DNA of 64,000 nucleotides, taken from positions 124,001 to 188,000 of the forward strand of contig NZ_VUNS01000007.1 of NCBI RefSeq assembly GCF_009695545.1, read 5' to 3'. Positions 1-64,000 of the stretch are shown here, piece by piece (the first letter of the stretch is position 1; each line of letters begins with the position of its first letter). This DNA comes from Victivallis lenta (GTDB lineage: Bacteria > Verrucomicrobiota > Lentisphaeria > Victivallales > Victivallaceae). The notes under the pieces are model-generated. The model was not told where the DNA came from, searched no databases, and saw only the letters and a program-made list of their open reading frames with translations. The position numbers were made by a program, and so were the translations under genes.

Positions 1-390
1 GAGCGTATCGGCCTTGAAGATGCCGAACTTCAGCAGATTCTCCGCCGAGGTTCCGAACATGATCACGCGCGGGTCGAGCGATTTGCCGAGCTGGACGATC
101 ACCGGCGATTCGAGCACCGGGGCCCCCCGGCCGCCGGCCGCCTCCACGGCTTTGACCGCCTCATCGGGGTCGTAGATCACGCCGCCGTAGAGCGGACGCA
201 CCTGGAAGTGCGCCTGTGTTTCGATCAGTTTCTCCTTCATGAGATCCGTGAAGCCGGTCATGACCGCCAGCACCACGATCAGCACGGCGACGCCGAGCGT
301 CACGCCGAGAATGCTGAGCACGGTGATCAGCGAGACCGCGCTCCGCCGCGGCTTCAGGTAGCGGCCGGCCAGGAACAGTTCTGTGAGCAT
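1..390 (-). CDS. LolC/LolE-family ABC transporter permease, N-terminal part (cut by window edge)
   Basis: This is the first 130 codons of an inner-membrane permease of the lipoprotein-releasing (LolC/LolE) ABC family, which hands outer-membrane lipoproteins to the LolA carrier in Gram-negative cells. The product begins MLTELFLAGRYLKPRR, followed by a hydrophobic segment at about residues 18-43 (SLITVLSILGVTLGVAVLIV) and then GFTDLMKEKL, the usual start of the periplasmic domain in this family. A purine-rich GGGGAA precedes the ATG. It is transcribed away from the efflux genes at 621. The C-terminal membrane segments lie outside the window, so LolC, LolE or a MacB-type relative cannot be separated, but the N-terminal pattern fits LolC/E best. 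Confidence 0.8.
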   Translation of the reverse strand, partial: MLTELFLAGRYLKPRRSAVSLITVLSILGVTLGVAVLIVVLAVMTGFTDLMKEKLIETQAHFQVRPLYGGVIYDPDEAVKAVEAAGGRGAPVLESPVIVQLGKSLDPRVIMFGTSAENLLKFGIFKADTL

Positions 391-506
391 TGCGCCTTTT
401 TCCCCGATGGTTCCTTAGAGATTCGTCATTTCGGGCTAATATAGCATGTTTCGGAATGAAACGCAACAGCCCTGCCGATATCCGCCGGATTTTTTACGGT
501 GCGGGC

Positions 507-534
507 TTGACTTTTCCGCGGGGAGCCGTAAACT
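507..534 (+). promoter_or_regulatory. Sigma-70-type promoter of the efflux operon
   Basis: TTGACT (507-512), a 16-bp spacer and TAAACT (529-534) precede the adaptor gene, giving a leader of about 80 nt. The call rests on motif and position only. Confidence 0.55.
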
Positions 535-620
535 AATGACAGAGGAAGTTGATGCGTTTTTCACGGAATGGACAGAACCGGCCGCTTCCCGGCCGGGAAA
601 TGATGATCTGGAGGGAGAAA

Positions 621-1790
621 ATGCGTGGATTGCAGCTGTCTGCCGCCCTGTGCGCCGCCGCGTTGCTGGCCGGGGGCTGGGGCGCGGGGAAAAAAGAGGC
701 GGCCGAACGGGTCGTGAAGGTCGTCGTCATGCAGCCGGTGAAGATGGAATTCGTCCAGAAGATCCGGGTGCAGGGCAACGTCGAAACGAAGGCGAAGGCC
801 GAGGTGTCGAGCCGCATCAGCGGCACGCTCGACCTCATGAAGGCGGATGAAGGCCAGCGGGTCAGGAAAGGGGACATCCTTTTCCAGGTCGACCGGATCA
901 AGCTCGAAAACGATGTCAAGGGGCAGAAACACAAGCTCGCCGTCGCCGAAGCGGAGCTGAAAATCGCCGTGATCAACAGTGAGCTGGCCCGGACCGTCGC
1001 CGACAAGGCGCAGGTCGACTTCAACCGTGCCGACCGGCTCAGGAAGGCGAATGCCGTGTCGGACGACGCCTATGAACGCGCCGCGCTGAACCTGAAGGAG
1101 GCCGAAGCCGGCGTCTCGAAGGCCGAAGCGCAGGCGAATTGCGCCCGGGCCAAAGTCGGGCAGGAGCAGGCGAACCTCGAAATCGCGGAAAAGAACCTTT
1201 CCGACTCGCTGATCCGCGCGCCGTTCGACGGCATGGTCATTCTGAAGAAGAAGGACCCCGATGAGTTCGTGAATACGGGCGACATCATCTACCGGCTCGA
1301 AGATCCGGACCGGCTCGAGCTGGTCACCATGATCAGCGCCGTTTACTACGACCGGATCGTTCCCGGCAAAACCAGGGCTGTCATCTACGCGCCGAACGGC
1401 TCTGTGGCCGGAGAGGGAACAGTCGGCTTCCGCAGCCCGGCGATCGACTCGCTGTCCCGGACCTTCACGGTCAAGATCGACATCCCGAAGGAGTTCCACA
1501 TGGTCGGCGGCCAGCTCTGCGAGCTCGACCTCATCCTGCGCAGCGAAGAGGGAGTCGGCGTGCCGAACCAGGCGCTTCTCGACCGGCGCGACAACCGCCG
1601 CGCCGTCTTCGTCGTCAGGGACGGCAGGGCCGAGGAGGTTGAAGTGAAAACCGGCATCGTCGATGGCAAATGGACCATGCTGCTCAATCCCGCGGCGCTG
1701 AAGGGATTGCCGGTCGTCGTCGAAGGGCAGGCGTTTCTCGGCAGCGGCGACCGGGTCGACATCGCGCCGGCGGGGAAGGAGGGGAAATAA
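621..1790 (+). CDS. RND efflux periplasmic adaptor (membrane fusion protein, HlyD/AcrA type)
   Basis: The 389-aa product is the periplasmic adaptor that links an RND pump to an outer-membrane channel. The ATG at 621 was chosen because GGAGGGAG lies just upstream and a signal peptide follows (MRGLQLSAALCAAALLAGG); an in-frame ATG at 549 would bury that signal. Next come a beta/lipoyl half (about 35-80), a long Ala/Glu/Lys-rich coiled-coil hairpin (about 85-185), the second lipoyl half (NLSDSLIRAPFDGMVILKK) and beta-barrel and membrane-proximal domains. Where adaptors often carry a lipobox Cys this one reads LLAGGWGAG, so it is probably soluble rather than lipid-anchored. The stop codon is directly followed by the permease ATG, so the two are co-translated. 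No TolC-like gene lies in the window. Confidence 0.9.
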   Translation: MRGLQLSAALCAAALLAGGWGAGKKEAAERVVKVVVMQPVKMEFVQKIRVQGNVETKAKAEVSSRISGTLDLMKADEGQRVRKGDILFQVDRIKLENDVKGQKHKLAVAEAELKIAVINSELARTVADKAQVDFNRADRLRKANAVSDDAYERAALNLKEAEAGVSKAEAQANCARAKVGQEQANLEIAEKNLSDSLIRAPFDGMVILKKKDPDEFVNTGDIIYRLEDPDRLELVTMISAVYYDRIVPGKTRAVIYAPNGSVAGEGTVGFRSPAIDSLSRTFTVKIDIPKEFHMVGGQLCELDLILRSEEGVGVPNQALLDRRDNRRAVFVVRDGRAEEVEVKTGIVDGKWTMLLNPAALKGLPVVVEGQAFLGSGDRVDIAPAGKEGK

Positions 1791-4700
1791 ATGTTTCTTT
1801 CCCGCGCTTCCGTCCGGCGCCCGATCGCGATGAGCTGTTTCCTCATCATGCTCGTGTTGTTCGGAATCAATTCCTGGGACCAGCTCGGGCTCGACGCGTT
1901 CCCGAACGTCGAGATTCCGTATGTGACGGTCACGACGGTCTATCCGGGCGCGAGCCCGGCCGAGATCGAGGTCGATGTCGCCAAGCGCCTCGAGGACGCG
2001 GTCGGCACCATCGACGGACTCAAGACCATGAATACGACCTGCATGGAAAACGTCTGCCAGATCACGCTCGAATTCCAGCTCGGGCAGTCGGTCGACGTCG
2101 CCGCGCAGGATGTCCGCGAACGGATCGACAAGATCCGGAAAGAGCTCCCTGCCGACATCGAGCAGCCGGAAATTTCGAAGTTCGACCCGAACGCAACGCC
2201 GGTCATCACCCTCATGCTGACCGGGGATCTGCCGGTCGACAAGCTTTATGATTATGCCGATGAGACGCTGGCGAACCGGTTGTCGGTCATCTCCGGCGTG
2301 GCGGAGATCCAGTTGTCGGGCGGCGAGCCGCTCGAGCTGCGGGTCACGCTCGACAAGGAGAAGCTGACCGCCGCCGGCATTACCGTGAGCCAGGTGCTTT
2401 CGAAGCTCGGGGAAGCGAACATCAAAGTCCCGGTCGGCCGCATCCGGCAGGGCGTGCAGGAGATCAACGTCACCTACGATTCGGAGTTCAAGGATTTCAA
2501 CGACCTCGGCGCGCTTGAGATCGGCACGCGCGAAAAACGCCGGATCTATCTGCGCGACGTGGCGGAAATCACGATGGAGTCCGAGGAGAAGCGCTCGCTC
2601 GCCTTTTTCGACGGCGAGCCGGGCGTCGTGCTGAAGGTCGTCAAGAAGGGCGAGGCGAACGCTGTGCGGGTCATCGACGGCGTACGCGCGGCGGTCGATG
2701 AAATCAACCGCGACAAACTGCTGCCTTCGGGCATGAACCTGGTCTGGGTGCGCGACTCCGGCAGTTACATCCGCTCATCGGTCGACGATGCCTGGAGCAG
2801 CATCGCCATCGGCATTCTGCTGACTGCGGTGATCCTTTTCGCCTTTCTGCACGAAGCGCGCTCAACCTTCATCGTCGTCATATCGATGCCGGTTTCGATC
2901 GTCGTTTCGTTCTGGGCGATGGACCTTTGCGGCTTCACGTTCAACATCTTCACGCTGCTTGCGCTCGGCACCTCGGTCGGCACGCTGGTGACCAACTCGA
3001 TCGTCGTCATCGAGAATATCGCCAGACACCTTGAACGCGGCGAGGACCCGAAGACGGCGGCCGACAGCGGCGCGGCCGAAGTCGCTCTGCCGGTTTTCGC
3101 ATCGGCCATGACGAACGTGGTGGTATTCGGGCCGATTGCGATGATGGGTTCGCTGGTCGGCCGCTTCCTCGTGCCGTTCGCGGTCACGATCGGCATTGCG
3201 ACGCTGGTGTCGCTCTTCGTGAGCTTCACGCTGACGCCGATTCTCGCGGCGATCCTGCTGCGCGCCGAACGGCCGGAGCAGAACTCTCTGGCTTTCCTGT
3301 TCCGGTGGTGGAACCGCGGATTCGGCGCGCTCGAGCGGCAGTTCGGCCGTTCGATCGATTTCGTCTGCCGCCACGGGCTTGCGGCCGTGCTGCTGGCGGC
3401 GGCGCTTTTCCTCGCTTCGATGGCTTATCTGCCGGCCAGGGTCGGCATGACTTTCGTGCCGGACGGCGACCAGGGGGAATTCGTCATCAAGCTCGAGTTC
3501 CCGACCGATTACAGTCTGGAGAGTACTCTGGACCGTACGCTGGAGGTCGAAAAGCATGTGCGGGAATTGCCGAACGTGCTGGCGACCTCGACCGTGGTCG
3601 GCAAGGTGCAGGGGGTGGTCGGCCAGGCGTCGGAAGGGGTCTACCTCGCCGAAATCACGGTGGTCGCCAAACCGAAAAACGAACGGAAGGAGACGCTCGA
3701 CGACATGCGCGACCTGTTCCGCGACGAGCTTAAGAACCTGTCGAACTGCATCGTCACGATCAATATTCCGTCGGCGACCGGCGGTTCGTCGGCATCGATG
3801 GAACTCGAAATCACGGGCGACGACCTCGACACGCTTGAGAAGATCGCCGTACAGGGGGCGAACGCGCTGAAAACCCACCCGGCCGCGCGGGATGTGGACA
3901 GTTCGGTGCGGCCCGGAAAGCCGGAAATCCGGATTGTACCGGACCGCACGGTGCTGCAGAATCTCGGGATCTCCTCCGCCTCGGTCGGCACGCTGCTGCG
4001 CGGCTCGATCGAAGGAATCAGGAACGGCACCTACAAGGTCGGCTCGCGTTCGTTCGACATCCGCGTCAAACTCGACGAGCGCAACGGGTACGACCAGCTT
4101 CCGTCGCTTTCGTTCTCCTCGAAAGAGGGAAAACCGCTCGGCATGGATGCGATTTCGCGGCTTCAGCCCTCGACCATGCCGATCCAGATCAACCGGACCA
4201 ACCGGCAGCGGGTCGCGAAGATCTACGGGAACCCGGCCTCCGGCGTCGGGCTCGGGGACTTTGCAAAGCTGGCCGAAGAGACCGTCAGGGCGGACCTGCC
4301 GCCGGGTTACAAGCTCGCATTCAGCGGAGAAGTCACGAGCATGGAGGAGGCGAATGCGGATTTCGCCCGTGCGATCGTGCTGGCGATCCTCCTGACCTAT
4401 CTGCTGATCGCGGCGATCATGGAGTCGTGGAGCGGTCCGTTCCTGATCATGTTCACGGTGCCGATGGCGCTGATCGGCATGTTCGGGGCGCTTTATCTTG
4501 CGGGACTGCAGCTTTCGATCTTCGGGCTGCTCGGTTTTGTGATGCTGATCGGGATCGTCGTCAACAACGCGATCCTGATCATGGACGACGTGAACGCGAA
4601 CCGTGCGGCCGGGATGGAGCCGCCGGAGGCGATGCGCGCAGCGGTGAAGAACAAGTTCCGGCCGATCCTGATGACGAGCATTGCGGCGATTCTCGGCATT

Positions 4701-4871
4701 GTCCCGATGGCGTTCGGGAACGGGATCGGTTCCGAGATGCGGTCGAGCTGCGGGGTGCCGGTCATCGGCGGGCTGGTGAGTTCGACGATTCTGGCGCTCT
4801 ACGTAATTCCGGCGCTCTACATTCTCTTCGCCGGAAGAAAAAAGAAAAAAGGCCCGGACCGTGCGGCTTGA
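1791..4871 (+). CDS. RND (HAE1/AcrB-type) efflux permease lacking the TM4 Asp pair
   Basis: The 1026-aa inner-membrane permease has the full HAE1 layout: TM1 near residue 12, a large porter domain, TM2-TM6 at about 330-480, a second porter half, and TM8-TM12 at about 855-1015. The start directly abuts the adaptor stop and is preceded by AAGGAGGGGAAA. In AcrB, TM4 carries the proton-relay pair D407-D408 within a VDDAIVVVEN segment. Here the aligned stretch reads VTNSIVVIEN (DNA near 2990), so both aspartates are replaced by Thr and Asn. TM10 has GIVVNNAILI, where AcrB has Lys940; Asn there is common in other clades. The protein is full length with no frameshift. It may couple transport differently or be a specialised exporter; the substrate cannot be inferred. 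Confidence 0.9.
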   Translation: MFLSRASVRRPIAMSCFLIMLVLFGINSWDQLGLDAFPNVEIPYVTVTTVYPGASPAEIEVDVAKRLEDAVGTIDGLKTMNTTCMENVCQITLEFQLGQSVDVAAQDVRERIDKIRKELPADIEQPEISKFDPNATPVITLMLTGDLPVDKLYDYADETLANRLSVISGVAEIQLSGGEPLELRVTLDKEKLTAAGITVSQVLSKLGEANIKVPVGRIRQGVQEINVTYDSEFKDFNDLGALEIGTREKRRIYLRDVAEITMESEEKRSLAFFDGEPGVVLKVVKKGEANAVRVIDGVRAAVDEINRDKLLPSGMNLVWVRDSGSYIRSSVDDAWSSIAIGILLTAVILFAFLHEARSTFIVVISMPVSIVVSFWAMDLCGFTFNIFTLLALGTSVGTLVTNSIVVIENIARHLERGEDPKTAADSGAAEVALPVFASAMTNVVVFGPIAMMGSLVGRFLVPFAVTIGIATLVSLFVSFTLTPILAAILLRAERPEQNSLAFLFRWWNRGFGALERQFGRSIDFVCRHGLAAVLLAAALFLASMAYLPARVGMTFVPDGDQGEFVIKLEFPTDYSLESTLDRTLEVEKHVRELPNVLATSTVVGKVQGVVGQASEGVYLAEITVVAKPKNERKETLDDMRDLFRDELKNLSNCIVTINIPSATGGSSASMELEITGDDLDTLEKIAVQGANALKTHPAARDVDSSVRPGKPEIRIVPDRTVLQNLGISSASVGTLLRGSIEGIRNGTYKVGSRSFDIRVKLDERNGYDQLPSLSFSSKEGKPLGMDAISRLQPSTMPIQINRTNRQRVAKIYGNPASGVGLGDFAKLAEETVRADLPPGYKLAFSGEVTSMEEANADFARAIVLAILLTYLLIAAIMESWSGPFLIMFTVPMALIGMFGALYLAGLQLSIFGLLGFVMLIGIVVNNAILIMDDVNANRAAGMEPPEAMRAAVKNKFRPILMTSIAAILGIVPMAFGNGIGSEMRSSCGVPVIGGLVSSTILALYVIPALYILFAGRKKKKGPDRAA

Positions 4872-4896
4872 CACCGGCCGAAATACGGAGTATATT
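4868..4896 (+). promoter_or_regulatory. Strong sigma-70-type promoter (TTGACA-17-TATATT)
   Basis: TTGACA (4868-4873), a 17-bp spacer and TATATT (4891-4896) form a near-consensus promoter that overlaps the stop codon of the RND gene. It would drive a transcript with about 490 nt of noncoding leader before the gene at 5398. Confidence 0.7.
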
Positions 4897-5397
4897 CAGG
4901 AAAGTCGAATTTTATATATTAACGAAATGACAGGACGCCGGCTTCTTCGCGGGGAGGAAAGCGGCCGGATTCAGGGCCGTTCGGCCCCGGCGAGGTTCCA
5001 GGGGGCGCGGAGCCCCTTGACGGAGTTTGAGGCGGCGCTTCAGGTTGCCCGGACGAAGCCCCTGCCGAAATGTCCGCAACGGAGTTGCGGCGCTTCGACC
5101 GGTGTGAGCGAAGGCGGCCGGGCAGTCCAAAGGGGCTGCCGCCGTTGCAGCTCCGGCAAACGACGGTCGATCGGAACAGCACATTCTGTTAGAATGCGAG
5201 CTGACAATGTGATGCGGTCATTTGCCGCGCCTGCGGCGCCGGGTCTTTCTGCGCGTTCGCGCAGCAGACCGTGTACGCTGCGCGTACATTTCCTCCGGCA
5301 GCCAGGGCGCTTCGCCCTTGGAGCCCGGCCGGCAGGGAGCCGGTGCCGACGGCGGCTTTGCCGCCTTGACGTTTGCAGATTTTATATGGGGACTATT
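4897..5397 (+). other. Long hairpin-rich noncoding leader upstream of the thioredoxin-fold gene
   Basis: About 500 nt without a credible gene. The first part (about 4960-5160) holds several short inverted repeats, for example GGGCCG-TT-CGGCCC near 4975, GGGGC-GCGGA-GCCCC near 5003 and GCAAC-GGA-GTTGC near 5076. The last 140 nt are copy A of the repeat described at 5225-5367. An open frame runs through the region, but its translation is low-complexity Arg/Gly-rich and is probably a GC artefact. It may be an untranslated leader or a separate structured RNA. Confidence 0.5.
5225..5367 (+). repeat. Multi-hairpin interspersed repeat, copy A
   Basis: A string of short palindromes: GCCGC/GCGGC, CTGCGC-GTTC-GCGCAG, GTACGC-TGC-GCGTAC, AGGGCG-CTT-CGCCCT and GGCGGC-TTT-GCCGCC. 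The same order of motifs in near-identical sequence recurs at 21082-21267 in the same orientation. The copy ends 30 bp before the ATG at 5398. Confidence 0.7.
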
Positions 5398-6537
5398 ATG
5401 AAAAAGCTGTTTTTATGTCTCGCGGCCGTCATGGCCTTTCAGGCGTTTGCCCTCCGTCCCGGCGACCCGGTCGAAGAACTTGTTGATGTGAAGTGGATTC
5501 AAGGCGTTCCGTTCGCCATGCTTCCCCCCGCCAAGCCCGCGCCGGGCGATCCGGAATACAAGGCCGTGATCTTTCTGCTGACCCGCGCCCAGAACACCGA
5601 CGACACGCTGACGCTGCTGAATTATCTGCGGCGCACCTTCGCCAACCGCGCCCGCTTCGCCGTCGTCACTCCGGATTCCGAAGCGGACGTCAGGGCGCTG
5701 CTCGCCCGACGGCCGGATTTCACCCTGAGCTTCGGCATCGACACCAAGCGGACGCTGACTCCGAAATATATCGGCGACAGCCCGCTTCTTCCGCTGGCTT
5801 TCCTGACCGACAAAAGCGGCGAAATCATCTGGAGCGGCGAGGCTGCCTACCTCGGGGAGGCGCTGCAGAAATGTTTCGACGGAACGTTCGACCGGAAAGC
5901 GCAGCGTAAAATCGCTCCGCTGCTTGAGGAACTGCCCACGCTGCTTCGCGGGGAAAACGAGACGCGCATGCGCAAAACCGTCGATTCGATCTTTCAGCTC
6001 GAGCCGGGCCATCCGACCGCGCTGCGCATCCGCCTGTTCGTCCTCGAGAGCGCCGGGCGCGTTGAAGAGGCGCTGAAGCTGATCCAGTCCCAGCTCAGGC
6101 TTGTTCCGAAAAACACCCGGCTCTACTTCGAGGCAATGAACCTCATTGCGCGCAATCCGGCTCTGGCTGCCTACACCGGGCCGACCGTGCAGGCCTACGC
6201 CGGAGCGGTCACGGACAATGCCGACACCGACAACCAGATGGCGTGGATGCTCCTGACCCGCCAGCCCGGCGACCCGGAGGCGCTGAAGAGCGCCCTGATG
6301 CTCTCCCGGCGCGCCATGTCGCTGCTGAAACGCGATACGCAGGGCGCCCTCCGCGGCGCCTGTCTGAATACGCAGGCGCTGCTCGCCGCCCGCCTCGGCA
6401 AGCTCGAGGAGGCCGCGCGGCTTCAGGAAGAGGCGGTCAAGGTCTTTCAGGCCGCCGCTCTGCCGGGCGCCGTCGCCGACGCCCGGCAGCGGCTGCGTTA
6501 CTACCGCACCGCCGTCGAACTTGCCGGAAGTAATTGA
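5398..6537 (+). CDS. Exported thioredoxin-fold protein with C-terminal TPR-like helices
   Basis: The 379-aa product starts with a signal peptide (MKKLFLCLAAVMAFQAFALRPGDPV). Residues about 35-170 resemble a TlpA/AhpC thioredoxin-like fold (KAVIFLLTRAQNTDDTLTLLNYLRR, later FLTDKSGEIIWSG) but lack a CxxC or peroxidatic Cys, so redox chemistry is unlikely. The remainder (about 175-379) is helical with TPR-like spacing (EEALKLIQSQLRLVPKNTRLYF; KLEEAARLQEEAVKVFQAA). It is probably a periplasmic scaffold or binding protein of unknown partner. The ATG at 5398 is chosen because it begins the signal peptide; the ribosome site is weak (GGGGAC). The next gene follows after 11 bp. Confidence 0.7.
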   Translation: MKKLFLCLAAVMAFQAFALRPGDPVEELVDVKWIQGVPFAMLPPAKPAPGDPEYKAVIFLLTRAQNTDDTLTLLNYLRRTFANRARFAVVTPDSEADVRALLARRPDFTLSFGIDTKRTLTPKYIGDSPLLPLAFLTDKSGEIIWSGEAAYLGEALQKCFDGTFDRKAQRKIAPLLEELPTLLRGENETRMRKTVDSIFQLEPGHPTALRIRLFVLESAGRVEEALKLIQSQLRLVPKNTRLYFEAMNLIARNPALAAYTGPTVQAYAGAVTDNADTDNQMAWMLLTRQPGDPEALKSALMLSRRAMSLLKRDTQGALRGACLNTQALLAARLGKLEEAARLQEEAVKVFQAAALPGAVADARQRLRYYRTAVELAGSN

Positions 6538-6548
6538 ACGGAAACGGG

Positions 6549-7181
6549 ATGAAGGAGAAATACAGGATCGTCCACCTGCCGAAAGAAAAGTGGCAGGGCA
6601 CGGTGCTGCCGATCGGATATACGACGCAGGAGTACTACGACGTGGCGGTCGACCGGCAGGAATCCGGTTTCACCTTCACGATCCGGAAAAAGAAATTCGG
6701 CCGTCCCGTCACCCATACTCCGGAGGAGTACGACTGTCCCGACAGGCTGTATGCCGAATATTATCCGGAAGCCCGCGCCTGGGGCGTACTGGAGGCCGGC
6801 CGGCTTGTCGCCGCCATCGAAACCTGTCCCGAAATCTGGTCGAACCGGCTGCTGGTCACCGAATTGTGGATCGACGCCCCGTTCCGGAAGCAGGGGCTCG
6901 GCCATGCGCTGATGGAGGTTGCGAAAAAGCAGGCCCTCCGGGAACACAGGCGGGCCGTCATTCTGGAGACCCAGTCCTGCAATGTGAACGCCGTCGACTT
7001 TTACCTGCACGAGGGGTTCACCCTGATCGGCCTGGACTCCTGCTGCTACGGCAACAACGACCTCGCCCGGAAGGAGGTCCGCCTCAACCTGGGCTGGTTC
7101 CCGCCGCAGAAGGCGAAACCGTCAGACGGGGAAAACGGAATCCGTCCGGAGCGCCCGGAGGAACGCCACGCGGCGGAATAG
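6549..7181 (+). CDS. GNAT-family N-acetyltransferase
   Basis: The 210-aa cytoplasmic protein has a GNAT acetyl-CoA-binding core in its second half: LLVTELWIDAPFRKQGLGHALM gives strand beta4 and the Q/RxxGxG/A pyrophosphate loop (RKQGLGHA), and ILETQSCNVNAVDFYLHEGF gives the conserved AxxFYxxxGF-type end. The first ~90 residues probably form the substrate side. The substrate is unknown. The ATG at 6549 is preferred to a TTG that overlaps the previous stop. The ~25-residue tail is polar and probably disordered. It lies 11 bp after the thioredoxin-fold gene and converges on deoC, with only 22 bp between the stops. Confidence 0.8.
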   Translation: MKEKYRIVHLPKEKWQGTVLPIGYTTQEYYDVAVDRQESGFTFTIRKKKFGRPVTHTPEEYDCPDRLYAEYYPEARAWGVLEAGRLVAAIETCPEIWSNRLLVTELWIDAPFRKQGLGHALMEVAKKQALREHRRAVILETQSCNVNAVDFYLHEGFTLIGLDSCCYGNNDLARKEVRLNLGWFPPQKAKPSDGENGIRPERPEERHAAE

Positions 7182-7203
7182 AGGATAGAAGCGCTCCGGC
7201 CGG

Positions 7204-7914
7204 TCAGCAGCGCTCCGCCGCCTCGTCGAGAATCCGTTCCGTGGCGGAAGTGCCGATACGGGTGGCTCCGAGCTTCCGGGCGGCCAGCAGATCGTCCAGG
7301 GTGCGGACTTTGCCCGCCGCCTTGATTCCGATGCCCGGATCGGCGAGGCGGCGCATGAGCGCGAGGTGCGGAACCGTCGCGCCGTCGTAATCGTAAGCGC
7401 CGGACTCGCGTTCGGTGAACCCGAATCCGGTCGAGGTTTTGATGAAAGCCGGCATGATTTCGTTGCAGATGCCGCAGAGCTGCTCGATCATGGCGTCGCA
7501 GAGGAAGTCGTTTTCGAAGATGACCTTCAGAATCGCTCCTCCGGCGGTCACGCAGGCGTTGACGCCGCCGATTTCGTCGCGGAGGTATCCCCACTCACCG
7601 GAACGGACCTTGCCGATGTTGACGACCATGTCGATCTCGTCCGCGCCGTCGTCGACGGCCTGCTTCGCCTCATTGATCTTCAGCTGGACCGTGCCGGAAC
7701 CGTGCGGAAAACCGACGACGGTTCCGGTTCGAATGCCGGTCCCGTCGAGCAGTTTCGCGGCAATGCCGACGAAATACGGCTTGATGCAGACGCTTGCGCA
7801 GTTGCGCTCCACGGCGACGGCCATGCCCTTGATCAGCTGCTCATCGTCCAGCATGGGATGGAGCAGCGAATGGTCGATCATCCGGGCGAGTTCGTCAACG
7901 GTCCAATCCGGCAT
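7204..7914 (-). CDS. deoC: Deoxyribose-phosphate aldolase
   Basis: The 236-aa class I aldolase cleaves 2-deoxy-D-ribose 5-phosphate to glyceraldehyde 3-phosphate and acetaldehyde. Family signatures are clear: IDHSLLHP at the N terminus, VVGFPHGSG, the Schiff-base lysine in FIKTSTGFG, and the second lysine in IKAAGKVRT. GAGGTG precedes the ATG. It is the last gene of the long minus-strand operon, 14 bp behind the cyclophilin gene. Because it is co-transcribed with sugar-nucleotide genes, a role beyond nucleoside salvage is possible but not shown. Confidence 0.95.
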   Translation of the reverse strand: MPDWTVDELARMIDHSLLHPMLDDEQLIKGMAVAVERNCASVCIKPYFVGIAAKLLDGTGIRTGTVVGFPHGSGTVQLKINEAKQAVDDGADEIDMVVNIGKVRSGEWGYLRDEIGGVNACVTAGGAILKVIFENDFLCDAMIEQLCGICNEIMPAFIKTSTGFGFTERESGAYDYDGATVPHLALMRRLADPGIGIKAAGKVRTLDDLLAARKLGATRIGTSATERILDEAAERC

Positions 7915-7928
7915 ACGGCACCTCTTTT

Positions 7929-8420
7929 TCAGTCGCGGACTGCGTCCAGGATCACGATGTTCTCGGTCGGCACGTCGCGGTGCATCTGGTGCGAACCGGT
8001 CTTGACCGCCGCGATCTGGTCGACGACATCCATCCCTTCGACGACCTCGCCGAACACGCAGTAGCCGAAGTGCTGCGGCGTGGGGGCCTTGAAGTCGAGG
8101 AAATCGTTATCGACCAGATTGATGAAGAACTGGGCCGTCGCCGAGTCGACGACGCTGGTGCGGGCCATCGCCAGCGTGCCGCGCTTGTTCGAAAGCTGGT
8201 TGTCCGCCTCGTTCTTGATCGGATCGCTGGTCGGCTTCTGGACGAAGTCGGCCGTGAAGCCGCCGCCCTGAACCATGAAGCCCGGGATCACGCGGTGGAA
8301 GATCGTCCCCTTGTAGAAACCCGCGTCGATATAATCGAGGAAGTTCTTCACGGTGATCGGCGCTTCTTTTTCGAACAGCTTGATTTTGATGTCGCCCTTG
8401 CTGGTTTTCAACGTAATCAT
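7929..8420 (-). CDS. Cyclophilin-type peptidyl-prolyl cis-trans isomerase
   Basis: This 163-aa single-domain cyclophilin has the catalytic stretch [20 protein letters not shown] and later [22 protein letters not shown]. No signal peptide is seen, so a PpiB-like cytosolic enzyme is likely. The ATG at 8420 ([17 protein letters not shown]) was chosen because AAGGAG precedes it at good spacing; an in-frame ATG 30 bp upstream lies inside the epimerase gene. It overlaps the stop of the epimerase gene by 4 bp (ATGA), so translation is probably coupled. Confidence 0.93.
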
Positions 8421-9388
8421 GATTTTTCTCCTTGCTGGTTTTTCATACAATAGCCGTTGTTGCGGTGAAATTCAAATGTCAGGCGGAGCGCTTCGTCGAG
8501 ATTGACCGTCTCCGCCAGGCCGAGCTCCCGCCGGGCCCGGGCCGTATCCGGAAGATAGCGCGGCGCGGGCAGGCCGTCCGGATGCCCGAGAACCGTAACG
8601 GCGGACGGCGGCGTCCGCAGTGCGGCGCAGCGCTCCGCGAGCTCCGCGATCGATACGGCATTTTCGCTGCCGACGTTGTAGATACGGCCCGGCTCCCCCG
8701 CCTCAAGCAGCCGCCGGAGCCAGCGGACAAGGTCGTCCGCATACAGATAGCTGCGCAGCGGCCGCCCGTCCCCGCGGATCGCAATCGGGCGGTTTTCCAG
8801 CGCGTCGCGCAGAAAATTGCCGGCCGCGAAGTGGATGCCGAGCGGCAGATAGGGCCCGACGAAAGCGAAACAGCGCGCAATGACCGTTTCGACGCCGGAG
8901 TCGAGGCAGAGGCGTTCGGCCTCGAGCTTGCCCTGTCCGTAAGCCGTGACCGGACGGCACGGATACGTCTCCGCCATTCGTTCGCACTCCGGCTCCTGCG
9001 GTCCGTAGACCGCGCCGGAGCTGGTCAGCAGCAGCCGCGGAACCTTCCGGGAACGGCAGAAGTCGAGAACGCGCTTCGTGCCGTCGACGATGATCGAACG
9101 CATCTCCGCCGGGTTCTCCGCCTCAAGCCGGGCGCTGGCCGGCGTCGCGGCATGCAGGACGGCTGAAAATTCTCCGTCCGGAAACGGAAAATCCCGCACG
9201 TCGCCCGCCGCAAAAGAGACGCCCGGCAGCCCGGCAAATGCCGGAAAGCGGCACAGAAACCCTTCCGGATCGCGCGAAAGGATCACCAGTTCCCCCTCGG
9301 AGACAGCTTCCCGTTTCCGGGCCGCGAGCAGGCTCTTCCCGAAAAAACCGGTTCCGCCGGTAATCAGAATCCGCGCCGCGCCGCTCAT
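8417..9388 (-). CDS. NAD-dependent epimerase/dehydratase or reductase (extended SDR)
   Basis: The 323-aa extended short-chain dehydrogenase has the Rossmann motif GGTGFFGKS at residues 11-19, [10 protein letters not shown] after beta3, and the catalytic set SSGAVYG with YGQGK. Such enzymes epimerise, dehydrate or reduce nucleotide sugars. In the operon it follows the CDP-sugar and ThDP genes, so one attractive role is reduction of the keto or acetyl group of a branched dideoxy sugar, as YerF does in yersiniose synthesis. That is an inference from context; sequence alone shows only the family. It overlaps its neighbours on both sides by 4 bp. Confidence 0.85.
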
Positions 9389-9807
9389 GAGGATCTCCTT
9401 CGAAAAGAAAAGTACTTATGCCCGAAGTAGCTCAATATCACCGTAATTCCGGTGATCAGGATATTGGCCCGCACCGGATTCATTCCGGCAATGGAGACCA
9501 GCAGAAACAGGCCGGCCAGCCCCAGCAGCGCCCCGGCGCCGTAAACCAGATAGCATTTCAGGTATTCCCGCAGAAAATTCCCCTTTGTCCGGAACACGAA
9601 GAACTTGTAGCACAGAAACGCATTCGTGATGGCGAGGATGTTGACGAGAACAGCCCAGAACAGGTAATTTCCCGACGTCCCCCAGAGCTCATAGACCGCA
9701 GTATAGAGTCCTACGCCGAAAACGGTGTTCCAGCCGCCGGCCAGAAGGTAGCGGATCACCCGGAAAAATTCCGGACGGTTGTTCCGGTAGAGCTCGAGCA
9801 GTTTCAT
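9385..9807 (-). CDS. GtrA-family membrane protein (putative lipid-linked sugar flippase)
   Basis: The 140-aa protein has four predicted transmembrane helices and the GtrA signature (FFRVIRYLLAGGWNTVFGVGLYTAVYE and later FFVFRTKGN, GHKYFSFRR). GtrA proteins are thought to flip undecaprenyl-phosphate-linked sugars across the inner membrane, working with a GtrB-type GT2. Such a GT2 is encoded directly upstream with a 4-bp overlap. Their pairing is the best evidence for the sugar of this operon being moved onto polyprenyl phosphate. Confidence 0.88.
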   Translation of the reverse strand: MKLLELYRNNRPEFFRVIRYLLAGGWNTVFGVGLYTAVYELWGTSGNYLFWAVLVNILAITNAFLCYKFFVFRTKGNFLREYLKCYLVYGAGALLGLAGLFLLVSIAGMNPVRANILITGITVILSYFGHKYFSFRRRSS

Positions 9808-10760
9808 CGGTCGAAATTGATCTTTTCCTCTTCAATCACCAGCGGCTTGTTCTTCACCTGCGTCCAGATCGCGCCGACATACTCCCCGATGATGCCGATG
9901 AAAATCAGCTGGACCGCCGAGAAGAAGAAAAGCCCGATGACCAGCGGCGCGAGCCCGAGCTGGAAGGTATCCCAGTAGAAGAGCTTGTAGACCAGGTAAC
10001 CGGCCGCGACCAGCAGACTCAGAAACGCCAGCAGGAAACCTGCGAACACGGCGAGCCGCAGCGGCAGCTTGGTGTGATTGACGAAGCCGGTCATCGCCAT
10101 GTCGTAAAGCGTGAAAAAATTGTTTTTGGTGCGCCCGTGTTTGCGCCTGTCCTGCACGAACGGCAATTCGACGCGCTTGAAACCGATCTCCGTCACAAGA
10201 CCGCGGAAATACGGATACGGCTCGTGAAAGAGCTTCAGCGCATCCAGAAAACGGCGGTCATAAAGGCCGAATCCGGTAAAATTGCGCAGCTGAGGAGTTT
10301 CGGAAAATTTATCGAGCAGCCAGTAATAGAACCGGCGAACTGCGAACATCAGCGGGTTCTCCCGGCTCTCCGGCTTGACGCAGCAGACGATTTTCGCCCC
10401 CGCCTCCCACTCCCGCAGCATGGCCGGAATCATTTCGGGAGGCTCCTGCAGATCTGAACACATCACAATCGCCGCGTCGCCGTCCGCCTGAAGCAGCGCG
10501 TTGTAGGGAGAGCGGATATGCCCGAAGTTGTTTGCGTTCAAGATGACCTTCACCCGGCTGTCCTTCGCGGCCATGCGGCGCAGCAGCTCGCGGCTGCCGT
10601 CGGTGGAGGCGTTGTCGGCGACGATCATATCGAACGTATAGCCGGGCATGGTTTCAAACGCGCCGGCAACCCGGTTGAACAGCTCCTCGAGATTTTCAAC
10701 TTCATTGAAACAGCCGGTAACGACGGTGATTTTTTTCATGATGTCCTGATTCTTTTCCAT
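9804..10760 (-). CDS. Membrane-bound GT2 glycosyltransferase (GtrB/DPM1 type)
   Basis: The 318-aa protein has a GT-A fold domain with VVTGCFNEVENLEELF, VADNASTDGS and the CSDLQEPP metal/sugar motif (DLQxPP is typical of polyprenyl-phosphate glycosyltransferases). Two C-terminal transmembrane helices follow at about 235-262 and 272-300. It probably transfers a nucleotide-activated sugar to undecaprenyl phosphate on the cytoplasmic face. The start at 10760 has a GGAA site; MKKITVV at 10739 is an alternative. It is 19 bp behind the HAD gene and overlaps gtrA. Confidence 0.88.
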   Translation of the reverse strand: MEKNQDIMKKITVVTGCFNEVENLEELFNRVAGAFETMPGYTFDMIVADNASTDGSRELLRRMAAKDSRVKVILNANNFGHIRSPYNALLQADGDAAIVMCSDLQEPPEMIPAMLREWEAGAKIVCCVKPESRENPLMFAVRRFYYWLLDKFSETPQLRNFTGFGLYDRRFLDALKLFHEPYPYFRGLVTEIGFKRVELPFVQDRRKHGRTKNNFFTLYDMAMTGFVNHTKLPLRLAVFAGFLLAFLSLLVAAGYLVYKLFYWDTFQLGLAPLVIGLFFFSAVQLIFIGIIGEYVGAIWTQVKNKPLVIEEEKINFDR

Positions 10761-10779
10761 GCTTTCCGTGCAGTTCCGC

Positions 10780-11418
10780 TTATGTCCATTCCGCCGGCGG
10801 AGCGTTCCATATCCGGTCCGGCGCGGCGGACGCGAGCTCCGCCGCGCCGCCGTAGCCCCAGGTGACCGCTACGGTCCGCATTCCGGCCGCGCGCCCGGCT
10901 TCGATGTCCGGCACGGTGTCCCCGACCATCGCGCAGCGCGCCGGATCGAGTCCTGTTTCGGCCAGCGCCCGGCGCAGCCGTTCAGACTTGCCGCAGAGGG
11001 GGCCCGGCGTCGAATCGGGCGTATGAATCTGTTCGAACACCGGGAGCCACCCCTGCTTTTCGACGATCAGCCGGGTCGCGCGCAGCGCCTTGTTGGTCGC
11101 AAGGAACAGCCGCGTGCCGTCTCTGCGCAGCCGCTCCAGCAGCGCCGGAATCCCCGGATAGGGAACCGTGCCCGGAAAACCGCTCGTACAGTAAAGCTCC
11201 CGGAAGGAGGCGATCAGCGCCTCCCGCTCCGGCTCCGTCAGTTCCGGAAACAGGCCGGCGATCATCGGCTCGAGCGGCGGCCCGATCCGGAAATCGCGGC
11301 GGAAACGTTCCGTCTCCAGTCCGGCCGCCTTCAGAGCGGCGAGCCAGCAGCCGAAGATATCCGGCGCCGTATCGCAGAGCGTGCCGTCCAGATCGAAAAA
11401 ACAGCCGTCAGGCTTCAT
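10780..11418 (-). CDS. HAD-superfamily hydrolase (Gph/PgmB-like phosphatase)
   Basis: The 212-aa HAD hydrolase has motif I FDLDGTLCD (nucleophile Asp9), a helical cap at about 18-90, motif II ATNK, motif III Lys in GKSERLRRAL and motif IV MVGDTVPDIEAG. It dephosphorylates an unknown small phosphate ester; phosphoglycolate phosphatase is the closest general description. The ATG at 11418 begins MKPDGCFFDLDG; a longer frame upstream runs antiparallel to nothing useful and sits inside the ThDP gene. It overlaps that gene by 11 bp. In this operon it may act on a sugar or acid phosphate of the pathway. Confidence 0.85.
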   Translation of the reverse strand: MKPDGCFFDLDGTLCDTAPDIFGCWLAALKAAGLETERFRRDFRIGPPLEPMIAGLFPELTEPEREALIASFRELYCTSGFPGTVPYPGIPALLERLRRDGTRLFLATNKALRATRLIVEKQGWLPVFEQIHTPDSTPGPLCGKSERLRRALAETGLDPARCAMVGDTVPDIEAGRAAGMRTVAVTWGYGGAAELASAAPDRIWNAPPAEWT

Positions 11419-13198
11419 AACGGTTCGCCTCCATCTCTTCGCGCGGCAGGAACGGGAACATATCCTCCAGCGACGGCGAAATGATCGAACCGTCCGGGAG
11501 CCGCCGCGAAGAGAGCTTCGGCGCGAACGTGTATCCCGGCGCCAGCACGCAGTCGCAGAAGACGGGGCCGTCGAAAGCCAGCGCTTCGGCGACCGTCGCG
11601 GCGGCGTCCGCGAGCGAGTCGAGCCGCAGATACCGCCAGCCGAATGCGGCGGCAATCGCCTGCCACTCCGGGAAGGTCACGCCGGAACCGTTGTCGCAGC
11701 CGGTATGGCGGCCCGCGAAAAACGAATCCTGCGTCTGGCGGATCGAACAGTATTCGTTGTTGTCGAACAAAAACAGTTTGACCGGAAAACCGTTGTGCCG
11801 GATGGTCTGCAGCTCCTGAAGGTTCATCATCAGGCTGCCGTCCCCTTCGAGGCAGACCACCGGCCGTTTGCCGCGCACGGCGGCCGCCGCCCCCAGCGCA
11901 GCCGGGAGGCCGAACCCCATCGCCGCGCAGCCGGAGTTGCAGAACATCCGCTGTCCCCGCTTTACGGCGCCGGCCTGGAACAGCGCGAGGCTCGGCGTCG
12001 CATTCGTGCAGCTGACCACGGCGTCGGCCGGCAGCTGTTCGCAGAGCGGCTCCATCAGCGCATACGGATTCAATCCCGCGGCGGAGCGGTATTCCGGAAG
12101 CACGACCGGGTAGCGCTCTTTGCGTTCGCGGTTCCAGGCGAGCCAGCGGCTCCAGTCCGGCAGTTCACGCGCCGCGAGCGCCGCCAGCAGCCGGTCGATG
12201 AACTCCCCCGCATCGCCGTGGACCGGCAGCGTCGGCTTCACTGTGGGCTTGGCCAGCTCGGCCGCGTCGATATCGACCACGATCAGCTCCTTCGCGCGCT
12301 TCGCGAAATTCTCATGGTTGTAGCTGACCTGCCGGATGTTGTTCCGGGTGCCGAGGCAGAGCACCCAGTCGGCATTCTGCAGCGCGATGTTCCCGGCCCG
12401 GGTGCCGATCGTGCCGATCCGCCCGATCGAATACGGAGAGCCGGTCGGCAGCAGATCGAAGCTGTTGAAGCTGCCGAGCACCGGAATCTTCAGGCGTTCG
12501 ACCAGCTTTTCGAATCCGGCGAGATTGCCGGAAAGCCGGATTCCCTGTCCGGTCACCAGCACCGGCGAGGAGGCCGAAAGCAGGGTTTCGACGACTCGTT
12601 CGATCGTCTCCGCCGGGATCTCCGGCTTTGATTCCGGTACGTTCTCCTCGCCGTGAAGCGCCGCCGGGTCGATTTCGGCCGACTGCACGTTGATCGGAAT
12701 GTCGAGCCAGACCGGCCCCGGCCGCCCGGAGCAGGCAATGCGGAGCGCCTTCTCGAGCTCCCGGCGGATGTCGAGCGGATCAGTGACCATCTTCGCATAT
12801 TTTGTGACCGGACGGACGATGTCGACGATATTGATCTCCTGATCGCCGAGCTGCCGCAGCGGCAGCTCCGGCACGGAAGCGACGGTAGTCGGAAACTTCA
12901 CCTGGCCGGAGAGATAGAGCACCGGCTGCGAGTCGAGCCACTCGCCGATGACGCCGGTCAGGGCGTTCGTGCCGCCCGGCCCGGTCGTCACGCTGACCAC
13001 GGCGGGGCCGCCGGTCACCCGCGCGTACCCCTCCGCCGCGATGGCCGCTCCCTGCTCGTGGTGGGTGCAGACCGCCCGGAGCCGCGGCTCCGAACCGAGC
13101 GCGTCGTTCAGGAACATCGCCCCGCCGCCCGAAACCATGAAGACGTCCCTCACGCCGCGGTCGGCCAGAAACTGAAAGATATAATCGGCTGTACGCAT
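11408..13198 (-). CDS. Acetolactate-synthase-like ThDP enzyme, candidate sugar-branching (YerE-like) carboligase
   Basis: The 596-aa protein has the three-domain layout of the acetohydroxyacid synthase/pyruvate oxidase family: a Pyr domain with the catalytic Glu in THHEQGAA (about residue 48), a central domain (about 195-330), and a PP domain with the ThDP/Mg motif GDGSLMMN and NN about 28 residues later (LFDNNEYCSIRQ). YerE of Yersinia, a member of this family, adds a two-carbon unit from pyruvate to C4 of CDP-4-keto-3,6-dideoxyglucose. Its place here, four genes after rfbF-rfbG-rfbH, suggests the same kind of reaction. A stand-alone acetolactate synthase is less likely because no ilvN, ilvC or ilvD is nearby. 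Substrates remain inferred. Confidence 0.8.
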   Translation of the reverse strand: MRTADYIFQFLADRGVRDVFMVSGGGAMFLNDALGSEPRLRAVCTHHEQGAAIAAEGYARVTGGPAVVSVTTGPGGTNALTGVIGEWLDSQPVLYLSGQVKFPTTVASVPELPLRQLGDQEINIVDIVRPVTKYAKMVTDPLDIRRELEKALRIACSGRPGPVWLDIPINVQSAEIDPAALHGEENVPESKPEIPAETIERVVETLLSASSPVLVTGQGIRLSGNLAGFEKLVERLKIPVLGSFNSFDLLPTGSPYSIGRIGTIGTRAGNIALQNADWVLCLGTRNNIRQVSYNHENFAKRAKELIVVDIDAAELAKPTVKPTLPVHGDAGEFIDRLLAALAARELPDWSRWLAWNRERKERYPVVLPEYRSAAGLNPYALMEPLCEQLPADAVVSCTNATPSLALFQAGAVKRGQRMFCNSGCAAMGFGLPAALGAAAAVRGKRPVVCLEGDGSLMMNLQELQTIRHNGFPVKLFLFDNNEYCSIRQTQDSFFAGRHTGCDNGSGVTFPEWQAIAAAFGWRYLRLDSLADAAATVAEALAFDGPVFCDCVLAPGYTFAPKLSSRRLPDGSIISPSLEDMFPFLPREEMEANRYEA

Positions 13199-13213
13199 AT
13201 TGTTTCCCGCTGT

Positions 13214-14038
13214 TTACAGAACTGCCGCGCTGTGCTCATGGTATTTGATGAGCTGCTGGATCAGCATGGTCTTGAGCCGGGTCAGTTCATAGCCCGGATT
13301 GTAGTTGAAGTGTTTGAGCAGATATTCGGTTGCGATATTCCCGTCGTACCACTTGCCGCCGAGCCCGAGCAGCGTCGAATCGGTATAGCGGCACTTGTGG
13401 GCGAAGGCGACATCAAGCAGCTCTTCGGCCGTGCCGTTCTTGTTGTGCAGGTGAATGCCGGCCTCGACGCCCTCGGCGCGGCAGAGCTCGATCGCGTCGG
13501 AGACGTATTTCGGAGTGAAAATGCTTTCGGTGTCCGCGAAGTAGATGACGTCGATGCCCATCTTCTTCGCAAGCCGCGCGAAGGCCGTGTTCTCCTCGAC
13601 CGTGTTGCGTCCGGCGCTCGTGAAATTGATGAAAATACGGTAGCCGAGCTTCTGGAGCTCCTCGATATGCCGGCAGAGCACATCGGGTTCGGTCTGCTTC
13701 GACCGGGTCAGGATGCGGACCGCATCGACGACCGAATCGGCCTTCGGGCCGACCGGCGCGAGCGGGCGCTGAATATCCCGCATGGCCGAAAGTTTCAGGA
13801 TGTTCTTCGTGCTGCCGAAAATATCGTTCAGCTCCTCCGTGCAAAGTCCGCAGTACCGGATCGCGCCGCGGCCGGGGTCCGCCTCGGGATTGTGGAAAAA
13901 GCCGAGTTCCATATAGTCGTACCCGGCCGCTTCGACGAACCGGTAGTAGTCGCGCAGGAACGCCGGGTCGAAAAACCATCCGGTCTGGTAGCCGACTTCG
14001 CGCGCCGTGCAGTCGAAAAGAGTGATATTGTCGATCAT
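13214..14038 (-). CDS. HMGL-type TIM-barrel aldolase/lyase of a sugar cluster
   Basis: The 274-aa protein is a compact HMGL-like TIM barrel related to 4-hydroxy-2-oxovalerate aldolase and the isopropylmalate synthase catalytic domain. It starts ITLFDCTAREVGYQTG (metal Asp in the DCT motif) and has GIHLHNKNGTAEEL, the usual H-x-H metal site. It lacks the regulatory domain of LeuA and the C-terminal module of DmpG. Such enzymes make or split C-C bonds of 2-oxo acids with pyruvate or an acyl-CoA. It sits between rfbH (4-bp overlap) and the ThDP gene (15-bp gap). I infer that it supplies or uses the 2-oxo acid handled by the ThDP enzyme; the actual substrate is unknown. Confidence 0.75.
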   Translation of the reverse strand: MIDNITLFDCTAREVGYQTGWFFDPAFLRDYYRFVEAAGYDYMELGFFHNPEADPGRGAIRYCGLCTEELNDIFGSTKNILKLSAMRDIQRPLAPVGPKADSVVDAVRILTRSKQTEPDVLCRHIEELQKLGYRIFINFTSAGRNTVEENTAFARLAKKMGIDVIYFADTESIFTPKYVSDAIELCRAEGVEAGIHLHNKNGTAEELLDVAFAHKCRYTDSTLLGLGGKWYDGNIATEYLLKHFNYNPGYELTRLKTMLIQQLIKYHEHSAAVL

Positions 14039-15363
14039 AAGGACTTCCCTCCACAGTAATTACGGATGGTTTCGATCATGAAGTCGAGCTTTGCGCCGGT
14101 CATACCGGGGTAGAGGCCGATCCAGAAGGCGTTGTTCATGAGTTCGTCGGTGTTGGCGAGCCTCCCGGCGACGCGGTAGTCGCATCCCTCCCGCAGCGTT
14201 TCGAAGCACGGGTGCCGGGTCAGGTTGCCCGCGAACAGGTTGCGGGTCTGAATCCCGCGGCTTTCGAGATGCTCCGCAAGTTCGTTGCGGGTGAATCCGG
14301 CCCGCGGCGTCAGCCGGATCAGGAATCCGAACCAGGACGGGTCCGACTCCGGGTAGCGCTCGAAGAGAGCGAGTTCCGGCAGCTCCCTCAGGCCGTCGTG
14401 CAGCCGTTCGAAGTTCCGTTTCCGCGCCGCCGTGAAGCCGTCGAGCTTATCGAGCTGGGCGCAGCCGATCGCCGCCTGCAGGTCGGTCGCCTTCAGATTG
14501 TAGCCGAAGTGGCTGTAAACGTATTTGTGATCGTATCCGGCCGGAAGCGTGCCGAACCGGCGCGTGAACCGGCTGCCGCAGCGGTTGTCTTCGCCGGAAC
14601 CGCAGGAGCAGTCGCGCCCCCAGTCGCGCATCGAGAGCGCGATTTTCGCCAGCAGCGGATCGCTTGTGTAGACCGCGCCCCCTTCGCCCGTCGTCATGTG
14701 GTGGGGCGGGTAGAAGCTCGACGTGCCGAGGTCGCCCCAGGCGCCGGTCAGCCGGCCGCAATACCGCGAGCCGAGCGCGTCGCAGTTGTCTTCGACGAGC
14801 CAGAGCCGGTTTGCGTCGCAGAACGCCTTCACCGCATCGAGCCGGAACGGATTGCCGAGCGTATGGGCGAGCATGACCGCCTTCGTCCGCGGCGACAGGG
14901 CCGCTTCGAGCAGCGAAACATCGATATTCGCGGTTCCGGGCTCGACATCGACAAAGACCGGAACGGCGCCGTACTGCACGACCGGGGCGACCGTGGTCGG
15001 GAATCCGGCCGCGACGGTGATGACTTCGTCGCCGCGTTCGATCCGCCTCTTTCCGAGCAGCGGCGAGGTCAGCGTCATAAAGGCCAGCAGATTCGCCGAG
15101 GAACCCGAATTCACGAAAAGCGCCCGCCCGACGCCGAGGTATGCCGCCAGCTTCTCTTCGAATTCCCGCGTATAGCGCCCGGCGGTCAGCCAGAATTCGA
15201 GTGCCGCGTCAACGAGGTTCACGAGTTCCTTTTCGTCGTAAACCCGCCCGGCATAGTTGATCCGGCTCTCTCCCGGGACGAACGGCGGCTTCTCCTGTCC
15301 CCGCAAAGCCGCCAGCGCCTCGACCCGGCTTAAAATCTCTTTTTTCAAACTCAGTTCGTCCAT
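14035..15363 (-). CDS. rfbH: CDP-4-dehydro-6-deoxyglucose 3-dehydrase (E1), PMP/[2Fe-2S] enzyme
   Basis: The 442-aa DegT-fold enzyme removes the C3 hydroxyl of CDP-4-keto-6-deoxyglucose. Two diagnostic features are present. First, the PLP lysine of aminotransferases is replaced by His221 in SFYPPHHMTTGEGG, as in E1 (AscC). Second, the cysteines follow the E1 iron-sulfur spacing CX57CX1CX7C exactly: Cys194, Cys252, Cys254 and Cys262. So this is the dehydrase, not an aminotransferase. E1 works with an NADH-dependent E3 reductase (AscD/RfbI); none is encoded in the window. It overlaps rfbG by 13 bp and the aldolase by 4 bp. Confidence 0.93.
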   Translation of the reverse strand: MDELSLKKEILSRVEALAALRGQEKPPFVPGESRINYAGRVYDEKELVNLVDAALEFWLTAGRYTREFEEKLAAYLGVGRALFVNSGSSANLLAFMTLTSPLLGKRRIERGDEVITVAAGFPTTVAPVVQYGAVPVFVDVEPGTANIDVSLLEAALSPRTKAVMLAHTLGNPFRLDAVKAFCDANRLWLVEDNCDALGSRYCGRLTGAWGDLGTSSFYPPHHMTTGEGGAVYTSDPLLAKIALSMRDWGRDCSCGSGEDNRCGSRFTRRFGTLPAGYDHKYVYSHFGYNLKATDLQAAIGCAQLDKLDGFTAARKRNFERLHDGLRELPELALFERYPESDPSWFGFLIRLTPRAGFTRNELAEHLESRGIQTRNLFAGNLTRHPCFETLREGCDYRVAGRLANTDELMNNAFWIGLYPGMTGAKLDFMIETIRNYCGGKSL

Positions 15364-16421
15364 GACAATCCCTTCCGCGCGGCATCGGCGACATAAGCTT
15401 CAAGATCCGCCGCCGTATTGATCCGTCCCGAATCGTAATAACCGCGATACCAGCCGGCCGTGCGGCGAATGCACTCCTCCGCGTTCCAGACTCCGCGCCA
15501 GCCGAGATCCCTCGCCGCCTTCGTGCAGTCGAGCCGCAGGAGCTTCGTTTCATGCGGCGCATCCGCCGGCGGCGCAAAGCGGAATCCGACCCGGGGCCAG
15601 AAGCGGTTCATCAGCGCGGCGACCTCGCCGACCGTCAATGCGTCCGCCGTCTCCGGACCGAAATTCCAGGCTGACGCGGCAGCCGCATCCCCTTCAAGCA
15701 GCCGCTGCCCGAGCAGCAGATAGCCGCCGAGCGGCTCAAGCACATGCTGCCACGGCCGGACGGCGGACGGGGAACGGAGCGGTTCGACGGCTCCGGCCGC
15801 CGCCGCCCGGACCAGGTCCGGCACGAGCCGGTCGGCCGCCCAGTCGCCGCCGCCGATCACATTGCCGGCCCGCGCGGTGGCGAGTCCCACTCCCGCCGCG
15901 CGGAGAAAACTGTCGCGGTAACTCGCGGCGACGAGCTCCTGGCACCCCTTCGAGGCGCTGTACGGATCGTAACCGCCGAGCGGATCGTTTTCGCGGTAGC
16001 CTTCGGCCTTCTCGCTGTTCCGGTAACATTTGTCGCTGGTGACGACCACGACCGCACGAAGTTCCGGGACGTTCCGCGCCGCTTCGAGCAAATTGACCGT
16101 GCCGCCGACGTTGACCGCAAGCGTATCGACCGGCTTCCGGTAAGAGAGGCGGACAAGCGGCTGTGCGGCGAGGTGAAAGATGATTTCAGGCCGGAACTCA
16201 CGAAGAACGGAGCCGAGTTTTTCCGCGTCGCGGATGTCGCACCACTCCGAATGGCCCGGCGGATTCAGCAGCCGAAAGTGGTTCGGCTCCGTCTCCGGCG
16301 GCAGCGAAACGCCGCAGAGCTCTGCGCCGAGGCGCCCGAGCCACATCGTCAGCCAGGATCCTTTGAAGCCGGAGTGGCCGGTGACCAGCACCCGTTTCCC
16401 GCGGTAAATATCGTTGAACAC
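15351..16421 (-). CDS. rfbG: CDP-glucose 4,6-dehydratase
   Basis: The 356-aa extended SDR converts CDP-glucose to CDP-4-keto-6-deoxyglucose. It shows GHSGFKGSW (NAD-binding GxxGxxG; GHTGFKGSWL is the RfbG hallmark), HLAAQPLVRLSY, TSDKCYRN, the catalytic YSASK (DPYSASKGCQE) and RPWQHVLEPLGGY, a stretch highly typical of RfbG. The start is GTG with GGAGTG upstream. It lies 6 bp downstream of rfbF. Confidence 0.94.
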   Translation of the reverse strand: MFNDIYRGKRVLVTGHSGFKGSWLTMWLGRLGAELCGVSLPPETEPNHFRLLNPPGHSEWCDIRDAEKLGSVLREFRPEIIFHLAAQPLVRLSYRKPVDTLAVNVGGTVNLLEAARNVPELRAVVVVTSDKCYRNSEKAEGYRENDPLGGYDPYSASKGCQELVAASYRDSFLRAAGVGLATARAGNVIGGGDWAADRLVPDLVRAAAAGAVEPLRSPSAVRPWQHVLEPLGGYLLLGQRLLEGDAAAASAWNFGPETADALTVGEVAALMNRFWPRVGFRFAPPADAPHETKLLRLDCTKAARDLGWRGVWNAEECIRRTAGWYRGYYDSGRINTAADLEAYVADAARKGLSWTN

Positions 16422-16427
16422 GATCTT

Positions 16428-17246
16428 TCACTCCTGCCAGTATTTGGTCCACGGCGCGGCGCCGGAGTTCCAGAGGTCGGAGAGCAGCCGGTGTTCCCGC
16501 GGCGTATCCATGCACTGCCAGAACCCCTCGTGACGGCGGGCGGCCATCTCGCCGTCGCGCATGGCTTCGCGCATCGGCGCGGCCTCGAAATAACAGTCTT
16601 CCGCGTCGTCGAGATAACGCGGCAGGAACTGCCGGTCGACGACCATGAAGCCGCCGTTGACGTAGCTGCCGGTCCGCAGCGGTTTTTCGGCAAAGCCGGT
16701 CACGCGGTCGCCGTCGAGCTTCATTTCGCCGAATCTCCCCTCGGGGTGGACGGCGGAGACCGTCAGCAGCCTGTCTGAAGCACGGTGAAAATCGAGCAGC
16801 GCGCCGATATCGATGTCCGCCACTCCGTCGCCGTAGGTGAGAAAGAATTCACGGTCTTCCGGCGCGAGGTAACGCGATGCGCGGCGCACCCGGCCGCCGG
16901 TCATGGTTTCGATGCCGGTGTCTGCCAGCGTAACCTCCCAGTCCGCCTCGTAGGCTTCGCCGTGGTAGACAATGCCGTGATCCTTGCCGAGCTTGACCGT
17001 GATGTCGGTCGACCGGGCGTGAAAATTCAGGAAATAGTCGATGAACTCCTCGCGCTTGTAGCCGAGACAGAGGATGAACCGGCGCACGCCGAAAGCCGCG
17101 AAACAGCGCATGATATGCCAGACGATCGGCTGCTCGCCGATCGGAACCATCGGTTTCGGAAGCAGCTCGGTCACTTCCCTCAGCCGGGTGCCCTGGCCGC
17201 CGCAGAGAATCATTGCCGGCGGCATCGGCTGTCGCGGTCCATTCAT
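16428..17246 (-). CDS. rfbF: Glucose-1-phosphate cytidylyltransferase
   Basis: The 272-aa nucleotidyltransferase makes CDP-glucose from CTP and glucose 1-phosphate, the first step of CDP-dideoxyhexose synthesis. It has ILCGGQGTRLREVTE (signature loop), PKPMVPIG, FILCLGYKREEFIDYF, LTYGDGVADID (metal Asp) and FGEMKLDGDRVTGFAEKP. Length and motifs match RfbF/AscA. AAAGGA precedes the ATG at 17246; later in-frame ATGs would cut into the N terminus. It is the first gene of the long minus-strand operon, with a promoter at 17291-17318. Confidence 0.94.
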   Translation of the reverse strand: MNGPRQPMPPAMILCGGQGTRLREVTELLPKPMVPIGEQPIVWHIMRCFAAFGVRRFILCLGYKREEFIDYFLNFHARSTDITVKLGKDHGIVYHGEAYEADWEVTLADTGIETMTGGRVRRASRYLAPEDREFFLTYGDGVADIDIGALLDFHRASDRLLTVSAVHPEGRFGEMKLDGDRVTGFAEKPLRTGSYVNGGFMVVDRQFLPRYLDDAEDCYFEAAPMREAMRDGEMAARRHEGFWQCMDTPREHRLLSDLWNSGAAPWTKYWQE

Positions 17247-17290
17247 GCCGTATCCTTTCCGTCGAATGACACAGTTACTCTAATTATGGT

Positions 17291-17318
17291 AATGTATCAT
17301 CATCCGGACAAAAGTCAA
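17291..17318 (-). promoter_or_regulatory. Promoter of the rfbFGH operon
   Basis: On the minus strand TTGACT (17313-17318), 16 bp and TACATT (17291-17296) precede rfbF. It lies just beyond the terminator of the 62-aa gene, so the sugar operon appears to have its own start. Confidence 0.6.
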
Positions 17319-17334
17319 TCGGGACGGACGGCAG

Positions 17335-17370
17335 AAAAAAAGAAACTCCCTGTTCCGGCGGAGCAGGGAG
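17335..17370 (-). terminator. Rho-independent terminator of the 62-aa protein gene
   Basis: On the minus strand CTCCCTG, an 11-nt loop and CAGGGAG are followed by TTTCTTTTTTT. It starts about 30 bp after the stop codon at 17399. Confidence 0.8.
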
Positions 17371-17398
17371 CTTCGGACATCTCAGTCAAGAGAGAGTC

Positions 17399-17587
17399 TT
17401 ACTTCTTCATCTGGGCCTTGGCTTTTTCCCAGACGTCTTTGCCGACAAAGGCGGTCAGGCTGCGGCCATCGGCAGTCTTGCCCTTGAACGCATAGCGCTT
17501 ACGGCCGGCATCGCCAAACGTAACGCAATCCAGAACATCCGCGCTGACCTTGGTCTTGGCCTTGACATCGTAGAAATCATGCTTCAT
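17399..17587 (-). CDS. Small basic conserved-looking protein, 62 aa, function unknown
   Basis: I do not recognise a family. The product (MKHDFYDVKAKTKVSADVLD...) is soluble, with alternating strand-like segments (VSADVLDCVTFG, KRYAFKGKTADGRSLTAFVG) and a Lys-rich C-terminal helix (KDVWEKAKAQMKK), so it could be a small beta-rich nucleic-acid-binding or regulatory protein. It is clearly a real gene: a near-consensus promoter, GGAGGGAG before the ATG and a strong terminator frame it as a monocistronic, probably well expressed unit. It contains one Cys. Confidence 0.75.
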   Translation of the reverse strand: MKHDFYDVKAKTKVSADVLDCVTFGDAGRKRYAFKGKTADGRSLTAFVGKDVWEKAKAQMKK

Positions 17588-17637
17588 CGTTCAACTCCCT
17601 CCTATTTGGTTGTGGTGAGCCGTGGTAACTGAGAGTA

Positions 17638-17666
17638 ATTATACTTAGAGTTATACATAAATTCAA
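17638..17666 (-). promoter_or_regulatory. Near-consensus promoter of the 62-aa protein gene
   Basis: Minus-strand TTGAAT (17661-17666), 17 bp and TATAAT (17638-17643), giving a ~45-nt leader. It has the only exact TATAAT with 17-bp spacing that I found in the window. The stretch from here to 17799 shows nothing else. Confidence 0.7.
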
Positions 17667-17799
17667 GCTCAAAACATGATTTTTATGCAAAAAAAGCAAT
17701 TTTTTCGCCTTTTGCGCCGCTTTTTCCGCGAAAACCGGCCATCCTCTGCGGCCCGCCGTTGAGGGGCAGGCGGTTCCGACGCCGGAGCACAGGGAGCGT

Positions 17800-18549
17800 T
17801 CAGCCCCTGAAGGCGACGGCCCGGAGGCGGCGGTAATCCACCACGAACTCCTCGCCGTTCCAGAGCAGCGGACGGCAGGCGGTCTCGACCTCCGAAAGAA
17901 TCTGCTCCTGCACTGCGGCGCCGAACACGGACAATTCATCAGCCAGGAAACAGCGGACCCAGCGGCGCAGCCCTTCCGCTCCGCCGGGCAGCGGCGTCTG
18001 GCGGTCGAATTCAAGCACGCGCTCCGGTTCGAAACCGGCCGCCTTCAGCCGGTCGAAGAACTCGTCCGGCGTCGGGCAGTAGAAGCGTTCGCGGTACTCC
18101 CGCCCGCGTCGCGCACAGGCCGCTGCAAACGCCTGGCGCATGGTCGCGATATTGCTCGCCGCACCGAATTCGCAGACCAGTTTGCCGCCCGGCTTCAACG
18201 CGCGCCGGATCTCGGCGAGCAGCCGGTCCACGTTCGGAATCCAGTGGAAAACCGAGTTCGAGAACACCGTGTCGAACTCCTCGTTGTACGGGAGCTCGAG
18301 CGCGTCGATCTCAGCGAACATCAGCTCCGGATGGCTGAAGCGGGCCTTGACGATCTTTTCGGCGGAGTTGTCGATGCCGAGCACGTTCGCGCCGTTCTTC
18401 GCGAGCTCGGCAGTCAGCGCGCCGGTGCCGCAGCCGAGGTCGAGAATCCGCTGCCCCGGCGACATGTCCACATGCACCATCAGCGATTTGCCGTACTCGG
18501 CGAACAGATTGGTTTTGCAGGGTTCCGTCTGTACCGTATTCCTCTCCAT
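17800..18549 (-). CDS. SAM-dependent class I methyltransferase
   Basis: The 249-aa protein has a Rossmann-type methyltransferase core: motif I LDLGCGTGALTAELAKNGANVLGID (about 37-61), motif II FDTVFSNSVFHWI and motif III LKPGGKLVCEFG. The FSNSVFHW stretch resembles trans-aconitate and other small-acid methyltransferases, but the substrate cannot be read from sequence. A C-terminal helical cap follows. It lies 15 bp after leuA and is probably co-transcribed with it, so a substrate related to 2-isopropylmalate or another organic acid is conceivable (inference). Confidence 0.82.
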   Translation of the reverse strand: MERNTVQTEPCKTNLFAEYGKSLMVHVDMSPGQRILDLGCGTGALTAELAKNGANVLGIDNSAEKIVKARFSHPELMFAEIDALELPYNEEFDTVFSNSVFHWIPNVDRLLAEIRRALKPGGKLVCEFGAASNIATMRQAFAAACARRGREYRERFYCPTPDEFFDRLKAAGFEPERVLEFDRQTPLPGGAEGLRRWVRCFLADELSVFGAAVQEQILSEVETACRPLLWNGEEFVVDYRRLRAVAFRG

Positions 18550-18564
18550 TTTTCCGTACCTTGT

Positions 18565-20253
18565 CTAGTTATCCCCGATATGGTTGATCGCATTGGCGAT
18601 CGCATGGATCGCCGCGAGATTGATATTGACGTCGATTCCGGCCCCGTAGACGATCCGGTCGGAGCCGGACGGCCTGATTCCGATGAAAGCGGCGGCTTCC
18701 GCTCCCGCTCCGCGCCCGATCGCATGTTCGCTGTACATCTCGACCTGGAACGGCGGGACGGCGCCGCAGTCGTGGAACGCCGCGGCGGCCGCTTCGATCG
18801 GGCCGCCGCCGGTGCCGGAGACGGAAAAACGTTCCCCGCCGGCCTCGAGTTCGAGATCGACTTCCGTTTTGTCCGCCGCTCCCGGGGCAGGGCGCTGCAG
18901 CCGGAAGCCGGCGACCGTGACCCGGCCGTTCCGTGCCGCGACCTTCTCCCGGAAAATCCGGTACACCTCGGACGGCGTGATTTCGCTGCCGGTCGCTTCG
19001 GCTTCGGCCTGCACTGCCTTCGCCACCAGCGGCTGCATCCCCTTCGGCACTGAGATTCCGTAAACGCTCTCGAGCACGTAGGCGACGCCGCCCTTGCCGG
19101 ACTGGCTGTTGATGCGGATCAGCCCGTCGTAATTCCGGCCGACGTCGGCCGGATCGATGTGCAGATACGGCATCTTCCAGCCCTGCCGGAAACGCTCGCC
19201 GATCTCCTTCCGCTGCGCCATCCCCTTGCGGATCGCATCCTGATGCGTACCGGAGAAGGCCGTAAACACGAGTCCTCCGGTGTACGGCGCACGCGGATGG
19301 ATGCCGATCTCGGAGACCTCTTCGATGAAGGCGGCGATTTCGGGCAGTTTGGAAAAATCGAGCCCGGGCTCGACGCCGCGCGACTTCAAATTCAGGATGA
19401 AAGTGATGAGATCCATGTTTCCGGTCCGTTCCCCGTGCCCGGCGAGCGTTCCTTCGACCCGGTCCGCCCCGGCCAGCACGGCCATTTCGGCCGCTGCGAC
19501 GGCGCACCCCTGGTCGTTATGGGTGTGAACGCTCAGGGTCGTTTCGTTCCGGCCGGTGTAGCTCCGGCAGAACGACTCGATCATGTCGGCGAATTCATAA
19601 GGCGGACGGCGTTCGACGGTGGCGGGGAGGTTCAGCACGAAATCGCGTTTGCCGCGCGGCTTCCATGCCTCCCGGACCGCTTCGGCCAATTCGACGATGG
19701 CGCCGACCTCGCTGTCGGAAAATTCCTCCGGCGAAAACTCGTACCGGATGCGGTCGCGCATTCCGGCCGCGTCGACGGCTTCCGCGATCATGCGGGTGCC
19801 GTCAACGGCCGTTTGCATGATTTCTCCGGAAGTTTTACCGAAGACGAATTCCCGGTGGAGCTCGCTTGTCGCAATATAGCAATGAACTGTCGCCTGCCGG
19901 ACGCCGGCGAGAGAGGCTACCGTCCGGTCGATCAGGTCCTTCCGGGCGGCAGTGAGCACATTGATGCGGACGCCGTCGGGGATGAGCCCTTCGCCGATCA
20001 GGCGGCGGACAAATTCGAACTCCTCGCCGGACGAAGCCGGGTAGGCGACTTCGATCTCCCGGAATCCGATCCGGCAGAGCATTTCAAAGTAACGGATTTT
20101 CGTCTCGACATTCATCGGCTTCGCGAATGCCTGGTTGCCGTCGCGCAAATCGACGGGGACACAGAGCGGCATGGACCGGATGCGCCGGGTCGGCCAGACG
20201 CGGTTTTCGATTTCGATGGGCTGGGGGGCTCGATACTTCGGATATTCACTCAT
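18565..20253 (-). CDS. leuA: 2-isopropylmalate synthase, paralog 1 (LeuA2 type)
   Basis: The 562-aa enzyme condenses acetyl-CoA with 2-oxoisovalerate, the first step of leucine synthesis. The TIM barrel has VDLRDGNQA (metal Asp, substrate Arg), GFREIEVAYPASS, LSVHTHNDQGCAVAAAE (HxHN metal site) and GHGERTGNMDL; linker INSQSGKGG and a C-terminal LeuA regulatory domain (about 435-562, ending VYGAGIDVNINLAAIHAI) follow. The ATG at 20253 is chosen because GGAG lies 8 nt upstream; two further in-frame ATGs (20259, 20274) lie too close to it or beyond it. A second paralog is at 49073. No leuB/C/D is in the window. Confidence 0.9.
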   Translation of the reverse strand: MSEYPKYRAPQPIEIENRVWPTRRIRSMPLCVPVDLRDGNQAFAKPMNVETKIRYFEMLCRIGFREIEVAYPASSGEEFEFVRRLIGEGLIPDGVRINVLTAARKDLIDRTVASLAGVRQATVHCYIATSELHREFVFGKTSGEIMQTAVDGTRMIAEAVDAAGMRDRIRYEFSPEEFSDSEVGAIVELAEAVREAWKPRGKRDFVLNLPATVERRPPYEFADMIESFCRSYTGRNETTLSVHTHNDQGCAVAAAEMAVLAGADRVEGTLAGHGERTGNMDLITFILNLKSRGVEPGLDFSKLPEIAAFIEEVSEIGIHPRAPYTGGLVFTAFSGTHQDAIRKGMAQRKEIGERFRQGWKMPYLHIDPADVGRNYDGLIRINSQSGKGGVAYVLESVYGISVPKGMQPLVAKAVQAEAEATGSEITPSEVYRIFREKVAARNGRVTVAGFRLQRPAPGAADKTEVDLELEAGGERFSVSGTGGGPIEAAAAAFHDCGAVPPFQVEMYSEHAIGRGAGAEAAAFIGIRPSGSDRIVYGAGIDVNINLAAIHAIANAINHIGDN

Positions 20254-20567
20254 TCTCATTCTCCGGGACTTCATTCGATTCTTCGATTCGGTGGAGCCGG
20301 TTCAGAACGCCGGGAGAACGGAAAGACGGACATTTTCCGGGGTCTGAAACATGGCATCAACGCGCCGACCTGGCTGAGTCCGGTTCCGGAAAACGGTGTC
20401 GCAAGCGTCTTCACTCAAGCCTGATCGGCGCAAGTAAGTCGCAGGAGATTGAAGTTGGCGGAAATGAAAGAAGCCGGAACCGGACACGCCGTCCCGCTTC
20501 GGAAAATCGAGCATCGGTTGTAATCAGAGAAACTCATATGCTTTCATGCTTCTTTCGCTTTAAAAAT
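20254..20567 (-). other. Leader region of leuA (~310 nt)
   Basis: No gene is supported here. A 70-codon minus-strand frame (20302-20514) is present but has no recognisable domain and no clear ribosome site. I looked for a T-box motif or a run of Leu codons typical of attenuation and saw neither. The length is unusual for this window, where most leaders are under 60 nt. Confidence 0.4.
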
Positions 20568-20595
20568 ATAATATCATGTTTTGCAGAAGAATCAA
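20568..20595 (-). promoter_or_regulatory. Candidate promoter of leuA
   Basis: Minus-strand TTGATT (20590-20595), 16 bp and TATTAT (20568-20573). It sits back to back with a plus-strand promoter; the two -35 boxes form AATCAA-G-TTGATT. Confidence 0.5.
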
Positions 20596-20596
20596 G

Positions 20597-20625
20597 TTGA
20601 TTTCGCAAAAAAAATTCAATATTAT
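20597..20625 (+). promoter_or_regulatory. Candidate promoter of the hairpin-rich noncoding region
   Basis: TTGATT (20597-20602), 17 bp and TATTAT (20620-20625) point into a 650-nt stretch without a gene that ends in repeat copy B. Confidence 0.5.
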
Positions 20626-21295
20626 CCGAATGTGCAGCTCGCACCCGGAGAGACTCGGCCAATGTTGTCCGATCATAAAAGCGCGGCAGGCTCCGCGCAG
20701 CGGATACGAACGGACTGCACGACTCGGCGGCAGCAGCGGCTCCGGAAAGTATCCGAAGGGGTGGCTGCTTTCTGGACAGGGGCAGCGCGAGCGATAATGA
20801 CGAAGGTGAACGCAGCGAAACGAAGCTCCTCCGGCGTGGCGTACCGCCGGCGTGCGTTGAAGAGTGTCCGGCTTTCAGCCGGACAAGTAAGCCCTCCCGG
20901 AGGGGTGACTCCGTGAGTGGTAAGGGCGCAGCCTGCGGGAAATGAAAGTTCCGGACAGGGGGTGCCGACACGATCAGAAGCCAAGGCATGATTGCCGTCT
21001 TCGGCCGGACAACCATGTTTTAGAGGGAAACGCGCACATTATTAAAACGCTCCCCCGCTGTGCCATTGCTTCCGGGATGCACGCCCCTTGCGGGGCGCGG
21101 TCTTTCTGCGCGTTCGCGCATCAGACCGTGTACGCTGCGCGGCAAAATTTCATTTTGCTGATGCAGCTGTTTCGCTTCGCGTACAGATTGCCTCCGGCGG
21201 CCAAGGCGCTTCGCCCTTGGAACCCGACCGGCAAGGCGCCGGCGCCGTCGGCGGCTCCGCCGCCTTTAGCGGGTACGCAGTTACCTTCCGCCTTT
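20626..21295 (+). other. Hairpin-rich noncoding region with possible structured RNA
   Basis: About 670 bp with no credible protein; frames on both strands give Arg/Ala/Pro-rich low-complexity products. Short inverted repeats are dense: CCGGCGTGGCGTACCGCCGG near 20831, GTCCGGCT-TTC-AGCCGGAC near 20866 and CCCTCC-CGGAGGG near 20892. The final part is repeat copy B. Transcription would end against the 3' end of the esterase gene (21296). I saw no transposase remnant or terminal inverted repeats. Confidence 0.45.
21082..21267 (+). repeat. Multi-hairpin interspersed repeat, copy B
   Basis: Same motif order as copy A (5225-5367): GCCCC/GGGGC, GGTCTTTCTGCGCGTTCGCG, the CAGACCGTGTACGCTGCGCG block, CCTCCGGCGGCC, AAGGCGCTTCGCCCTTGGA, ACCGGCAAGGCGCCGG and GGCGGC-TCC-GCCGCC. 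Relative to A it carries about 43 extra bases after the GTACGCTGCGCG block, themselves containing the hairpin GCAAAAT-TTC-ATTTTGC. Same orientation as A. Confidence 0.7.
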
Positions 21296-23233
21296 TTACC
21301 TGCCCGTCTGCTCGATGATCTGCGGATTCGGCGGCACGTAACCGTGCGTCGACCCCTGGAACCAGCGGATCTTCTTCGGTGACTTGATGTTGTTGTAGAG
21401 AATCGCCACGCCGGAGGGCGGACACGTATAGTCGCCCAATCCCGCCCGCGTGATCTCCACCGGGCATTTGATCCGCTTCGCGTGGTTGATCGTGTCGTAA
21501 TAGCCGAGCGCGTCGACGTACGGCGGGAACCAGCCGCGAATACGCCCCTTCGAGTCGCCCTTCATATCGCTGCACCACGGAATATCCGGCTTCGCAAGCG
21601 TGACGTCCGGATCAAGCCCGGCCGCCCAGACGGTTTGCAGTCCGCCCTGGCTGCCGCCCGCTGCCGTGAGGTTTTTCCCGTCCCACTGCGGCAGAGACTT
21701 CAGAAACTCGAGCGAACGCATGACCCGCATCGCCATCCCGTTGAAGTAAGCGGTTTCCGGATTCGAATTCTGCTTCGGGTCGAACGCATAAATCTGCCCG
21801 TTCGACTTGATCTCGTTCGTGAAGTTGTCGTAATATTCCTTCGGCTGGTTCAGCTTGAAGCCGTGCGCATTCACGTGGAAGACGATCCTGTCTTTGCTCC
21901 CGCCGGAAGGCGGAGTCTGCCGCGAAACGCCGTACCCCTGATAGTTGGCCTGGGCCGGCAGCGATTTTGCCTCCGCGCCGGCCGGAATGGTCAGATAACC
22001 GGTGACCGGGCGCGGCCCGGCACAGTCGACGGTGACCTCGTAGACATCGACCTCCGGAGTCGAAGTCGGCTGCTTCTCCATTTTGAACTTCATCGGAACC
22101 GCGGCGAGACGCTCCTTCTGCTTCTGCCAGAAAGCGTCGAAATCCTTCGGTTCCTCCGCCCCCGCAACCAGCTTTTCGGGCTGCACGCCGGCGCCGCCCT
22201 CAAAGGAGATATCCATGCTGCCGCCCCACATGTTCTTCGCGCGCAGCGGCGCGCCGTTCCGATCCACGAGACGGGCGATGATACGGACGAACCCGGGCTT
22301 GTCGATCGAGGTTTTGATCACAAGCGGTTCGCCGGAAACTTCAACCTTCCCTCTGTCGCTTTTGCCGTCGTCGCCGGTGCGCGACCATGCGAGGAAATAC
22401 GGCACGGTCGGCTGCTGCCCCATCAGGTCGGCGGTGATGGTGAAGGTCATCTCCTCGCCGGGCGCATAGCTGAGCGGGTCCTTGTCGGTCACGCCGGTGA
22501 CCCGGGTCCGGGCCGGATTCAGGGTGATGACCTCCCTGATCTTCAAGTCGTCAAACTGCCCGACGACATAGAGCTCGGCGTCGCTGTAATTTTTGCCGGA
22601 GGCCGTGAAGGTCCAGTCCGGATGCCCCTGCGGACTGCTGCCGATGCCGAGGTCGCAGTTCTGGTTCTGTCCCAGGTGGTTGAAGGCGAAGACAGTCTGC
22701 TTCTCCTGGAAATTGTGCACCTGCATCGAGCCGTAGGTGCCGCCGCCCGAAACCGAGTCGCCGAAATCGTACTGCGAATCGCTGGCGCCCGGAATCTGCT
22801 TCGCATTCCCGGCGCCGTAGTCGTTGCCCCAGAATTCAACATTTCCCCGGTCGAACCTGCCGGTCTTGACCCCTTCGACATTGGAGGAGACCTCGAGATT
22901 GTTCACATAAGTCTGGCTGATGCTGCCGCCGGGCGAGGGCACCGCGACGGCCGCAAGCGTCTCCGCAAACGGGTCCATGGCAGTGAATACCCAGCTCATT
23001 TTTCCGCTCCGGTCGGTGAGCTTCAGCAGGTAGCCGACCCGCTTGAGCTTGCCGTCCAGCGCTTCGGTGCGGTCGACCTGATAGCCGTCGGCGCCCCATC
23101 TGGTCGGGTTCAGCTTTGCGATGAGCTCGTACCCTTTCGCCTCCGGAACCAATTCGAGAAGCTCGGGAACTTCCGCCTGGAGCGTCGCGCCGCCGAGAAC
23201 CGCCAGCGCCGTCATGCCGTACAACAGTTTCAT
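21296..23233 (-). CDS. Secreted acetyl-xylan-esterase-like (CE7/AXE1) alpha/beta hydrolase
   Basis: The 645-aa exported protein starts with a signal peptide (MKLLYGMTALAVLGGATLQAEV). The first ~330 residues are beta-rich and include a lamin/concanavalin-like or Ig-like part of unknown role; the last ~290 residues are an AXE1 alpha/beta hydrolase with the start FDAFWQKQKERLAAVP, the nucleophile in AAGGSQGGLQ, an Asp in the AGLGDYTCPP turn and His in QGSTHGY. CE7 enzymes deacetylate xylo-oligosaccharides and similar glycans. The ATG at 23233 has GGAGGG upstream and a promoter at 23255. A role in removing acetyl groups from plant or mucin glycans is inferred. Confidence 0.82.
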   Translation of the reverse strand: MKLLYGMTALAVLGGATLQAEVPELLELVPEAKGYELIAKLNPTRWGADGYQVDRTEALDGKLKRVGYLLKLTDRSGKMSWVFTAMDPFAETLAAVAVPSPGGSISQTYVNNLEVSSNVEGVKTGRFDRGNVEFWGNDYGAGNAKQIPGASDSQYDFGDSVSGGGTYGSMQVHNFQEKQTVFAFNHLGQNQNCDLGIGSSPQGHPDWTFTASGKNYSDAELYVVGQFDDLKIREVITLNPARTRVTGVTDKDPLSYAPGEEMTFTITADLMGQQPTVPYFLAWSRTGDDGKSDRGKVEVSGEPLVIKTSIDKPGFVRIIARLVDRNGAPLRAKNMWGGSMDISFEGGAGVQPEKLVAGAEEPKDFDAFWQKQKERLAAVPMKFKMEKQPTSTPEVDVYEVTVDCAGPRPVTGYLTIPAGAEAKSLPAQANYQGYGVSRQTPPSGGSKDRIVFHVNAHGFKLNQPKEYYDNFTNEIKSNGQIYAFDPKQNSNPETAYFNGMAMRVMRSLEFLKSLPQWDGKNLTAAGGSQGGLQTVWAAGLDPDVTLAKPDIPWCSDMKGDSKGRIRGWFPPYVDALGYYDTINHAKRIKCPVEITRAGLGDYTCPPSGVAILYNNIKSPKKIRWFQGSTHGYVPPNPQIIEQTGR

Positions 23234-23254
23234 AGAATCCCTCCTGGTTTCTCC

Positions 23255-23283
23255 AATATAGCCTTTGTCCATACGGTTTGCAA
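23255..23283 (-). promoter_or_regulatory. Promoter of the esterase gene
   Basis: Minus-strand TTGCAA (23278-23283), 17 bp and TATATT (23255-23260), leaving a leader of about 15 nt that holds the GGAGGG site. Confidence 0.65.
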
Positions 23284-23320
23284 GCCGGAGAAAAACGGCG
23301 GGGAGGGTGGAATGCAAAAA

Positions 23321-24097
23321 TTATTCCGAAAAATCTCGCGTGAATTCCGCCTGCCACTCGAGCCGCCTCCGCTTGCGCCGGAATGCCCGCACATGGCCGT
23401 CGAGAAATGCGACATTGTAATATCTGCCGTGTCCCCAGAAATAGCGGCCGTCGACGAATCCGCCGTAGCGCCAGTACGGATATTCACGGTCGTCGGTACG
23501 GTCGTTGAAACCGGTATCCTCGACGATGAAATACGAGCCGGGGGAACGGATGCTGCCGACACGGATTCCGCCGTCGTGAACGACATTGCCCGGCAGCACG
23601 AAACGGGCCAGCAGCACGGTCTGGTAGGAACCTGCCCGGGTCGGGCGGGCGAGATAGAGATTCTTCTCCTTCAGCGCGGAGCGGCAGCCGTCGTAACTCA
23701 TCACCGCTGAGGGACAGGCCATCGCGCGCGGCACTCCTCCCGGATACGGCCCGGGCACGGGCGGATTGTACTGATCCGGATAATAAATCCCGCCGACCGG
23801 CAGATATCCCTTCAGCAGCTCCCAGAAAAAGCGGAATTCAGTCGAATACGAAGCATGTTTGTCTTCGATGATATAGTAGGGCAGATAGTCATTCCAGTCG
23901 TTGGCGTAAAATTGGACCGCCGTCCCGAACAGGGCCTGGTTCGAGCGGCAGTGGCTGCGACGCGCATTTTCCCGGGCGCGGCTGACCGCCGGCAGCAGCA
24001 GCGCGGCCAGGATCAGAACGATCAGCATGACGGCCAGCAGCTCCGTGAGCGTATACTCCCGCCGTCCGGCCATGCTTTGCCGCCGCAATGAATTCAC
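23321..24097 (-). CDS. Pseudopilin-like protein with H-X9-DG C-terminal motif
   Basis: The 258-aa protein has a prepilin-type N-terminal helix (REYTLTELLAVMLIVLILAALLLPAVSRARENARR) and the H-X9-DG ending (GHGRYYNVAFLDGHVRAF), the hallmark of the DUF1559/GspG-like family that is greatly expanded in Planctomycetota and Lentisphaerota. The residue before the mature Tyr is Glu, not Gly. The central region has WELLKGYLP and two Cys (CRSN, ACPS) as in relatives. The function of the family is unknown; a type II secretion-like or cell-surface role in handling glycans is often suggested. A GTG at 24097 is used; ATG at 24073 is also possible. Its own promoter lies at 24141. Confidence 0.82.
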   Translation of the reverse strand: MNSLRRQSMAGRREYTLTELLAVMLIVLILAALLLPAVSRARENARRSHCRSNQALFGTAVQFYANDWNDYLPYYIIEDKHASYSTEFRFFWELLKGYLPVGGIYYPDQYNPPVPGPYPGGVPRAMACPSAVMSYDGCRSALKEKNLYLARPTRAGSYQTVLLARFVLPGNVVHDGGIRVGSIRSPGSYFIVEDTGFNDRTDDREYPYWRYGGFVDGRYFWGHGRYYNVAFLDGHVRAFRRKRRRLEWQAEFTRDFSE

Positions 24098-24140
24098 CGG
24101 ATTGCCCCTGACTCTCGATCATTCGTGATAAGAAAAGAAC

Positions 24141-24169
24141 AATATAAAATGCGTTTCGGGTATTTGCAA
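24141..24169 (-). promoter_or_regulatory. Promoter of the pseudopilin gene at 24097
   Basis: Minus-strand TTGCAA (24164-24169), 17 bp and TATATT (24141-24146). The remaining 24170-24449 between it and the MFS gene shows no gene, clear terminator or repeat. Confidence 0.65.
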
Positions 24170-24449
24170 GGCATTCGCACGATTTTCCGGCAAATTCACG
24201 GGGACCGGCTGCCGCCGGAGACTCGTGGGCGGATGCGGGACGGAATCAATCCATGCGCACAAGATCGGCATCGCAGTTGCAATCAGGTTGCGGCCGGGCT
24301 TGACAAGCTCGTGCGGAATCCGGTAAACGCGCAGCTTCTCCCTTCGGTTCGGGGGGACGTTTTCCGCCGATGCCCGCCGCCGAAACTGCCGGCGGAACGA
24401 TGAACCGCCGGGCAGCCGGACCGGAAAAGCGGAAAAGGTCCGCAACGGC

Positions 24450-25892
24450 TCAGTCGGTGGGCGGCGGCGCGTAATGCCGGGGGCCGCCGAGCTGTTTCCA
24501 GCGGACGTAGACGAAAAGCAGCGCCAGCGTCGCGGCCACCGTGAAAATCGTATCCCAGATGAAGATGAAGCGGTAGCCGAAACGGTCGATCGCCACGCCG
24601 CCGAAGTAGTTCGCAAAGATCAGCAGGATGCTGTTCATCATCGCATTCGCACTGCTGAACTGACCGAATTTATCCGGCGGGAAAAGTTCGATGAACACCG
24701 GGCCGTTGCTGACGAACTGCACCGCATACACCACGGAAATGGCGATTCCGACCACAAAAAAAGTCGGGTAGTCCACCACGCCGAAATAGCCCCACACGTT
24801 TGCGGCGACCACAATGACGCCGCTTGCGACGAAGACCCGCAGCGGGTGCAGCCGGTCCATCAGGAAACCGGTCAGCACCACCACGCCGGCCGATACGACC
24901 GCTCCCGCCGCCATCACCTTGCCGAACTGTCCGGCGGTCATCTGCAGCTCCCTGGTTGCAAACAGCAGATTGAAGGTGCTGCGGCAGACCGTCGAGGCGT
25001 TGTTCAGTGCGGTTCCGAGGAACAGGAACGTGAAGAACCAGTGGCGGTAGCACTGCCGGAAATAGATGCCGATCCACTCCGCCGGCCGTTTCAGCAGCGG
25101 GCCCTCCGGCCGCCGCACCGTTTTGGGCGGCGGATATTCTCCCTCCTTCACAAAAAAGCACATCAGCAGAAAGCAGACCAGATACAGCAGCCCGATGCCG
25201 GTGAAAACCGCCGGAGCATAGTCGATGATATACGGCATCACGAAAAAGTTGAACAGGAATCCTCCGGCGGTTCCGGCCAGGTTCAGTGCCGCCATGAAAC
25301 GCCCGATGAACCGGTGCGGAATCACATCTGCGAAGATGTAGTAGTAGATCGATCCGACGATCAGGTTGAAGAACTGGAACACCACCGAAAATATGCAGAT
25401 CAGCAACACGCCGAGCGTATTGATGTCCGCTTCGGGAAAGAGGTTCGCATGTACGTACCCGGTGATCGGCGAAATCCATCCGATCAGGATCAGGAAAAAC
25501 GTCACGAACGGCGTTGCGAAGAGCAGGTACGGAATCCGCCTGCCCCGGCGCGTCCGGGTCCGGTCGCTGGCCGTGGAGAGGATCGGGTTCATCACGAAAT
25601 TCATCGCCGCCGGCACGCTGCCGACCACCAGGCCGATCAACGCGCCGGAAGCGCCGAAATGCTCCAGCGTCAGCGGCAGCAGCGTCGGGACCAGGCTGCC
25701 CAGCATCCCGAACACGGTGCCGCCGAGGATCACCCAGGCCGATACCACGATCACTTCGCCGAGCGAGTAGCGCAGCGTGCCGACCGTGTACGGCCGCTTC
25801 GGGTCGGAGGCGGCGGGCGGGCAGGGGCCGGGAACGGCCTCCGCCTTCAAGGGGTCGTCGGCCGCCTCCATCGTCAGAATGGCGTCGTTCAT
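24450..25892 (-). CDS. MFS transporter, probable sugar/glycoside permease
   Basis: The 480-aa protein has about twelve transmembrane helices after a ~40-residue polar N terminus. The loop between TM2 and TM3 reads NPILSTASDRTRTRRGRRIPYLL, the DRxxxRxGRRxP pattern of glycoside-pentoside-hexuronide-like and other MFS sugar carriers; the equivalent position in the second half has GFLMDRLHP. It starts 4 bp after the stop of the hydrolase gene, with only a weak ribosome site, so its translation is probably coupled. The likely cargo is the sugar released by that hydrolase. Confidence 0.85.
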   Translation of the reverse strand: MNDAILTMEAADDPLKAEAVPGPCPPAASDPKRPYTVGTLRYSLGEVIVVSAWVILGGTVFGMLGSLVPTLLPLTLEHFGASGALIGLVVGSVPAAMNFVMNPILSTASDRTRTRRGRRIPYLLFATPFVTFFLILIGWISPITGYVHANLFPEADINTLGVLLICIFSVVFQFFNLIVGSIYYYIFADVIPHRFIGRFMAALNLAGTAGGFLFNFFVMPYIIDYAPAVFTGIGLLYLVCFLLMCFFVKEGEYPPPKTVRRPEGPLLKRPAEWIGIYFRQCYRHWFFTFLFLGTALNNASTVCRSTFNLLFATRELQMTAGQFGKVMAAGAVVSAGVVVLTGFLMDRLHPLRVFVASGVIVVAANVWGYFGVVDYPTFFVVGIAISVVYAVQFVSNGPVFIELFPPDKFGQFSSANAMMNSILLIFANYFGGVAIDRFGYRFIFIWDTIFTVAATLALLFVYVRWKQLGGPRHYAPPPTD

Positions 25893-25896
25893 CGGA

Positions 25897-27957
25897 TTAC
25901 TGCCGGTTCAGCTCGACGATGTCGCTTGCAATATCGTTCCCGGTGAACCGGAATTCACCCGGTGCGCGCTGCTCCGTGTTTCCGGTGCGGCTGCGGAAAG
26001 TCAGACCTTCCGGCAGCTTCACCCGGAGCGTGCCGGCGGTCCGGCCCGGCCCGACCCCGGCCAGCAGCAGCCGGTAATTGCCGTTGCCGTCCGTGAAGCA
26101 GCGCGCCCGGAACTTCCCCTCGGATTCGACGATTTCAACCGCCGGGCCATCCGCCTCCGCCATCAGGAAAGGCTCGAGCTTTTTGAGTTCGCCGGCGGCC
26201 ATGCATGCGTCGCGCCAGCGCTTCTCCGCCAGCTCCGGCTCGGCTTCGGTCCCGGCCGGACCGCGGAAGAAGTCGAAGTAACTGTAAAAAACGAATCCCT
26301 TTCCCCCGTGGATGGCCTGCACCAGCGCCAGAGAAAGCATCTCCTCGCCGGTCGGGTCGCGGTAGTCGGCGGCTTTTTCCGCCGGGGAATAGATATTCAG
26401 ATTGTGCGCCTGCGGCACGTTCCAGGTCGGAATCCCGGTCGCTTCAGCCAGCCCCATCAGCCGGTCGATTGAAGTCATATGGTGGTCGTATCCCTCCGAA
26501 ATCCGGGAAATCGGATACTGGTCGCCGCCGAACAAGTCCAGCATCGGCAGATAATCCTCCACATTGGGCTGGTAGAAGACCGCCCAGGTCGGATGGTCCG
26601 GGTCGAGCCGGTTCACAAGTTCGCGCCGTCGGGTCATGATATCGACCCAGTCCGCCATCTTCTCGTCGCAGGTGTACCATGCCAGCAGGGCGGGGTGGCT
26701 GCGGAAGGCTTCGACATAACGCTTCACGGTCTCGTCGGCCCCCTTCAGATCGCGGTAGACGTAATCGTCCGGGCCAAGCGGGTTGGAGCGGTACACGTCC
26801 TTGATCGAAAAGAGGATCTTGAGGCCGTTGGCGTGAAGTTCGTCCAGCGCCAGCTTCACCGCCTCGAAGGGAGCCCGATTGCCGCCGACTTCGCCGTCCG
26901 GACCGAGCTGCATGCTGCCGTAGGGCATCACGCAGTTGAAGGGGCTCTCCGCAATGCGCTTCACGTCCCGGCGGGTCAATTCCCCGGTATAGAGGCCGAG
27001 CGGCATATAGGGTTTCCCATCCACGATCGCCCGTCCCCGGGCGTCGATCACGCAGTTGCCCGGCAGCGCTTTTCCGAACCGTTTCCGGATCTTCACCGGC
27101 ATCTCCTTCCAGGCCAGGATCAGGCGGTTGGCCGGATCGAGCAGCCGGGCCCGCAGAAGGCCGTCCCCTTCCGGGAGCGCAGGCAGTTCGGTTTCGGCGA
27201 TCCGTCCCTTCACCGGGACGGTGCGAAGCACAGTGCGGCCGGCCGTTTCGAGCCGGAGTTCAAGCGTCTGTTCCGGCGACGGCGTCACGCCCTCCGGCAG
27301 TTGAAAACTCCCTGTGCAATGCGAGAAGAAACGCAGCACGCCGCCTTCCGCATCGATCAGGTTGTGGGTCGGATAGACCGGATGCAGCTTCCAGCGCGGC
27401 CCCAGCTCCTCCACGAACACGTGGTCGAACCAGACCTTTCCGGTTGCGCCGCGCGGCATCATCAGATGGATCACAAACGTGCACTGCTTCTCCTGCGGCG
27501 CGACGGTGACCGTGTATTCCATCGGTGTCCAGCCGCACACCTTGTCGGCGCTGGTCGGACACTCGACATTGCGCAGCCATCTGCCGTCCGCGTCATAGAG
27601 TTCGACGACGATCCCGGCGTAACCGCCTTTGATCGCTTCGATGCGGACGGTTCCGCCGAAACGGTAGGTACTGCCCGCCTTCAGCGGCAGCGAACGGCTG
27701 ACCAGCGTATAGTTGTCCGGGTCGGTGCGTTCGTAGCAGAGCGCCGGGCTGCCGTTGACTCCGGCATTGGCGGCCACCCGGACCGCCCTGCCGTCGATGT
27801 TCCGCCAGCCGTTGGCGCCGGACGGGAATTCGCCGTCGGCCAGCACGAATCCGGCGCTGCGGTCAGTCTGGCCGCTCAGGTCGCGCCAGCCGTCGGTTTC
27901 GGCCGCGACGGCCGCGACAGTCGCCAGCATCATCAGAAAGAGCATGAGATGTTTCAT
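25897..27957 (-). CDS. Secreted TIM-barrel glycoside hydrolase-like protein with N-terminal carbohydrate-binding-like domain
   Basis: The 686-aa protein has a signal peptide (MKHLMLFLMMLATVAAVAAETD). Residues about 60-195 resemble a CBM4/9-type jelly roll (YRFGGTVRIEAIKGGYAGIVVELYDADG; KVWFDHVFVEEL). A TIM-barrel region follows from about 315 (DGKPYMPLGLYTGEL, LLAWYTCDEKMADW, MLDLFGGDQYPI, IPTWNVPQAHN, VFYSYFDFF). The Glu in YTCDEK sits where clan GH-A enzymes have the acid/base, and a second carboxylate is less certain. The C-terminal ~90 residues form a beta domain. I cannot assign a GH family. It lies 24 bp behind a pseudopilin gene and 4 bp before the MFS gene. Confidence 0.7.
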   Translation of the reverse strand: MKHLMLFLMMLATVAAVAAETDGWRDLSGQTDRSAGFVLADGEFPSGANGWRNIDGRAVRVAANAGVNGSPALCYERTDPDNYTLVSRSLPLKAGSTYRFGGTVRIEAIKGGYAGIVVELYDADGRWLRNVECPTSADKVCGWTPMEYTVTVAPQEKQCTFVIHLMMPRGATGKVWFDHVFVEELGPRWKLHPVYPTHNLIDAEGGVLRFFSHCTGSFQLPEGVTPSPEQTLELRLETAGRTVLRTVPVKGRIAETELPALPEGDGLLRARLLDPANRLILAWKEMPVKIRKRFGKALPGNCVIDARGRAIVDGKPYMPLGLYTGELTRRDVKRIAESPFNCVMPYGSMQLGPDGEVGGNRAPFEAVKLALDELHANGLKILFSIKDVYRSNPLGPDDYVYRDLKGADETVKRYVEAFRSHPALLAWYTCDEKMADWVDIMTRRRELVNRLDPDHPTWAVFYQPNVEDYLPMLDLFGGDQYPISRISEGYDHHMTSIDRLMGLAEATGIPTWNVPQAHNLNIYSPAEKAADYRDPTGEEMLSLALVQAIHGGKGFVFYSYFDFFRGPAGTEAEPELAEKRWRDACMAAGELKKLEPFLMAEADGPAVEIVESEGKFRARCFTDGNGNYRLLLAGVGPGRTAGTLRVKLPEGLTFRSRTGNTEQRAPGEFRFTGNDIASDIVELNRQ

Positions 27958-27981
27958 CGGATCAACCTTTTTCCCGCCGGA

Positions 27982-28740
27982 TTATTTGTAGTAAAAATTG
28001 CCGTTCCACTGCTGCGGACCGCAGAGATACTGCTTCTTGTCGGCCATCAGCGCCTGCCGCGTCATATTCCGGGCGCTGCCGTCGAGCAGTCCGGCGTTCA
28101 CCGAGACGCCGCTGTGCCGCGCCGCCATCGGGTACCAGCTGCTCGCTTCCAGGCCGGGGATGTGGAATGCGCCTTCGCTGCACGAGCCGGGCTGGAAAAA
28201 CTCCCCGTTGTACTGGTCGCTGATCGTCCCCGGCGGCGTATCCGCGAAGTAGAGCGGCAGCCCGCGCCCCTCCTGCCGGACGAAATTCAGGATGCTCGAC
28301 AGCTTGTGCATGGTGCCTCTGTCGTCCTTCGCCTCCCACTGGTAGCCGAAGGTGGACATGTTCAGGCCGATCGCGATGCTGTTCTGATCGGGGTACATCG
28401 GGTCGTGTTCCCACCATGCCGCCAGCGGCTCCGTGGGGCACAGGAAGGACTTCGGGCTGAATCCGTAAGCCGCGTTCAGGTAGACTGACCAGCTGACGGT
28501 GTCGCCGGCATTCAGGCCGTTCCGGGCGGCCGGCAGCGCGGCCACCCGGCCGAGACAGTAATCGTCGTTGTCCGCCTGATACATGGTGGCCGGCATGAAA
28601 ATCTGCTTGATATTGCTGAGGCATGAAATCGACTGCGCCCTTTCGCGCGCTTTGTTCAGGGCGGGCAGCAGCATCGCGGCCAGAATTGTGATAATCGCGA
28701 TCACGATCAGCAATTCAATCAGCGTGAAGTTCCTTTTCAT
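27982..28740 (-). CDS. Pseudopilin-like (DUF1559-type) protein
   Basis: The 252-aa protein starts [20 protein letters not shown], a textbook prepilin-type helix except for Asn before the mature Phe. It continues [23 protein letters not shown] as in the Lentisphaerota family. The C-terminal motif is H-X10-DG ([14 protein letters not shown]), one residue longer than the usual H-X9-DG. It ends in FYYK. GAAGGA precedes the ATG. It heads an operon with the TIM-barrel hydrolase and the MFS carrier, downstream of the GntR-type regulator. Confidence 0.85.
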
Positions 28741-28780
28741 GGATCAGAATTCCTTCGGGTTTAGGGTGATATCGTTACAT

Positions 28781-28790
28781 TCCATATGGA
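28781..28790. promoter_or_regulatory. Palindromic operator candidate upstream of the pseudopilin-hydrolase-MFS operon
   Basis: TCCATATGGA is a perfect 10-bp palindrome. It lies between a minus-strand TTGTTT and the start codon at 28740, 38 bp after the GntR-type regulator gene. A nearby imperfect repeat (GAAACAACTGTTTTC) adds to the impression of a regulator site. The -10 box of this promoter is poor, which would fit a controlled promoter. Confidence 0.35.
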
Positions 28791-28827
28791 GAAACAACTG
28801 TTTTCAGGCAGGGGGAGGGGCCGCTTT

Positions 28828-29970
28828 TCAACGTAGGCGCGGCCCGTCGGTTCTGACCACGAACTCCCGGGCCGGAACCACGATCGAACGGTAGAAATCC
28901 GGGTTCGGCGCAAGGTGGATCTCCGACATCAGCTTGACGATCGCCCGGAATTCGCTGCTCAGCGGATGAGTGACCGCATTGCAGATAAAGCGTTCCTTGA
29001 ACTCCGGCACCTGGCTGAGGAGATTGTCGTAGCTGATCAGCTGAACTTCGCGTCCCGGCTTCAGGCCGTGTTCGTAGAGGACGTCCAGCACGCCGACCGT
29101 CACGTAATCCGAGAGCGAGATGATCGCCGTGTCGCATTTGAATTCCTTCAGGAACATCTTGCCGTATTCGCGGCCGCAGAGGATCTGGAAGTGGAAGTAG
29201 TCGCCGGACGGAACCGGGAAACAGAGGTTTTCCCGGCCGAAACCGCACAGCTCGGCCGCATCGCAGAGCGCTTCGTAACGATGTTCCGCAGTGGACAGAT
29301 TCGGTACACCGACCGCCATTGCCTTGCGGAACCCGCGCTCCATCAGGAACTCCAGCGCCCGGCGGAATCCGGGGCGGTAGTCGAAGAACACCTGATGCCA
29401 CGGACCGAACACGAATTCGTCGTCGCCGAAAAGGATCACTTCGCCGGGGAAATTCCGCAGTGCATCCGCCGCGACCTGCCGGTATCCGGCTTCGGCGATG
29501 ATATAATCGAAACGGCTCAGCTCCATTTCGAGCAGCGGACAATTTTCGACCTTCGGCAGCTGCTCGCTGTGGAACTCGACCGACAAACCGGCATCTTCGA
29601 GGACCTGCCTGAGCAGCGACCGCGAATTCCGGCACAGAATGCTGTTGAGCGACGGAATCTCATGATTCAGCGATTCGAAGTAGAAAAAACCGATGCGGCT
29701 GTGCGGCGGCAGTCCCATATTGCCGCGCACGAAGCTGCCGGAGCCGCGCACCCGGCGGATCAGCTTCAGGTCGGCCAGGTGTTGCAGCGCCCGGTGGACG
29801 GTTTTCTCGGAAACCCGGTAGCGGGAAGCAAGTTCCGCCGTGCCGGGCAGTTCCACGCCTGCGGCCAGCTGGCTGCCGACGATATGAGCCTCGAGCGCCT
29901 TCACGATATCCTGGCACCGATATTTCCGCCCGGTTTCCTCGGTTTTGATTTCCGCCGTCTGCATCATCAT
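28828..29970 (-). CDS. GntR-type transcriptional regulator with LacI-like sensor domain
   Basis: The 380-aa protein has an N-terminal winged helix (residues about 15-82; IVKALEAHIVGSQLAAGVELPGTAELASRYRVSEKTVHRALQHLADLKLIRRVRGSGSFV) typical of GntR/AraR-type factors, followed by a periplasmic-binding-protein-like sensor domain (about 90-370; SRIGFFYFES, GEVILFGDDEF, ALEFLMERGFRKAMAVG, DTAIISLSDYVTVGVLDVLYEHGLKPGREVQLISYDN). Such proteins respond to sugars. Gene order makes it the likely local regulator of the downstream pseudopilin-hydrolase-MFS genes. Three consecutive ATG codons open the frame; AGGA precedes the first. Confidence 0.88.
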   Translation of the reverse strand: MMMQTAEIKTEETGRKYRCQDIVKALEAHIVGSQLAAGVELPGTAELASRYRVSEKTVHRALQHLADLKLIRRVRGSGSFVRGNMGLPPHSRIGFFYFESLNHEIPSLNSILCRNSRSLLRQVLEDAGLSVEFHSEQLPKVENCPLLEMELSRFDYIIAEAGYRQVAADALRNFPGEVILFGDDEFVFGPWHQVFFDYRPGFRRALEFLMERGFRKAMAVGVPNLSTAEHRYEALCDAAELCGFGRENLCFPVPSGDYFHFQILCGREYGKMFLKEFKCDTAIISLSDYVTVGVLDVLYEHGLKPGREVQLISYDNLLSQVPEFKERFICNAVTHPLSSEFRAIVKLMSEIHLAPNPDFYRSIVVPAREFVVRTDGPRLR

Positions 29971-30027
29971 CGAATTCCTGTCCGTTTACGACCGCCTGCG
30001 GTCAATTCCGTTTGTCAGCACGCTATA

Positions 30028-30056
30028 ATTATGACCGATTCCGGGAGAAAAAACAA
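30028..30056 (-). promoter_or_regulatory. Candidate promoter of the GntR-type regulator gene
   Basis: Minus-strand TTGTTT (30051-30056), 17 bp and CATAAT (30028-30033). Confidence 0.5.
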
Positions 30057-30430
30057 GTGCCGCGGACAGCAAAACTGTCCGGCTGTGGACAATCATACGG
30101 AACTTGTAGACAATTTTCCGGCCAATACGGTTTCCGGCAATCCCGGATCCGTGACGGTCGTCTTGAGACGAAAAGGGACTCCGTGTCCATTCCGGAGTCT
30201 CCTTTTTCGTGTTGAAACCGCTTGATTCAGCACAATTTATCTGGGCAGCAGAATCGCGCCTTTCCGGTTCCGTCCCGGACAACCGTGATTTCCGGCCGGC
30301 AAAACGCTGTCTTATCGATACTTTATCGAAGCGGAGGAACGGTATTTCCTCATCATATCCGGATCTGCTCGATCCATCGTTCGGAAGCTGTTTGAGGGGA
30401 GGGGGAATCCCCGAAAGAAGGCAAAAATAA
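30057..30430. other. Intergenic region with near-repeat motifs between regulator and tRNA-Phe
   Basis: No gene is supported. Notable are TGTGGACAAT (30083-30092) and TGTAGACAAT (30106-30115), near-identical direct repeats spaced about two helical turns apart; a nearby TGTCC-N6-GGACA inverted repeat; and the terminator-like hairpin at 30175-30208. The 30210-30430 part shows nothing. Confidence 0.35.
30175..30208 (+). terminator. Rho-independent terminator-like hairpin
   Basis: GGGACTCCG and CGGAGTCTC flank a 9-nt loop and are followed by CTTTTT on the plus strand. No protein gene reads into it on that strand, so it may close a short RNA starting near 30040, or act on the minus strand (CCTTTTCG) for the tRNA-Phe transcript. 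Confidence 0.5.
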
Positions 30431-30506
30431 TGGTGGCCGGACCCAGAATCGAACTGGGGACACGGGGATTTTCAGTCCCCTGCTCTACCGACTGAGCTAT
30501 CCTGCC
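30431..30506 (-). tRNA. tRNA-Phe (anticodon GAA)
   Basis: The 76-nt cloverleaf reads GGCAGGA (acceptor), TA, D arm GCTC-AGTCGGTA-GAGC, anticodon arm GGGGA-CTGAAAA-TCCCC with anticodon GAA, T arm CCCAG-TTCGATT-CTGGG, then TCCGGCC, discriminator A and an encoded CCA. The acceptor stem has one A-G mismatch at position 4 (GGCAGGA against TCCGGCC); all other stems pair. Confidence 0.96.
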
Positions 30507-30542
30507 ACCTTAAAACGTCAGCACTTATCGTTCTGACATTTT

Positions 30543-30572
30543 ATAATAAACACCGATTTTTGAAAAAGTCAA
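30543..30572 (-). promoter_or_regulatory. Promoter of tRNA-Phe
   Basis: Minus-strand TTGACT (30567-30572), 18 bp and TATTAT (30543-30548), about 37 bp before the mature tRNA. Confidence 0.6.
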
Positions 30573-30601
30573 ATTATTTTTGAAGAGATTTTTCACTTTT
30601 T

Positions 30602-31267
30602 TCACTTCGCCGCTTTCGCTTTCAGGGGAGCTTCAAGAACGGTGAAGGCCGCGTCCGCAATCGCCGCCATGCCGCGGTCACCCGGATGCCAGTTGACGCC
30701 GCCGTTCGTGAAATGTCCTTCGCTGCCGGCTTTGTTCTCCGGATTGGCTGCCAGCGGCGCCAGATCGACCGCCAATGCGTTGTTCTCCTTCGCTGCCGCC
30801 TGAATCATTTCATTCAGCTTGCCGCCGCCCCAGTTGGTCAGGCAGACGATAATCGGGTCGCGGTCTCCGCGGAGATCCCTGATCATCTGCGCATAGTTGT
30901 TCTGGAACTCCTCGGCGTTCTGTTTGCCGCGGTAGTTGTCCGAAATCTGAATCACAATGACGTCCGCATCGTTGTCCGACAGATGTTCCCAGCCTTTCAT
31001 CTGCTTTTCATTGCTCAGATTGGCCAGCTGCAGTTCCGGCGCTTTCGCCTGGCCGACCGCATCGCTGATTTTCTTATGGAGCAAATGGGCGTAATCCTTA
31101 TCACGGCTGGTCGCCGCCATGCCCCAGTCGGAGTTCCAGCCGAGCTGCGGCGCCGCTCCGTGCCGCATGATGCTGTTGCCGATGATCATGACCTTTTTGA
31201 TCTCCTGCGCCTGCACTCCGGCGAGCATCAGTGCGGAACAGACGAACAATAAACCCTTTTTCCACAT
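30602..31267 (-). CDS. Secreted SGNH/GDSL-type hydrolase, intact catalytic residues
   Basis: The 221-aa exported protein (signal MWKKGLLFVCSALMLAGVQAQ) has the SGNH fold: block I IIGNSIMRHG with nucleophile Ser32, block III-like VIVIQISDNYRG (Asn region) and block V NWHPGDRGM with the catalytic His and Asp. Such enzymes deacylate sugars or lipids. A second, shorter paralog lies 18 bp upstream in the same operon and has lost the Ser and His. Shared stretches such as WNSDWGMAAT/WNHNWGMAAT show they arose by duplication. Substrate unknown; esterase activity on a glycan acyl group is likely. Confidence 0.82.
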   Translation of the reverse strand: MWKKGLLFVCSALMLAGVQAQEIKKVMIIGNSIMRHGAAPQLGWNSDWGMAATSRDKDYAHLLHKKISDAVGQAKAPELQLANLSNEKQMKGWEHLSDNDADVIVIQISDNYRGKQNAEEFQNNYAQMIRDLRGDRDPIIVCLTNWGGGKLNEMIQAAAKENNALAVDLAPLAANPENKAGSEGHFTNGGVNWHPGDRGMAAIADAAFTVLEAPLKAKAAK

Positions 31268-31285
31268 TTTCCACCTCCCGATTGG

Positions 31286-31912
31286 TTATTTGACGAGCGA
31301 TTCCAGAATCGCTTCGGCTATTTTCCGCATGCCCCGGTCGCCCGGCATATCGCCGAGCTTCGGGAATTTCCCTTCCGCGGCGGCGTGGTTGGCCGGATCG
31401 GCGTAAATCTCCCGCAGCGAAACATAAATCGCGTTCCGGTTCTCCGCCGCCTTGCGGATGACCGGTTCGAGCTGTATGTTTTTCCACGGCCCGACACAAA
31501 CCACGGTCTTCCGGCCGTTTTCGCAAAGTTCGTCGATCATCTGCTCGTAAGCCCCCTGATACTCTTCGAGCGAAACGCCGCCCTGATAGTTCTCGCTGAG
31601 CTGGATCACGATCAGGTCCGCGCTGCACGGGATCAGGTGGACCCAGCCGGTCATTGTATCCTGGTACATGATGCTGTCCACCGTCAGCTTGAGCTCCGGC
31701 GAATTTTTGCGGAGCTCCGCGCCGAGGCGGTGTACGTAATCGTTCTCCTTCGCCGTCGCCGCCATTCCCCAGTTGTGGTTCCAGCCCTGCGCCGGAATCG
31801 GTGCGCACAAGCTGATCGCATCCCCGATCACCAGCATCTCCTTATATTGCGGCGCGCTCGCGCAGCCTGCCAGAACCAGCGCCAGAAGCGCCCCTGCAAC
31901 CAATGTTTTCAT
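31286..31912 (-). CDS. SGNH-fold lipoprotein, probable pseudoenzyme
   Basis: The 208-aa product has a lipobox (MKTLVAGALLALVLAGCASA, Cys17), so it should be a membrane lipoprotein. It is paralogous to the SGNH protein encoded downstream (WNHNWGMAATAKENDYVHRLG), but the catalytic positions differ: block I is VIGDAISLC, with Ala32 in place of the nucleophile Ser, and block V is GDMPGDRGM, with Met in place of the catalytic His. Both changes are plain in the DNA (GCG and ATG codons). The fold appears intact and full length, so it is better read as a binding or scaffolding partner than as a broken gene. CGGAGT precedes the ATG. Confidence 0.8.
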   Translation of the reverse strand: MKTLVAGALLALVLAGCASAPQYKEMLVIGDAISLCAPIPAQGWNHNWGMAATAKENDYVHRLGAELRKNSPELKLTVDSIMYQDTMTGWVHLIPCSADLIVIQLSENYQGGVSLEEYQGAYEQMIDELCENGRKTVVCVGPWKNIQLEPVIRKAAENRNAIYVSLREIYADPANHAAAEGKFPKLGDMPGDRGMRKIAEAILESLVK

Positions 31913-31952
31913 CGTTGGACTCCGTATCGATAAAATTGAAGATAACCAGTTA

Positions 31953-31980
31953 ACTATACTGCGGACTCATTTTTTTGCAA
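31953..31980 (-). promoter_or_regulatory. Promoter of the SGNH gene pair
   Basis: Minus-strand TTGCAA (31975-31980), 16 bp and TATAGT (31953-31958). From here to 32228 I see no other gene or clear element. Confidence 0.55.
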
Positions 31981-32228
31981 ATTCGGTTTTCGGAAATCTT
32001 TCAAATTTCTCTCCCCGGATTTGAGAATCGCCGGGATGAGATTCACGGTAAGGCGAACGGAGAAAATCAAAACAGTCCGATCACCGGCAGATATCCGGTA
32101 AGACATCTTGCTTTTCCGTTGCCGGCCGTTCCGCCGGAGGTTCTGGAATTTCGCGCAGACCGATATGCGGCGGCTCCGGTTATCGGAGCCGATTCCGGCC
32201 GATTCCGGCAAATAAAACCCTTTGCCGC

Positions 32229-32256
32229 TTGCAAAAACGCCGAAGACGGGTATTTT
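32229..32256 (+). promoter_or_regulatory. Candidate promoter of the exonuclease-rnhA operon
   Basis: TTGCAA (32229-32234), 16 bp and TATTTT (32251-32256). Confidence 0.45.
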
Positions 32257-32338
32257 ATCCGGAAAGCTGATTCGATTCATGATTCATCCTGTTGCCGGAT
32301 ATGCGCGGCGACAACAACCGCAGTTCCTGTTTGCACCT

Positions 32339-32944
32339 ATGATTCTCGCGCTCGATTTTGAAACGGCCAACGGCGATGCCGGCAGCATCTGTTCGGTCGG
32401 CATCGCTTCGCTCGGCGGCGGCGGTGAGATCGAACGCGAGGAGATCCTGATCCGTCCGCATGACTCCTGCAGCCGTTTCAGCTGTTTCAACGTCATGATT
32501 CACGGCATCCGGCCGGATATGGTGCGCAACGCTCCGGAGTGGAGTGACGTCTGGCCGCGAATCGCCGGCCGGTTCGCCGGAAATGTCGTCGCGGCGCACA
32601 ATGCCGCCTTCGACATCGGCGCTTTCCGGCGCGTCATGGAGCTGTATGAACTGCCGTTGCCGGAATTTCCGTACTTCTGCACCTGCAAACTCGCGCGCCG
32701 CCTCTGGCCCGGACTCGAGAATCATCGGCTCAACACGCTTTGCGACTACCTCGGGTTCCGGTTTGAACACCATCAGGCCGGAGAGGACGCGGCCGCCGCC
32801 GCTTTCATCGTCCGCAGGATGCTCGAAGCGACCGGCGCAGCCGACTGGCGGGAACTGCTGGAGAAGCTGCGGATCAACCCGGGGCTCGTTTCGCCCCGGG
32901 GCTGCGTCGGCTGCCGGGTCGTTCCGAAGGGGAAATCGCGGTGA
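32339..32944 (+). CDS. DEDDh 3'-5' exonuclease (DnaQ/PolIII-epsilon-like)
   Basis: The 201-aa protein carries the DEDDh set: LDFETANG (Asp and Glu near residues 5-7), HNAAFDIGAF (second Asp) and HHQAGEDAAAAA (His and last Asp). It is a stand-alone exonuclease rather than a polymerase-linked domain. The start is taken as ATG 32339 because relatives begin just before the first motif; ATG 32279 would add 20 residues and lies closer to the promoter, and neither has a clear ribosome site. The stop overlaps the GTG of rnhA by 4 bp, so the two nucleases are probably co-translated. Confidence 0.85.
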   Translation: MILALDFETANGDAGSICSVGIASLGGGGEIEREEILIRPHDSCSRFSCFNVMIHGIRPDMVRNAPEWSDVWPRIAGRFAGNVVAAHNAAFDIGAFRRVMELYELPLPEFPYFCTCKLARRLWPGLENHRLNTLCDYLGFRFEHHQAGEDAAAAAFIVRRMLEATGAADWRELLEKLRINPGLVSPRGCVGCRVVPKGKSR

Positions 32945-33411
32945 AAGAGATCGTCATCTATACAGACGGGGCCTGCAAGGGAAATCCCGGTCCCGGCGGA
33001 TGGGGCGCAATTCTCGAATATGGAGTTCACCGCAGGGAATTGTGCGGCGGCTTCGCGCCGACCACGAATAACCGCATGGAACTCTATGCCGCAATTGCGG
33101 CGCTCGACGCACTGCGCGAACCGTGCCGGGTGACGCTTTACTCCGATTCGAGCTATCTGGTCAACGCCGTGGCGAAAGGGTGGCTGGCGCGCTGGTGCCG
33201 GAACAACTGGCGCAGGGCGGACAGGCAGCCGGTCGCCAATGCCGATCTCTGGCGGCGGCTGCAGGAGCTGCTCGGAATTCATCTGGTAACTCCGGTCTGG
33301 GTCAAGGGACACGCCGACAACGCCGGCAATGCGCGCTGTGACGAACTCGCCTCCGGAGCCGCGCTCCGGCCCGGCCTGCCGCCGGATACGGGCTTTGCTG
33401 CCGCAGAATGA
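32941..33411 (+). CDS. rnhA: Ribonuclease HI
   Basis: The 156-aa enzyme cleaves RNA in RNA-DNA hybrids. The four catalytic carboxylates are visible: YTDGACKGNPGPGGW (Asp), NRMELYAAI (Glu), YSDSSYLVNA (Asp) and GHADNAGNARCDELA (His and last Asp). Length matches E. coli RNase HI. It uses a GTG start within the exonuclease stop (GTGA overlap). Confidence 0.95.
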   Translation: MKEIVIYTDGACKGNPGPGGWGAILEYGVHRRELCGGFAPTTNNRMELYAAIAALDALREPCRVTLYSDSSYLVNAVAKGWLARWCRNNWRRADRQPVANADLWRRLQELLGIHLVTPVWVKGHADNAGNARCDELASGAALRPGLPPDTGFAAAE

Positions 33412-33415
33412 TTAT

Positions 33416-33435
33416 TTGTCACATCAAATTGACAA
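33416..33435. promoter_or_regulatory. Inverted repeat TTGTCA-N8-TGACAA, operator candidate
   Basis: A perfect 6-bp inverted repeat with an 8-bp spacer lies 84 bp before the GtaA-like gene at 33519. TTGTCA recurs immediately before and across its start codon. No promoter with good spacing is obvious in 33436-33518, so this gene may depend on a regulator. Confidence 0.35.
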
Positions 33436-33518
33436 TTTAACGCATTTATAATTCGGCCCGGGCGTATATATTACATCATAATTCTTTCAACAGGGCATTT
33501 ACGAAGGAGATATTTGTC

Positions 33519-35540
33519 ATGAGCCGGAAATCCCCGCTTCGCTACCCCGCCGTGCCGCTGGTCGTTCACGATCCTTACTTCAGCATCTGGTCGTTCGACG
33601 ATACGCTGAACGGCCATTGGCACCACCACTGGACCGGCAGCAACATCGGTCTGGGGGGCCTGATCCGGATCGACGGAAAAACGTTCACCTGGAGCGGCGG
33701 GGAGCAGGTTGCCCCGCTTCTGCCGCAAACCTCATGCCGGGTGCTGCCGACCCGGACCGTCTACACCTTCGAAGGGGAGGGAATCCGTCTCACGGTCACC
33801 TTCCTGACCCCGGCGCTGCCGCATCGGCTCGAGGTGCTGTCCCGGCCGCTCACCTATCTGGTTTTTCGCGTCGATTCGACCGACGGCCGCGCGCACAGCT
33901 GCGAAGTCTATTTCGACTGCGGCGGCGAACCCTGCGTGGACCGGCCCGGCGACCAGGTCGTCTGGAGCCGCTACCATCACAATGCGTTCGAGCTTCTGAG
34001 TTTCGGGGCGGCGAACCAGCAGCCGCTCCTGCGCAGCGGCGACGATCTCCGCATCGACTGGGGACATTTCTATCTCGGAGCGCCGCATCGGTTCGGGGCG
34101 CAGACCGCAATCGACGAGAACCGGATTCTCCGCGGCCGGTTCGCGGCCGAGGGCAAGCTGCCTGATTCCGACAACCTCGACATGCCGCAGCGGGCCAACC
34201 AGAACTGGATTGCGCTGGCGCTGGCGCTTCCGCTGGCCGTTCCGGCCGCCGGCTCCGCCGAAGCGTGGGCTGTCCTGGCCTACGACGACGTGCTGTCGAT
34301 CGAATACCTGCACCGGCGGCTGCCGGCCTACTGGCGCTGCAAGGTTTCGAGCTTCAGTGAACTGCTGACCCTTGCGGCCGACGAGTTCGATGCGCTTCGC
34401 CGGGAGTGCGAAGCGTATGATGAAATGCTGATGGCCGATGCCGAACGGGCGGGCGGCAGCGAGTACGCCGAAATCTGCGCGCTTTCGTTCCGGCAGTCGA
34501 TCGCGGCGCACAAGCTTGTCGCCGACATAGACGGTACGCCGCTCTTTTTCTCGAAGGAGAATTTTTCAAACGGCTGCATTGCGACGGTCGACGTGACCTA
34601 CCCCTCGGCGCCGCTCTATCTGCTGACTGCTCCGGCGCTGCTGAAGGGGATGCTGATTCCGATCCTCGACTATGCGGAGACCGGCCGCTGGAAGTTCCCG
34701 TTTGCGCCGCACGATCTCGGCACTTATCCGCTCGCGAACGGCCAGGTCTACGGCGGCGGCGAGCGCACGGATGACAATCAGATGCCGGTCGAGGAGTGCG
34801 GCAACATGCTGCTGCTCGCCGGCGCGCTGGTCGAATTCGGAGGCGATCTCGATTTTGCGAGGCGCTACCGGGAGACCCTGAAGCTCTGGGCCGACTATCT
34901 GCTGGACAAGGGGTACGATCCCGAGAACCAGCTCTGCACCGACGACTTCGCCGGCCACCTCGCTCACAATACGAATCTGTCGCTGAAGGCGATCCTCGCA
35001 CTCGGCGCCTGGGCGGCGGTCGAGAAGAAGCTCGGGAACGCGGCGGAGTCGAAGAAGTACCGCGCCGCCGCCGAGGAGGCCGCGAAACGCTGGAAAAACG
35101 ACGCTTGCGACGAGTCCGGCTTCTACCGCCTCGCCTTCGACCGCCCCGGCAGCTGGAGCCAGAAATACAACCTCGTCTGGGACCGGCTGCTCGGACTCGG
35201 ACTTTTCCCGGCCGACATTGCCGAAACCGAAATGGCGCACTACCGGAAAATCCAGACCCGCTACGGCCTGCCGCTCGACAGCCGCAGGAGCTACACGAAA
35301 TTCGACTGGATCGTCTGGTGCGCGGTGCTGACCGGGAAACGCGACGACTTCGAAGCGCTGGTCGCCCCGCTTTACACCTGGCTCGACGAAACGCCGACCC
35401 GCGTACCGCTCTGCGACTGGTATGAGACGGAAGACGGCAGGCAGGTCGGTTTCCAGGCGCGTTCGGTGGTCGGCGGCGTCTTCATCGGAATGCTGGCCGA
35501 CCCGGAGCTCCGGAAGAAATATCTGGCGCTCTGCCGGTAA
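33519..35540 (+). CDS. GtaA/glutaminase-like protein (DUF5127-DUF4965-DUF1793 type), putative glycosidase
   Basis: The 673-aa protein matches the so-called glutaminase A family: RYPAVPLVVHDPYFSIWSFDDTL is the hallmark N terminus, a beta-sandwich follows to about residue 270, and an (alpha/alpha)6-barrel-like helical domain from about 290 (FSKENFSNGCIATVDVTYPSAP, PFAPHDLGTYPLANGQVYG, MPVEECGNMLLLAGALVEF, SYTKFDWIVWCAVLTG). Members of related families are now known as glycoside hydrolases, so a glycan substrate is plausible. The Asp/Glu residues in APHDLGTYP and MPVEECGN are candidate catalytic groups (inference). Unusually for this family no signal peptide is seen; AAGGAGATA gives a clear start. 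A terminator follows at 35755. Confidence 0.8.
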   Translation: MSRKSPLRYPAVPLVVHDPYFSIWSFDDTLNGHWHHHWTGSNIGLGGLIRIDGKTFTWSGGEQVAPLLPQTSCRVLPTRTVYTFEGEGIRLTVTFLTPALPHRLEVLSRPLTYLVFRVDSTDGRAHSCEVYFDCGGEPCVDRPGDQVVWSRYHHNAFELLSFGAANQQPLLRSGDDLRIDWGHFYLGAPHRFGAQTAIDENRILRGRFAAEGKLPDSDNLDMPQRANQNWIALALALPLAVPAAGSAEAWAVLAYDDVLSIEYLHRRLPAYWRCKVSSFSELLTLAADEFDALRRECEAYDEMLMADAERAGGSEYAEICALSFRQSIAAHKLVADIDGTPLFFSKENFSNGCIATVDVTYPSAPLYLLTAPALLKGMLIPILDYAETGRWKFPFAPHDLGTYPLANGQVYGGGERTDDNQMPVEECGNMLLLAGALVEFGGDLDFARRYRETLKLWADYLLDKGYDPENQLCTDDFAGHLAHNTNLSLKAILALGAWAAVEKKLGNAAESKKYRAAAEEAAKRWKNDACDESGFYRLAFDRPGSWSQKYNLVWDRLLGLGLFPADIAETEMAHYRKIQTRYGLPLDSRRSYTKFDWIVWCAVLTGKRDDFEALVAPLYTWLDETPTRVPLCDWYETEDGRQVGFQARSVVGGVFIGMLADPELRKKYLALCR

Positions 35541-35754
35541 GAGCATCGGGAAATTCTGATGCAACGCCGTCCGCAGCTCTCCCGGATGAGAGTTTCGGGG
35601 AACGTTTCGCCTTCAGAGCGGGCGGGGTCCCCGCGGCCTGAGGTTCCGCACTTTGGGAATCCGTCAGGACCGGACGGCCCTGGACCCGTGGACGGCAGGC
35701 AGTCTGTTCCTGCATAAACTTGCACACAGCATAATTTCCCGAAAAAAGTGGAGG
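35541..35754. other. Gap without a gene
   Basis: Between the GtaA-like gene and its terminator I see no coding sequence or repeat; an open frame through it continues into the GT-C gene but has no family similarity. Confidence 0.4.
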
Positions 35755-35781
35755 AGCGGAATGCTCTTCCGCTTTCTTTTT
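35755..35781 (+). terminator. Rho-independent terminator after the GtaA-like gene
   Basis: AGCGGAA, loop TGCTC, TTCCGCT, then TTTCTTTTT. An ATG inside the loop has a GGAGG upstream but is part of this hairpin, so it was not taken as the start of the next gene. Confidence 0.75.
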
Positions 35782-35808
35782 CGCCGGTTTTGCGCTATAT
35801 TCTCTGCC

Positions 35809-37431
35809 ATGACTTATCTGTTTCAAAATCGGCGGAATTTTCAACTGCTGGCGGCTTTGCTGGTCATATTCGGCGCCACGCTCCGGGTTCCGGGGCTCGG
35901 CCGCGCGCTCGAATACGACGAGGTCTGGACGCTTGAGCATTATGTTTCGGCACCGCTCTCCGTCATCTTCACGGATCTCGCCGTGCCGAATAACCACCTG
36001 CTGCATTCGCTGCTGGCCAAACTCTCGATCAGCGTGTTCGGCGCCGGAGTGATCACGCTGCGGCTCCCGGCATTCCTGGCCGGAATCGCCGTGCTGCTGC
36101 TCTCGATTCCGGTCACGCTGCGGCTGACCCGCAGCCGGGGCGTGTCGCTGCTTGTGCTGGCCATGCTCGCGCTCAACATCCCGACGCTGCTTTACGCGCA
36201 GTCGGCGCGCGGCTACGAAATCCAGTTCGCGCTGCTGCTCGCATTCGCCTGGGGGCTCCTCTCCCTGACCGATGCGCACGGCCGGAAGAGCCCGTGGCCC
36301 GCTGTGTTCGGCAGCGCGGCGGCGGCCGTCGGCGCGGTCCTGACACTGCCGACCTCGGTGCTGTTTCTGATTCCGCCGCTCGCCTTTCTGGTCTGGAAGG
36401 AGCGGCGCAACCGGGCGGCGTGGACCGCCGCACTCCTGCCGGCCCTCTTCTGCGCAGTCTGGTATCCGCTGAACTGCGCCGCGTTCCGCGCCGGCCAGGT
36501 GTTCGGGGAAACGTTTGCGGCGCCGGGCGATTTTTTCGCCTTCGCCGCTTCGGTGCTCTGGGGACTGGCCGGCTGGATGCTGATTCCGCTCCTGCCGGGC
36601 TGTTTCAACCGGCGGCGGCTCGCGCTCCTGCCGCTGCTCGGAAGCATCATCCTGTTTCCACTGCTGGCGGCGCTGCTGACGCGCGGCGGCGGAGTCCGCG
36701 TCTATCTGCCGCTCGTCTACCCGCTTTCGCTGCTCGCGGCATTCGGCATCGCACTTCTCTGCCGCCGGTTCCGCCGCCGGGCCGGAAAAGCCGCGGTCGT
36801 TCTCGGCGCCGGGCTCCTGCTCTGCCTGAATGCGCATCAGAGCTATGAAGCGATGCGCGAGCCGGATCTCGCCGAGGTGTTCGCCCAGGCGAAGGAGCTG
36901 CCGCCGAATATTCTGCCGGTCTACCGCGGCAATGAAGCGGTCGCCGCCGAGTGGAACAACCGCCCGGCCATCACGCACGATCAGATCGAACGGATCCGCT
37001 ATCGCGGGCGCAATCCGCGCTGCCTGCTTCAACTGGGGGAGCGGAACGGGTTGTCGGGACTCACCGAAGAGGGGCAGGAGGTTCTGCTTCCCCTCGGGGA
37101 GCCCGCCGAAACGGTAAAGCTCGAACGCTGCACGGGGCGGCTCTATCCGCTGACACCGCTGCGGAAGGCTCCCGAAGCCGGCAGCGTCGTCGTCGCCATC
37201 CTGCCGCCGCAGAGCGAATCGCGGCTGAGGATCAACGGGAGTGCGCTGCGCGCTTTGTGGCCGCGCCGGATCATGCTGAATCAGCCGATCCTCGCGCCGG
37301 TCGCGGACGCTTCCGGAACCAAACTGATCGCCCGGATTTTCGCCGTGCCGGCCGGCGATCTCACGCCGGCCGACTGGGAAAAGGCGCTTGCGCTGCGGAG
37401 CACGGAGATGCAGTTCTATTTCTGCAGATGA
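35809..37431 (+). CDS. Polytopic GT-C glycosyltransferase-like membrane protein (ArnT/PMT type)
   Basis: The 540-aa protein has about ten transmembrane helices up to residue ~345 and a polar C-terminal domain (~350-540). After TM1 it reads RVPGLGRALEYDEVWTLEHY; the acidic pair (EYDE) in the first extracytoplasmic loop is the catalytic signature of the GT39/ArnT/PMT superfamily, which uses polyprenyl-phosphate sugars. It could be an acceptor-side partner for lipid-linked sugars such as those made by the 7.2-17.3 kb operon, but it is 18 kb away. ATG 35809 follows a TATATT box by 7 nt with no ribosome site, so the mRNA may be leaderless. Its end overlaps recO by 16 bp, convergently. Confidence 0.75.
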   Translation: MTYLFQNRRNFQLLAALLVIFGATLRVPGLGRALEYDEVWTLEHYVSAPLSVIFTDLAVPNNHLLHSLLAKLSISVFGAGVITLRLPAFLAGIAVLLLSIPVTLRLTRSRGVSLLVLAMLALNIPTLLYAQSARGYEIQFALLLAFAWGLLSLTDAHGRKSPWPAVFGSAAAAVGAVLTLPTSVLFLIPPLAFLVWKERRNRAAWTAALLPALFCAVWYPLNCAAFRAGQVFGETFAAPGDFFAFAASVLWGLAGWMLIPLLPGCFNRRRLALLPLLGSIILFPLLAALLTRGGGVRVYLPLVYPLSLLAAFGIALLCRRFRRRAGKAAVVLGAGLLLCLNAHQSYEAMREPDLAEVFAQAKELPPNILPVYRGNEAVAAEWNNRPAITHDQIERIRYRGRNPRCLLQLGERNGLSGLTEEGQEVLLPLGEPAETVKLERCTGRLYPLTPLRKAPEAGSVVVAILPPQSESRLRINGSALRALWPRRIMLNQPILAPVADASGTKLIARIFAVPAGDLTPADWEKALALRSTEMQFYFCR

Positions 37432-38030
37432 TGGTAGTCGCAGAGGTCGCCGAGCCAGCGGTTCAGCGTCTTCCAGTAGTCGGGCCGGCATTCGGGCAGC
37501 GCCGAACATTCGACGCCGGCGGCCACGAGATTTTCGAGGAAATCGCTCTCCCTCTCGCTCTGCACTTCCGGCAGCATGCCGTTCTCATAAAGGTAGGTCG
37601 CACGGATGACGACCGCACACTGTTCCATGGTCCACCGCTCCGGCGCATCGGCCGGGCGGGAGAGCTGGTCGAGAATGCAGCGCAGCGCATCGTAGGTCAG
37701 CGGCTGCGGCACCGCCGGAACCGCATTCTTCAACAGAAAGCTGCCGATCCGGCCCGCGAGCTGGAAGTGCTTCGGATTGTCCGCCAGCGCATCGAATGCG
37801 GCGGCGAGTTCGAGCTGCTTCGCGGTGAAGAGATCGCTCGCGCCCTCCTCGTTGAATTCGACCTCAAGCTCGCGGAACAGGTCCGCCGCCGGGAACTTCT
37901 TCTCCGACAGCTTCTGCGCGCCGTTGGCGACCAGATTCAACCGCCCGTAATCGGGGCTGAGTCCGGAAAGCAGCAGCGCCGCTTCCTTGTACGGCTGCTT
38001 GGCGAGCACGATCATCTGGGTCGAAATCAT
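37416..38030 (-). CDS. recO: DNA repair protein RecO
   Basis: The 204-aa protein has the RecO pattern: an N-terminal OB-fold (TQMIVLAKQPYKEAALLLSGLSPDYGRLNLVANGAQK) with ELEVEFNEEG, then a helical C-terminal domain (HFQLAGRIGSFLLKN, LTYDALRCILDQL). It loads RecA with RecR in recombinational repair. It is a little shorter than E. coli RecO (242) and lacks the CxxC zinc cysteines some members have. It begins 5 bp after gatB, so the two are co-transcribed. Confidence 0.8.
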   Translation of the reverse strand: MISTQMIVLAKQPYKEAALLLSGLSPDYGRLNLVANGAQKLSEKKFPAADLFRELEVEFNEEGASDLFTAKQLELAAAFDALADNPKHFQLAGRIGSFLLKNAVPAVPQPLTYDALRCILDQLSRPADAPERWTMEQCAVVIRATYLYENGMLPEVQSERESDFLENLVAAGVECSALPECRPDYWKTLNRWLGDLCDYHHLQK

Positions 38031-38035
38031 ACCGG

Positions 38036-39475
38036 TCAATCCAGCTGTTTCTTGAGCTCGGCGACGACGAGCTGCGGGTTCGCCTTGCCCTTCGAGAGCT
38101 TCATCACCTGCCCGACCAGGAACTGCAGCACCTTCGCATTGCCGCTCCTGTACTGCTCGACCTGCGCCGGATTCGCGGCGACGGCCTGCGCGACGACCTC
38201 GGCGATCGCGCCGGAGTCGCTGACCTGCACAAGCCCCTTCTCCTTCACGATTTCGGAGGCCTTCCTGCCGGTTTCGAACATCTCCGGAAACACCTCTTTC
38301 GCGATCTTGCCGTTGATGGTTTTCTGCTCGATGAGATCGACAAGCTCCGCCAGGTTCTCCGGCGTGACGCGGCATTCGTCGATCGGGCACTTCGCCTCGC
38401 CGAGCATGCGCAGCAACTCGCTGCCGATCCAGTTCGCAACGAGCTTGGGCGACTTCGACGCCTTCGCCGCGCGGTCGAACCAGGCGGCGAGCGCACGGTC
38501 CTGCGTCATGATTCCGGCGTCGTATTCCGTGAGGCCGTAGTCGCGGAGGAACCGTTCGCGCATCGCGGCGGGCAGCTCGGGCAACTCCGCCCGGATCGCC
38601 TCGATTTCGGCGTCGGTGAAGGTGACAGGCATCAGGTCCGGGTCCGGAAAATAGCGGTAGTCGTGCGCCTGCTCCTTTGTACGCATGAGATAGCTTTCGC
38701 CGGAGTCGTCGTTCCAGCCGCGCGTCTCCTGCCGCAGCGTCTCGCCGCGGTCGAGCAGTTCGGCCTGCCGCCAGATCTCATATTCGATGGCGCGGTGCGC
38801 GGCGCGGAAGCTGTTCATGTTCTTGAGCTCGATTTTCGTGCCGAACTCCTTCTGCCCGGCGGGACGCAGCGAAATATTCACGTCGCAGCGCATCTGTCCC
38901 TTTTCCATATCGCAGTCGCTGATTCCGCCGTACTGCATGATCTCCTTGATTCCGGCGAGATAGGCGTACGCTTCGTCGGCGCTGCGCATGTCGGGCTCGC
39001 TGACAACCTCGAGCAGCGGCACGCCGGAACGGTTGTAATCAGCGCCGGACGCGCTGCCCATATGGTTCAGTTTGGCCGGGTCCTCCTCAAGATGGATGCG
39101 GGTGATGCCGATGACCTTTTCCGGCAGCGGCTCGCCGGAGAAGCCGGTTCCTCCGATCCGGAGTTTGCCGCCCTTGCAGAACGGCAGGTCGAACTGGCTG
39201 ATCTGGTAGTTCTTGACGAGGTCCGGGTAGAAGTAGCTCTTGCGGTCGAACTTGCTGAACTTTGCGATCTCGCACCCGGTCAGGAGTCCGGCCCGCACCG
39301 CCTTCAGGATCGCCTCGCGGTTCGGAACCGGCAGCGTGCCGGGATACCCGAGGCAGACCGGACAGGTCAGCGTGTTCGGCTCCGCTCCGTACCGGTTCGC
39401 ACAGGAACAGAACATTTTGCTTTCGGTACGGACCTGGACGTGTATTTCAATGCCGATAACTGCTTCGTATTTCAT
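38036..39475 (-). CDS. gatB: Aspartyl/glutamyl-tRNA(Asn/Gln) amidotransferase subunit B
   Basis: The 479-aa protein amidates mischarged Glu-tRNA(Gln) or Asp-tRNA(Asn) in the GatCAB complex. Family marks are YEAVIGIEIHVQ at the start, the zinc-type cysteines FCSC...CPVCLGYPG, KNYQISQFDLP, LNHMGSASGADYNRSGVPLLEVVSEPDM, and HDYRYFPDPDL; the C-terminal YqeY-like helical domain ends in KKQLD. gatA and gatC are not in the window. A promoter lies at 39514-39542. Confidence 0.96.
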   Translation of the reverse strand: MKYEAVIGIEIHVQVRTESKMFCSCANRYGAEPNTLTCPVCLGYPGTLPVPNREAILKAVRAGLLTGCEIAKFSKFDRKSYFYPDLVKNYQISQFDLPFCKGGKLRIGGTGFSGEPLPEKVIGITRIHLEEDPAKLNHMGSASGADYNRSGVPLLEVVSEPDMRSADEAYAYLAGIKEIMQYGGISDCDMEKGQMRCDVNISLRPAGQKEFGTKIELKNMNSFRAAHRAIEYEIWRQAELLDRGETLRQETRGWNDDSGESYLMRTKEQAHDYRYFPDPDLMPVTFTDAEIEAIRAELPELPAAMRERFLRDYGLTEYDAGIMTQDRALAAWFDRAAKASKSPKLVANWIGSELLRMLGEAKCPIDECRVTPENLAELVDLIEQKTINGKIAKEVFPEMFETGRKASEIVKEKGLVQVSDSGAIAEVVAQAVAANPAQVEQYRSGNAKVLQFLVGQVMKLSKGKANPQLVVAELKKQLD

Positions 39476-39513
39476 GGTCTTTTCAGCTTAAAGGGTTGAT
39501 GATTACTCTACTT

Positions 39514-39542
39514 AATGTAATGGAGAAGCCGCGCTTTGTCAA
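39514..39542 (-). promoter_or_regulatory. Promoter of gatB-recO
   Basis: Minus-strand TTGACA (39537-39542), 17 bp and TACATT (39514-39519). Confidence 0.65.
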
Positions 39543-39563
39543 TGGCGCCCGACGACTTTTCGA

Positions 39564-39592
39564 TTGATTTCAGGCAATTCGAATGCTACCTT
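39564..39592 (+). promoter_or_regulatory. Promoter of coaB
   Basis: TTGATT (39564-39569), 17 bp and TACCTT (39587-39592), divergent from the gatB promoter. Confidence 0.55.
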
Positions 39593-39623
39593 ATGACGAA
39601 GCTAAAGAGAAGGAGCGATCCTG

Positions 39624-40259
39624 ATGAAAGTATTGGTTACCGCCGGGCCGACGCGCGAGAAGATCGACGCGGTCCGGTTTCTGACGAACCGTTCGACCGG
39701 AAAAATGGGCTATGCGCTGGCTGAGGCCGCCCGCGATGCGGGGCACGAGGTCACGCTGGTTTCAGGGCCGGTTGCGCTCGCCGTTCCGCGCGGGATCACG
39801 CTGGTGCCGGTCGAGTCGGCGGCCGAAATGGCCGAGGCGGTGAAGGAGCGCGCGCCGCAGATGGCGCTCGTCATCATGTGCGCGGCCGTCGCGGATTACC
39901 GTCCGAAGCTGGTCGTCGCCGGGAAAATGAAGAAGCGGGAGGGCGATCTCGTGCTTGAGCTGGAACGCACCGAAGACATCCTGAAATCGCTCGGCCGGAT
40001 GAAGCCGGACGGCCAGCTCCTCGTCGGCTTCGCCGCCGAAACCGACGACCTGCTGGCCAATGCCGCCGAAAAACTTGAAAAGAAAAATCTCGACTGGATC
40101 TGCGCCAACGATGTCGGCCGTTCCGACATCGGCTTCGGCAGCGATGAGAACTGTGTGACGCTGCTCGGGCGCGACGGCCGCCGCTACGGCATCGGTCCCG
40201 ATACGAAACGCGCCGTGGCCGAAGCGATTCTCGAAATCGTCACTGACTCCGGGCAGTGA
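39624..40259 (+). CDS. coaB: Stand-alone phosphopantothenate-cysteine ligase (CoaB)
   Basis: The 211-aa enzyme joins 4'-phosphopantothenate and cysteine in coenzyme A synthesis. It has VTAGPTREKIDAVRFLTNRSTGKMG, CAAVADYRP, the substrate-loop lysines in GKMKKREG, and LVGFAAETDD with CANDVGR. Most bacteria fuse CoaB to the decarboxylase CoaC; here the frame starts directly at the CoaB domain, with AAGGAG upstream, and no flavoprotein domain is adjacent. CoaC must be encoded elsewhere. It converges on holA with a 20-bp overlap. Confidence 0.92.
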   Translation: MKVLVTAGPTREKIDAVRFLTNRSTGKMGYALAEAARDAGHEVTLVSGPVALAVPRGITLVPVESAAEMAEAVKERAPQMALVIMCAAVADYRPKLVVAGKMKKREGDLVLELERTEDILKSLGRMKPDGQLLVGFAAETDDLLANAAEKLEKKNLDWICANDVGRSDIGFGSDENCVTLLGRDGRRYGIGPDTKRAVAEAILEIVTDSGQ

Positions 40260-41313
40260 GTTTCAGAATCAGCTGCTCGAGCACGATCCGGCGGTCGCCG
40301 CCGCCGGAAACCAGGCTGCGGTTCGCGTTGCGGACCAGCTCGAGGTTGCGGACCAGTTCGGCATCGGTGAAGTTCGCGGCGCCTTCGCAGATTTTGAAGG
40401 CGCGGAACGGGTGCAGCTTCAGCAGCGAATTGTCCGGATACCTGTCGCGCAGCTCCTGCGGCAGCGAATCGAAGGTGCGCGCGTTGACCCGCGTGAGGTT
40501 CAGCTGCTGCATCGCAAGCTTGGTCTGAATCTGTTTCTGGAACTCGCCCGACAGTGCGGCCATGAGCCGCATCTCCGGCTCTCCCTGCGACAGCAGCACA
40601 TCGAGCAGCCGCATCGCGGCAGGGATGTTGCGCGCCGTGATCGCGCCGGTGAACTCCCAGCTGACCGTCTCTGGCGTCCGGCTGCAGACCGCCTGGCAGT
40701 CGGCCAGCGTGATGCAGGGCGCTTCCCCGACATAGCAGGCCAGCTTTTCGAGCTCGTTGCGCAGCAGCCCGGAGTCGCCCGAGAGCGTCTCGGCCAGATA
40801 CGCGGCCGCATTGCCCTCGATCCCTTTTCCGAGCTCCTGGCAGACGGCGCGGATGCTCATGCGGCGGTCCTCCGCATAGCGGCGGTCGTTGGTTTTCGGC
40901 AGGTTCAGGACCTCAATCTCGATTTTCGCGCTCTTCAGCGCCTTGCCGAACTGCTTGCGCATGTCGAGGTTGAATCCGTCGGCCAGCACGGTCAGCTCCT
41001 CCGACAGCGGCGCGGTCAGCAGCGACTGGACCTCGGTATAGACCGGAACCGGGTCCTTCGCATTGAAGACGTCGAAGTTCAGGAAGTGACGCAGCCAGAC
41101 CAGTTTCGAGGCGCAGAGGAACGGCGGAGTGCGCATCGCTTCGAGGAAGCGGCGCGCGATTTCGTCCGGCTTGAGCGAGTCGCTGTCGCCGGGGATGATT
41201 TCGACGGCCGGATTCTCCTCGAGCGCTTCTCCGCCGAGTTCGATTGCGAGCGCCCGCGAACGCTCCTTGACCGCGAATTCATCGTCGCCTGTAATAACAT
41301 AAAGTTTTCCCAC
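40240..41313 (-). CDS. holA: DNA polymerase III subunit delta
   Basis: The 357-aa clamp-loader subunit has the HolA start GKLYVITGDDEFAVKE, a diverged AAA+-like domain without a Walker A motif, LPKTNDRRYAEDR with a helical lid, and the C-terminal collar (EFTGAITARNIPAAMRLLDVLLSQGE; LLKLHPFRAFKI). It opens the sliding clamp with HolB and DnaX. GTG at 41313 is chosen: GGGAG precedes it and the promoter at 41345 excludes the longer frame from 41373. Confidence 0.9.
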   Translation of the reverse strand: MGKLYVITGDDEFAVKERSRALAIELGGEALEENPAVEIIPGDSDSLKPDEIARRFLEAMRTPPFLCASKLVWLRHFLNFDVFNAKDPVPVYTEVQSLLTAPLSEELTVLADGFNLDMRKQFGKALKSAKIEIEVLNLPKTNDRRYAEDRRMSIRAVCQELGKGIEGNAAAYLAETLSGDSGLLRNELEKLACYVGEAPCITLADCQAVCSRTPETVSWEFTGAITARNIPAAMRLLDVLLSQGEPEMRLMAALSGEFQKQIQTKLAMQQLNLTRVNARTFDSLPQELRDRYPDNSLLKLHPFRAFKICEGAANFTDAELVRNLELVRNANRSLVSGGGDRRIVLEQLILKLTARSQ

Positions 41314-41344
41314 GCTGCCGCTCCCGTTGATTTGCCGATTGCAT

Positions 41345-41373
41345 AAGATAACCGTATCCCGGGCCGGTTTCAA
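41345..41373 (-). promoter_or_regulatory. Promoter of holA
   Basis: Minus-strand TTGAAA (41368-41373), 17 bp and TATCTT (41345-41350). Confidence 0.6.
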
Positions 41374-41394
41374 GCCGGAACGGCACCGTAAACA

Positions 41395-41422
41395 GAAAAA
41401 CGGCCGTCCTGCGACGGCCGTT
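41395..41422 (-). terminator. Rho-independent terminator of the TM2 gene
   Basis: Minus-strand ACGGCCGTC, loop GCAG, GACGGCCGT, then TTTTCTG. Confidence 0.75.
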
Positions 41423-41446
41423 TCCGCTCCGGATGCATCCGCCGGT

Positions 41447-41728
41447 TCAGAACCAGGGGCGCTGGCCGGCGATGTAGGTGCGGTAGAACTCCTCGTCGCT
41501 CTTGGTCAGGTAGAGGATTCCTTCGATCAGGCCGATGATGCTGATGATCGGGGCGACGAAACCGCAGGAGACGATCGACACCACCAGCATGATGATGCCG
41601 GCCGTGGTATATCCGAGATAAAATTTGTGAATGCCGAGGCCTCCGAGCAGAATGCCCAGAATTCCGGCGACGATTTTTTTGTTGTGGGCTTCTTCCAGCT
41701 GCTGAGGGGTCAACTGTTCCTGATCCAT
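41447..41728 (-). CDS. TM2-domain membrane protein
   Basis: The 93-aa protein has a charged N terminus (MDQEQLTPQQLEEAHNKK) and a TM2 domain: helix 1 IVAGILGILLGGLGIHKFYLGYTTAGIIML with the G-x-HKFYLG turn, then helix 2 and IIGLIEGILYLTKSDEEF. TM2 proteins are small inner-membrane proteins of unknown role. It is monocistronic, with promoter at 41801 and terminator at 41395. Confidence 0.9.
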   Translation of the reverse strand: MDQEQLTPQQLEEAHNKKIVAGILGILLGGLGIHKFYLGYTTAGIIMLVVSIVSCGFVAPIISIIGLIEGILYLTKSDEEFYRTYIAGQRPWF

Positions 41729-41800
41729 GATCCAGATTCCTTCGAATAAAGTTGAATAAACCGGGGGGAAATCTCGGCGCAGGTCCGTTTTCCCGTTATT

Positions 41801-41828
41801 ATTATACTATTCCCCCGCCGCAATACAA
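41801..41828 (-). promoter_or_regulatory. Promoter of the TM2 gene
   Basis: Minus-strand TTGTAT (41823-41828), 16 bp and TATAAT (41801-41806); leader of about 65 nt. Confidence 0.6.
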
Positions 41829-41898
41829 ACGCATCGCATAAAAATTTACGCAATATTGAGAAAATGGGCGAAAATACCCGGCTCCGGCGCGGTTCGGA

Positions 41899-41927
41899 TT
41901 GAAAAAAACGCTCCGGAGTGGTATGTT
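41899..41927 (+). promoter_or_regulatory. Promoter that fits a leaderless PHP mRNA
   Basis: TTGAAA (41899-41904), 17 bp and TATGTT (41922-41927). The ATG at 41935 begins 7 nt after the -10 box, where transcription would start. Confidence 0.5.
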
Positions 41928-41934
41928 TTCCCGC

Positions 41935-42798
41935 ATGCGTTATATCGATTTACATGTACACAGCCGTTCGTCGGACGGGAGCGACACTCCCGCCGCGCTC
42001 GCCGCGCTCGCCGCGGAATCCGGTCTCGCCGCCGTTGCGCTGACCGATCACGACACGGTCGGCGGCGTCCCGGAATTTCTCGAAGCGGCCCGGGCGTTTC
42101 CGCAGCTCGAAGCGATCGCCGGAGTCGAGATTTCGACCGCCTTCAGCAGCCGTGAGCTCCATATCGTCGGGCTGTTCGTCGACCATGCGAATCCGCAGCT
42201 CGGCGAATTCCTCGGGGAGATGCGCCGCAACCGCGAGATCCGCAACGAGGCGATCCGGATCAAGCTCAATTCGCTCGGCTATCCGCTGACCTGGGACCAT
42301 CCGGCGCTTGCGGCGGCGGGCGACACCGCTTCGGTCGGGCGCCCGCATTTCGCGCGGGCGCTGATGGAGAATTACGGCTTTCCGACCATGCAGTCGGTGT
42401 TCGACAAGCTCCTGAAGCGCGGCTGCCCGGCCTACGTGCAGCGGACGCTGCCGGACCCGGTGCGCGCGTTCGAGGCGATCCACGCCGCCGGGGGCGTCAC
42501 CGTCTGGGCGCACCCGGTCTACCGCGAACGCAACGAACGCGCCTGGGCCCGGCGGGTCATGAAACGCTTTGCGCCGCTCGGACTCGATGCGGTCGAAGGG
42601 TATTACAGTTTATTCGGCCCGCACGAGACGGAGCTCGTCACCGAGCTGGCCGCCGCGTACCGGCTCGCCCTCTCCGGCGGCAGCGATTACCACGGGCTCA
42701 ACTCCCCGAACCTGCGCATCGGCGTCGGCGCCGGCGGGCTCCGTGTGCCGGAATCGCTCCTTGCTCCCCTGAAGGAGCGTCTGCCGAAAAGCCATTAA
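41935..42798 (+). CDS. PHP-domain phosphoesterase (RNase AM/TrpH-like)
   Basis: The 287-aa protein has the metal-binding PHP motifs in order: DLHVHSRSSDGSDTP, ALTDHDTVGG, IAGVEIS, then VTVWAHPVY and SGGSDYHGLN. It matches the YciV/RNase AM group, which removes phosphates from 3',5'-bisphosphonucleotides or trims 5' RNA ends. The start MRYIDLHVH at 41935 is preferred: an ATG at 41923 lies inside the -10 box. There is no Shine-Dalgarno site, consistent with leaderless translation (inference). Confidence 0.87.
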   Translation: MRYIDLHVHSRSSDGSDTPAALAALAAESGLAAVALTDHDTVGGVPEFLEAARAFPQLEAIAGVEISTAFSSRELHIVGLFVDHANPQLGEFLGEMRRNREIRNEAIRIKLNSLGYPLTWDHPALAAAGDTASVGRPHFARALMENYGFPTMQSVFDKLLKRGCPAYVQRTLPDPVRAFEAIHAAGGVTVWAHPVYRERNERAWARRVMKRFAPLGLDAVEGYYSLFGPHETELVTELAAAYRLALSGGSDYHGLNSPNLRIGVGAGGLRVPESLLAPLKERLPKSH

Positions 42799-42813
42799 TT
42801 TCGTTCGACCGGG

Positions 42814-42842
42814 TTGCAATTTTGCCGCTTCCGTGATATATT
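42814..42842 (+). promoter_or_regulatory. Promoter of rpsU
   Basis: TTGCAA (42814-42819), 17 bp and TATATT (42837-42842). Confidence 0.65.
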
Positions 42843-42890
42843 GATTGATTATGTGATCAATCTAAAATCCGGTAAAGGGGGTGAATCTGC

Positions 42891-43058
42891 ATGGATACCG
42901 AAGTTCGCGTCAAAAAAGGTGAAATCATCGACCGCGCTCTGCGCCGGCTGAAGAAAAAGCTCGACAAGGAAGGCACCCTCAAGGAACTTCGCAATCGGCG
43001 TCATTACGAGAAGCCGAGCGAAGTCAAGCGCCGGGAGGCGAAGCAGCGTCACCGCTGA
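42891..43058 (+). CDS. rpsU: Ribosomal protein bS21
   Basis: The 55-aa basic protein reads [20 protein letters not shown], then [27 protein letters not shown] and a basic C terminus, a close match to bS21. It binds the platform of the 30S subunit near the anti-Shine-Dalgarno region. GGGGGTGA precedes the ATG. It is monocistronic, with its own promoter and a strong terminator. Confidence 0.95.
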
Positions 43059-43077
43059 GCTTTGCCGGATAAGAATC

Positions 43078-43116
43078 GCGCCGCAGTGAATCAGTCATTG
43101 CGGCGCTTCTTTTTTC
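43078..43116 (+). terminator. Rho-independent terminator of rpsU
   Basis: GCGCCGCAGTGA, loop, TCATTGCGGCGC, then TTCTTTTTTC. The T tract runs straight into the -35 box of the pepF promoter. Confidence 0.85.
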
Positions 43117-43145
43117 TTGACGTATCCCGTCCCCGGTGTTACTTT
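43117..43145 (+). promoter_or_regulatory. Promoter of pepF
   Basis: TTGACG (43117-43122), 17 bp and TACTTT (43140-43145). Confidence 0.6.
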
Positions 43146-43177
43146 ATAAGAAATTCACAGGAGACAGAGGAGTTATC

Positions 43178-44953
43178 ATGATCATTTCCGCAGAACAAAC
43201 CTGGAATCTCGAAGCAATCTATCCGGACGCCGATGCGTGGGAGGCCGATTTCAGCCGCATCAGGCCGCTGGCGGAGGCGTTTCTCGCCTTTCGCGGCAGG
43301 CTGTCGGAAAGCGCCGCGACGCTCCGCAAGGCGATCGAGGCGCTCGACGACTTCGAGCGTCTCGGCGAAAAGGTGTACGTCTACGCCCACCTGCGCTCTG
43401 ACGAAAACACCGCCGACAACACGAATCGCGCCCGGGTCGACCGCGTCGAAGCGCTGTTCGCCTCGCTCGCCGAAACCAGCGCCTGGTTCGACCCCGAAAT
43501 CATGGCGATTCCGGATGAAACCATGAACTGTTTCCTCGACGCCCCCGAGCTCGCCCTCTACCGGCGGAGCCTGCAGGAGCTGCTGCGCGAAAAGCCGCAC
43601 ACGCTGAGCGAACCCGAGGAGCGGCTGCTCGGCACCCTCGGTGACGTGCTCGGCACCCCCTCGAAGACCTTCGGCATCCTGAACGACGCCGATCTCGATT
43701 TCGGCAGGATCAGGGGGGAGAACGGCAAAAGCCGGCCCCTGACCCACGGCAGTTACCGGCGCTTTCTCGAAAGTTCCGATCGCGAGGTCCGCAAGCGCGC
43801 GTTCCGGAAAATGTTCTCAACCTACCACAAATTCCGCAACACTTTCGCTTCGACGCTCGACGGCGTCGTGAAGCGCCATGTTACCGGCGCGAAAATCCGC
43901 CGTTACCCGTCGGCGCTCGAACAGGCGCTCTTTTCCGACAACGTCCCGGCCGAGGTCTACCGGAACCTGATTACGGCGGTCCACGGCAAGCTCGACGCAT
44001 TTTACGATTATATGAAGCTGCGGCGCGAGGTCATGAAGCTCGACAAACTCGACATGTTCGACATGTACAACCCGCTCGTGCCCTCCTGCCGCAGGGAGTA
44101 CACCTTCGCCGAAGCCGTCGATATCGTGAAAAAAGCGCTCGCCCCGCTCGGAAAGGAGTATGCGCGGAACCTCGAACTCGCTTTCTCCCAGCGCTGGGTC
44201 GATGTCCCGGAACGCAAGGGAAAACGCTCCGGCGCCTATTCAAGCGGCTGCTACGACACCTTTCCGTACCTGCTGCTGAACTACAACGGCACGCTGAACG
44301 ATGTTTTCACCCTGATCCACGAGCTCGGCCACTCCATGCACAGCTTCTACTCGAATCAGGCGCAGCACTATCATTACGCGGATTACAGCATCTTCGTGGC
44401 GGAGGTCGCCAGCACCACCAATGAAATGCTGCTCTTCGAATATCTGCTGGCCGAAACCGACGACCGCGACTTCCGCTGCTACCTGCTCGGCCACCTCGCC
44501 GACGAGATCCGCGGCACGATCTACCGGCAGACGATGTTTGCCGAATTCGAGCTGCTGATTCACGAACTCGCGGAGCAGGGCGTCCCGCTGACCGCCGACC
44601 TCATGAACGAAAAATATTATGAGCTGAACAAACTCTACTACGGTCCGGAGGTCGACGCCGACCGGCTCATCGCGGTCGAATGGTCGCGCATTCCGCACTT
44701 CTATTACAACTTCTATGTCTACAAGTATGCGACCGGCATGTCGGCCGCCGTCAAGCTGTCGCGGAACCTCCTTTCAGGGGACCCCGCCAAACGCGAAGCC
44801 TACTTCGGCTTTCTGAAGGCCGGCGGCTCTCGGGACGTTCTCGACATCATGCGCAACGCGGGCGTCGACCTCTCCACCCCGGCTCCCGTCAACGCCGCCC
44901 TCGATTATTTCCACGAGACCGTCAAAAGGCTCCGGCGGGAACTGGCCGTTTAA
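43178..44953 (+). CDS. pepF: Oligoendopeptidase F (M3 metallopeptidase)
   Basis: The 591-aa cytosolic zinc peptidase cuts short peptides. It shows the N-terminal PepF helical domain (WNLEAIYPDADAWEADF) and the M3 catalytic site LIHELGHSMHSFYSNQ (HExxH) with the third ligand Glu in VAEVASTTNEMLLFEYL; IPHFYYNFYVYKYATGMSAA is also conserved. GAGGAGT precedes the ATG at 43178. Length is typical. Confidence 0.95.
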   Translation: MIISAEQTWNLEAIYPDADAWEADFSRIRPLAEAFLAFRGRLSESAATLRKAIEALDDFERLGEKVYVYAHLRSDENTADNTNRARVDRVEALFASLAETSAWFDPEIMAIPDETMNCFLDAPELALYRRSLQELLREKPHTLSEPEERLLGTLGDVLGTPSKTFGILNDADLDFGRIRGENGKSRPLTHGSYRRFLESSDREVRKRAFRKMFSTYHKFRNTFASTLDGVVKRHVTGAKIRRYPSALEQALFSDNVPAEVYRNLITAVHGKLDAFYDYMKLRREVMKLDKLDMFDMYNPLVPSCRREYTFAEAVDIVKKALAPLGKEYARNLELAFSQRWVDVPERKGKRSGAYSSGCYDTFPYLLLNYNGTLNDVFTLIHELGHSMHSFYSNQAQHYHYADYSIFVAEVASTTNEMLLFEYLLAETDDRDFRCYLLGHLADEIRGTIYRQTMFAEFELLIHELAEQGVPLTADLMNEKYYELNKLYYGPEVDADRLIAVEWSRIPHFYYNFYVYKYATGMSAAVKLSRNLLSGDPAKREAYFGFLKAGGSRDVLDIMRNAGVDLSTPAPVNAALDYFHETVKRLRRELAV

Positions 44954-44963
44954 CCGTTGCACC

Positions 44964-45005
44964 GCGGGACTCGCAGGAGGCGCTTCCTCTTCCTGCGAGT
45001 CCCGC
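44964..45005 (+). terminator. Long hairpin after pepF
   Basis: A perfect 15-bp stem (GCGGGACTCGCAGGA and its complement) with a 12-nt loop, 10 nt after the pepF stop. There is no T tract, so it may work as a 3'-end stabiliser or a Rho-dependent pause rather than an intrinsic terminator. Confidence 0.55.
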
Positions 45006-45014
45006 GACATGTTA

Positions 45015-45038
45015 AGAGCTTATCCCTGAATAAGCTCT
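45015..45038. repeat. AGAGCTTAT/ATAAGCTCT hairpin
   Basis: A perfect 9-bp stem with a 6-nt loop between the convergent pepF and hisC genes, 18 bp after the hisC stop. One arm plus loop (GAGCTTATCCCTGAATAA) is nearly repeated at 57908-57925 at the 3' end of the GH106-like gene. Confidence 0.45.
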
Positions 45039-45055
45039 AAGGGAGCTGAGTGGCG

Positions 45056-46126
45056 TCAGTTTGCGCCCGGATTCGCATAGATTTCCCGCAGGGCGGTGAT
45101 GACGCGGTCCATCTCCTTCGGCGTGCCGATTGTGATCCGGACGTAATCCCCCGTCTCCGGCCCCCTGAAGTACCGCACGATGATCGCACGGTCCCGCAGC
45201 GCCCGGAAGCAACGCTCTCCGTCACGGTCCGGCGGCGCCGCAAAGACGAAGTTTGTCTGCGACGGAACCACCTGAAAACCGAGATTTTCAAGCCGCTCTG
45301 TGAAATCCTTCCGGATTGTTCTGATCTTTTCGCTGCACTCCTTCAGATAGGCGCGGTCGCTGAATGCCGCAAGCCCCAGCGCCTGCGTCATCCGGTCGAG
45401 GTTGTAGGAGTCCTTCACCTTGAACATCCCCGCGATCAGCTCCGGGGAGCCGACCGCAAACCCGAGCCGCAGCCCGGCCAGCGCATAGCTCTTCGAAAAC
45501 GTGCGCGACACGATCACGTTCGGAAACTCCTTCACGAACTCCATGCAGTTGTCGTCCGCGAAATCCGCGTACGCTTCATCGAACAGCACGACTCCGTCGA
45601 AATTACGGCAGAGTTCGCGCATCGTTTCGAGCGGGAACGAATTCCCGGTCGGCGCATTCGGGCGCGTGATGATCAGCAGATTTGCCTTTTCCACCCGTTT
45701 GAGCAGGTCGCCGGGCAATTCGAATGTCCGGGGCGCAAGCGGCACCGGAATGACGGCCGCCCCCTGCATTTTCGCAAGCTCCGGGTAGAGCGAATAGGTC
45801 GGGTACAGACATGCCATCGGGAGCTCCGGCGATGTGAAGCAGCGGAACAGCATGGTCAGGATGTCGTCCGAGCCGTTGCCCGCAATCACATTTTCCCGCT
45901 TCAGGCCGAAAACTTCGGCGATCTTGTCGCGCAGCGCATCGGCCAGCGGGTCCGGGTAACGGCGCAGCCGCTCCCAGTCGAGCTCCGCAATCGCCCGCTT
46001 CACCGCCGGAGACGGCGGAAACGCGTTCTCGTTCGTATTGAGCTTGCACAGGTTTTCGAGCTTCGGCTGTTCTCCCGGGACATAGCCTTCCATCCCGGCG
46101 ATTTCCGTTCTGAAATAGGATTTCAT
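45056..46126 (-). CDS. hisC: Histidinol-phosphate aminotransferase
   Basis: The 356-aa PLP enzyme transaminates imidazole-acetol phosphate in histidine synthesis. It has LCKLNTNENAFPPSP, RRYPDPLADALRDKIA, GNGSDDILTMLFR, PNAPTGN, FDEAYADF and the PLP lysine in SRTFSKSYALAGLRLGF. It lies 12 bp after the nitrilase-GDPD gene with GAGGGA before its ATG. No other his genes are nearby. Confidence 0.93.
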   Translation of the reverse strand: MKSYFRTEIAGMEGYVPGEQPKLENLCKLNTNENAFPPSPAVKRAIAELDWERLRRYPDPLADALRDKIAEVFGLKRENVIAGNGSDDILTMLFRCFTSPELPMACLYPTYSLYPELAKMQGAAVIPVPLAPRTFELPGDLLKRVEKANLLIITRPNAPTGNSFPLETMRELCRNFDGVVLFDEAYADFADDNCMEFVKEFPNVIVSRTFSKSYALAGLRLGFAVGSPELIAGMFKVKDSYNLDRMTQALGLAAFSDRAYLKECSEKIRTIRKDFTERLENLGFQVVPSQTNFVFAAPPDRDGERCFRALRDRAIIVRYFRGPETGDYVRITIGTPKEMDRVITALREIYANPGAN

Positions 46127-46138
46127 CGTTTTTATCCC

Positions 46139-47746
46139 TCAATCATCAGATTTATTGACTTTATTCCGGACGGCACGGGCGATTTGCAGATAGTTGTTGG
46201 TCAGCACCGTGTCGATCCCCATTCCGACCATCTCCGCGGCTTCGGCGGGAATATCGGACCAGAACATGTTGCACCGGATTCCGTGAGCGTGCGCTTCGTC
46301 GATCATCTCCCGGGTGAAGTGCGGCTTCATGAACTGGAGTTTCCGGCATTGGTACCGGATCGCGTTCTTCACGACATTCATCGGGTCATCCCCGGCCCCC
46401 ATGCAGCGGATGAGCTCCGGCGCGGCTTCGAGCAGCGCTTCCATGACATCCGCCCGCCCGGTCACATAGACATGCCCGAGGCAGTCGTATCTGCGGACGG
46501 CGGCGTCGAGTTTCCGGATCGTTTCGCGGCTGAAATGTTCCGTGCCGGAAGACTTCACGTGCAGATTCACGATCACCTGGCGCGGAAACTGCCCGAGCAC
46601 CTCATCGAGCGCCGGAATCCGCAGCCCTGCGAACGCTTCCGCATGGCGTGCGCCGAAATCAAGTTTACGGAGCTCCGCGAACGTCATCTCCCGGATCGAG
46701 CCGGTCCCGTTCGACGTGCGCTCGACGGACGGATCGTGTGAAACGACGGGAACGCCGTCCTTCGTCTCCCATACGTCGAGCTCAATCTCCGTCGCGCCGA
46801 GTGCGATCGCCGCTCCGAATGCCGGCAGCGAGTTCTCCGGCGCAATCGCGCTGAAGCCGCGGTGCGCGCAGACGCGCGGATACGGCAGCTTGTCGTCTCC
46901 GGGAATGACCGCGCTGCCGCAGGCGCGGTAACTCCACGGCGTGCGTCCCTGCTCGACGAAACGGTCGTTCGGGATCATGGCTCCGCCGAAGCTGTTTGAG
47001 CGCATGTATTTCCTGTGCGGGTCCCCGATTTCGCAGCTGAGCATTCCGATCTGCTGCCCGAAGCCGGCGAGGATGCGTCCGTCCGGTCCGGCGACCATCG
47101 AACAGCCGCCGTCCCTGCCTTCCCCCATGGCGACCGAGGCGCGCAGCACGAATGCGTTTGTATTGAAAGCGATGTTCTTCACCTGCATTTCAAGAATGTC
47201 CGCCCGCTCCGAGCGCTGGTGCGAGGAGACGAGCACGATATCCGGCTTCCGCGCCGCGATATGCGCGATGTACTCGTTGAAATAACAGTCGTAACAGGTC
47301 AGGAAACCGAGGCGGATTCCGTCCGCCTCCACGATCTCCGGCGGAAGATAGCCGAAGGTGTAGGCGTCGTCCATCATCTTCACCGCGGTTTCCGAAACCG
47401 GCAGGTGCTGCTTGTAATAATCCCCCGCGACATTGCCGCGGGAATCGAACACCCGGGTCGTGTTGCGGAAACTCCCGCCGATTTCGGCGACATAGTTGAC
47501 TGCGACGATCGCCCGGCAGCGGCGCGCGGCGTCGACTGCCGCGCGGATCAGCCGGTCCGTATGGTTTTTCGCGTACGGAATGCACTCTCCTTTCGGAAAC
47601 ACCGTCGGCGCATTCGAATACTCCGGCAGCAGAATCAGATCGCAGCTTTCATCACACCTGCCAAGCGCATCGACGAGATATTCGACGGCTGCATCCGCCC
47701 GGTCGGGAGTATACGGGTATTCCGGCTGGATCGCACAGAGTTTCAT
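46139..47746 (-). CDS. Fusion of carbon-nitrogen hydrolase (nitrilase superfamily) and glycerophosphodiester phosphodiesterase
   Basis: The 535-aa protein joins two enzyme domains. Residues about 1-265 are a nitrilase-type amidohydrolase with the Glu-Lys-Cys triad: LLPEYS, YYKQHLP and TCYDCYFNEY. Residues about 285-535 are a GDPD TIM barrel: CAHRGFSAIAPENSLPAF (catalytic His, metal Glu), EIELDVWETKDGVPVVSHDPSVERTSNGTG, and a C-terminal GMGIDTVLTNNYLQI. The nitrilase part would hydrolyse an amide or nitrile and the GDPD part a glycerophosphodiester; together they may degrade an amide-bearing phospholipid head group (inference). ATG 47746 has AGAGG at good spacing; GTG 47752 is an alternative. 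Confidence 0.88.
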   Translation of the reverse strand: MKLCAIQPEYPYTPDRADAAVEYLVDALGRCDESCDLILLPEYSNAPTVFPKGECIPYAKNHTDRLIRAAVDAARRCRAIVAVNYVAEIGGSFRNTTRVFDSRGNVAGDYYKQHLPVSETAVKMMDDAYTFGYLPPEIVEADGIRLGFLTCYDCYFNEYIAHIAARKPDIVLVSSHQRSERADILEMQVKNIAFNTNAFVLRASVAMGEGRDGGCSMVAGPDGRILAGFGQQIGMLSCEIGDPHRKYMRSNSFGGAMIPNDRFVEQGRTPWSYRACGSAVIPGDDKLPYPRVCAHRGFSAIAPENSLPAFGAAIALGATEIELDVWETKDGVPVVSHDPSVERTSNGTGSIREMTFAELRKLDFGARHAEAFAGLRIPALDEVLGQFPRQVIVNLHVKSSGTEHFSRETIRKLDAAVRRYDCLGHVYVTGRADVMEALLEAAPELIRCMGAGDDPMNVVKNAIRYQCRKLQFMKPHFTREMIDEAHAHGIRCNMFWSDIPAEAAEMVGMGIDTVLTNNYLQIARAVRNKVNKSDD

Positions 47747-47811
47747 GTTCACATCCTCTCTCTTGAGTAGAAAAGTTCAGGCGGGAAATTCCTTCCCGCC
47801 CTCATGTGTCG

Positions 47812-49002
47812 CTACTTCTTCTGCTCGAGCTCGGCGGCCCGCCTGTAACCCCAGTCGATCAGCTTGCGCGCGAACGGGTCGCGGCCGGAACGGGCGGATG
47901 GGAAACCGGTCACGCAGCCGACGATGCGGCGTCCGTCCCGCAGCACGCTGAAGGTCAGGCAGTAGCCGGCGTCGTCGGTGTAGCCGGTCTTGAGGCCGTC
48001 CACGCCGGGCCAGTGCGGATTGATCAGGCGGTTCGTCGCATTCAGCATGGTCCGTTTCTCCCCGGTCCGCATATAGTCGAGTTTCGTCGTGCTCCATTCG
48101 AGGTATTTCGGATATTCGAGGAGGCGTTCTCCGAGGAGCACCATATCGCGGGCGGTGCTGAGCGAGTTTCCCTTTTTCCGGTCCGGCAGTCCGCAGGGGC
48201 TGACGAAGTGGGTGCCGGTCATGCCGAGTTCGAGTGCTTTTGCGTTCATCTTCGTGATGAACGCTTCCTGGTCTCCGTTGCCGAAGAAGAGCGCAATCTG
48301 CACGGCCGCATCGTTGGCGCTCTTGATCGCCGCCGCCTTCATGAGATCCGACAGCGGCAGCGTCTCGCGCGGATCGAGCCAGACGATGCCGGTGCGCGCC
48401 ACCTTCAGCACTTCGGGAGAGATTTTCACCGGGCTTTCGAGCGAAAGCGACGGATTGTCCTCCAGCGCTTCGAACGCGACCAGCAGCGTCATCATCTTGA
48501 CCATCGATGCGATCGGCACCTGCTTCGACGAATTTTTCTCCCACAGCACGGTGCGGGTTCCGAGGTCGACCATGATTCCGGAGGTCGCCCCCCGGCTGCC
48601 CGGCACCTCTTTTTCGGAGAAATCCCCCGTTTTCGCCAGCGCGTAGTTGAACGGCTTGCCGAAGAGCGGATTCTCCGACGGCTTTTTATAACGGTAGACA
48701 CGAGGGGGCCGGACCTCTTCCGGCTCGCTCTCCGGCTGCTGCTTGTCCCCGCCGCCGAACAGCCACGACCAGAAACCGCCGGATTTCTTCTTGTTCTCCG
48801 GCTGCCGCTCCGGCACGGCCGGCGCTGCCGGCTGCTGCTGCGCCGCCGGGGCCGCCGTCTGCTGCGTCTGCGTTGCGGCGGGCTCCTCTTCCGGCGTGCG
48901 GTGGGTCGCCACGATACAACTGATTGCAACGATGTGAATCAGAATGATGACCAGAAAAATGCCGCCCAGCAGTTTCCACCGGGCCCGGTTGACTTCGTTC
49001 AT
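47812..49002 (-). CDS. D-alanyl-D-alanine carboxypeptidase (PBP5/DacA type), membrane-anchored
   Basis: The 396-aa S11 penicillin-binding protein removes the terminal D-Ala of peptidoglycan stem peptides. Catalytic motifs are SxxK in PIASMVKMM, SxN in IKSANDAA and KTG in GLKTGYTDDAGYC. A single N-terminal transmembrane segment (about 11-33; LGGIFLVIILIHIVAISCIV) is followed by a ~90-residue Pro/Gln/Glu-rich linker. It lacks the long C-terminal beta domain with amphipathic helix of classic PBP5, so it is tethered at the N terminus. GGAGAAGG precedes the ATG at 49002. Confidence 0.9.
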   Translation of the reverse strand: MNEVNRARWKLLGGIFLVIILIHIVAISCIVATHRTPEEEPAATQTQQTAAPAAQQQPAAPAVPERQPENKKKSGGFWSWLFGGGDKQQPESEPEEVRPPRVYRYKKPSENPLFGKPFNYALAKTGDFSEKEVPGSRGATSGIMVDLGTRTVLWEKNSSKQVPIASMVKMMTLLVAFEALEDNPSLSLESPVKISPEVLKVARTGIVWLDPRETLPLSDLMKAAAIKSANDAAVQIALFFGNGDQEAFITKMNAKALELGMTGTHFVSPCGLPDRKKGNSLSTARDMVLLGERLLEYPKYLEWSTTKLDYMRTGEKRTMLNATNRLINPHWPGVDGLKTGYTDDAGYCLTFSVLRDGRRIVGCVTGFPSARSGRDPFARKLIDWGYRRAAELEQKK

Positions 49003-49072
49003 AAATCCCCTTCTCCTTATACGCAAGCGGCGCCGTGCCGCCGAATTTCCGATTCCGTCAGTCTGGTTCGCG

Positions 49073-50767
49073 TCAGTCGTGGAATACGCCGGCCGCCGCG
49101 GCCCGGTTCATCGCGCTGATCAGCGCGGCGATCGCCGCCCGGTCGATGTTCGAGTGCTCCCCGGCGCCGTAAACCAGGTGCTCGCCGTCCGGGCCGCAGC
49201 GCAGCCCGACAAAGGCGATGGCGTGCGCATCGGCGTCCTTGCCGAGCGAACGCTCCGAAAAATCCTCGAGCTTGAAGAACGGCATGAGTCCCGAGCTCTT
49301 CAGCGAATGGACCACTGCCGACAGCGGCCCGTTGCCCTGTCCGGTCAGCTCGTGCTTTTCCCCGCCGATGAACCAGGTGAAGGTCGCGCCGGAACGGTCG
49401 CCGACCGAAGCGCGCTGGTAGTTCTCCATCCGGTACGGCCCTTCGATGTTCACGAACGTGTCGTCCAGGATCTGCCGCAGGATTTTCGAATCGATCTCGC
49501 CGCCGGTCTCGTCGATGTACTTCTGAACCACCGCGCCGATTTCCGGATGCATGCTCTTCGGCGGATAGATGCCGAACTCCTTCTCCAGCACGTAGACGAC
49601 GCCGCCCTTGCCGGACTGGCTGTTGATGCGGATCAGCTTCTCGTACTGGCGGCCGAGGTCGGCCGGATCGAGGTGCAGGTACGGAATCTTCCAACCCTGC
49701 CGGAAGAAGTCGCTGATCTCCGCGCGGTGTTCGAACCCCTTGCGGATCGCATCCTGGTGCGAGCCCGAAAACGCCGTGAAGGCGAGGTCGCCCGCGTACG
49801 GATGGCGCGGATGCACTTCGATGCCGGAGTTGCGCTCGACGATCCGGACGATCTCCGGCATGTCGCTGAACGAAAGCCCGGTCGGAACGCCGCGCGACTC
49901 GAGGTTCAGCGCGAGCACCGCGAGATCGAGGTTGCCGGTCCGCTCGCCGTGTCCGAAGATCGTCCCTTCCACCCGGGTCGCCCCGGCGAGGACCGCAAGC
50001 TCGCTGGCCGCCACGGCGCACCCCTGGTCGTTGTGAGCATGAATGCTGATCGCGGTCTCGGACAGATACGGATAGTTGCGGCAGAAGAGCTCGATCATAT
50101 CCGCATACTGGTTCGGCGGACGGCGTTCGACGGTGGCCGGCAGGTTCAGGATGAAGCTCTCCGGCGTCGACGGCCCCCATTCCCGCTTGACCGCGCAGCA
50201 GAGGTCGAGCACGAAATCGAGATCGCTGTCGGTGAACTCCTCGGGAGAAAATTCATACCCGCAGACCTCTTTGAGTCCTTCGCGCTCAATCGCTTCGCGG
50301 ACCATGCGGGTGCCCTCGATCGCCATCGCCTTGACCTCGTCCCGCGAATGGTTGAAGACGAAGCGGCCGTGCAGGTCGCTGGTCGGGACGTAGCAGTGGA
50401 TCAGCGCCTTCTTCACGCCGCGCAGCGATTCGGCGGTCCTGTCGATCAGGTGCTTCCGCGCCTGGGTCAGAACCGAGATCGTCACGTCGTCCGGAATCAG
50501 GTTCTCTTCGATCAGCATCCGCACGAAGTTGTAGTCATCGGCCGAGGCGGACGGGAACGCGACTTCGATCTCCTTGAAACCGATTTTGACCAGCATGTTG
50601 AAGTATTCAAGCTTGTGGGCCGGGCTCATCGGCTCCGGGAGCGCCTGGTTGCCGTCGCGCAAATCCACGGAGGCCCATTTCGGGGATTGGGTGATGACCC
50701 GGTCCGGCCACTGCCGGTTTTCGATTTTTACCGGGTCCGGATAGCGATATTTCGGATAGCTTTCCAT
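49073..50767 (-). CDS. leuA: 2-isopropylmalate synthase, paralog 2 (LeuA2 type)
   Basis: The 564-aa protein is collinear with the paralog at 18565 and shares its motifs: VDLRDGNQALPEPM, GFKEIEVAFPSAS, ISIHAHNDQGCAVAA, GHGERTGNLDL, INSQSGKGG and a C-terminal regulatory domain ending VYGAGEHSNIDRAAI. Both look catalytically complete. Differences are concentrated in the C-terminal domain, so the two may differ in feedback control or prefer different 2-oxo acids. It follows larB by 21 bp; no SD is strong. Confidence 0.88.
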   Translation of the reverse strand: MESYPKYRYPDPVKIENRQWPDRVITQSPKWASVDLRDGNQALPEPMSPAHKLEYFNMLVKIGFKEIEVAFPSASADDYNFVRMLIEENLIPDDVTISVLTQARKHLIDRTAESLRGVKKALIHCYVPTSDLHGRFVFNHSRDEVKAMAIEGTRMVREAIEREGLKEVCGYEFSPEEFTDSDLDFVLDLCCAVKREWGPSTPESFILNLPATVERRPPNQYADMIELFCRNYPYLSETAISIHAHNDQGCAVAASELAVLAGATRVEGTIFGHGERTGNLDLAVLALNLESRGVPTGLSFSDMPEIVRIVERNSGIEVHPRHPYAGDLAFTAFSGSHQDAIRKGFEHRAEISDFFRQGWKIPYLHLDPADLGRQYEKLIRINSQSGKGGVVYVLEKEFGIYPPKSMHPEIGAVVQKYIDETGGEIDSKILRQILDDTFVNIEGPYRMENYQRASVGDRSGATFTWFIGGEKHELTGQGNGPLSAVVHSLKSSGLMPFFKLEDFSERSLGKDADAHAIAFVGLRCGPDGEHLVYGAGEHSNIDRAAIAALISAMNRAAAAGVFHD

Positions 50768-50788
50768 GATGTTACCGTATGTTGAAAC

Positions 50789-51535
50789 TTATCTGATATG
50801 TTTGATCATTCTCGCGGCGGCGCAGGCGGCTCCGAACCCGTTGTCGATGTTGACGACGGTCACGCCGGAAGCGCAGCAGTTCAGCATGCCGAGCAGCGCC
50901 GCGACCCCGCCGAACGCCGCGCCGTAGCCGACGCTGGTCGGCACCGCGACGACCGGGCAGCGGACCAGGCCGCCCACCACGCTCGGGAGCGCGCCCTCCA
51001 TTCCGGCGACCACGATGCAGACGTCCGCCGCGCGCAGCTTGTCGAGCGAGGCGAAAAGCCGCTCGATGCCGGCCACGCCGACATCGTTCAGGAGCTCGCC
51101 GCCGACGCCGCACGCTTCAAGCGTGTGGAGCGCTTCGCGGGCCACGCCCGCATCGCTGCTGCCGGCCGTGACGATCAGCACCCGCCCCGCCGTCTTATGC
51201 GGACCGCGCACCCGGAACGTCCGCGCGAGCGGATCGTGCTCGCCTGCCGGAAACGCTTCGAGCAGCGCCGCGCCGTATTCCGCCGGAATCCGGGTGACCA
51301 GCACCGATCCGGTGCGGCCGAGGATTTCGGGGACGATCGCAAGCAGCTGGTCGAGACTCTTTCCCGCGCCGTAGACGAATTCCGGGAAGCCGCAGCGCTC
51401 CCGGCGCGCGTGGTCGATTCTCGCTTCGGCGAGTTCGCCGACCGCACCGGCCGACGCGGCCAGTTTCGCCACGGCTTCCGCGAAGCCGAGGCGCCCCGCC
51501 GCGGCATCCTCCAGTATTTTATCTTTCGCGTTCAT
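50789..51535 (-). CDS. larB: Nickel pincer cofactor biosynthesis protein LarB
   Basis: The 248-aa protein starts with the LarB N-terminal region (AGRLGFAEAVAKLA, ARIDHARRERCGFPEFVYGAGKSLDQLLAIV) and has a PurE-like AIR-carboxylase domain (about 115-245; GRVLIVTAGSSDAGVAREALHTLEACG, VAGMEGALPSVVGGLVRCPVVAVPTSVGYGA). LarB carboxylates nicotinic acid adenine dinucleotide to begin synthesis of the nickel-pincer cofactor of lactate racemase and related enzymes. larC, larE and larA are not in the window. The ATG follows the -10 box by 12 nt with no ribosome site. Confidence 0.92.
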   Translation of the reverse strand: MNAKDKILEDAAAGRLGFAEAVAKLAASAGAVGELAEARIDHARRERCGFPEFVYGAGKSLDQLLAIVPEILGRTGSVLVTRIPAEYGAALLEAFPAGEHDPLARTFRVRGPHKTAGRVLIVTAGSSDAGVAREALHTLEACGVGGELLNDVGVAGIERLFASLDKLRAADVCIVVAGMEGALPSVVGGLVRCPVVAVPTSVGYGAAFGGVAALLGMLNCCASGVTVVNIDNGFGAACAAARMIKHIR

Positions 51536-51547
51536 AATGAATTAAAG

Positions 51548-51576
51548 AATATAACTTGCGGCCGCCGAAATATCAA
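51548..51576 (-). promoter_or_regulatory. Promoter of larB-leuA, interleaved with the murD promoter
   Basis: Minus-strand TTGATA (51571-51576), 17 bp and TATATT (51548-51553). It overlaps the divergent murD promoter over 21 bp; together they form AATATAACTTG-N15-CAAGTTATATT, a perfect 11-bp inverted repeat. Confidence 0.65.
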
Positions 51577-51584
51577 GTTATATT
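51556..51584 (+). promoter_or_regulatory. Promoter of murD, interleaved with the larB promoter
   Basis: TTGCGG (51556-51561), 17 bp and TATATT (51579-51584), with murD starting 50 bp downstream. Confidence 0.6.
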
Positions 51585-51634
51585 AAGGGGGTTAACCGAA
51601 AAAAAAACGTCATCGAAACGCCGAAGGAAGCACC

Positions 51635-52894
51635 ATGCAGCACTGTCTGATTCTCGGCGGCGGACTCTCCGGAAAAGCGGCCGAACGGCTGGCCGTTTCG
51701 CTTGGGTTCTCCGCCGCGGTTTTATCCGATTCCCCGGGGCTGGACGCCGACGCCGCCGTCGCTCCGGCCGATCTTGTCGTCACGAGTCCCGGCGTGAAGC
51801 CGCTCACTTCTCCGCTCTGGCAGGCTGCGATGCGCCGCGCGGCGCGGGGAGAGTGCGAATTTCTGAGCGAGCTTGAGTTCGGTTTCCGCCACTGGCCCGG
51901 CCGTGTGCTCGCGGTTACCGGGACCAACGGGAAAACCACGACGACGGAACTGACCGCCGCCCTGCTTTCGGCTGCCGGAGTCGACGCGCGCCCGGCCGGG
52001 AATATCGGTTATCCGCTCTCGGACCTCGCGGCCGACCTGCGCGAAGGGAAGCTCTCCGCCGAAGCGCTGCCGGTCGTCGAAGTCAGCTCGTTCCAGCTCG
52101 AACGCTGCGACACTTTCGCACCGTATGCGGCGGCGCTGCTGAATCTCGAGTCGGACCATATCGACCGCTATGCGGGCGGCTTCGGCGAATATGCAGCGGT
52201 GAAAAGGCGGATTTTCGACCGGGTCGCTCCGGAAAACCGGGTTTACGGACTCTCGATGGATTCCCCGTCGCCGCGCCGCGTGACCCTCTGCGGCGAGGCG
52301 TTGATGGTTGACGGCGACGAAGTGCTGATCGATCTCGGGGACACGGCGCTCTCAGCCCCGCACAACCGTGAAAACCTCGCGGCGGCGGTCGAACTCTGTC
52401 TGCGGGTCCTTCCTGCCGAAGCGGTGTTGTCGCCCGAATTCCGGCTGGCGGTCCGCACCTTTCATCCCGGGCGTCACCGGCTCGAGGCCGTGCATGAGGC
52501 GGCGGGGGTGCGTTTTGTGAACGACTCGAAGGCGACGAACCCGGCTTCGACCGTCGCCGCGCTGCGGTCGACACCGGGAATGGTCGTGCTGTTGCTCGGA
52601 GGGCTCGACAAGGGGATGGATTTCTCCCCGATCGCGCCGTTTGCGGACCGCATCCGCTTCGCCGTGCTGTACGGCGAATGCCGCTCGAAGATCGCGGCCG
52701 CGCTGCCGCCGTCGGTTCCGACGGCGGACTGCGGCATGGATTTCGCCCTTGCGGTCGGGACCGCCCGCGAACACGCCCGGAGCGGCGACACCGTGCTGCT
52801 CTCTCCGGCCTGTGCGAGCATGGACATGTTCAGGGACTACAAGGAGCGCGGCGACCGGTTCACGGAGTACGTGAGAAACGGCGCGGAGCCGTAA
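51635..52894 (+). CDS. murD: UDP-N-acetylmuramoylalanine-D-glutamate ligase
   Basis: The 419-aa Mur ligase adds D-Glu to UDP-MurNAc-L-Ala. It has the N-terminal Rossmann part (LILGGGLSGKAAERLA), the ATP loop TGTNGKTTTTEL, VEVSSFQLERC, NLESDHIDRYA, and NDSKATNPASTVAAL in the C-terminal domain. Length is at the short end of the family (E. coli 438). CGAAGGAAG precedes the ATG. No other dcw-cluster genes are next to it, so murD stands alone here. Confidence 0.94.
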   Translation: MQHCLILGGGLSGKAAERLAVSLGFSAAVLSDSPGLDADAAVAPADLVVTSPGVKPLTSPLWQAAMRRAARGECEFLSELEFGFRHWPGRVLAVTGTNGKTTTTELTAALLSAAGVDARPAGNIGYPLSDLAADLREGKLSAEALPVVEVSSFQLERCDTFAPYAAALLNLESDHIDRYAGGFGEYAAVKRRIFDRVAPENRVYGLSMDSPSPRRVTLCGEALMVDGDEVLIDLGDTALSAPHNRENLAAAVELCLRVLPAEAVLSPEFRLAVRTFHPGRHRLEAVHEAAGVRFVNDSKATNPASTVAALRSTPGMVVLLLGGLDKGMDFSPIAPFADRIRFAVLYGECRSKIAAALPPSVPTADCGMDFALAVGTAREHARSGDTVLLSPACASMDMFRDYKERGDRFTEYVRNGAEP

Positions 52895-52927
52895 TCCGGT
52901 GCCGGCCGCCCCGGGATTGCGCGGGGG

Positions 52928-55813
52928 CTATTTCCCGTTCAGCCGTTCAATCGCCCGCGCGAGTTTCGCGCGGTGGCGTTCGAGCGCATCCGGGAGCTTG
53001 TTGTATTCGTACAGGCTGACGGCCACGTCGGCAGGCACTTCGAGCAGGGCTTCGAACTGCTTCCGTTCGGCGGGAGTGAGTTTCGAACGTTTTTCGGCCA
53101 GCGCTTTTTCGAGGATTTTGAAATATTCGACGTCTTCGAGGCCGTCGCGCCAGGCGGTCAGCCGCAGCGATGTGACCGGATCGGAGAGAAGCGGCCCGGT
53201 TCCGGGCTCGTAGGCGGCCCGCGGCGGATAGACCAGCAGCCCGTCGCCGTTCCCGAACTCATTGCCGGACTCGTTGAAGAACACCGGCGTTTCGTAGACG
53301 TTGCGGGCCGGATATCCGGGCGCTTTCATCGCGTCGCACCAGACGGTCGAGGACCAGTAGAGGGTTCCGGCCATGTCGTACCGGCGGGTCTGCCAGAGCC
53401 AGGTGCGGAACTCCGCGCCGCCGTGGTCGATGAACCCGGTCGTGTACGGCGCGCGCGGCCCGGTGCAGACGTACCACCAGAGCTCCTCGCCCTTCCGGCG
53501 GCAGGCGTCGGCGGTGAAATCGACGTAGTGATTGCTGAGGAAGGCCCAGATGTCGAGGCGGGGGCGCCAGCGCTCCTGCACCCAGAACGGCGTCATCATG
53601 AGTTTCAGCTTCGGCGCGTATTTCCGGTAGCGGTCGAGGCAGCGGTCCGCGTCGGGAAAGACATTGACGTGCGGCTCGTCCCAGGTGTAGACGAAGCCGG
53701 TGTCGAGCAGGCCGTTCTCCTCGTAGAATCTTTCATACTGCCGGGCGGCGGAGGCGAACTGCGCCTCCTGCTCCGGAGTCATGGGGTCGCTGAGGCGCTT
53801 GATGCCGGGAGGAAGCGGAATGCTGATCACGAAGCGCTTGAAGTGATAGGTCGAAAGAACGCGCTCAAGCTCCCTTTTGTATGCGGAGAAGTCGATCTTC
53901 ACCTCGTCCGAGCCGTCTTCGGGCCAGGTGACGGCCGGATGGTCGAACGGCGTCGGGTCATAAGGCGAGACATGGCTGTCGGCGAACAGCTTGAGGTACC
54001 GGTTGTAAGCTTCGCGTTTCTCCGCATCCGTCCCGAGCCGCTGAAGTTCGGCGATATAGCGCGGCGCTAGCTCGCTGGTCGCAGTGGTGGAGAGGGTGTC
54101 CGGCAGCGCGAAATCCCAGACGCGGACCGTGACCGGAAGCTTCACGGCATCGGCGCCGAGTTTCAGCTCGAAATTCCCGCGATAGAGTCCGGCCGGAGTG
54201 TCGGGAGCGGTTTTGACGGTGACGAGCAGCGGCGTGTTTTCACCGGGGCGGACGGCGGCCGGGCCGCTGACGGGCGAGGCCGGGTCGGTCCAGAATCCGG
54301 TCGTGCCGGTCTCGTCGGTCGGATTCGTGATGAACAGGTATTCGACCAGCCGGACGTCAAAGAGGTTCGCCGGCAGCACGTCCCCGGATTCGCTGACCAG
54401 ATCGCGCGGAAGGAGTTCGGCCGGCTGTTCCGGGCCGGTTCCGCGCAGCACGAGCTGGCGGGAAGCGGATTCGTTGCGGGCGAGTTCCAGGGCGAGCGCT
54501 TCCGCCTCCGCCTCAGGCGCGGGCCGCCGGCGGTTGACGTGGTAGGAGGAGCTCGCGCTCCAGAGTTCGGCGCCCGCCGGGGCGGGTTTCAGTTTCACGC
54601 CGTGGGCGAGGTCGTCGATGACGGGCAGATTCGTATCGGCGCGGAGCAATGTGCCGAGCTGCGGATCGGTGAAGGTCAGCACGCGTTCGCCGGTTTCCGG
54701 CAGCGTGGAGACGATGGTGACCGTCTCGCACTCCTGCGGCGCGACGGTGACGGCGTCGGCCGCGGCGCGCTCGGTTCCGTTGTCCCTGAGCGCAATCCGG
54801 AAAGCCTGCGGCGTCTGGCCGGGGTTGACCGCGTCGAGCGTGAAAATGCAGCGCATGGTTTCCGGATCAAAGCCGATCTTTCTGAGGGAAAGATGCGGTT
54901 TCGTTCTATCCGCGCTCTCCACGAAGAAGGTGCGTCCCGCCGTGTGCAGCGGGCGGCCGTCGACGGCCGCCGAGAGCCGGGTATGGTTCAGGCGGCCCGG
55001 CATGGACGGGTCGAGCGGCGTCAGCCGGAGATGGAGCGCGGCGGAAGAGTCGTTTTCGCCGAGCAGCCGGAACGGCGCGCCGTTTTCCCGGTGTTCGCCG
55101 ATTACGGTATAATTCACGCCGTCGCGGGAGAATTCGATCCGGGTGTTCGAGCCGTTGTAATGGAGTTTTGCGCCGGTGAATTTGCGTCCCGGCAGCGCGT
55201 AGCGCAGCACGAGCGGGTTTTCGGCGGTGAATTCGGTCCGCCTCCCGACGGTGGCGACATCCTCGTTCGCATAAAAGGTGTTGCCGAAAATCGCTTCGTG
55301 ACGGCGCAGCGGCGTGTCGCCGCCGACGGTGGCGGCAAGCGGAGTCACCGGGCGCAGAACGAAGTTTCGCATCCGGACGCTGCCGGTATGGTCCTTCTGG
55401 CCGCAGCGCAGAAAATCCGCACCGTCCGCGAGCGTTTCGGGCGCCTGGAAACGCCAGGTGACATGCCGCCGGACGGCCGTGGGCTCCCACAGCTCTTCGC
55501 GCCGGAACGGCAGCTCGACGAACGGCGCGCCGACCGGCCACTCCCGGAATTTCAGCTCCGTGCTGAATTCGAAGTCGAGCGCGTACCAGCCGCCCGGCCG
55601 GAATCTGCCGGTCCGCAGCCGTGCTTCGCTTTCGCCGTTGCCGCTGCCGGTGAACAGCAGTTCGGGCACGCCGTCCGACATGGTCTGCTTCGCCGTGTTC
55701 CATTCATTGCTGCCGGAGAGCTTCCAGTCGGCGGCGCCGGCCAGCGCGGCGGAAGCCACGCCGAGCACAGTCAGGCCGTGCCGCAGCAGGCGGTTGTCGA
55801 TCGAAAGATTCAT
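52928..55813 (-). CDS. Secreted GH123/DUF4091-type glycoside hydrolase
   Basis: The 961-aa exported protein (signal MNLSIDNRLLRHGLTVLGVASAALAGA) has N-terminal beta-sandwich regions up to about 440, then a domain with YHVNRRRPAPEAEAEALALELARNES and a TIM-barrel from about 590 ending in a DUF4091 region (LWWYVCTGPRAPYTTGFIDHGGAEFRTWLWQTRRYDMAGTLYWSSTVWCD; LRLTAWRDGLEDVEYFKILEKAL). The adjacent Asp-Glu of TGFVYTWDEPHVN fits the catalytic pair of GH123 N-acetylgalactosaminidases, which use substrate-assisted catalysis. Substrate is therefore probably a GalNAc-type glycan (inference). AAGGAG precedes the ATG. Last gene of the pseudopilin-led operon. Confidence 0.78.
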   Translation of the reverse strand: MNLSIDNRLLRHGLTVLGVASAALAGAADWKLSGSNEWNTAKQTMSDGVPELLFTGSGNGESEARLRTGRFRPGGWYALDFEFSTELKFREWPVGAPFVELPFRREELWEPTAVRRHVTWRFQAPETLADGADFLRCGQKDHTGSVRMRNFVLRPVTPLAATVGGDTPLRRHEAIFGNTFYANEDVATVGRRTEFTAENPLVLRYALPGRKFTGAKLHYNGSNTRIEFSRDGVNYTVIGEHRENGAPFRLLGENDSSAALHLRLTPLDPSMPGRLNHTRLSAAVDGRPLHTAGRTFFVESADRTKPHLSLRKIGFDPETMRCIFTLDAVNPGQTPQAFRIALRDNGTERAAADAVTVAPQECETVTIVSTLPETGERVLTFTDPQLGTLLRADTNLPVIDDLAHGVKLKPAPAGAELWSASSSYHVNRRRPAPEAEAEALALELARNESASRQLVLRGTGPEQPAELLPRDLVSESGDVLPANLFDVRLVEYLFITNPTDETGTTGFWTDPASPVSGPAAVRPGENTPLLVTVKTAPDTPAGLYRGNFELKLGADAVKLPVTVRVWDFALPDTLSTTATSELAPRYIAELQRLGTDAEKREAYNRYLKLFADSHVSPYDPTPFDHPAVTWPEDGSDEVKIDFSAYKRELERVLSTYHFKRFVISIPLPPGIKRLSDPMTPEQEAQFASAARQYERFYEENGLLDTGFVYTWDEPHVNVFPDADRCLDRYRKYAPKLKLMMTPFWVQERWRPRLDIWAFLSNHYVDFTADACRRKGEELWWYVCTGPRAPYTTGFIDHGGAEFRTWLWQTRRYDMAGTLYWSSTVWCDAMKAPGYPARNVYETPVFFNESGNEFGNGDGLLVYPPRAAYEPGTGPLLSDPVTSLRLTAWRDGLEDVEYFKILEKALAEKRSKLTPAERKQFEALLEVPADVAVSLYEYNKLPDALERHRAKLARAIERLNGK

Positions 55814-55867
55814 GGGTTCATTCTCCTTGTTGTTTCGGGTTGAATACGGCATTGCGGCGATGGCGGT

Positions 55868-57886
55868 TCAATCATCTTTGCGGGGCTCGGGGACATATCC
55901 GTCGTCCTGCGAACGGGTCAGCGCGCTCAGCCGGCGGTACATTTCGCGCAGGTCGCGGATGCCGCCCCAGGTCATCCAGACCGCCGTGACCGGCGCCAGA
56001 ACGACGTGAACCATCAGGTAGAACATCATCCAGTTGAACCACATGCCGTCGTCCCACGGCTTGAATCCGGCGGCGGGAAGTGCGAATGCGATGATGTTGT
56101 AGAGCGTGATGACCACGAAGCAGACCGTCCAGAACGCCGTCCAGCTGAAGACGGAGACCGAAACGATCTTGTCGCGCAGCGTGAACTCCTCGTCGAAGCC
56201 GAGGAACAGCCGTTTGCACCAGCCGATCTTCCGGGCGTTTTCGACGCGGAGCGCGGTGTCGGCTTCGGCGTACCTGCCGCGGTGCAGCATCCTGTCCATG
56301 TTGAACGGCTTGCGGCAGGTCAGGAGCGAGACGAGGACATAGACGCTCCCGGCGCAGAGCACGGCGACGAGACTCAGCCAGGCGCCGTTGACCGGGCATT
56401 TGTCCGCCGCTTCCTGCAGAACGGTTGAGTTCGGGAAGATGCCGAGCAGGAACTGCCGCGCCGCGTGCCAGCCGCGCGCATCCATGAGCACGATTCCCGC
56501 CAGCGAAAGAAACGCGCCGGCGGCCACGCCGCTCCAGGCTCCGGCCCGCGTTCCGCGCTTCCAGTAGAGCCCGCCGATGATCGCGCAGCCGGCTCCGGCG
56601 CTGAAGAAGGTTCCGGTGATCATCTGGAACATGTTGATGTATTCGTTCTGCCGATAGCAGAGGCTGAAGACGAAGCCGAAGACCGCCACGCCGAGGATCG
56701 CCAGGCGCAGGAGCAGCAGATGCAGCCGGGCGGAAACCGGTCTGCCGTAGAGCGGCAGGACGATGTCCTGAATGAAGATCGATCCCCAGCTGTGCAGGTA
56801 GGTCGTGTCGGTCGAGAGCATGAAGAAGAAAGCGACCGCGGCGAAGAGTCCCTTGATTCCGGCCGGAAGGAACGAACTGGTCGCCATCGGCATCGCCATC
56901 TGGTCGGCGTTCTGCGCGGAGTAGGAGGCGAGCTCGCCGCTGATGGCAAGCTGTTCCGACGCGAAGGCGGGGTGGGTCAGGAACGTGTAGGCGCCGAGCG
57001 AGATCATCGCCGAGAACATCGTGATCGACAGCATCCGCCAGGTCGAGAGGATGTTGCCCATCTTCGCCTCGTGCGGATTCAGCGCCGAAGCCGAGTAGCC
57101 CTGGTTGCCCTGCCAGGAGCCGTAACCGTAAACCATGACGATGAGATTGATCAGGATGAACCAGATGTTGAAGTCGCTGACCTCGAAGGAGTCGAACGGA
57201 TTCACATAGGACTGTCCCGGCGGCTGCGCAAGCATGGCTTCGCGGAACTGCTCCATCGAGAAGATGCAGACCACCGAGATGCCGACCACCACGCACATGA
57301 AGTAGCCGAACAGCGACTGGATCATGTCGGTGATCATGTTCTGCACCTGGCCGCCGCTCATGGTGATGACCGCGGCGCTGCCTAGAAACAGCACCATGAG
57401 AACCGGGTAGAGCGGAATGCCGCCGATTTCGCGCGGCAGCCCGAGAAAGGCGATGAAGAAGTGCGCGCCGACCGCCGGGAAGATGCCGAAGTTGATGATT
57501 CCGGCAAGCCAGCAGAGAATCCCCATGACCACGCGGAATGCGCGGCAGTAGCGGATTTCGAAGAACTGCGCAAGCGTCAGCACCTTGGTCTGGCGGTAGC
57601 GGTAGTAGACGAAGCCGGAGAGGCTCAGGATGGTCATGGCCAGCGTGATGACCTGGCCCCACCACGACACCGCCCAGCCGGCGTGGCGGAAATTCTGCAT
57701 GGCGACCGCCAGCGTGATGAGGCCCATCCCGGCCATGCCGTTGGCCGAGGAGAGCAGATAACGCCCGCCCGTGCGCCCCGCCGCGAGGAAATCGGCCACG
57801 CTGCGGATGTACTTCTGCGAGTGGAAGCAGAAAACGGCGATTACGGCAATCGGAATCGAGAAAAGGAACCAGTCGATCGGCTGCAT
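55868..57886 (-). CDS. Sodium:solute symporter (SSS family)
   Basis: The 672-aa protein has the SSS core of about thirteen helices plus C-terminal extra helices: SVADFLAAGRTGGRYLLSSANGMAGMGLITL, the Na+-site region, GYGSWQGNQGYSASALNPHEAKMGN, and MLSTDTTYLHSWGSIFIQD (TM8 Ser/Thr Na+ site). The C-terminal ~150 residues add a cytoplasmic loop and two or three helices. It sits between two hydrolase genes (9-bp and 54-bp gaps), so it probably imports the sugars or oligosaccharides they handle. AAGG precedes ATG 57886. Confidence 0.88.
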   Translation of the reverse strand: MQPIDWFLFSIPIAVIAVFCFHSQKYIRSVADFLAAGRTGGRYLLSSANGMAGMGLITLAVAMQNFRHAGWAVSWWGQVITLAMTILSLSGFVYYRYRQTKVLTLAQFFEIRYCRAFRVVMGILCWLAGIINFGIFPAVGAHFFIAFLGLPREIGGIPLYPVLMVLFLGSAAVITMSGGQVQNMITDMIQSLFGYFMCVVVGISVVCIFSMEQFREAMLAQPPGQSYVNPFDSFEVSDFNIWFILINLIVMVYGYGSWQGNQGYSASALNPHEAKMGNILSTWRMLSITMFSAMISLGAYTFLTHPAFASEQLAISGELASYSAQNADQMAMPMATSSFLPAGIKGLFAAVAFFFMLSTDTTYLHSWGSIFIQDIVLPLYGRPVSARLHLLLLRLAILGVAVFGFVFSLCYRQNEYINMFQMITGTFFSAGAGCAIIGGLYWKRGTRAGAWSGVAAGAFLSLAGIVLMDARGWHAARQFLLGIFPNSTVLQEAADKCPVNGAWLSLVAVLCAGSVYVLVSLLTCRKPFNMDRMLHRGRYAEADTALRVENARKIGWCKRLFLGFDEEFTLRDKIVSVSVFSWTAFWTVCFVVITLYNIIAFALPAAGFKPWDDGMWFNWMMFYLMVHVVLAPVTAVWMTWGGIRDLREMYRRLSALTRSQDDGYVPEPRKDD

Positions 57887-57895
57887 GTTCAATCC

Positions 57896-60800
57896 TTATG
57901 CTTGGAGCTTATTCCTGAATGATGACATTGTGTCTTGGCGGGCATCGCTGCATATTCGGCGCCTCGCTTTCCCGGTTCCTTGTTCGGGGATAAGTTTCTG
58001 GGAGACGGTGATGCGGCTGCCGCGCGCACCGGTCGCGACGACGCAGTAGCCGGCGTCGTACGGCGGCGGTTCCTGCGGCGTCACGCCGTTGGGCTCTCTG
58101 CTGAACGAAAGGGGGCCGACGCTGCGGCTTTCGCCCTCGGACAGATGGAACGGGCCGAGCAGGTTGCGCAGCGAGGTGGTCAGCTCCAGCGTGACGGTGC
58201 AGCCGCCCGGCCGCAGCTGCGCGGCGCAGTCGCGGCTTTCGAACGGCTCGCACCAGGCGAAACCGCACGCGCGGCCGTCGACGGAGAAACGGACCGAATT
58301 CGCGCCGTCGAGTCCGGTTTCGATTTGCGCCCGTGCGGCGGTTTCCGGCAGTTCGCATGCGAAGTCGAGTGCGAGTTTCCCGGCGAAGAACGGCAGTCCG
58401 TTCTGAGCCAGCCGGGCCGGGTCGATCCGTTCCGGCAGCGCTTCGAGCCGGAAGCTTCCGGATTGGCGCAGTGCGCCGTGCGGCAGTTCCCGCCACTCGC
58501 CTGCGCCGGAAACGCCGAATTTCCCGGCGAGAAAGAGCGGTTCGATCTCAAGATCGAACGCGAGCCGGTTGAATTCGGTTTCGAACCGCCCGGCCCGGTC
58601 GAGATCGTCATAGACCTGCTCGCCCTGCCCGAAACGGACGGCGAGTTCGATCGTGTTGCCGCCGCGCCGCACCGCGCCTTCCGGCAGCGCCACGCGGCGG
58701 AAAGCGCGGTCGAATACCGTACCGCACGCCTGCGCCGGGACGTCGATGCCGTTGAATCGAAGCCGATAGCGCTCCGGCTCCTCCATGACCAGCGAGAGCG
58801 GCGTGTCCGGGGCGAACGTTTCACCGGTTTCGAAGCGGAAGCGCATGACCAGGTCGCACGGGCGTCTCAGCGCCAGCAGCCGCCACTGGATCGAGCTGAC
58901 GTCGGCGTCGATGAAGGCGCCGCCGTCCACGCTGTAAGCGGCCCGGTCGAGCGGCAGAAAATTGTCGTTCAGCAGCCGGAGCCGCGCTTCGGCCGGGAGA
59001 GGCAGCGCGGCGGTCTCCGGCACGGTTTCCGGCACCGGCGCGGCGCCGGCGGTTTTTCGCGCCCGCAGCAGAAGCGTTCCGGCGGGAGGGAACGTGTAAT
59101 GGAAGCGAGTTCCGTCCCGCAGGGGGAACGGGTCAGGTTCCCCCGTTTCGGGGTCGATGCGTTCGAGCGAGGCGAAGGGCTCCGGCAGCGTGATTTCGGC
59201 CTCTGCGGCCGCCGTCTCGGCCGTGTTGACCAGAAAGTAGATGACGCCGTCGTCGTAGATTCGCCGCGTGGCGCGGACGGTTCCGGCGCCGGAGACGGAG
59301 AGGATGCCGCGAAACGGCAGCTGGTCGGGCAGCTCCGGCAGCGCTTCGAACCAGGCTGCGGTTTCGGCCGGAGCCGGTTCTCCGTCGACCAGGAGCGCAT
59401 GCCGTTCCCCGCTGCGCCAGATCGGGCCGGGAAATTTCCGCAGCAGTTCGAGAACGGCCGCCGGGAAGTTCACGGTTTCCGGGAGGATGACCTGCCGGTA
59501 GCGGCAGCAGCCGAGCTGCAATGTCCCGTCCGCAGCGCAGGCTCCCGATGCGGCCAGCATCGACTCGTCGGCGTAGTGGAACGGGACGAAGTTCCGGTAC
59601 AGCCGTTCCGACAGCGACTCGATGGAGCGGCAGAGCGGAGCGATCCGTTCATCTTCCATCCGGTCGCGGTAGAGCGCCCAGGCCGAGCTCTGGCTGTGCA
59701 GCACGAGGGTATCGACCGGATTCTCTCCTTCGGCCAGCAGCCGGTTCAGCCGCGCGAACGCATCGTTGAGCTGGCGGTAGTCCGGCCACCACGGCTGATG
59801 CGGCGCAAGGGAGGGCGGGTAATCCCGCTTGCGCATGCCGCGCAGCGAATAGCTCTGCAGATGGGTGCAGAGAAAGTTGATTCCGAGCAGCTGCATCTGC
59901 GAATAGAGGTGCTTCATGCCGCGGAAGTTCAGATTCCAGCCGCACATGGCGAACGCTTCGGCCATCACGCGCTTTCTGCCGGACTGCGCCGCCGCGCTCG
60001 CCGGCTGCGTGAAGACATAGACGGAGGGTTCGGCGAAGCCGAGCCAGTCCGCGCCGGGAATGGTGTAATGCCGGTAATGGGGCATGACCGCCCCGTTGCT
60101 GCAGACTGCTTCGGCATAATTGATCTCCTGCACCTGATGGCCGGTGAACTCCCAGCCGTGCGTTCTGCACCACGCGCCGATGCGCCCGGTGTAATTCCGG
60201 GAGAACAGCTCCGCGACCAGGCCGTAAAAGCGGATGCGGAACGCGGCGGCTCCGGGCAGGTCCAGCCGGAGCATCGGCAGTTCCGGCGTCAGCTCGCGCC
60301 CGTAACGTCGGCGGTAGGCGGCGTTCAGCGTCGGCGACCAGACCGGCCTGCCGATGACGACCTGCGGCTCGTCGGTGAAAATCCCTTTGATCCGGCGGCA
60401 CAGTCCGGCGCCGAGCGTGTCGAAATAGCGCTGGTGGGTGACGGCGAGAAACTTCTCCGTCACGGCCGGATTCAACACATCGACATAGAACGGGTTGACC
60501 TCATACGTGATTTCGAGGATCTCTCCGGCTGGCAGTTCGGAAGGGTCCGAACCGAGATAGCGGCTGCCGTCGGGCGAGTAAAGGCCGGCGACCTGTTCCA
60601 CGGCGCACTCCTCCCGCCGGACCGTGCGGAAGCGCAGGAACTTCTGCCGGAATTCGTCTCCGGAGGCGTTGACCTCTCCGCCGCCGAAGCCGGAGGGCCA
60701 GCCGATCTCGTCGTAGAGCCAGGCGTCGAGTCCGAGCCGTTCCGCTTCGAGGATGCACGCCTTTACGCATTCGAACCAGCGTTCGCCCATGTAAGGTGTT

Positions 60801-60967
60801 TTCAGCCCGCTTCTCGCGTGCATGAAGAATCCTCCGAGTCCGGCCTGCTTCATGGCGCGGATCTGGCGGACGAGTTCATCGGGTTCGAGCTCGTCGTTCC
60901 AGCTCCAGAAGGGAACCGTGCGGTATTCGTTCGGAACCGGTGCGGTTGTTTTGCAGGAACAGGTCAT
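57896..60967 (-). CDS. GH106-like glycoside hydrolase without signal peptide
   Basis: The 1023-aa protein begins with the GH106-type pattern YRTVPFWSWNDELEPDELVRQIRAMKQAGLGGFFMHARSGLKTPYMG, followed by LYDEIGWPSGFGGG, IKGIFTDEPQV and THGWEFTGHQ in a large TIM barrel (to about 600), then beta-rich modules, one of galactose-binding type near 700-780. GH106 enzymes are alpha-L-rhamnosidases; relatives with this start are a broad family of uncertain specificity. No signal peptide is visible (MTCSCKTTAPVP), so it may act in the cytoplasm on imported oligosaccharides. The last ~25 residues (ARRRICSDARQDTMSSFRNK) look unlike the rest; see findings. Confidence 0.78.
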   Translation of the reverse strand: MTCSCKTTAPVPNEYRTVPFWSWNDELEPDELVRQIRAMKQAGLGGFFMHARSGLKTPYMGERWFECVKACILEAERLGLDAWLYDEIGWPSGFGGGEVNASGDEFRQKFLRFRTVRREECAVEQVAGLYSPDGSRYLGSDPSELPAGEILEITYEVNPFYVDVLNPAVTEKFLAVTHQRYFDTLGAGLCRRIKGIFTDEPQVVIGRPVWSPTLNAAYRRRYGRELTPELPMLRLDLPGAAAFRIRFYGLVAELFSRNYTGRIGAWCRTHGWEFTGHQVQEINYAEAVCSNGAVMPHYRHYTIPGADWLGFAEPSVYVFTQPASAAAQSGRKRVMAEAFAMCGWNLNFRGMKHLYSQMQLLGINFLCTHLQSYSLRGMRKRDYPPSLAPHQPWWPDYRQLNDAFARLNRLLAEGENPVDTLVLHSQSSAWALYRDRMEDERIAPLCRSIESLSERLYRNFVPFHYADESMLAASGACAADGTLQLGCCRYRQVILPETVNFPAAVLELLRKFPGPIWRSGERHALLVDGEPAPAETAAWFEALPELPDQLPFRGILSVSGAGTVRATRRIYDDGVIYFLVNTAETAAAEAEITLPEPFASLERIDPETGEPDPFPLRDGTRFHYTFPPAGTLLLRARKTAGAAPVPETVPETAALPLPAEARLRLLNDNFLPLDRAAYSVDGGAFIDADVSSIQWRLLALRRPCDLVMRFRFETGETFAPDTPLSLVMEEPERYRLRFNGIDVPAQACGTVFDRAFRRVALPEGAVRRGGNTIELAVRFGQGEQVYDDLDRAGRFETEFNRLAFDLEIEPLFLAGKFGVSGAGEWRELPHGALRQSGSFRLEALPERIDPARLAQNGLPFFAGKLALDFACELPETAARAQIETGLDGANSVRFSVDGRACGFAWCEPFESRDCAAQLRPGGCTVTLELTTSLRNLLGPFHLSEGESRSVGPLSFSREPNGVTPQEPPPYDAGYCVVATGARGSRITVSQKLIPEQGTGKARRRICSDARQDTMSSFRNKLQA

Positions 60968-60986
60968 TGTTTGCCGTTTTGCTCCG

Positions 60987-61667
60987 TCAGTCTTTGATCC
61001 AGGCCCAGGTCAGCATGGACTGGGGCTCGCTGCCGCTCCAGCAGTTGTCGACCTCCCAGGAAAGGCGCCCGATATCGCGGGTGTTGGCCGCATGGCCGTC
61101 GACATAGAGGAGGTTCAGCGAATCGTTGTGCCGCCAGTCGGTTCTCTGGACAATGTTTTCCCAGATGCGCCAGAGGCAGGTCGCATTCTGCCGGCATTTG
61201 AAATCGGCCACTGCCCCGAGATTGCCCGGCGTTTTCGCCGAGGTCACCTTCCGGATGGAGGAGCCGTTGTCGCTGGGGTCGAAGTGTCCGTTGATCGCGT
61301 AGTTGGTCATCGGATTGTCTCCGGCGATCCGGATCGACTCCTCGCTGCTCGGGCAGAGCAGGGTCTTGCCGTAATCCTCTCCCGCGTGAGCGACGGTTCT
61401 GGCGATGTAGGGGGTGATGGAGATGACCCAGTAATTGTTGTTGTATTCGCCGGGGCCGTATTGCGGGATCGGCAGAAAGCCGTCCTGTTCCATGGTGTAG
61501 AAGTTGATGCCCATCCCGATCTGCTTGAGGTTGTTGATGCAGCTGATGGAGTGCGCCCGGGAGCGCGCCTGGTTCAGGGCCGGCAGCAGCATGCCGGCCA
61601 GAATCGCGATGATGGCGATGACGACCAGAAGCTCGATCAGCGTGAAGTTCCTGATTTTCCTGTGCAT
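60987..61667 (-). CDS. Pseudopilin-like (DUF1559-type) protein with H-X9-DG motif
   Basis: The 226-aa protein starts [20 protein letters not shown], a prepilin-type helix with Asn before the mature Phe, then [24 protein letters not shown] and a C-terminal H-X9-DG motif ([15 protein letters not shown]). AGAAAGGT precedes ATG 61667; a longer frame from 61733 overlaps the promoter. It heads the GH106-like, SSS and GH123-like operon. Function of the family is unknown. Confidence 0.87.
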
Positions 61668-61692
61668 GGTGAATACCTTTCTGTCATTGGTT

Positions 61693-61721
61693 AAGGTAGC
61701 GTGTCCGACTGTATTTTCCAA
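61693..61721 (-). promoter_or_regulatory. Promoter of the pseudopilin-GH106-SSS-GH123 operon
   Basis: Minus-strand TTGGAA (61716-61721), 17 bp and TACCTT (61693-61698), directly after the GH35 gene. Confidence 0.55.
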
Positions 61722-61737
61722 TTTGCGGTTCAAAAAA

Positions 61738-64000
61738 TCAGACCTCCTGTTCCTGGAGTTTCCGGCGGGGGGCGGGGCGTTTGTCTGCCGCGTCTGAATG
61801 GCGGATGAGGAATTCGTACTTCCGGAGCAGCCTGATTTTGATTTCGCAGTTGCGTCCGCCCGGAATCCGCAGCGTCAGGCGTTCGGCGCCGGAACGGCGG
61901 CTCCATGCCGCCAGCCCGATCTCCCAGACCAGGAATTTCCCGTAGTAGTGGTCGGAGATCAGCCTGCCGTCGAGGAACGCCTGTCCATATTCGCCGTCGT
62001 AGGCGGCTTCGAGGACGAGGTCGGCGGCGTCCCGCAGCATATCGGGCGTGACGACGGTTTCGAGCACGAGGTCGTTCCCGGCCCGGCTGCGGTGAAAACT
62101 GAGTTCCGGCGCGCGGTGGCCGGGCAGGTTGCCCGAGAAGCTGCGGATGCCGAATCCGGGCGTCTCCTGCAGCCGCACCTCCGCCTCGCCGCAATGGAGT
62201 TCGAGCGGACGCGGGCTCAGGACGTCCAGCGTGAAGAAGTCGCGGTCGCAGAGTGCCGAAATCCGTACGTTTTCTCCGCTGCGCACGCTTTCGAGAATCT
62301 GCATCGAGCTGAAGGCGGCGTACTCGGCGATATCGCAGCACTCACCGGCCCGTTCGGTATCCACGAGTATGAAGCGGACGCCGTCCTTCCCTCCGAATTC
62401 GGCGGCCTCGATGCCGCGCGACGGGGAGCCGACCGCGCTGACGAGGTTCGGGCTGTGGCGTTTGATCAGCAGTCCCGGCGTGGCGCGGACGGGATCGGCA
62501 TCGGGCAGCACGAAGCTGCTTTCGGTGAACTCGTCGGTCGTGGCGAAGGCGATCAGCTGCACGGCGTTGCCGTAACCGCGGCGGTCCAGCAGCGTCGCGG
62601 TCGAGTGGTCGAGAAAGCAGCGTTCTTTGAGCTTGACGAAGAACGGCAGAATCTTCGTGGTCTGCGGCGGCAGCTCGAGCTGGACCAGTTTCGGATACTC
62701 CTGAAACACCTCGCTGGCCAGCCGGTTCGGCGTGGTTGCGATGCGCACGTCGCGCTTCCAGCCGGCGTGAATGTTGCTGACGTTGCGGGCGAAGATGAAG
62801 TTGCTGTCCGACAGGTTGAGCCCGGTGGTGACCCGGGCGAGCGCTTCGACTTTGCGGCCCGGCTGCGCGCGCGCCGCGGCCGCCTCAGCCGGAATTTCCC
62901 GGCCGTAGCCGTCGAAAAGATCGCCGCTCTGTGGATTTTCCCCGGGATGGGCCGAGCCGAAGGCGCGGAGTGTGCACCAGTCCGGATCGGGATGGGTTTT
63001 CAGGATTTCGGTTTCGAAACTGCGCAGGAACCAGCCGAGCCGTTTCAATCCGCGGTAGGAGTCGCGCAGCGTCCCGGTGCAGCTGATCGGTGCTTGAAAA
63101 TTCATGTCGCGGTGCGGGATCATCGATTCGTTATCGTCCCCGAAGTGCTGTCCGTCGCAGAAGATGAAAAATCCGACGCCGGACGCCCCCTCGGCGACCG
63201 TCTGCTGGGCGAGCGCCTCGACGCTCGGCGCCTTGATGATCGGTCCCTGAAAGCCGTTCGTGTTGCGGTAGGCGGGGTAATCGAAGAAACGGACGAACAT
63301 GCCGCAGCCGGTTTCGATCGAAATATACGGCACGCCGCGGTTTTCGCGCGGCCGCAGCGGGGAGAGTTCCCCGTCCGTGCCGAAGCAGGAGGCCGGATAG
63401 TGTCCGCCGGTATCGACGCGGCTGCCGAGCAGCTCCTCGCGTCCTTCGATCCGGTTGATGTCGATGAACGGCAGGTCGATGCCGGCTTCGCGGACCAAAC
63501 GGCTGTAAAATTCGAGATGCTTGCGGTTTTCGGCGTCATCGGTGTCGCCGCGCGGAATGTCGTCACCTTTGCAGCCGGCCGAGCCGAGTTCGTTTTCGAG
63601 CTGGAACAGGATGATCGGACCGCCGGAAGTGATCAGGTGCTTCCCGGCAATGGCGAGAAATTTCCGGTAAAACCGCTCCGCATAGCCGAGGTATTCGGGA
63701 TCGTTGCTGCGGAGCTTCGCACCGAGCTTCTCCACGAGGAAATCCGGATAGCCGCCGTTGCGGAATTCGCCGTGCACGAACGGCCCCATGCGGAAGATGG
63801 CGTAAAGGCCGAGTTCGCCGAGCAGCCCGAGCAGGTGATCGACATCGTGGTTGCCGCTGAAATCCCAGACGTTGTCCGCGGTTTCATGGTACCGCCAGAC
63901 GCAGTAGAAGCTGACCGTGTTGATTCCGGCCGCCTTCATCATCAGCAGCCGGTCGCGCCAGACCGCACGCGGAATGCGGCCGTAGGAGAAGTCGCCCGCA
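61738..64000 (-). CDS. GH35 beta-galactosidase-like enzyme (N terminus cut by window edge)
   Basis: The 754 codons present encode most of a GH35 enzyme. The frame is open to the edge and reads [37 protein letters not shown], the usual GH35 beginning of the TIM barrel (normally ~40 residues from the start). The acid/base Glu lies in [12 protein letters not shown] and the nucleophile Glu in [19 protein letters not shown]-terminal beta-sandwich domains follow ([25 protein letters not shown]). It should release terminal beta-galactose. Signal peptide status cannot be seen. It lies upstream of the pseudopilin operon but ends just before that operon's promoter. Confidence 0.88.

Follow-up and report, generated by a model that had tools for sequence, protein, structure and literature searches.

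The window analysed here, a stretch of 64,000 nucleotides from Victivallis lenta, carries two adjacent genes, designated A and B, whose products are paralogs of the SGNH family (41% identity over approximately 199 residues, E 4.3e-38) and which are arranged on the minus strand in the order A, 18 bp, B and then tRNA-Phe. The features of the locus are as follows.

31953..31981, minus strand: weak promoter-like pair upstream of A (TTTGCA/TTGCAA, TATAGT), a consensus match only
31286..31912, minus strand: gene A, 208-aa SGNH-fold lipoprotein with Ser changed to Ala and His to Met, a pseudoenzyme
31862..31912, minus strand: signal peptide of A ending in the lipobox LAGC (Cys17), as judged from the sequence
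31811..31825, minus strand: former block I of A, Gly30-Asp31-Ala32-Ile33-Ser34, with Ala at the Ser place
31628..31678, minus strand: A residues 79-95 (DSIMYQDTMTGWVHLIP), holding 11 of the 38 columns invariant in A and not in B
31328..31348, minus strand: former block V of A, Met189-Pro-Gly-Asp-Arg-Gly-Met195, with Met at the His place and two residues missing just before it relative to B
31268..31285, minus strand: gap of 18 bp from the A stop to the B start, with the ribosome-binding-like GGGAGGTGG
30602..31267, minus strand: gene B, 221-aa secreted SGNH protein with Ser32, Asn111 and His194, a likely carbohydrate esterase
30431..30506, minus strand: tRNA-Phe, directly downstream of B

The original prediction described this locus as a tandem of SGNH paralogs, one intact and the other a lipoprotein lacking the catalytic Ser and His, and the reading frames bear it out: both lie where they were placed, A reading GDAISLC and GDMPGDRG and B reading GNSIMRHG and NWHPGDRG. 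The N-terminus of B resembles an ordinary signal peptide by eye. Database profiles recognise the two proteins poorly, B scoring 32.1 bits against Pfam Lipase_GDSL_2, just below the cut-off of 32.9, and A reaching only E 0.017 in Pfam, also below cut-off, while NCBIfam gave no near-cut-off match for either. No terminator-like site was found on the minus strand in the 18-bp gap between the genes. The promoter-like site preceding A is one of five such sites found, compared with 1.3 expected in shuffles, and is a weak one.

The catalytic columns were placed by a profile of 41 SGNH family members aligned to solved esterase structures. In the family profile, block I lines up with GDSIT of acetylxylan esterase 7ddy. 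For B, the Asn111 column corresponds to Asn110 and the His194 column to His193 of the mannan esterase RiCE17 (6hfz); these two RiCE17 residues are the oxyanion Asn and the catalytic His, respectively (PMC13276840). The profile alignment to 7ddy and RiCE17 thus confirms the Ser and His columns as the true catalytic ones. B possesses the nucleophile Ser of block I (GNS), the oxyanion Asn of block III and the His of block V, its block II Gly loop being aligned without confidence. Both catalytic residues are kept in all 34 non-A relatives aligned, the His count being so partly by construction because the 28 outside rows of alignment A6 were extracted by a pattern that required His-Pro in block V, whereas in the Ser column it accepted Ser, Ala or Gly. 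A total of 29 outside loci had been sought, and the one missed by the pattern (L012) reads GNSL and WHPSDKGM by eye.

Among the seven same-type A proteins, the block V His is lost in every one, being replaced by Met in G000, G003 and G002, by Phe in G007 and by Arg in G001, G028 and G011. The block I Ser is lost in six, with Ala in G000, G003 and G002 and Gly in G001, G028 and G011, and G007 has the Ser without the His. The recurrence of these losses in same-type genes elsewhere (His in 7/7, Ser in 6/7) indicates that they are not a sequencing slip in the window. The Ser codon of the G007 gene is AGC, the codon used in five of the six B genes, so that the Ser was either kept or regained, a choice that the tree does not decide. 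As for the remainder of the protein, the original prediction regarded the rest of the fold as intact, which is true of the oxyanion Asn, retained in all seven A proteins, and of the 11 columns invariant in all 41 family rows, A included. It does not extend to a second family-conserved His (His36 of B, replaced by Cys, Asn or Thr in A), to the Trp-His pair at block V, which is missing in A, or to the two residues just before block V, where a gap is common to all seven. Asp58 and His61 (B numbering) are also invariant in 41/41 rows of alignment A6, A included, and lie outside the known catalytic blocks.

Both proteins share the fold (Z 14-17) with CAZy-type SGNH hydrolases (CE2, CE3, CE17/RiCE17 and Axe2), and B shares the Ser, Asn and His places as well. 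B departs from RiCE17 in the residue three positions before the His, which is Val or Ile in all 34 non-A rows (Val191 in B), whereas RiCE17, like triad enzymes in general, has Asp there (Asp190). B therefore does not conform to the Ser-His-Asp triad and CBM35 clamp described for RiCE17 (PMC13276840): it has Val191 and, at 221 aa, neither a second domain nor a CBM35. A lacks the Ser and the His. In CE2 enzymes, Ser-His dyads are described in which a main-chain carbonyl takes the place of Asp (PMC2661963), so the lack of an Asp is compatible with B being an enzyme.

Same-type A genes occur in seven of the 78 genomes of the taxonomic family. Within the window's genus they are present in five of nine genomes, the window's own among them, and within genus g4 in two of three, so that the evidence on A comprises seven sequences from two genera. 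Beyond these, no A-like score was obtained in a sample of 387 genomes of the phylum, in which at most eight candidates were scored per genome; lower-scoring relatives were found, and those that were read retain both Ser and His. The A proteins form one clade (100/100) inside the SGNH family and the B proteins another (97/91), which includes the extra copy L027. The contig end truncates the B gene of G011 at 110 residues; this copy is absent from A1, A3, A6 and the tree and was used only for a dN/dS over that part. Given that the His is lost in all seven A proteins together with the shared gap, the His loss is most simply placed on the stem of the clade, with the Ser lost later or repeatedly. 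Orthologs keeping Ser and His were the finding that the original prediction named as speaking against it; none of the seven same-type genes retains the His, and one retains the Ser.

A adjoins B in all seven genomes, on the same strand and with B downstream (in G011 up to the contig end that cuts B). The intervening gap is 15 bp in G003 and G002, 18 bp in G000, G028 and G011, 257 bp in G001 and 408 bp in G007; the last (L079, 7015-7422) looks palindromic and repeat-like by eye, unlike the gaps of 15-18 bp. The pair is found in at least four different neighbourhoods, among which those of G000, G002 and G003 have in common a glutaminase-like gene and a tRNA-Phe, the latter downstream of B. In G007 and in G001 the pair is flanked by different genes again, and LacI regulators and GH2-type proteins lie close by. 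In G028, from genus g4, the order is AraC, pseudopilin-like, GH5, GH5, A, B and GH130, and in G011 it is AraC-like, pseudopilin-like, GH5, GH39-like, GH5-like, A and B, the neighbouring open reading frames being mechanical picks, some of them on the wrong strand. A and B are thus kept together while their surroundings change. In the window's genome no recognised glycosidase directly adjoins the pair, and the tRNA gene is followed by a regulator. In the window's genome an SGNH domain of the A/B family is joined to GH5, and in G028 and G031 such a domain is joined to GH20, fusions that suggest glycan esters as the class of substrate. The GH5 fusion (L086, contig C5, 2322-4520, minus strand) is a 732-aa protein combining an SGNH domain of the A/B type with GH5. 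A further protein of the same genome (L085, contig C25, 4381-8868, minus strand; 1495 aa) has laminin-G-like, GHL10-like and malectin regions and a C-terminal SGNH domain.

The purifying selection acting on A matches that on B in strength. Most genome pairs are saturated (dS above 1), and dN/dS was therefore read from the two closest pairs only. For G002/G003 (dS approximately 0.6) the ratio of A is 0.058 and that of B 0.056, values that become 0.066 and 0.059 under a different trim. For G028/G011, A has a ratio of 0.19, and B has 0.135 over the 110 residues of B available. The Fisher p for A is 2e-25. Identity between genomes is higher for A in 11 of the 15 pairs, tied in one and higher for B in three. 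The dN/dS comparison proposed with the original prediction places A beside B (0.058 versus 0.056 in G002/G003), and the columns fixed only in B include the Ser and His places. Constraint has also shifted along the chain. Over 183 aligned mature columns in six genomes (G011 excluded), 76 are invariant in A, 66 in B and 38 in both. Residues 79-95 contain 11 of the 38 columns fixed in A only, for which a shuffle of the best 17-column stretch gave p 0.0034, a flattering value because that width was picked after the run had been seen. The 28 columns fixed in B only include a group in each of the Ser and His blocks, with p 0.05 for the best 17-column stretch, around the Ser. Six polar residues, Asp79, Tyr83, Asp85, His92, Glu149 and Lys185, do not vary among the six A proteins compared, whereas B shows no fixation of them.

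Structure predictions, each built from six sequences, give both proteins an SGNH fold. The B model (mean pLDDT 83) adopts an SGNH alpha/beta/alpha arrangement with a best Z of 17.1 over 168 residues and Z 16.1 against mannan esterase 6hh9, and the A model (mean pLDDT 78) has a best Z of 15.5 and Z 14.6 against 6hh9. Confidence in the A model falls below 50 at residues 34-38, 40-42 and 184-188, which correspond to the former active site. Strand 2 of this model comprises residues 75-80, so the 79-95 stretch, in which residues fixed in A only cluster, begins at its C-terminal end. Active sites of this fold are situated there, so the stretch would be expected to form the pocket rim. When B alone was searched by sequence against solved structures, the only matches were chance ones to TAL-effector repeats, and they were set aside.

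Enzymes can be encoded next to a retained inactive paralog, and A and B resemble such pseudoenzyme/enzyme pairs in this respect. The dead copy A probably has a job of its own, for example holding on to a sugar polymer or assisting its active sister. The original prediction proposed selection for a non-enzymatic role, either ligand binding or anchoring of the active partner; the strong purifying selection on A agrees with the general proposal, ligand binding is possible and favoured because of where the residues invariant in A only are located, and anchoring did not hold up. The reading favoured here is that A is a maintained pseudoenzyme acting as the ligand-binding partner of a carbohydrate esterase, B, with the binding and the contact with B conjectural; we give it roughly even chances. 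An SGNH gene of carbohydrate-esterase type may have been duplicated before the split of genera g1 and g4. Copy B stayed secreted and catalytically equipped, whereas from copy A the block V His disappeared along with two adjacent residues, as did the Ser in most lines. A retained the predicted fold, the oxyanion Asn and the family-invariant residues, and residues following strand 2, where the rim of the pocket is expected, became newly fixed. Its most likely role would be non-catalytic glycan binding, probably of acetylated mannan-type or related hemicellulose, at or near the cell surface and in co-expression with B. The fold, the domain fusions and the gene neighbours suggest that B is a carbohydrate acetylesterase; an acetyl ester as its substrate, a glycan as the ligand of A, the presumed cooperation or contact between the two proteins and their location are inferred.

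A known system offers a partial likeness. CtCE2, a CE2 domain of Clostridium thermocellum attached to the cellulase CtCel5C, has a Ser-His dyad in which a main-chain carbonyl substitutes for Asp, and it binds cellulose non-catalytically in its own esterase site (PMC2661963). The use of a carbohydrate-esterase pocket for non-catalytic glycan binding is what A would share with it, as a proposal in the case of A; CtCE2 retains Ser and His and remains an esterase (PMC2661963), whereas A has lost both and has a separate, apparently active sister gene. BcCE7 and BcCE25, two esterases of one organism that act on acetylated beta-mannan (PMC13276840), differ from A and B in that both are active and belong to different families, BcCE25 retaining Ser-His-Asp. 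A search of the open literature found no report of a paired inactive SGNH carbohydrate esterase.

The main rival to ligand binding is that A is a structural or regulatory subunit, forming a heterodimer that stabilises or activates B and in which the pocket of A is irrelevant. This is a serious contender of rather low probability: it draws on the strict co-occurrence, the gene order, the short gaps and the persistence of the pair in at least four neighbourhoods, but the residues fixed in A only cluster after strand 2, at the expected pocket edge, rather than being spread along the chain. A second B-like copy in G028 (L087, contig C270, 6977-7609, plus strand; 82% identical to the B of that genome) also has no adjoining A, which speaks against this reading, with the reservation that L087 shows neither a clear start codon nor a signal peptide and is possibly a decaying duplicate. 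A bolder and unlikely possibility is that, once the Ser-His pair had been lost, the pocket of A was rebuilt around the six polar residues Asp79 to Lys185 listed above, yielding either new chemistry on the SGNH fold or a dedicated acetyl-glycan lectin that works only together with B. In its strictly enzymatic form, with those residues as a newly arranged active site, this seems improbable. Their invariance in the six A proteins compared, without fixation in B, and a strength of selection equal to that on B are in its favour, yet of the two residues on which the known chemistry depends, the His is missing from all A proteins and the Ser from most, and no precedent for such a site was found in this analysis.

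Still less credence is due to the idea that A serves as an anchor whose lipid tail keeps B on the membrane. A lipobox (LAGC) is present in five of the seven A proteins, the window's included, and absent from all six complete B sequences. The Pfam model LPAM_1 matched, weakly, one of the 13 members of alignment A1. In G028 and G011, however, A reads LAGN, with Asn at the place of the lipobox Cys, and the pair is nevertheless kept; since the lipobox is absent in these two of seven, anchoring is rejected as the conserved role. Least plausible of all is a dying duplicate on its way to becoming a pseudogene. The loss of two catalytic residues could be read in that way, but seven open frames, dN/dS of 0.058-0.19 in the two closest pairs and a tally of 76 invariant positions among the 183 aligned mature columns in A, compared with 66 in B, already contradict it. 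The frame of A is thus not decaying, as originally predicted, its identity between genomes being at least that of B in 12 of the 15 pairs.

Ligand binding remains the favoured role of A. SGNH proteins are annotated as hydrolases by fold, and the conserved A lineage dropped the chemistry under selection of enzyme strength while staying tied to an apparently active sister gene, a warning that annotation by fold miscounts esterases. If A binds a glycan or switches B on, it would show how bacteria that degrade glycans can convert esterases into binding proteins. The pair offers a clean test case, with two domains that are small and soluble and a defined set of fixed residues. Elsewhere in the window, a regulator with a GntR DNA-binding domain and a LacI-type sugar-binding domain is encoded at 28828-29970 (minus strand), adjoining a gene of pseudopilin-like type and one for a 686-aa protein that weakly matches a carbohydrate-binding domain.
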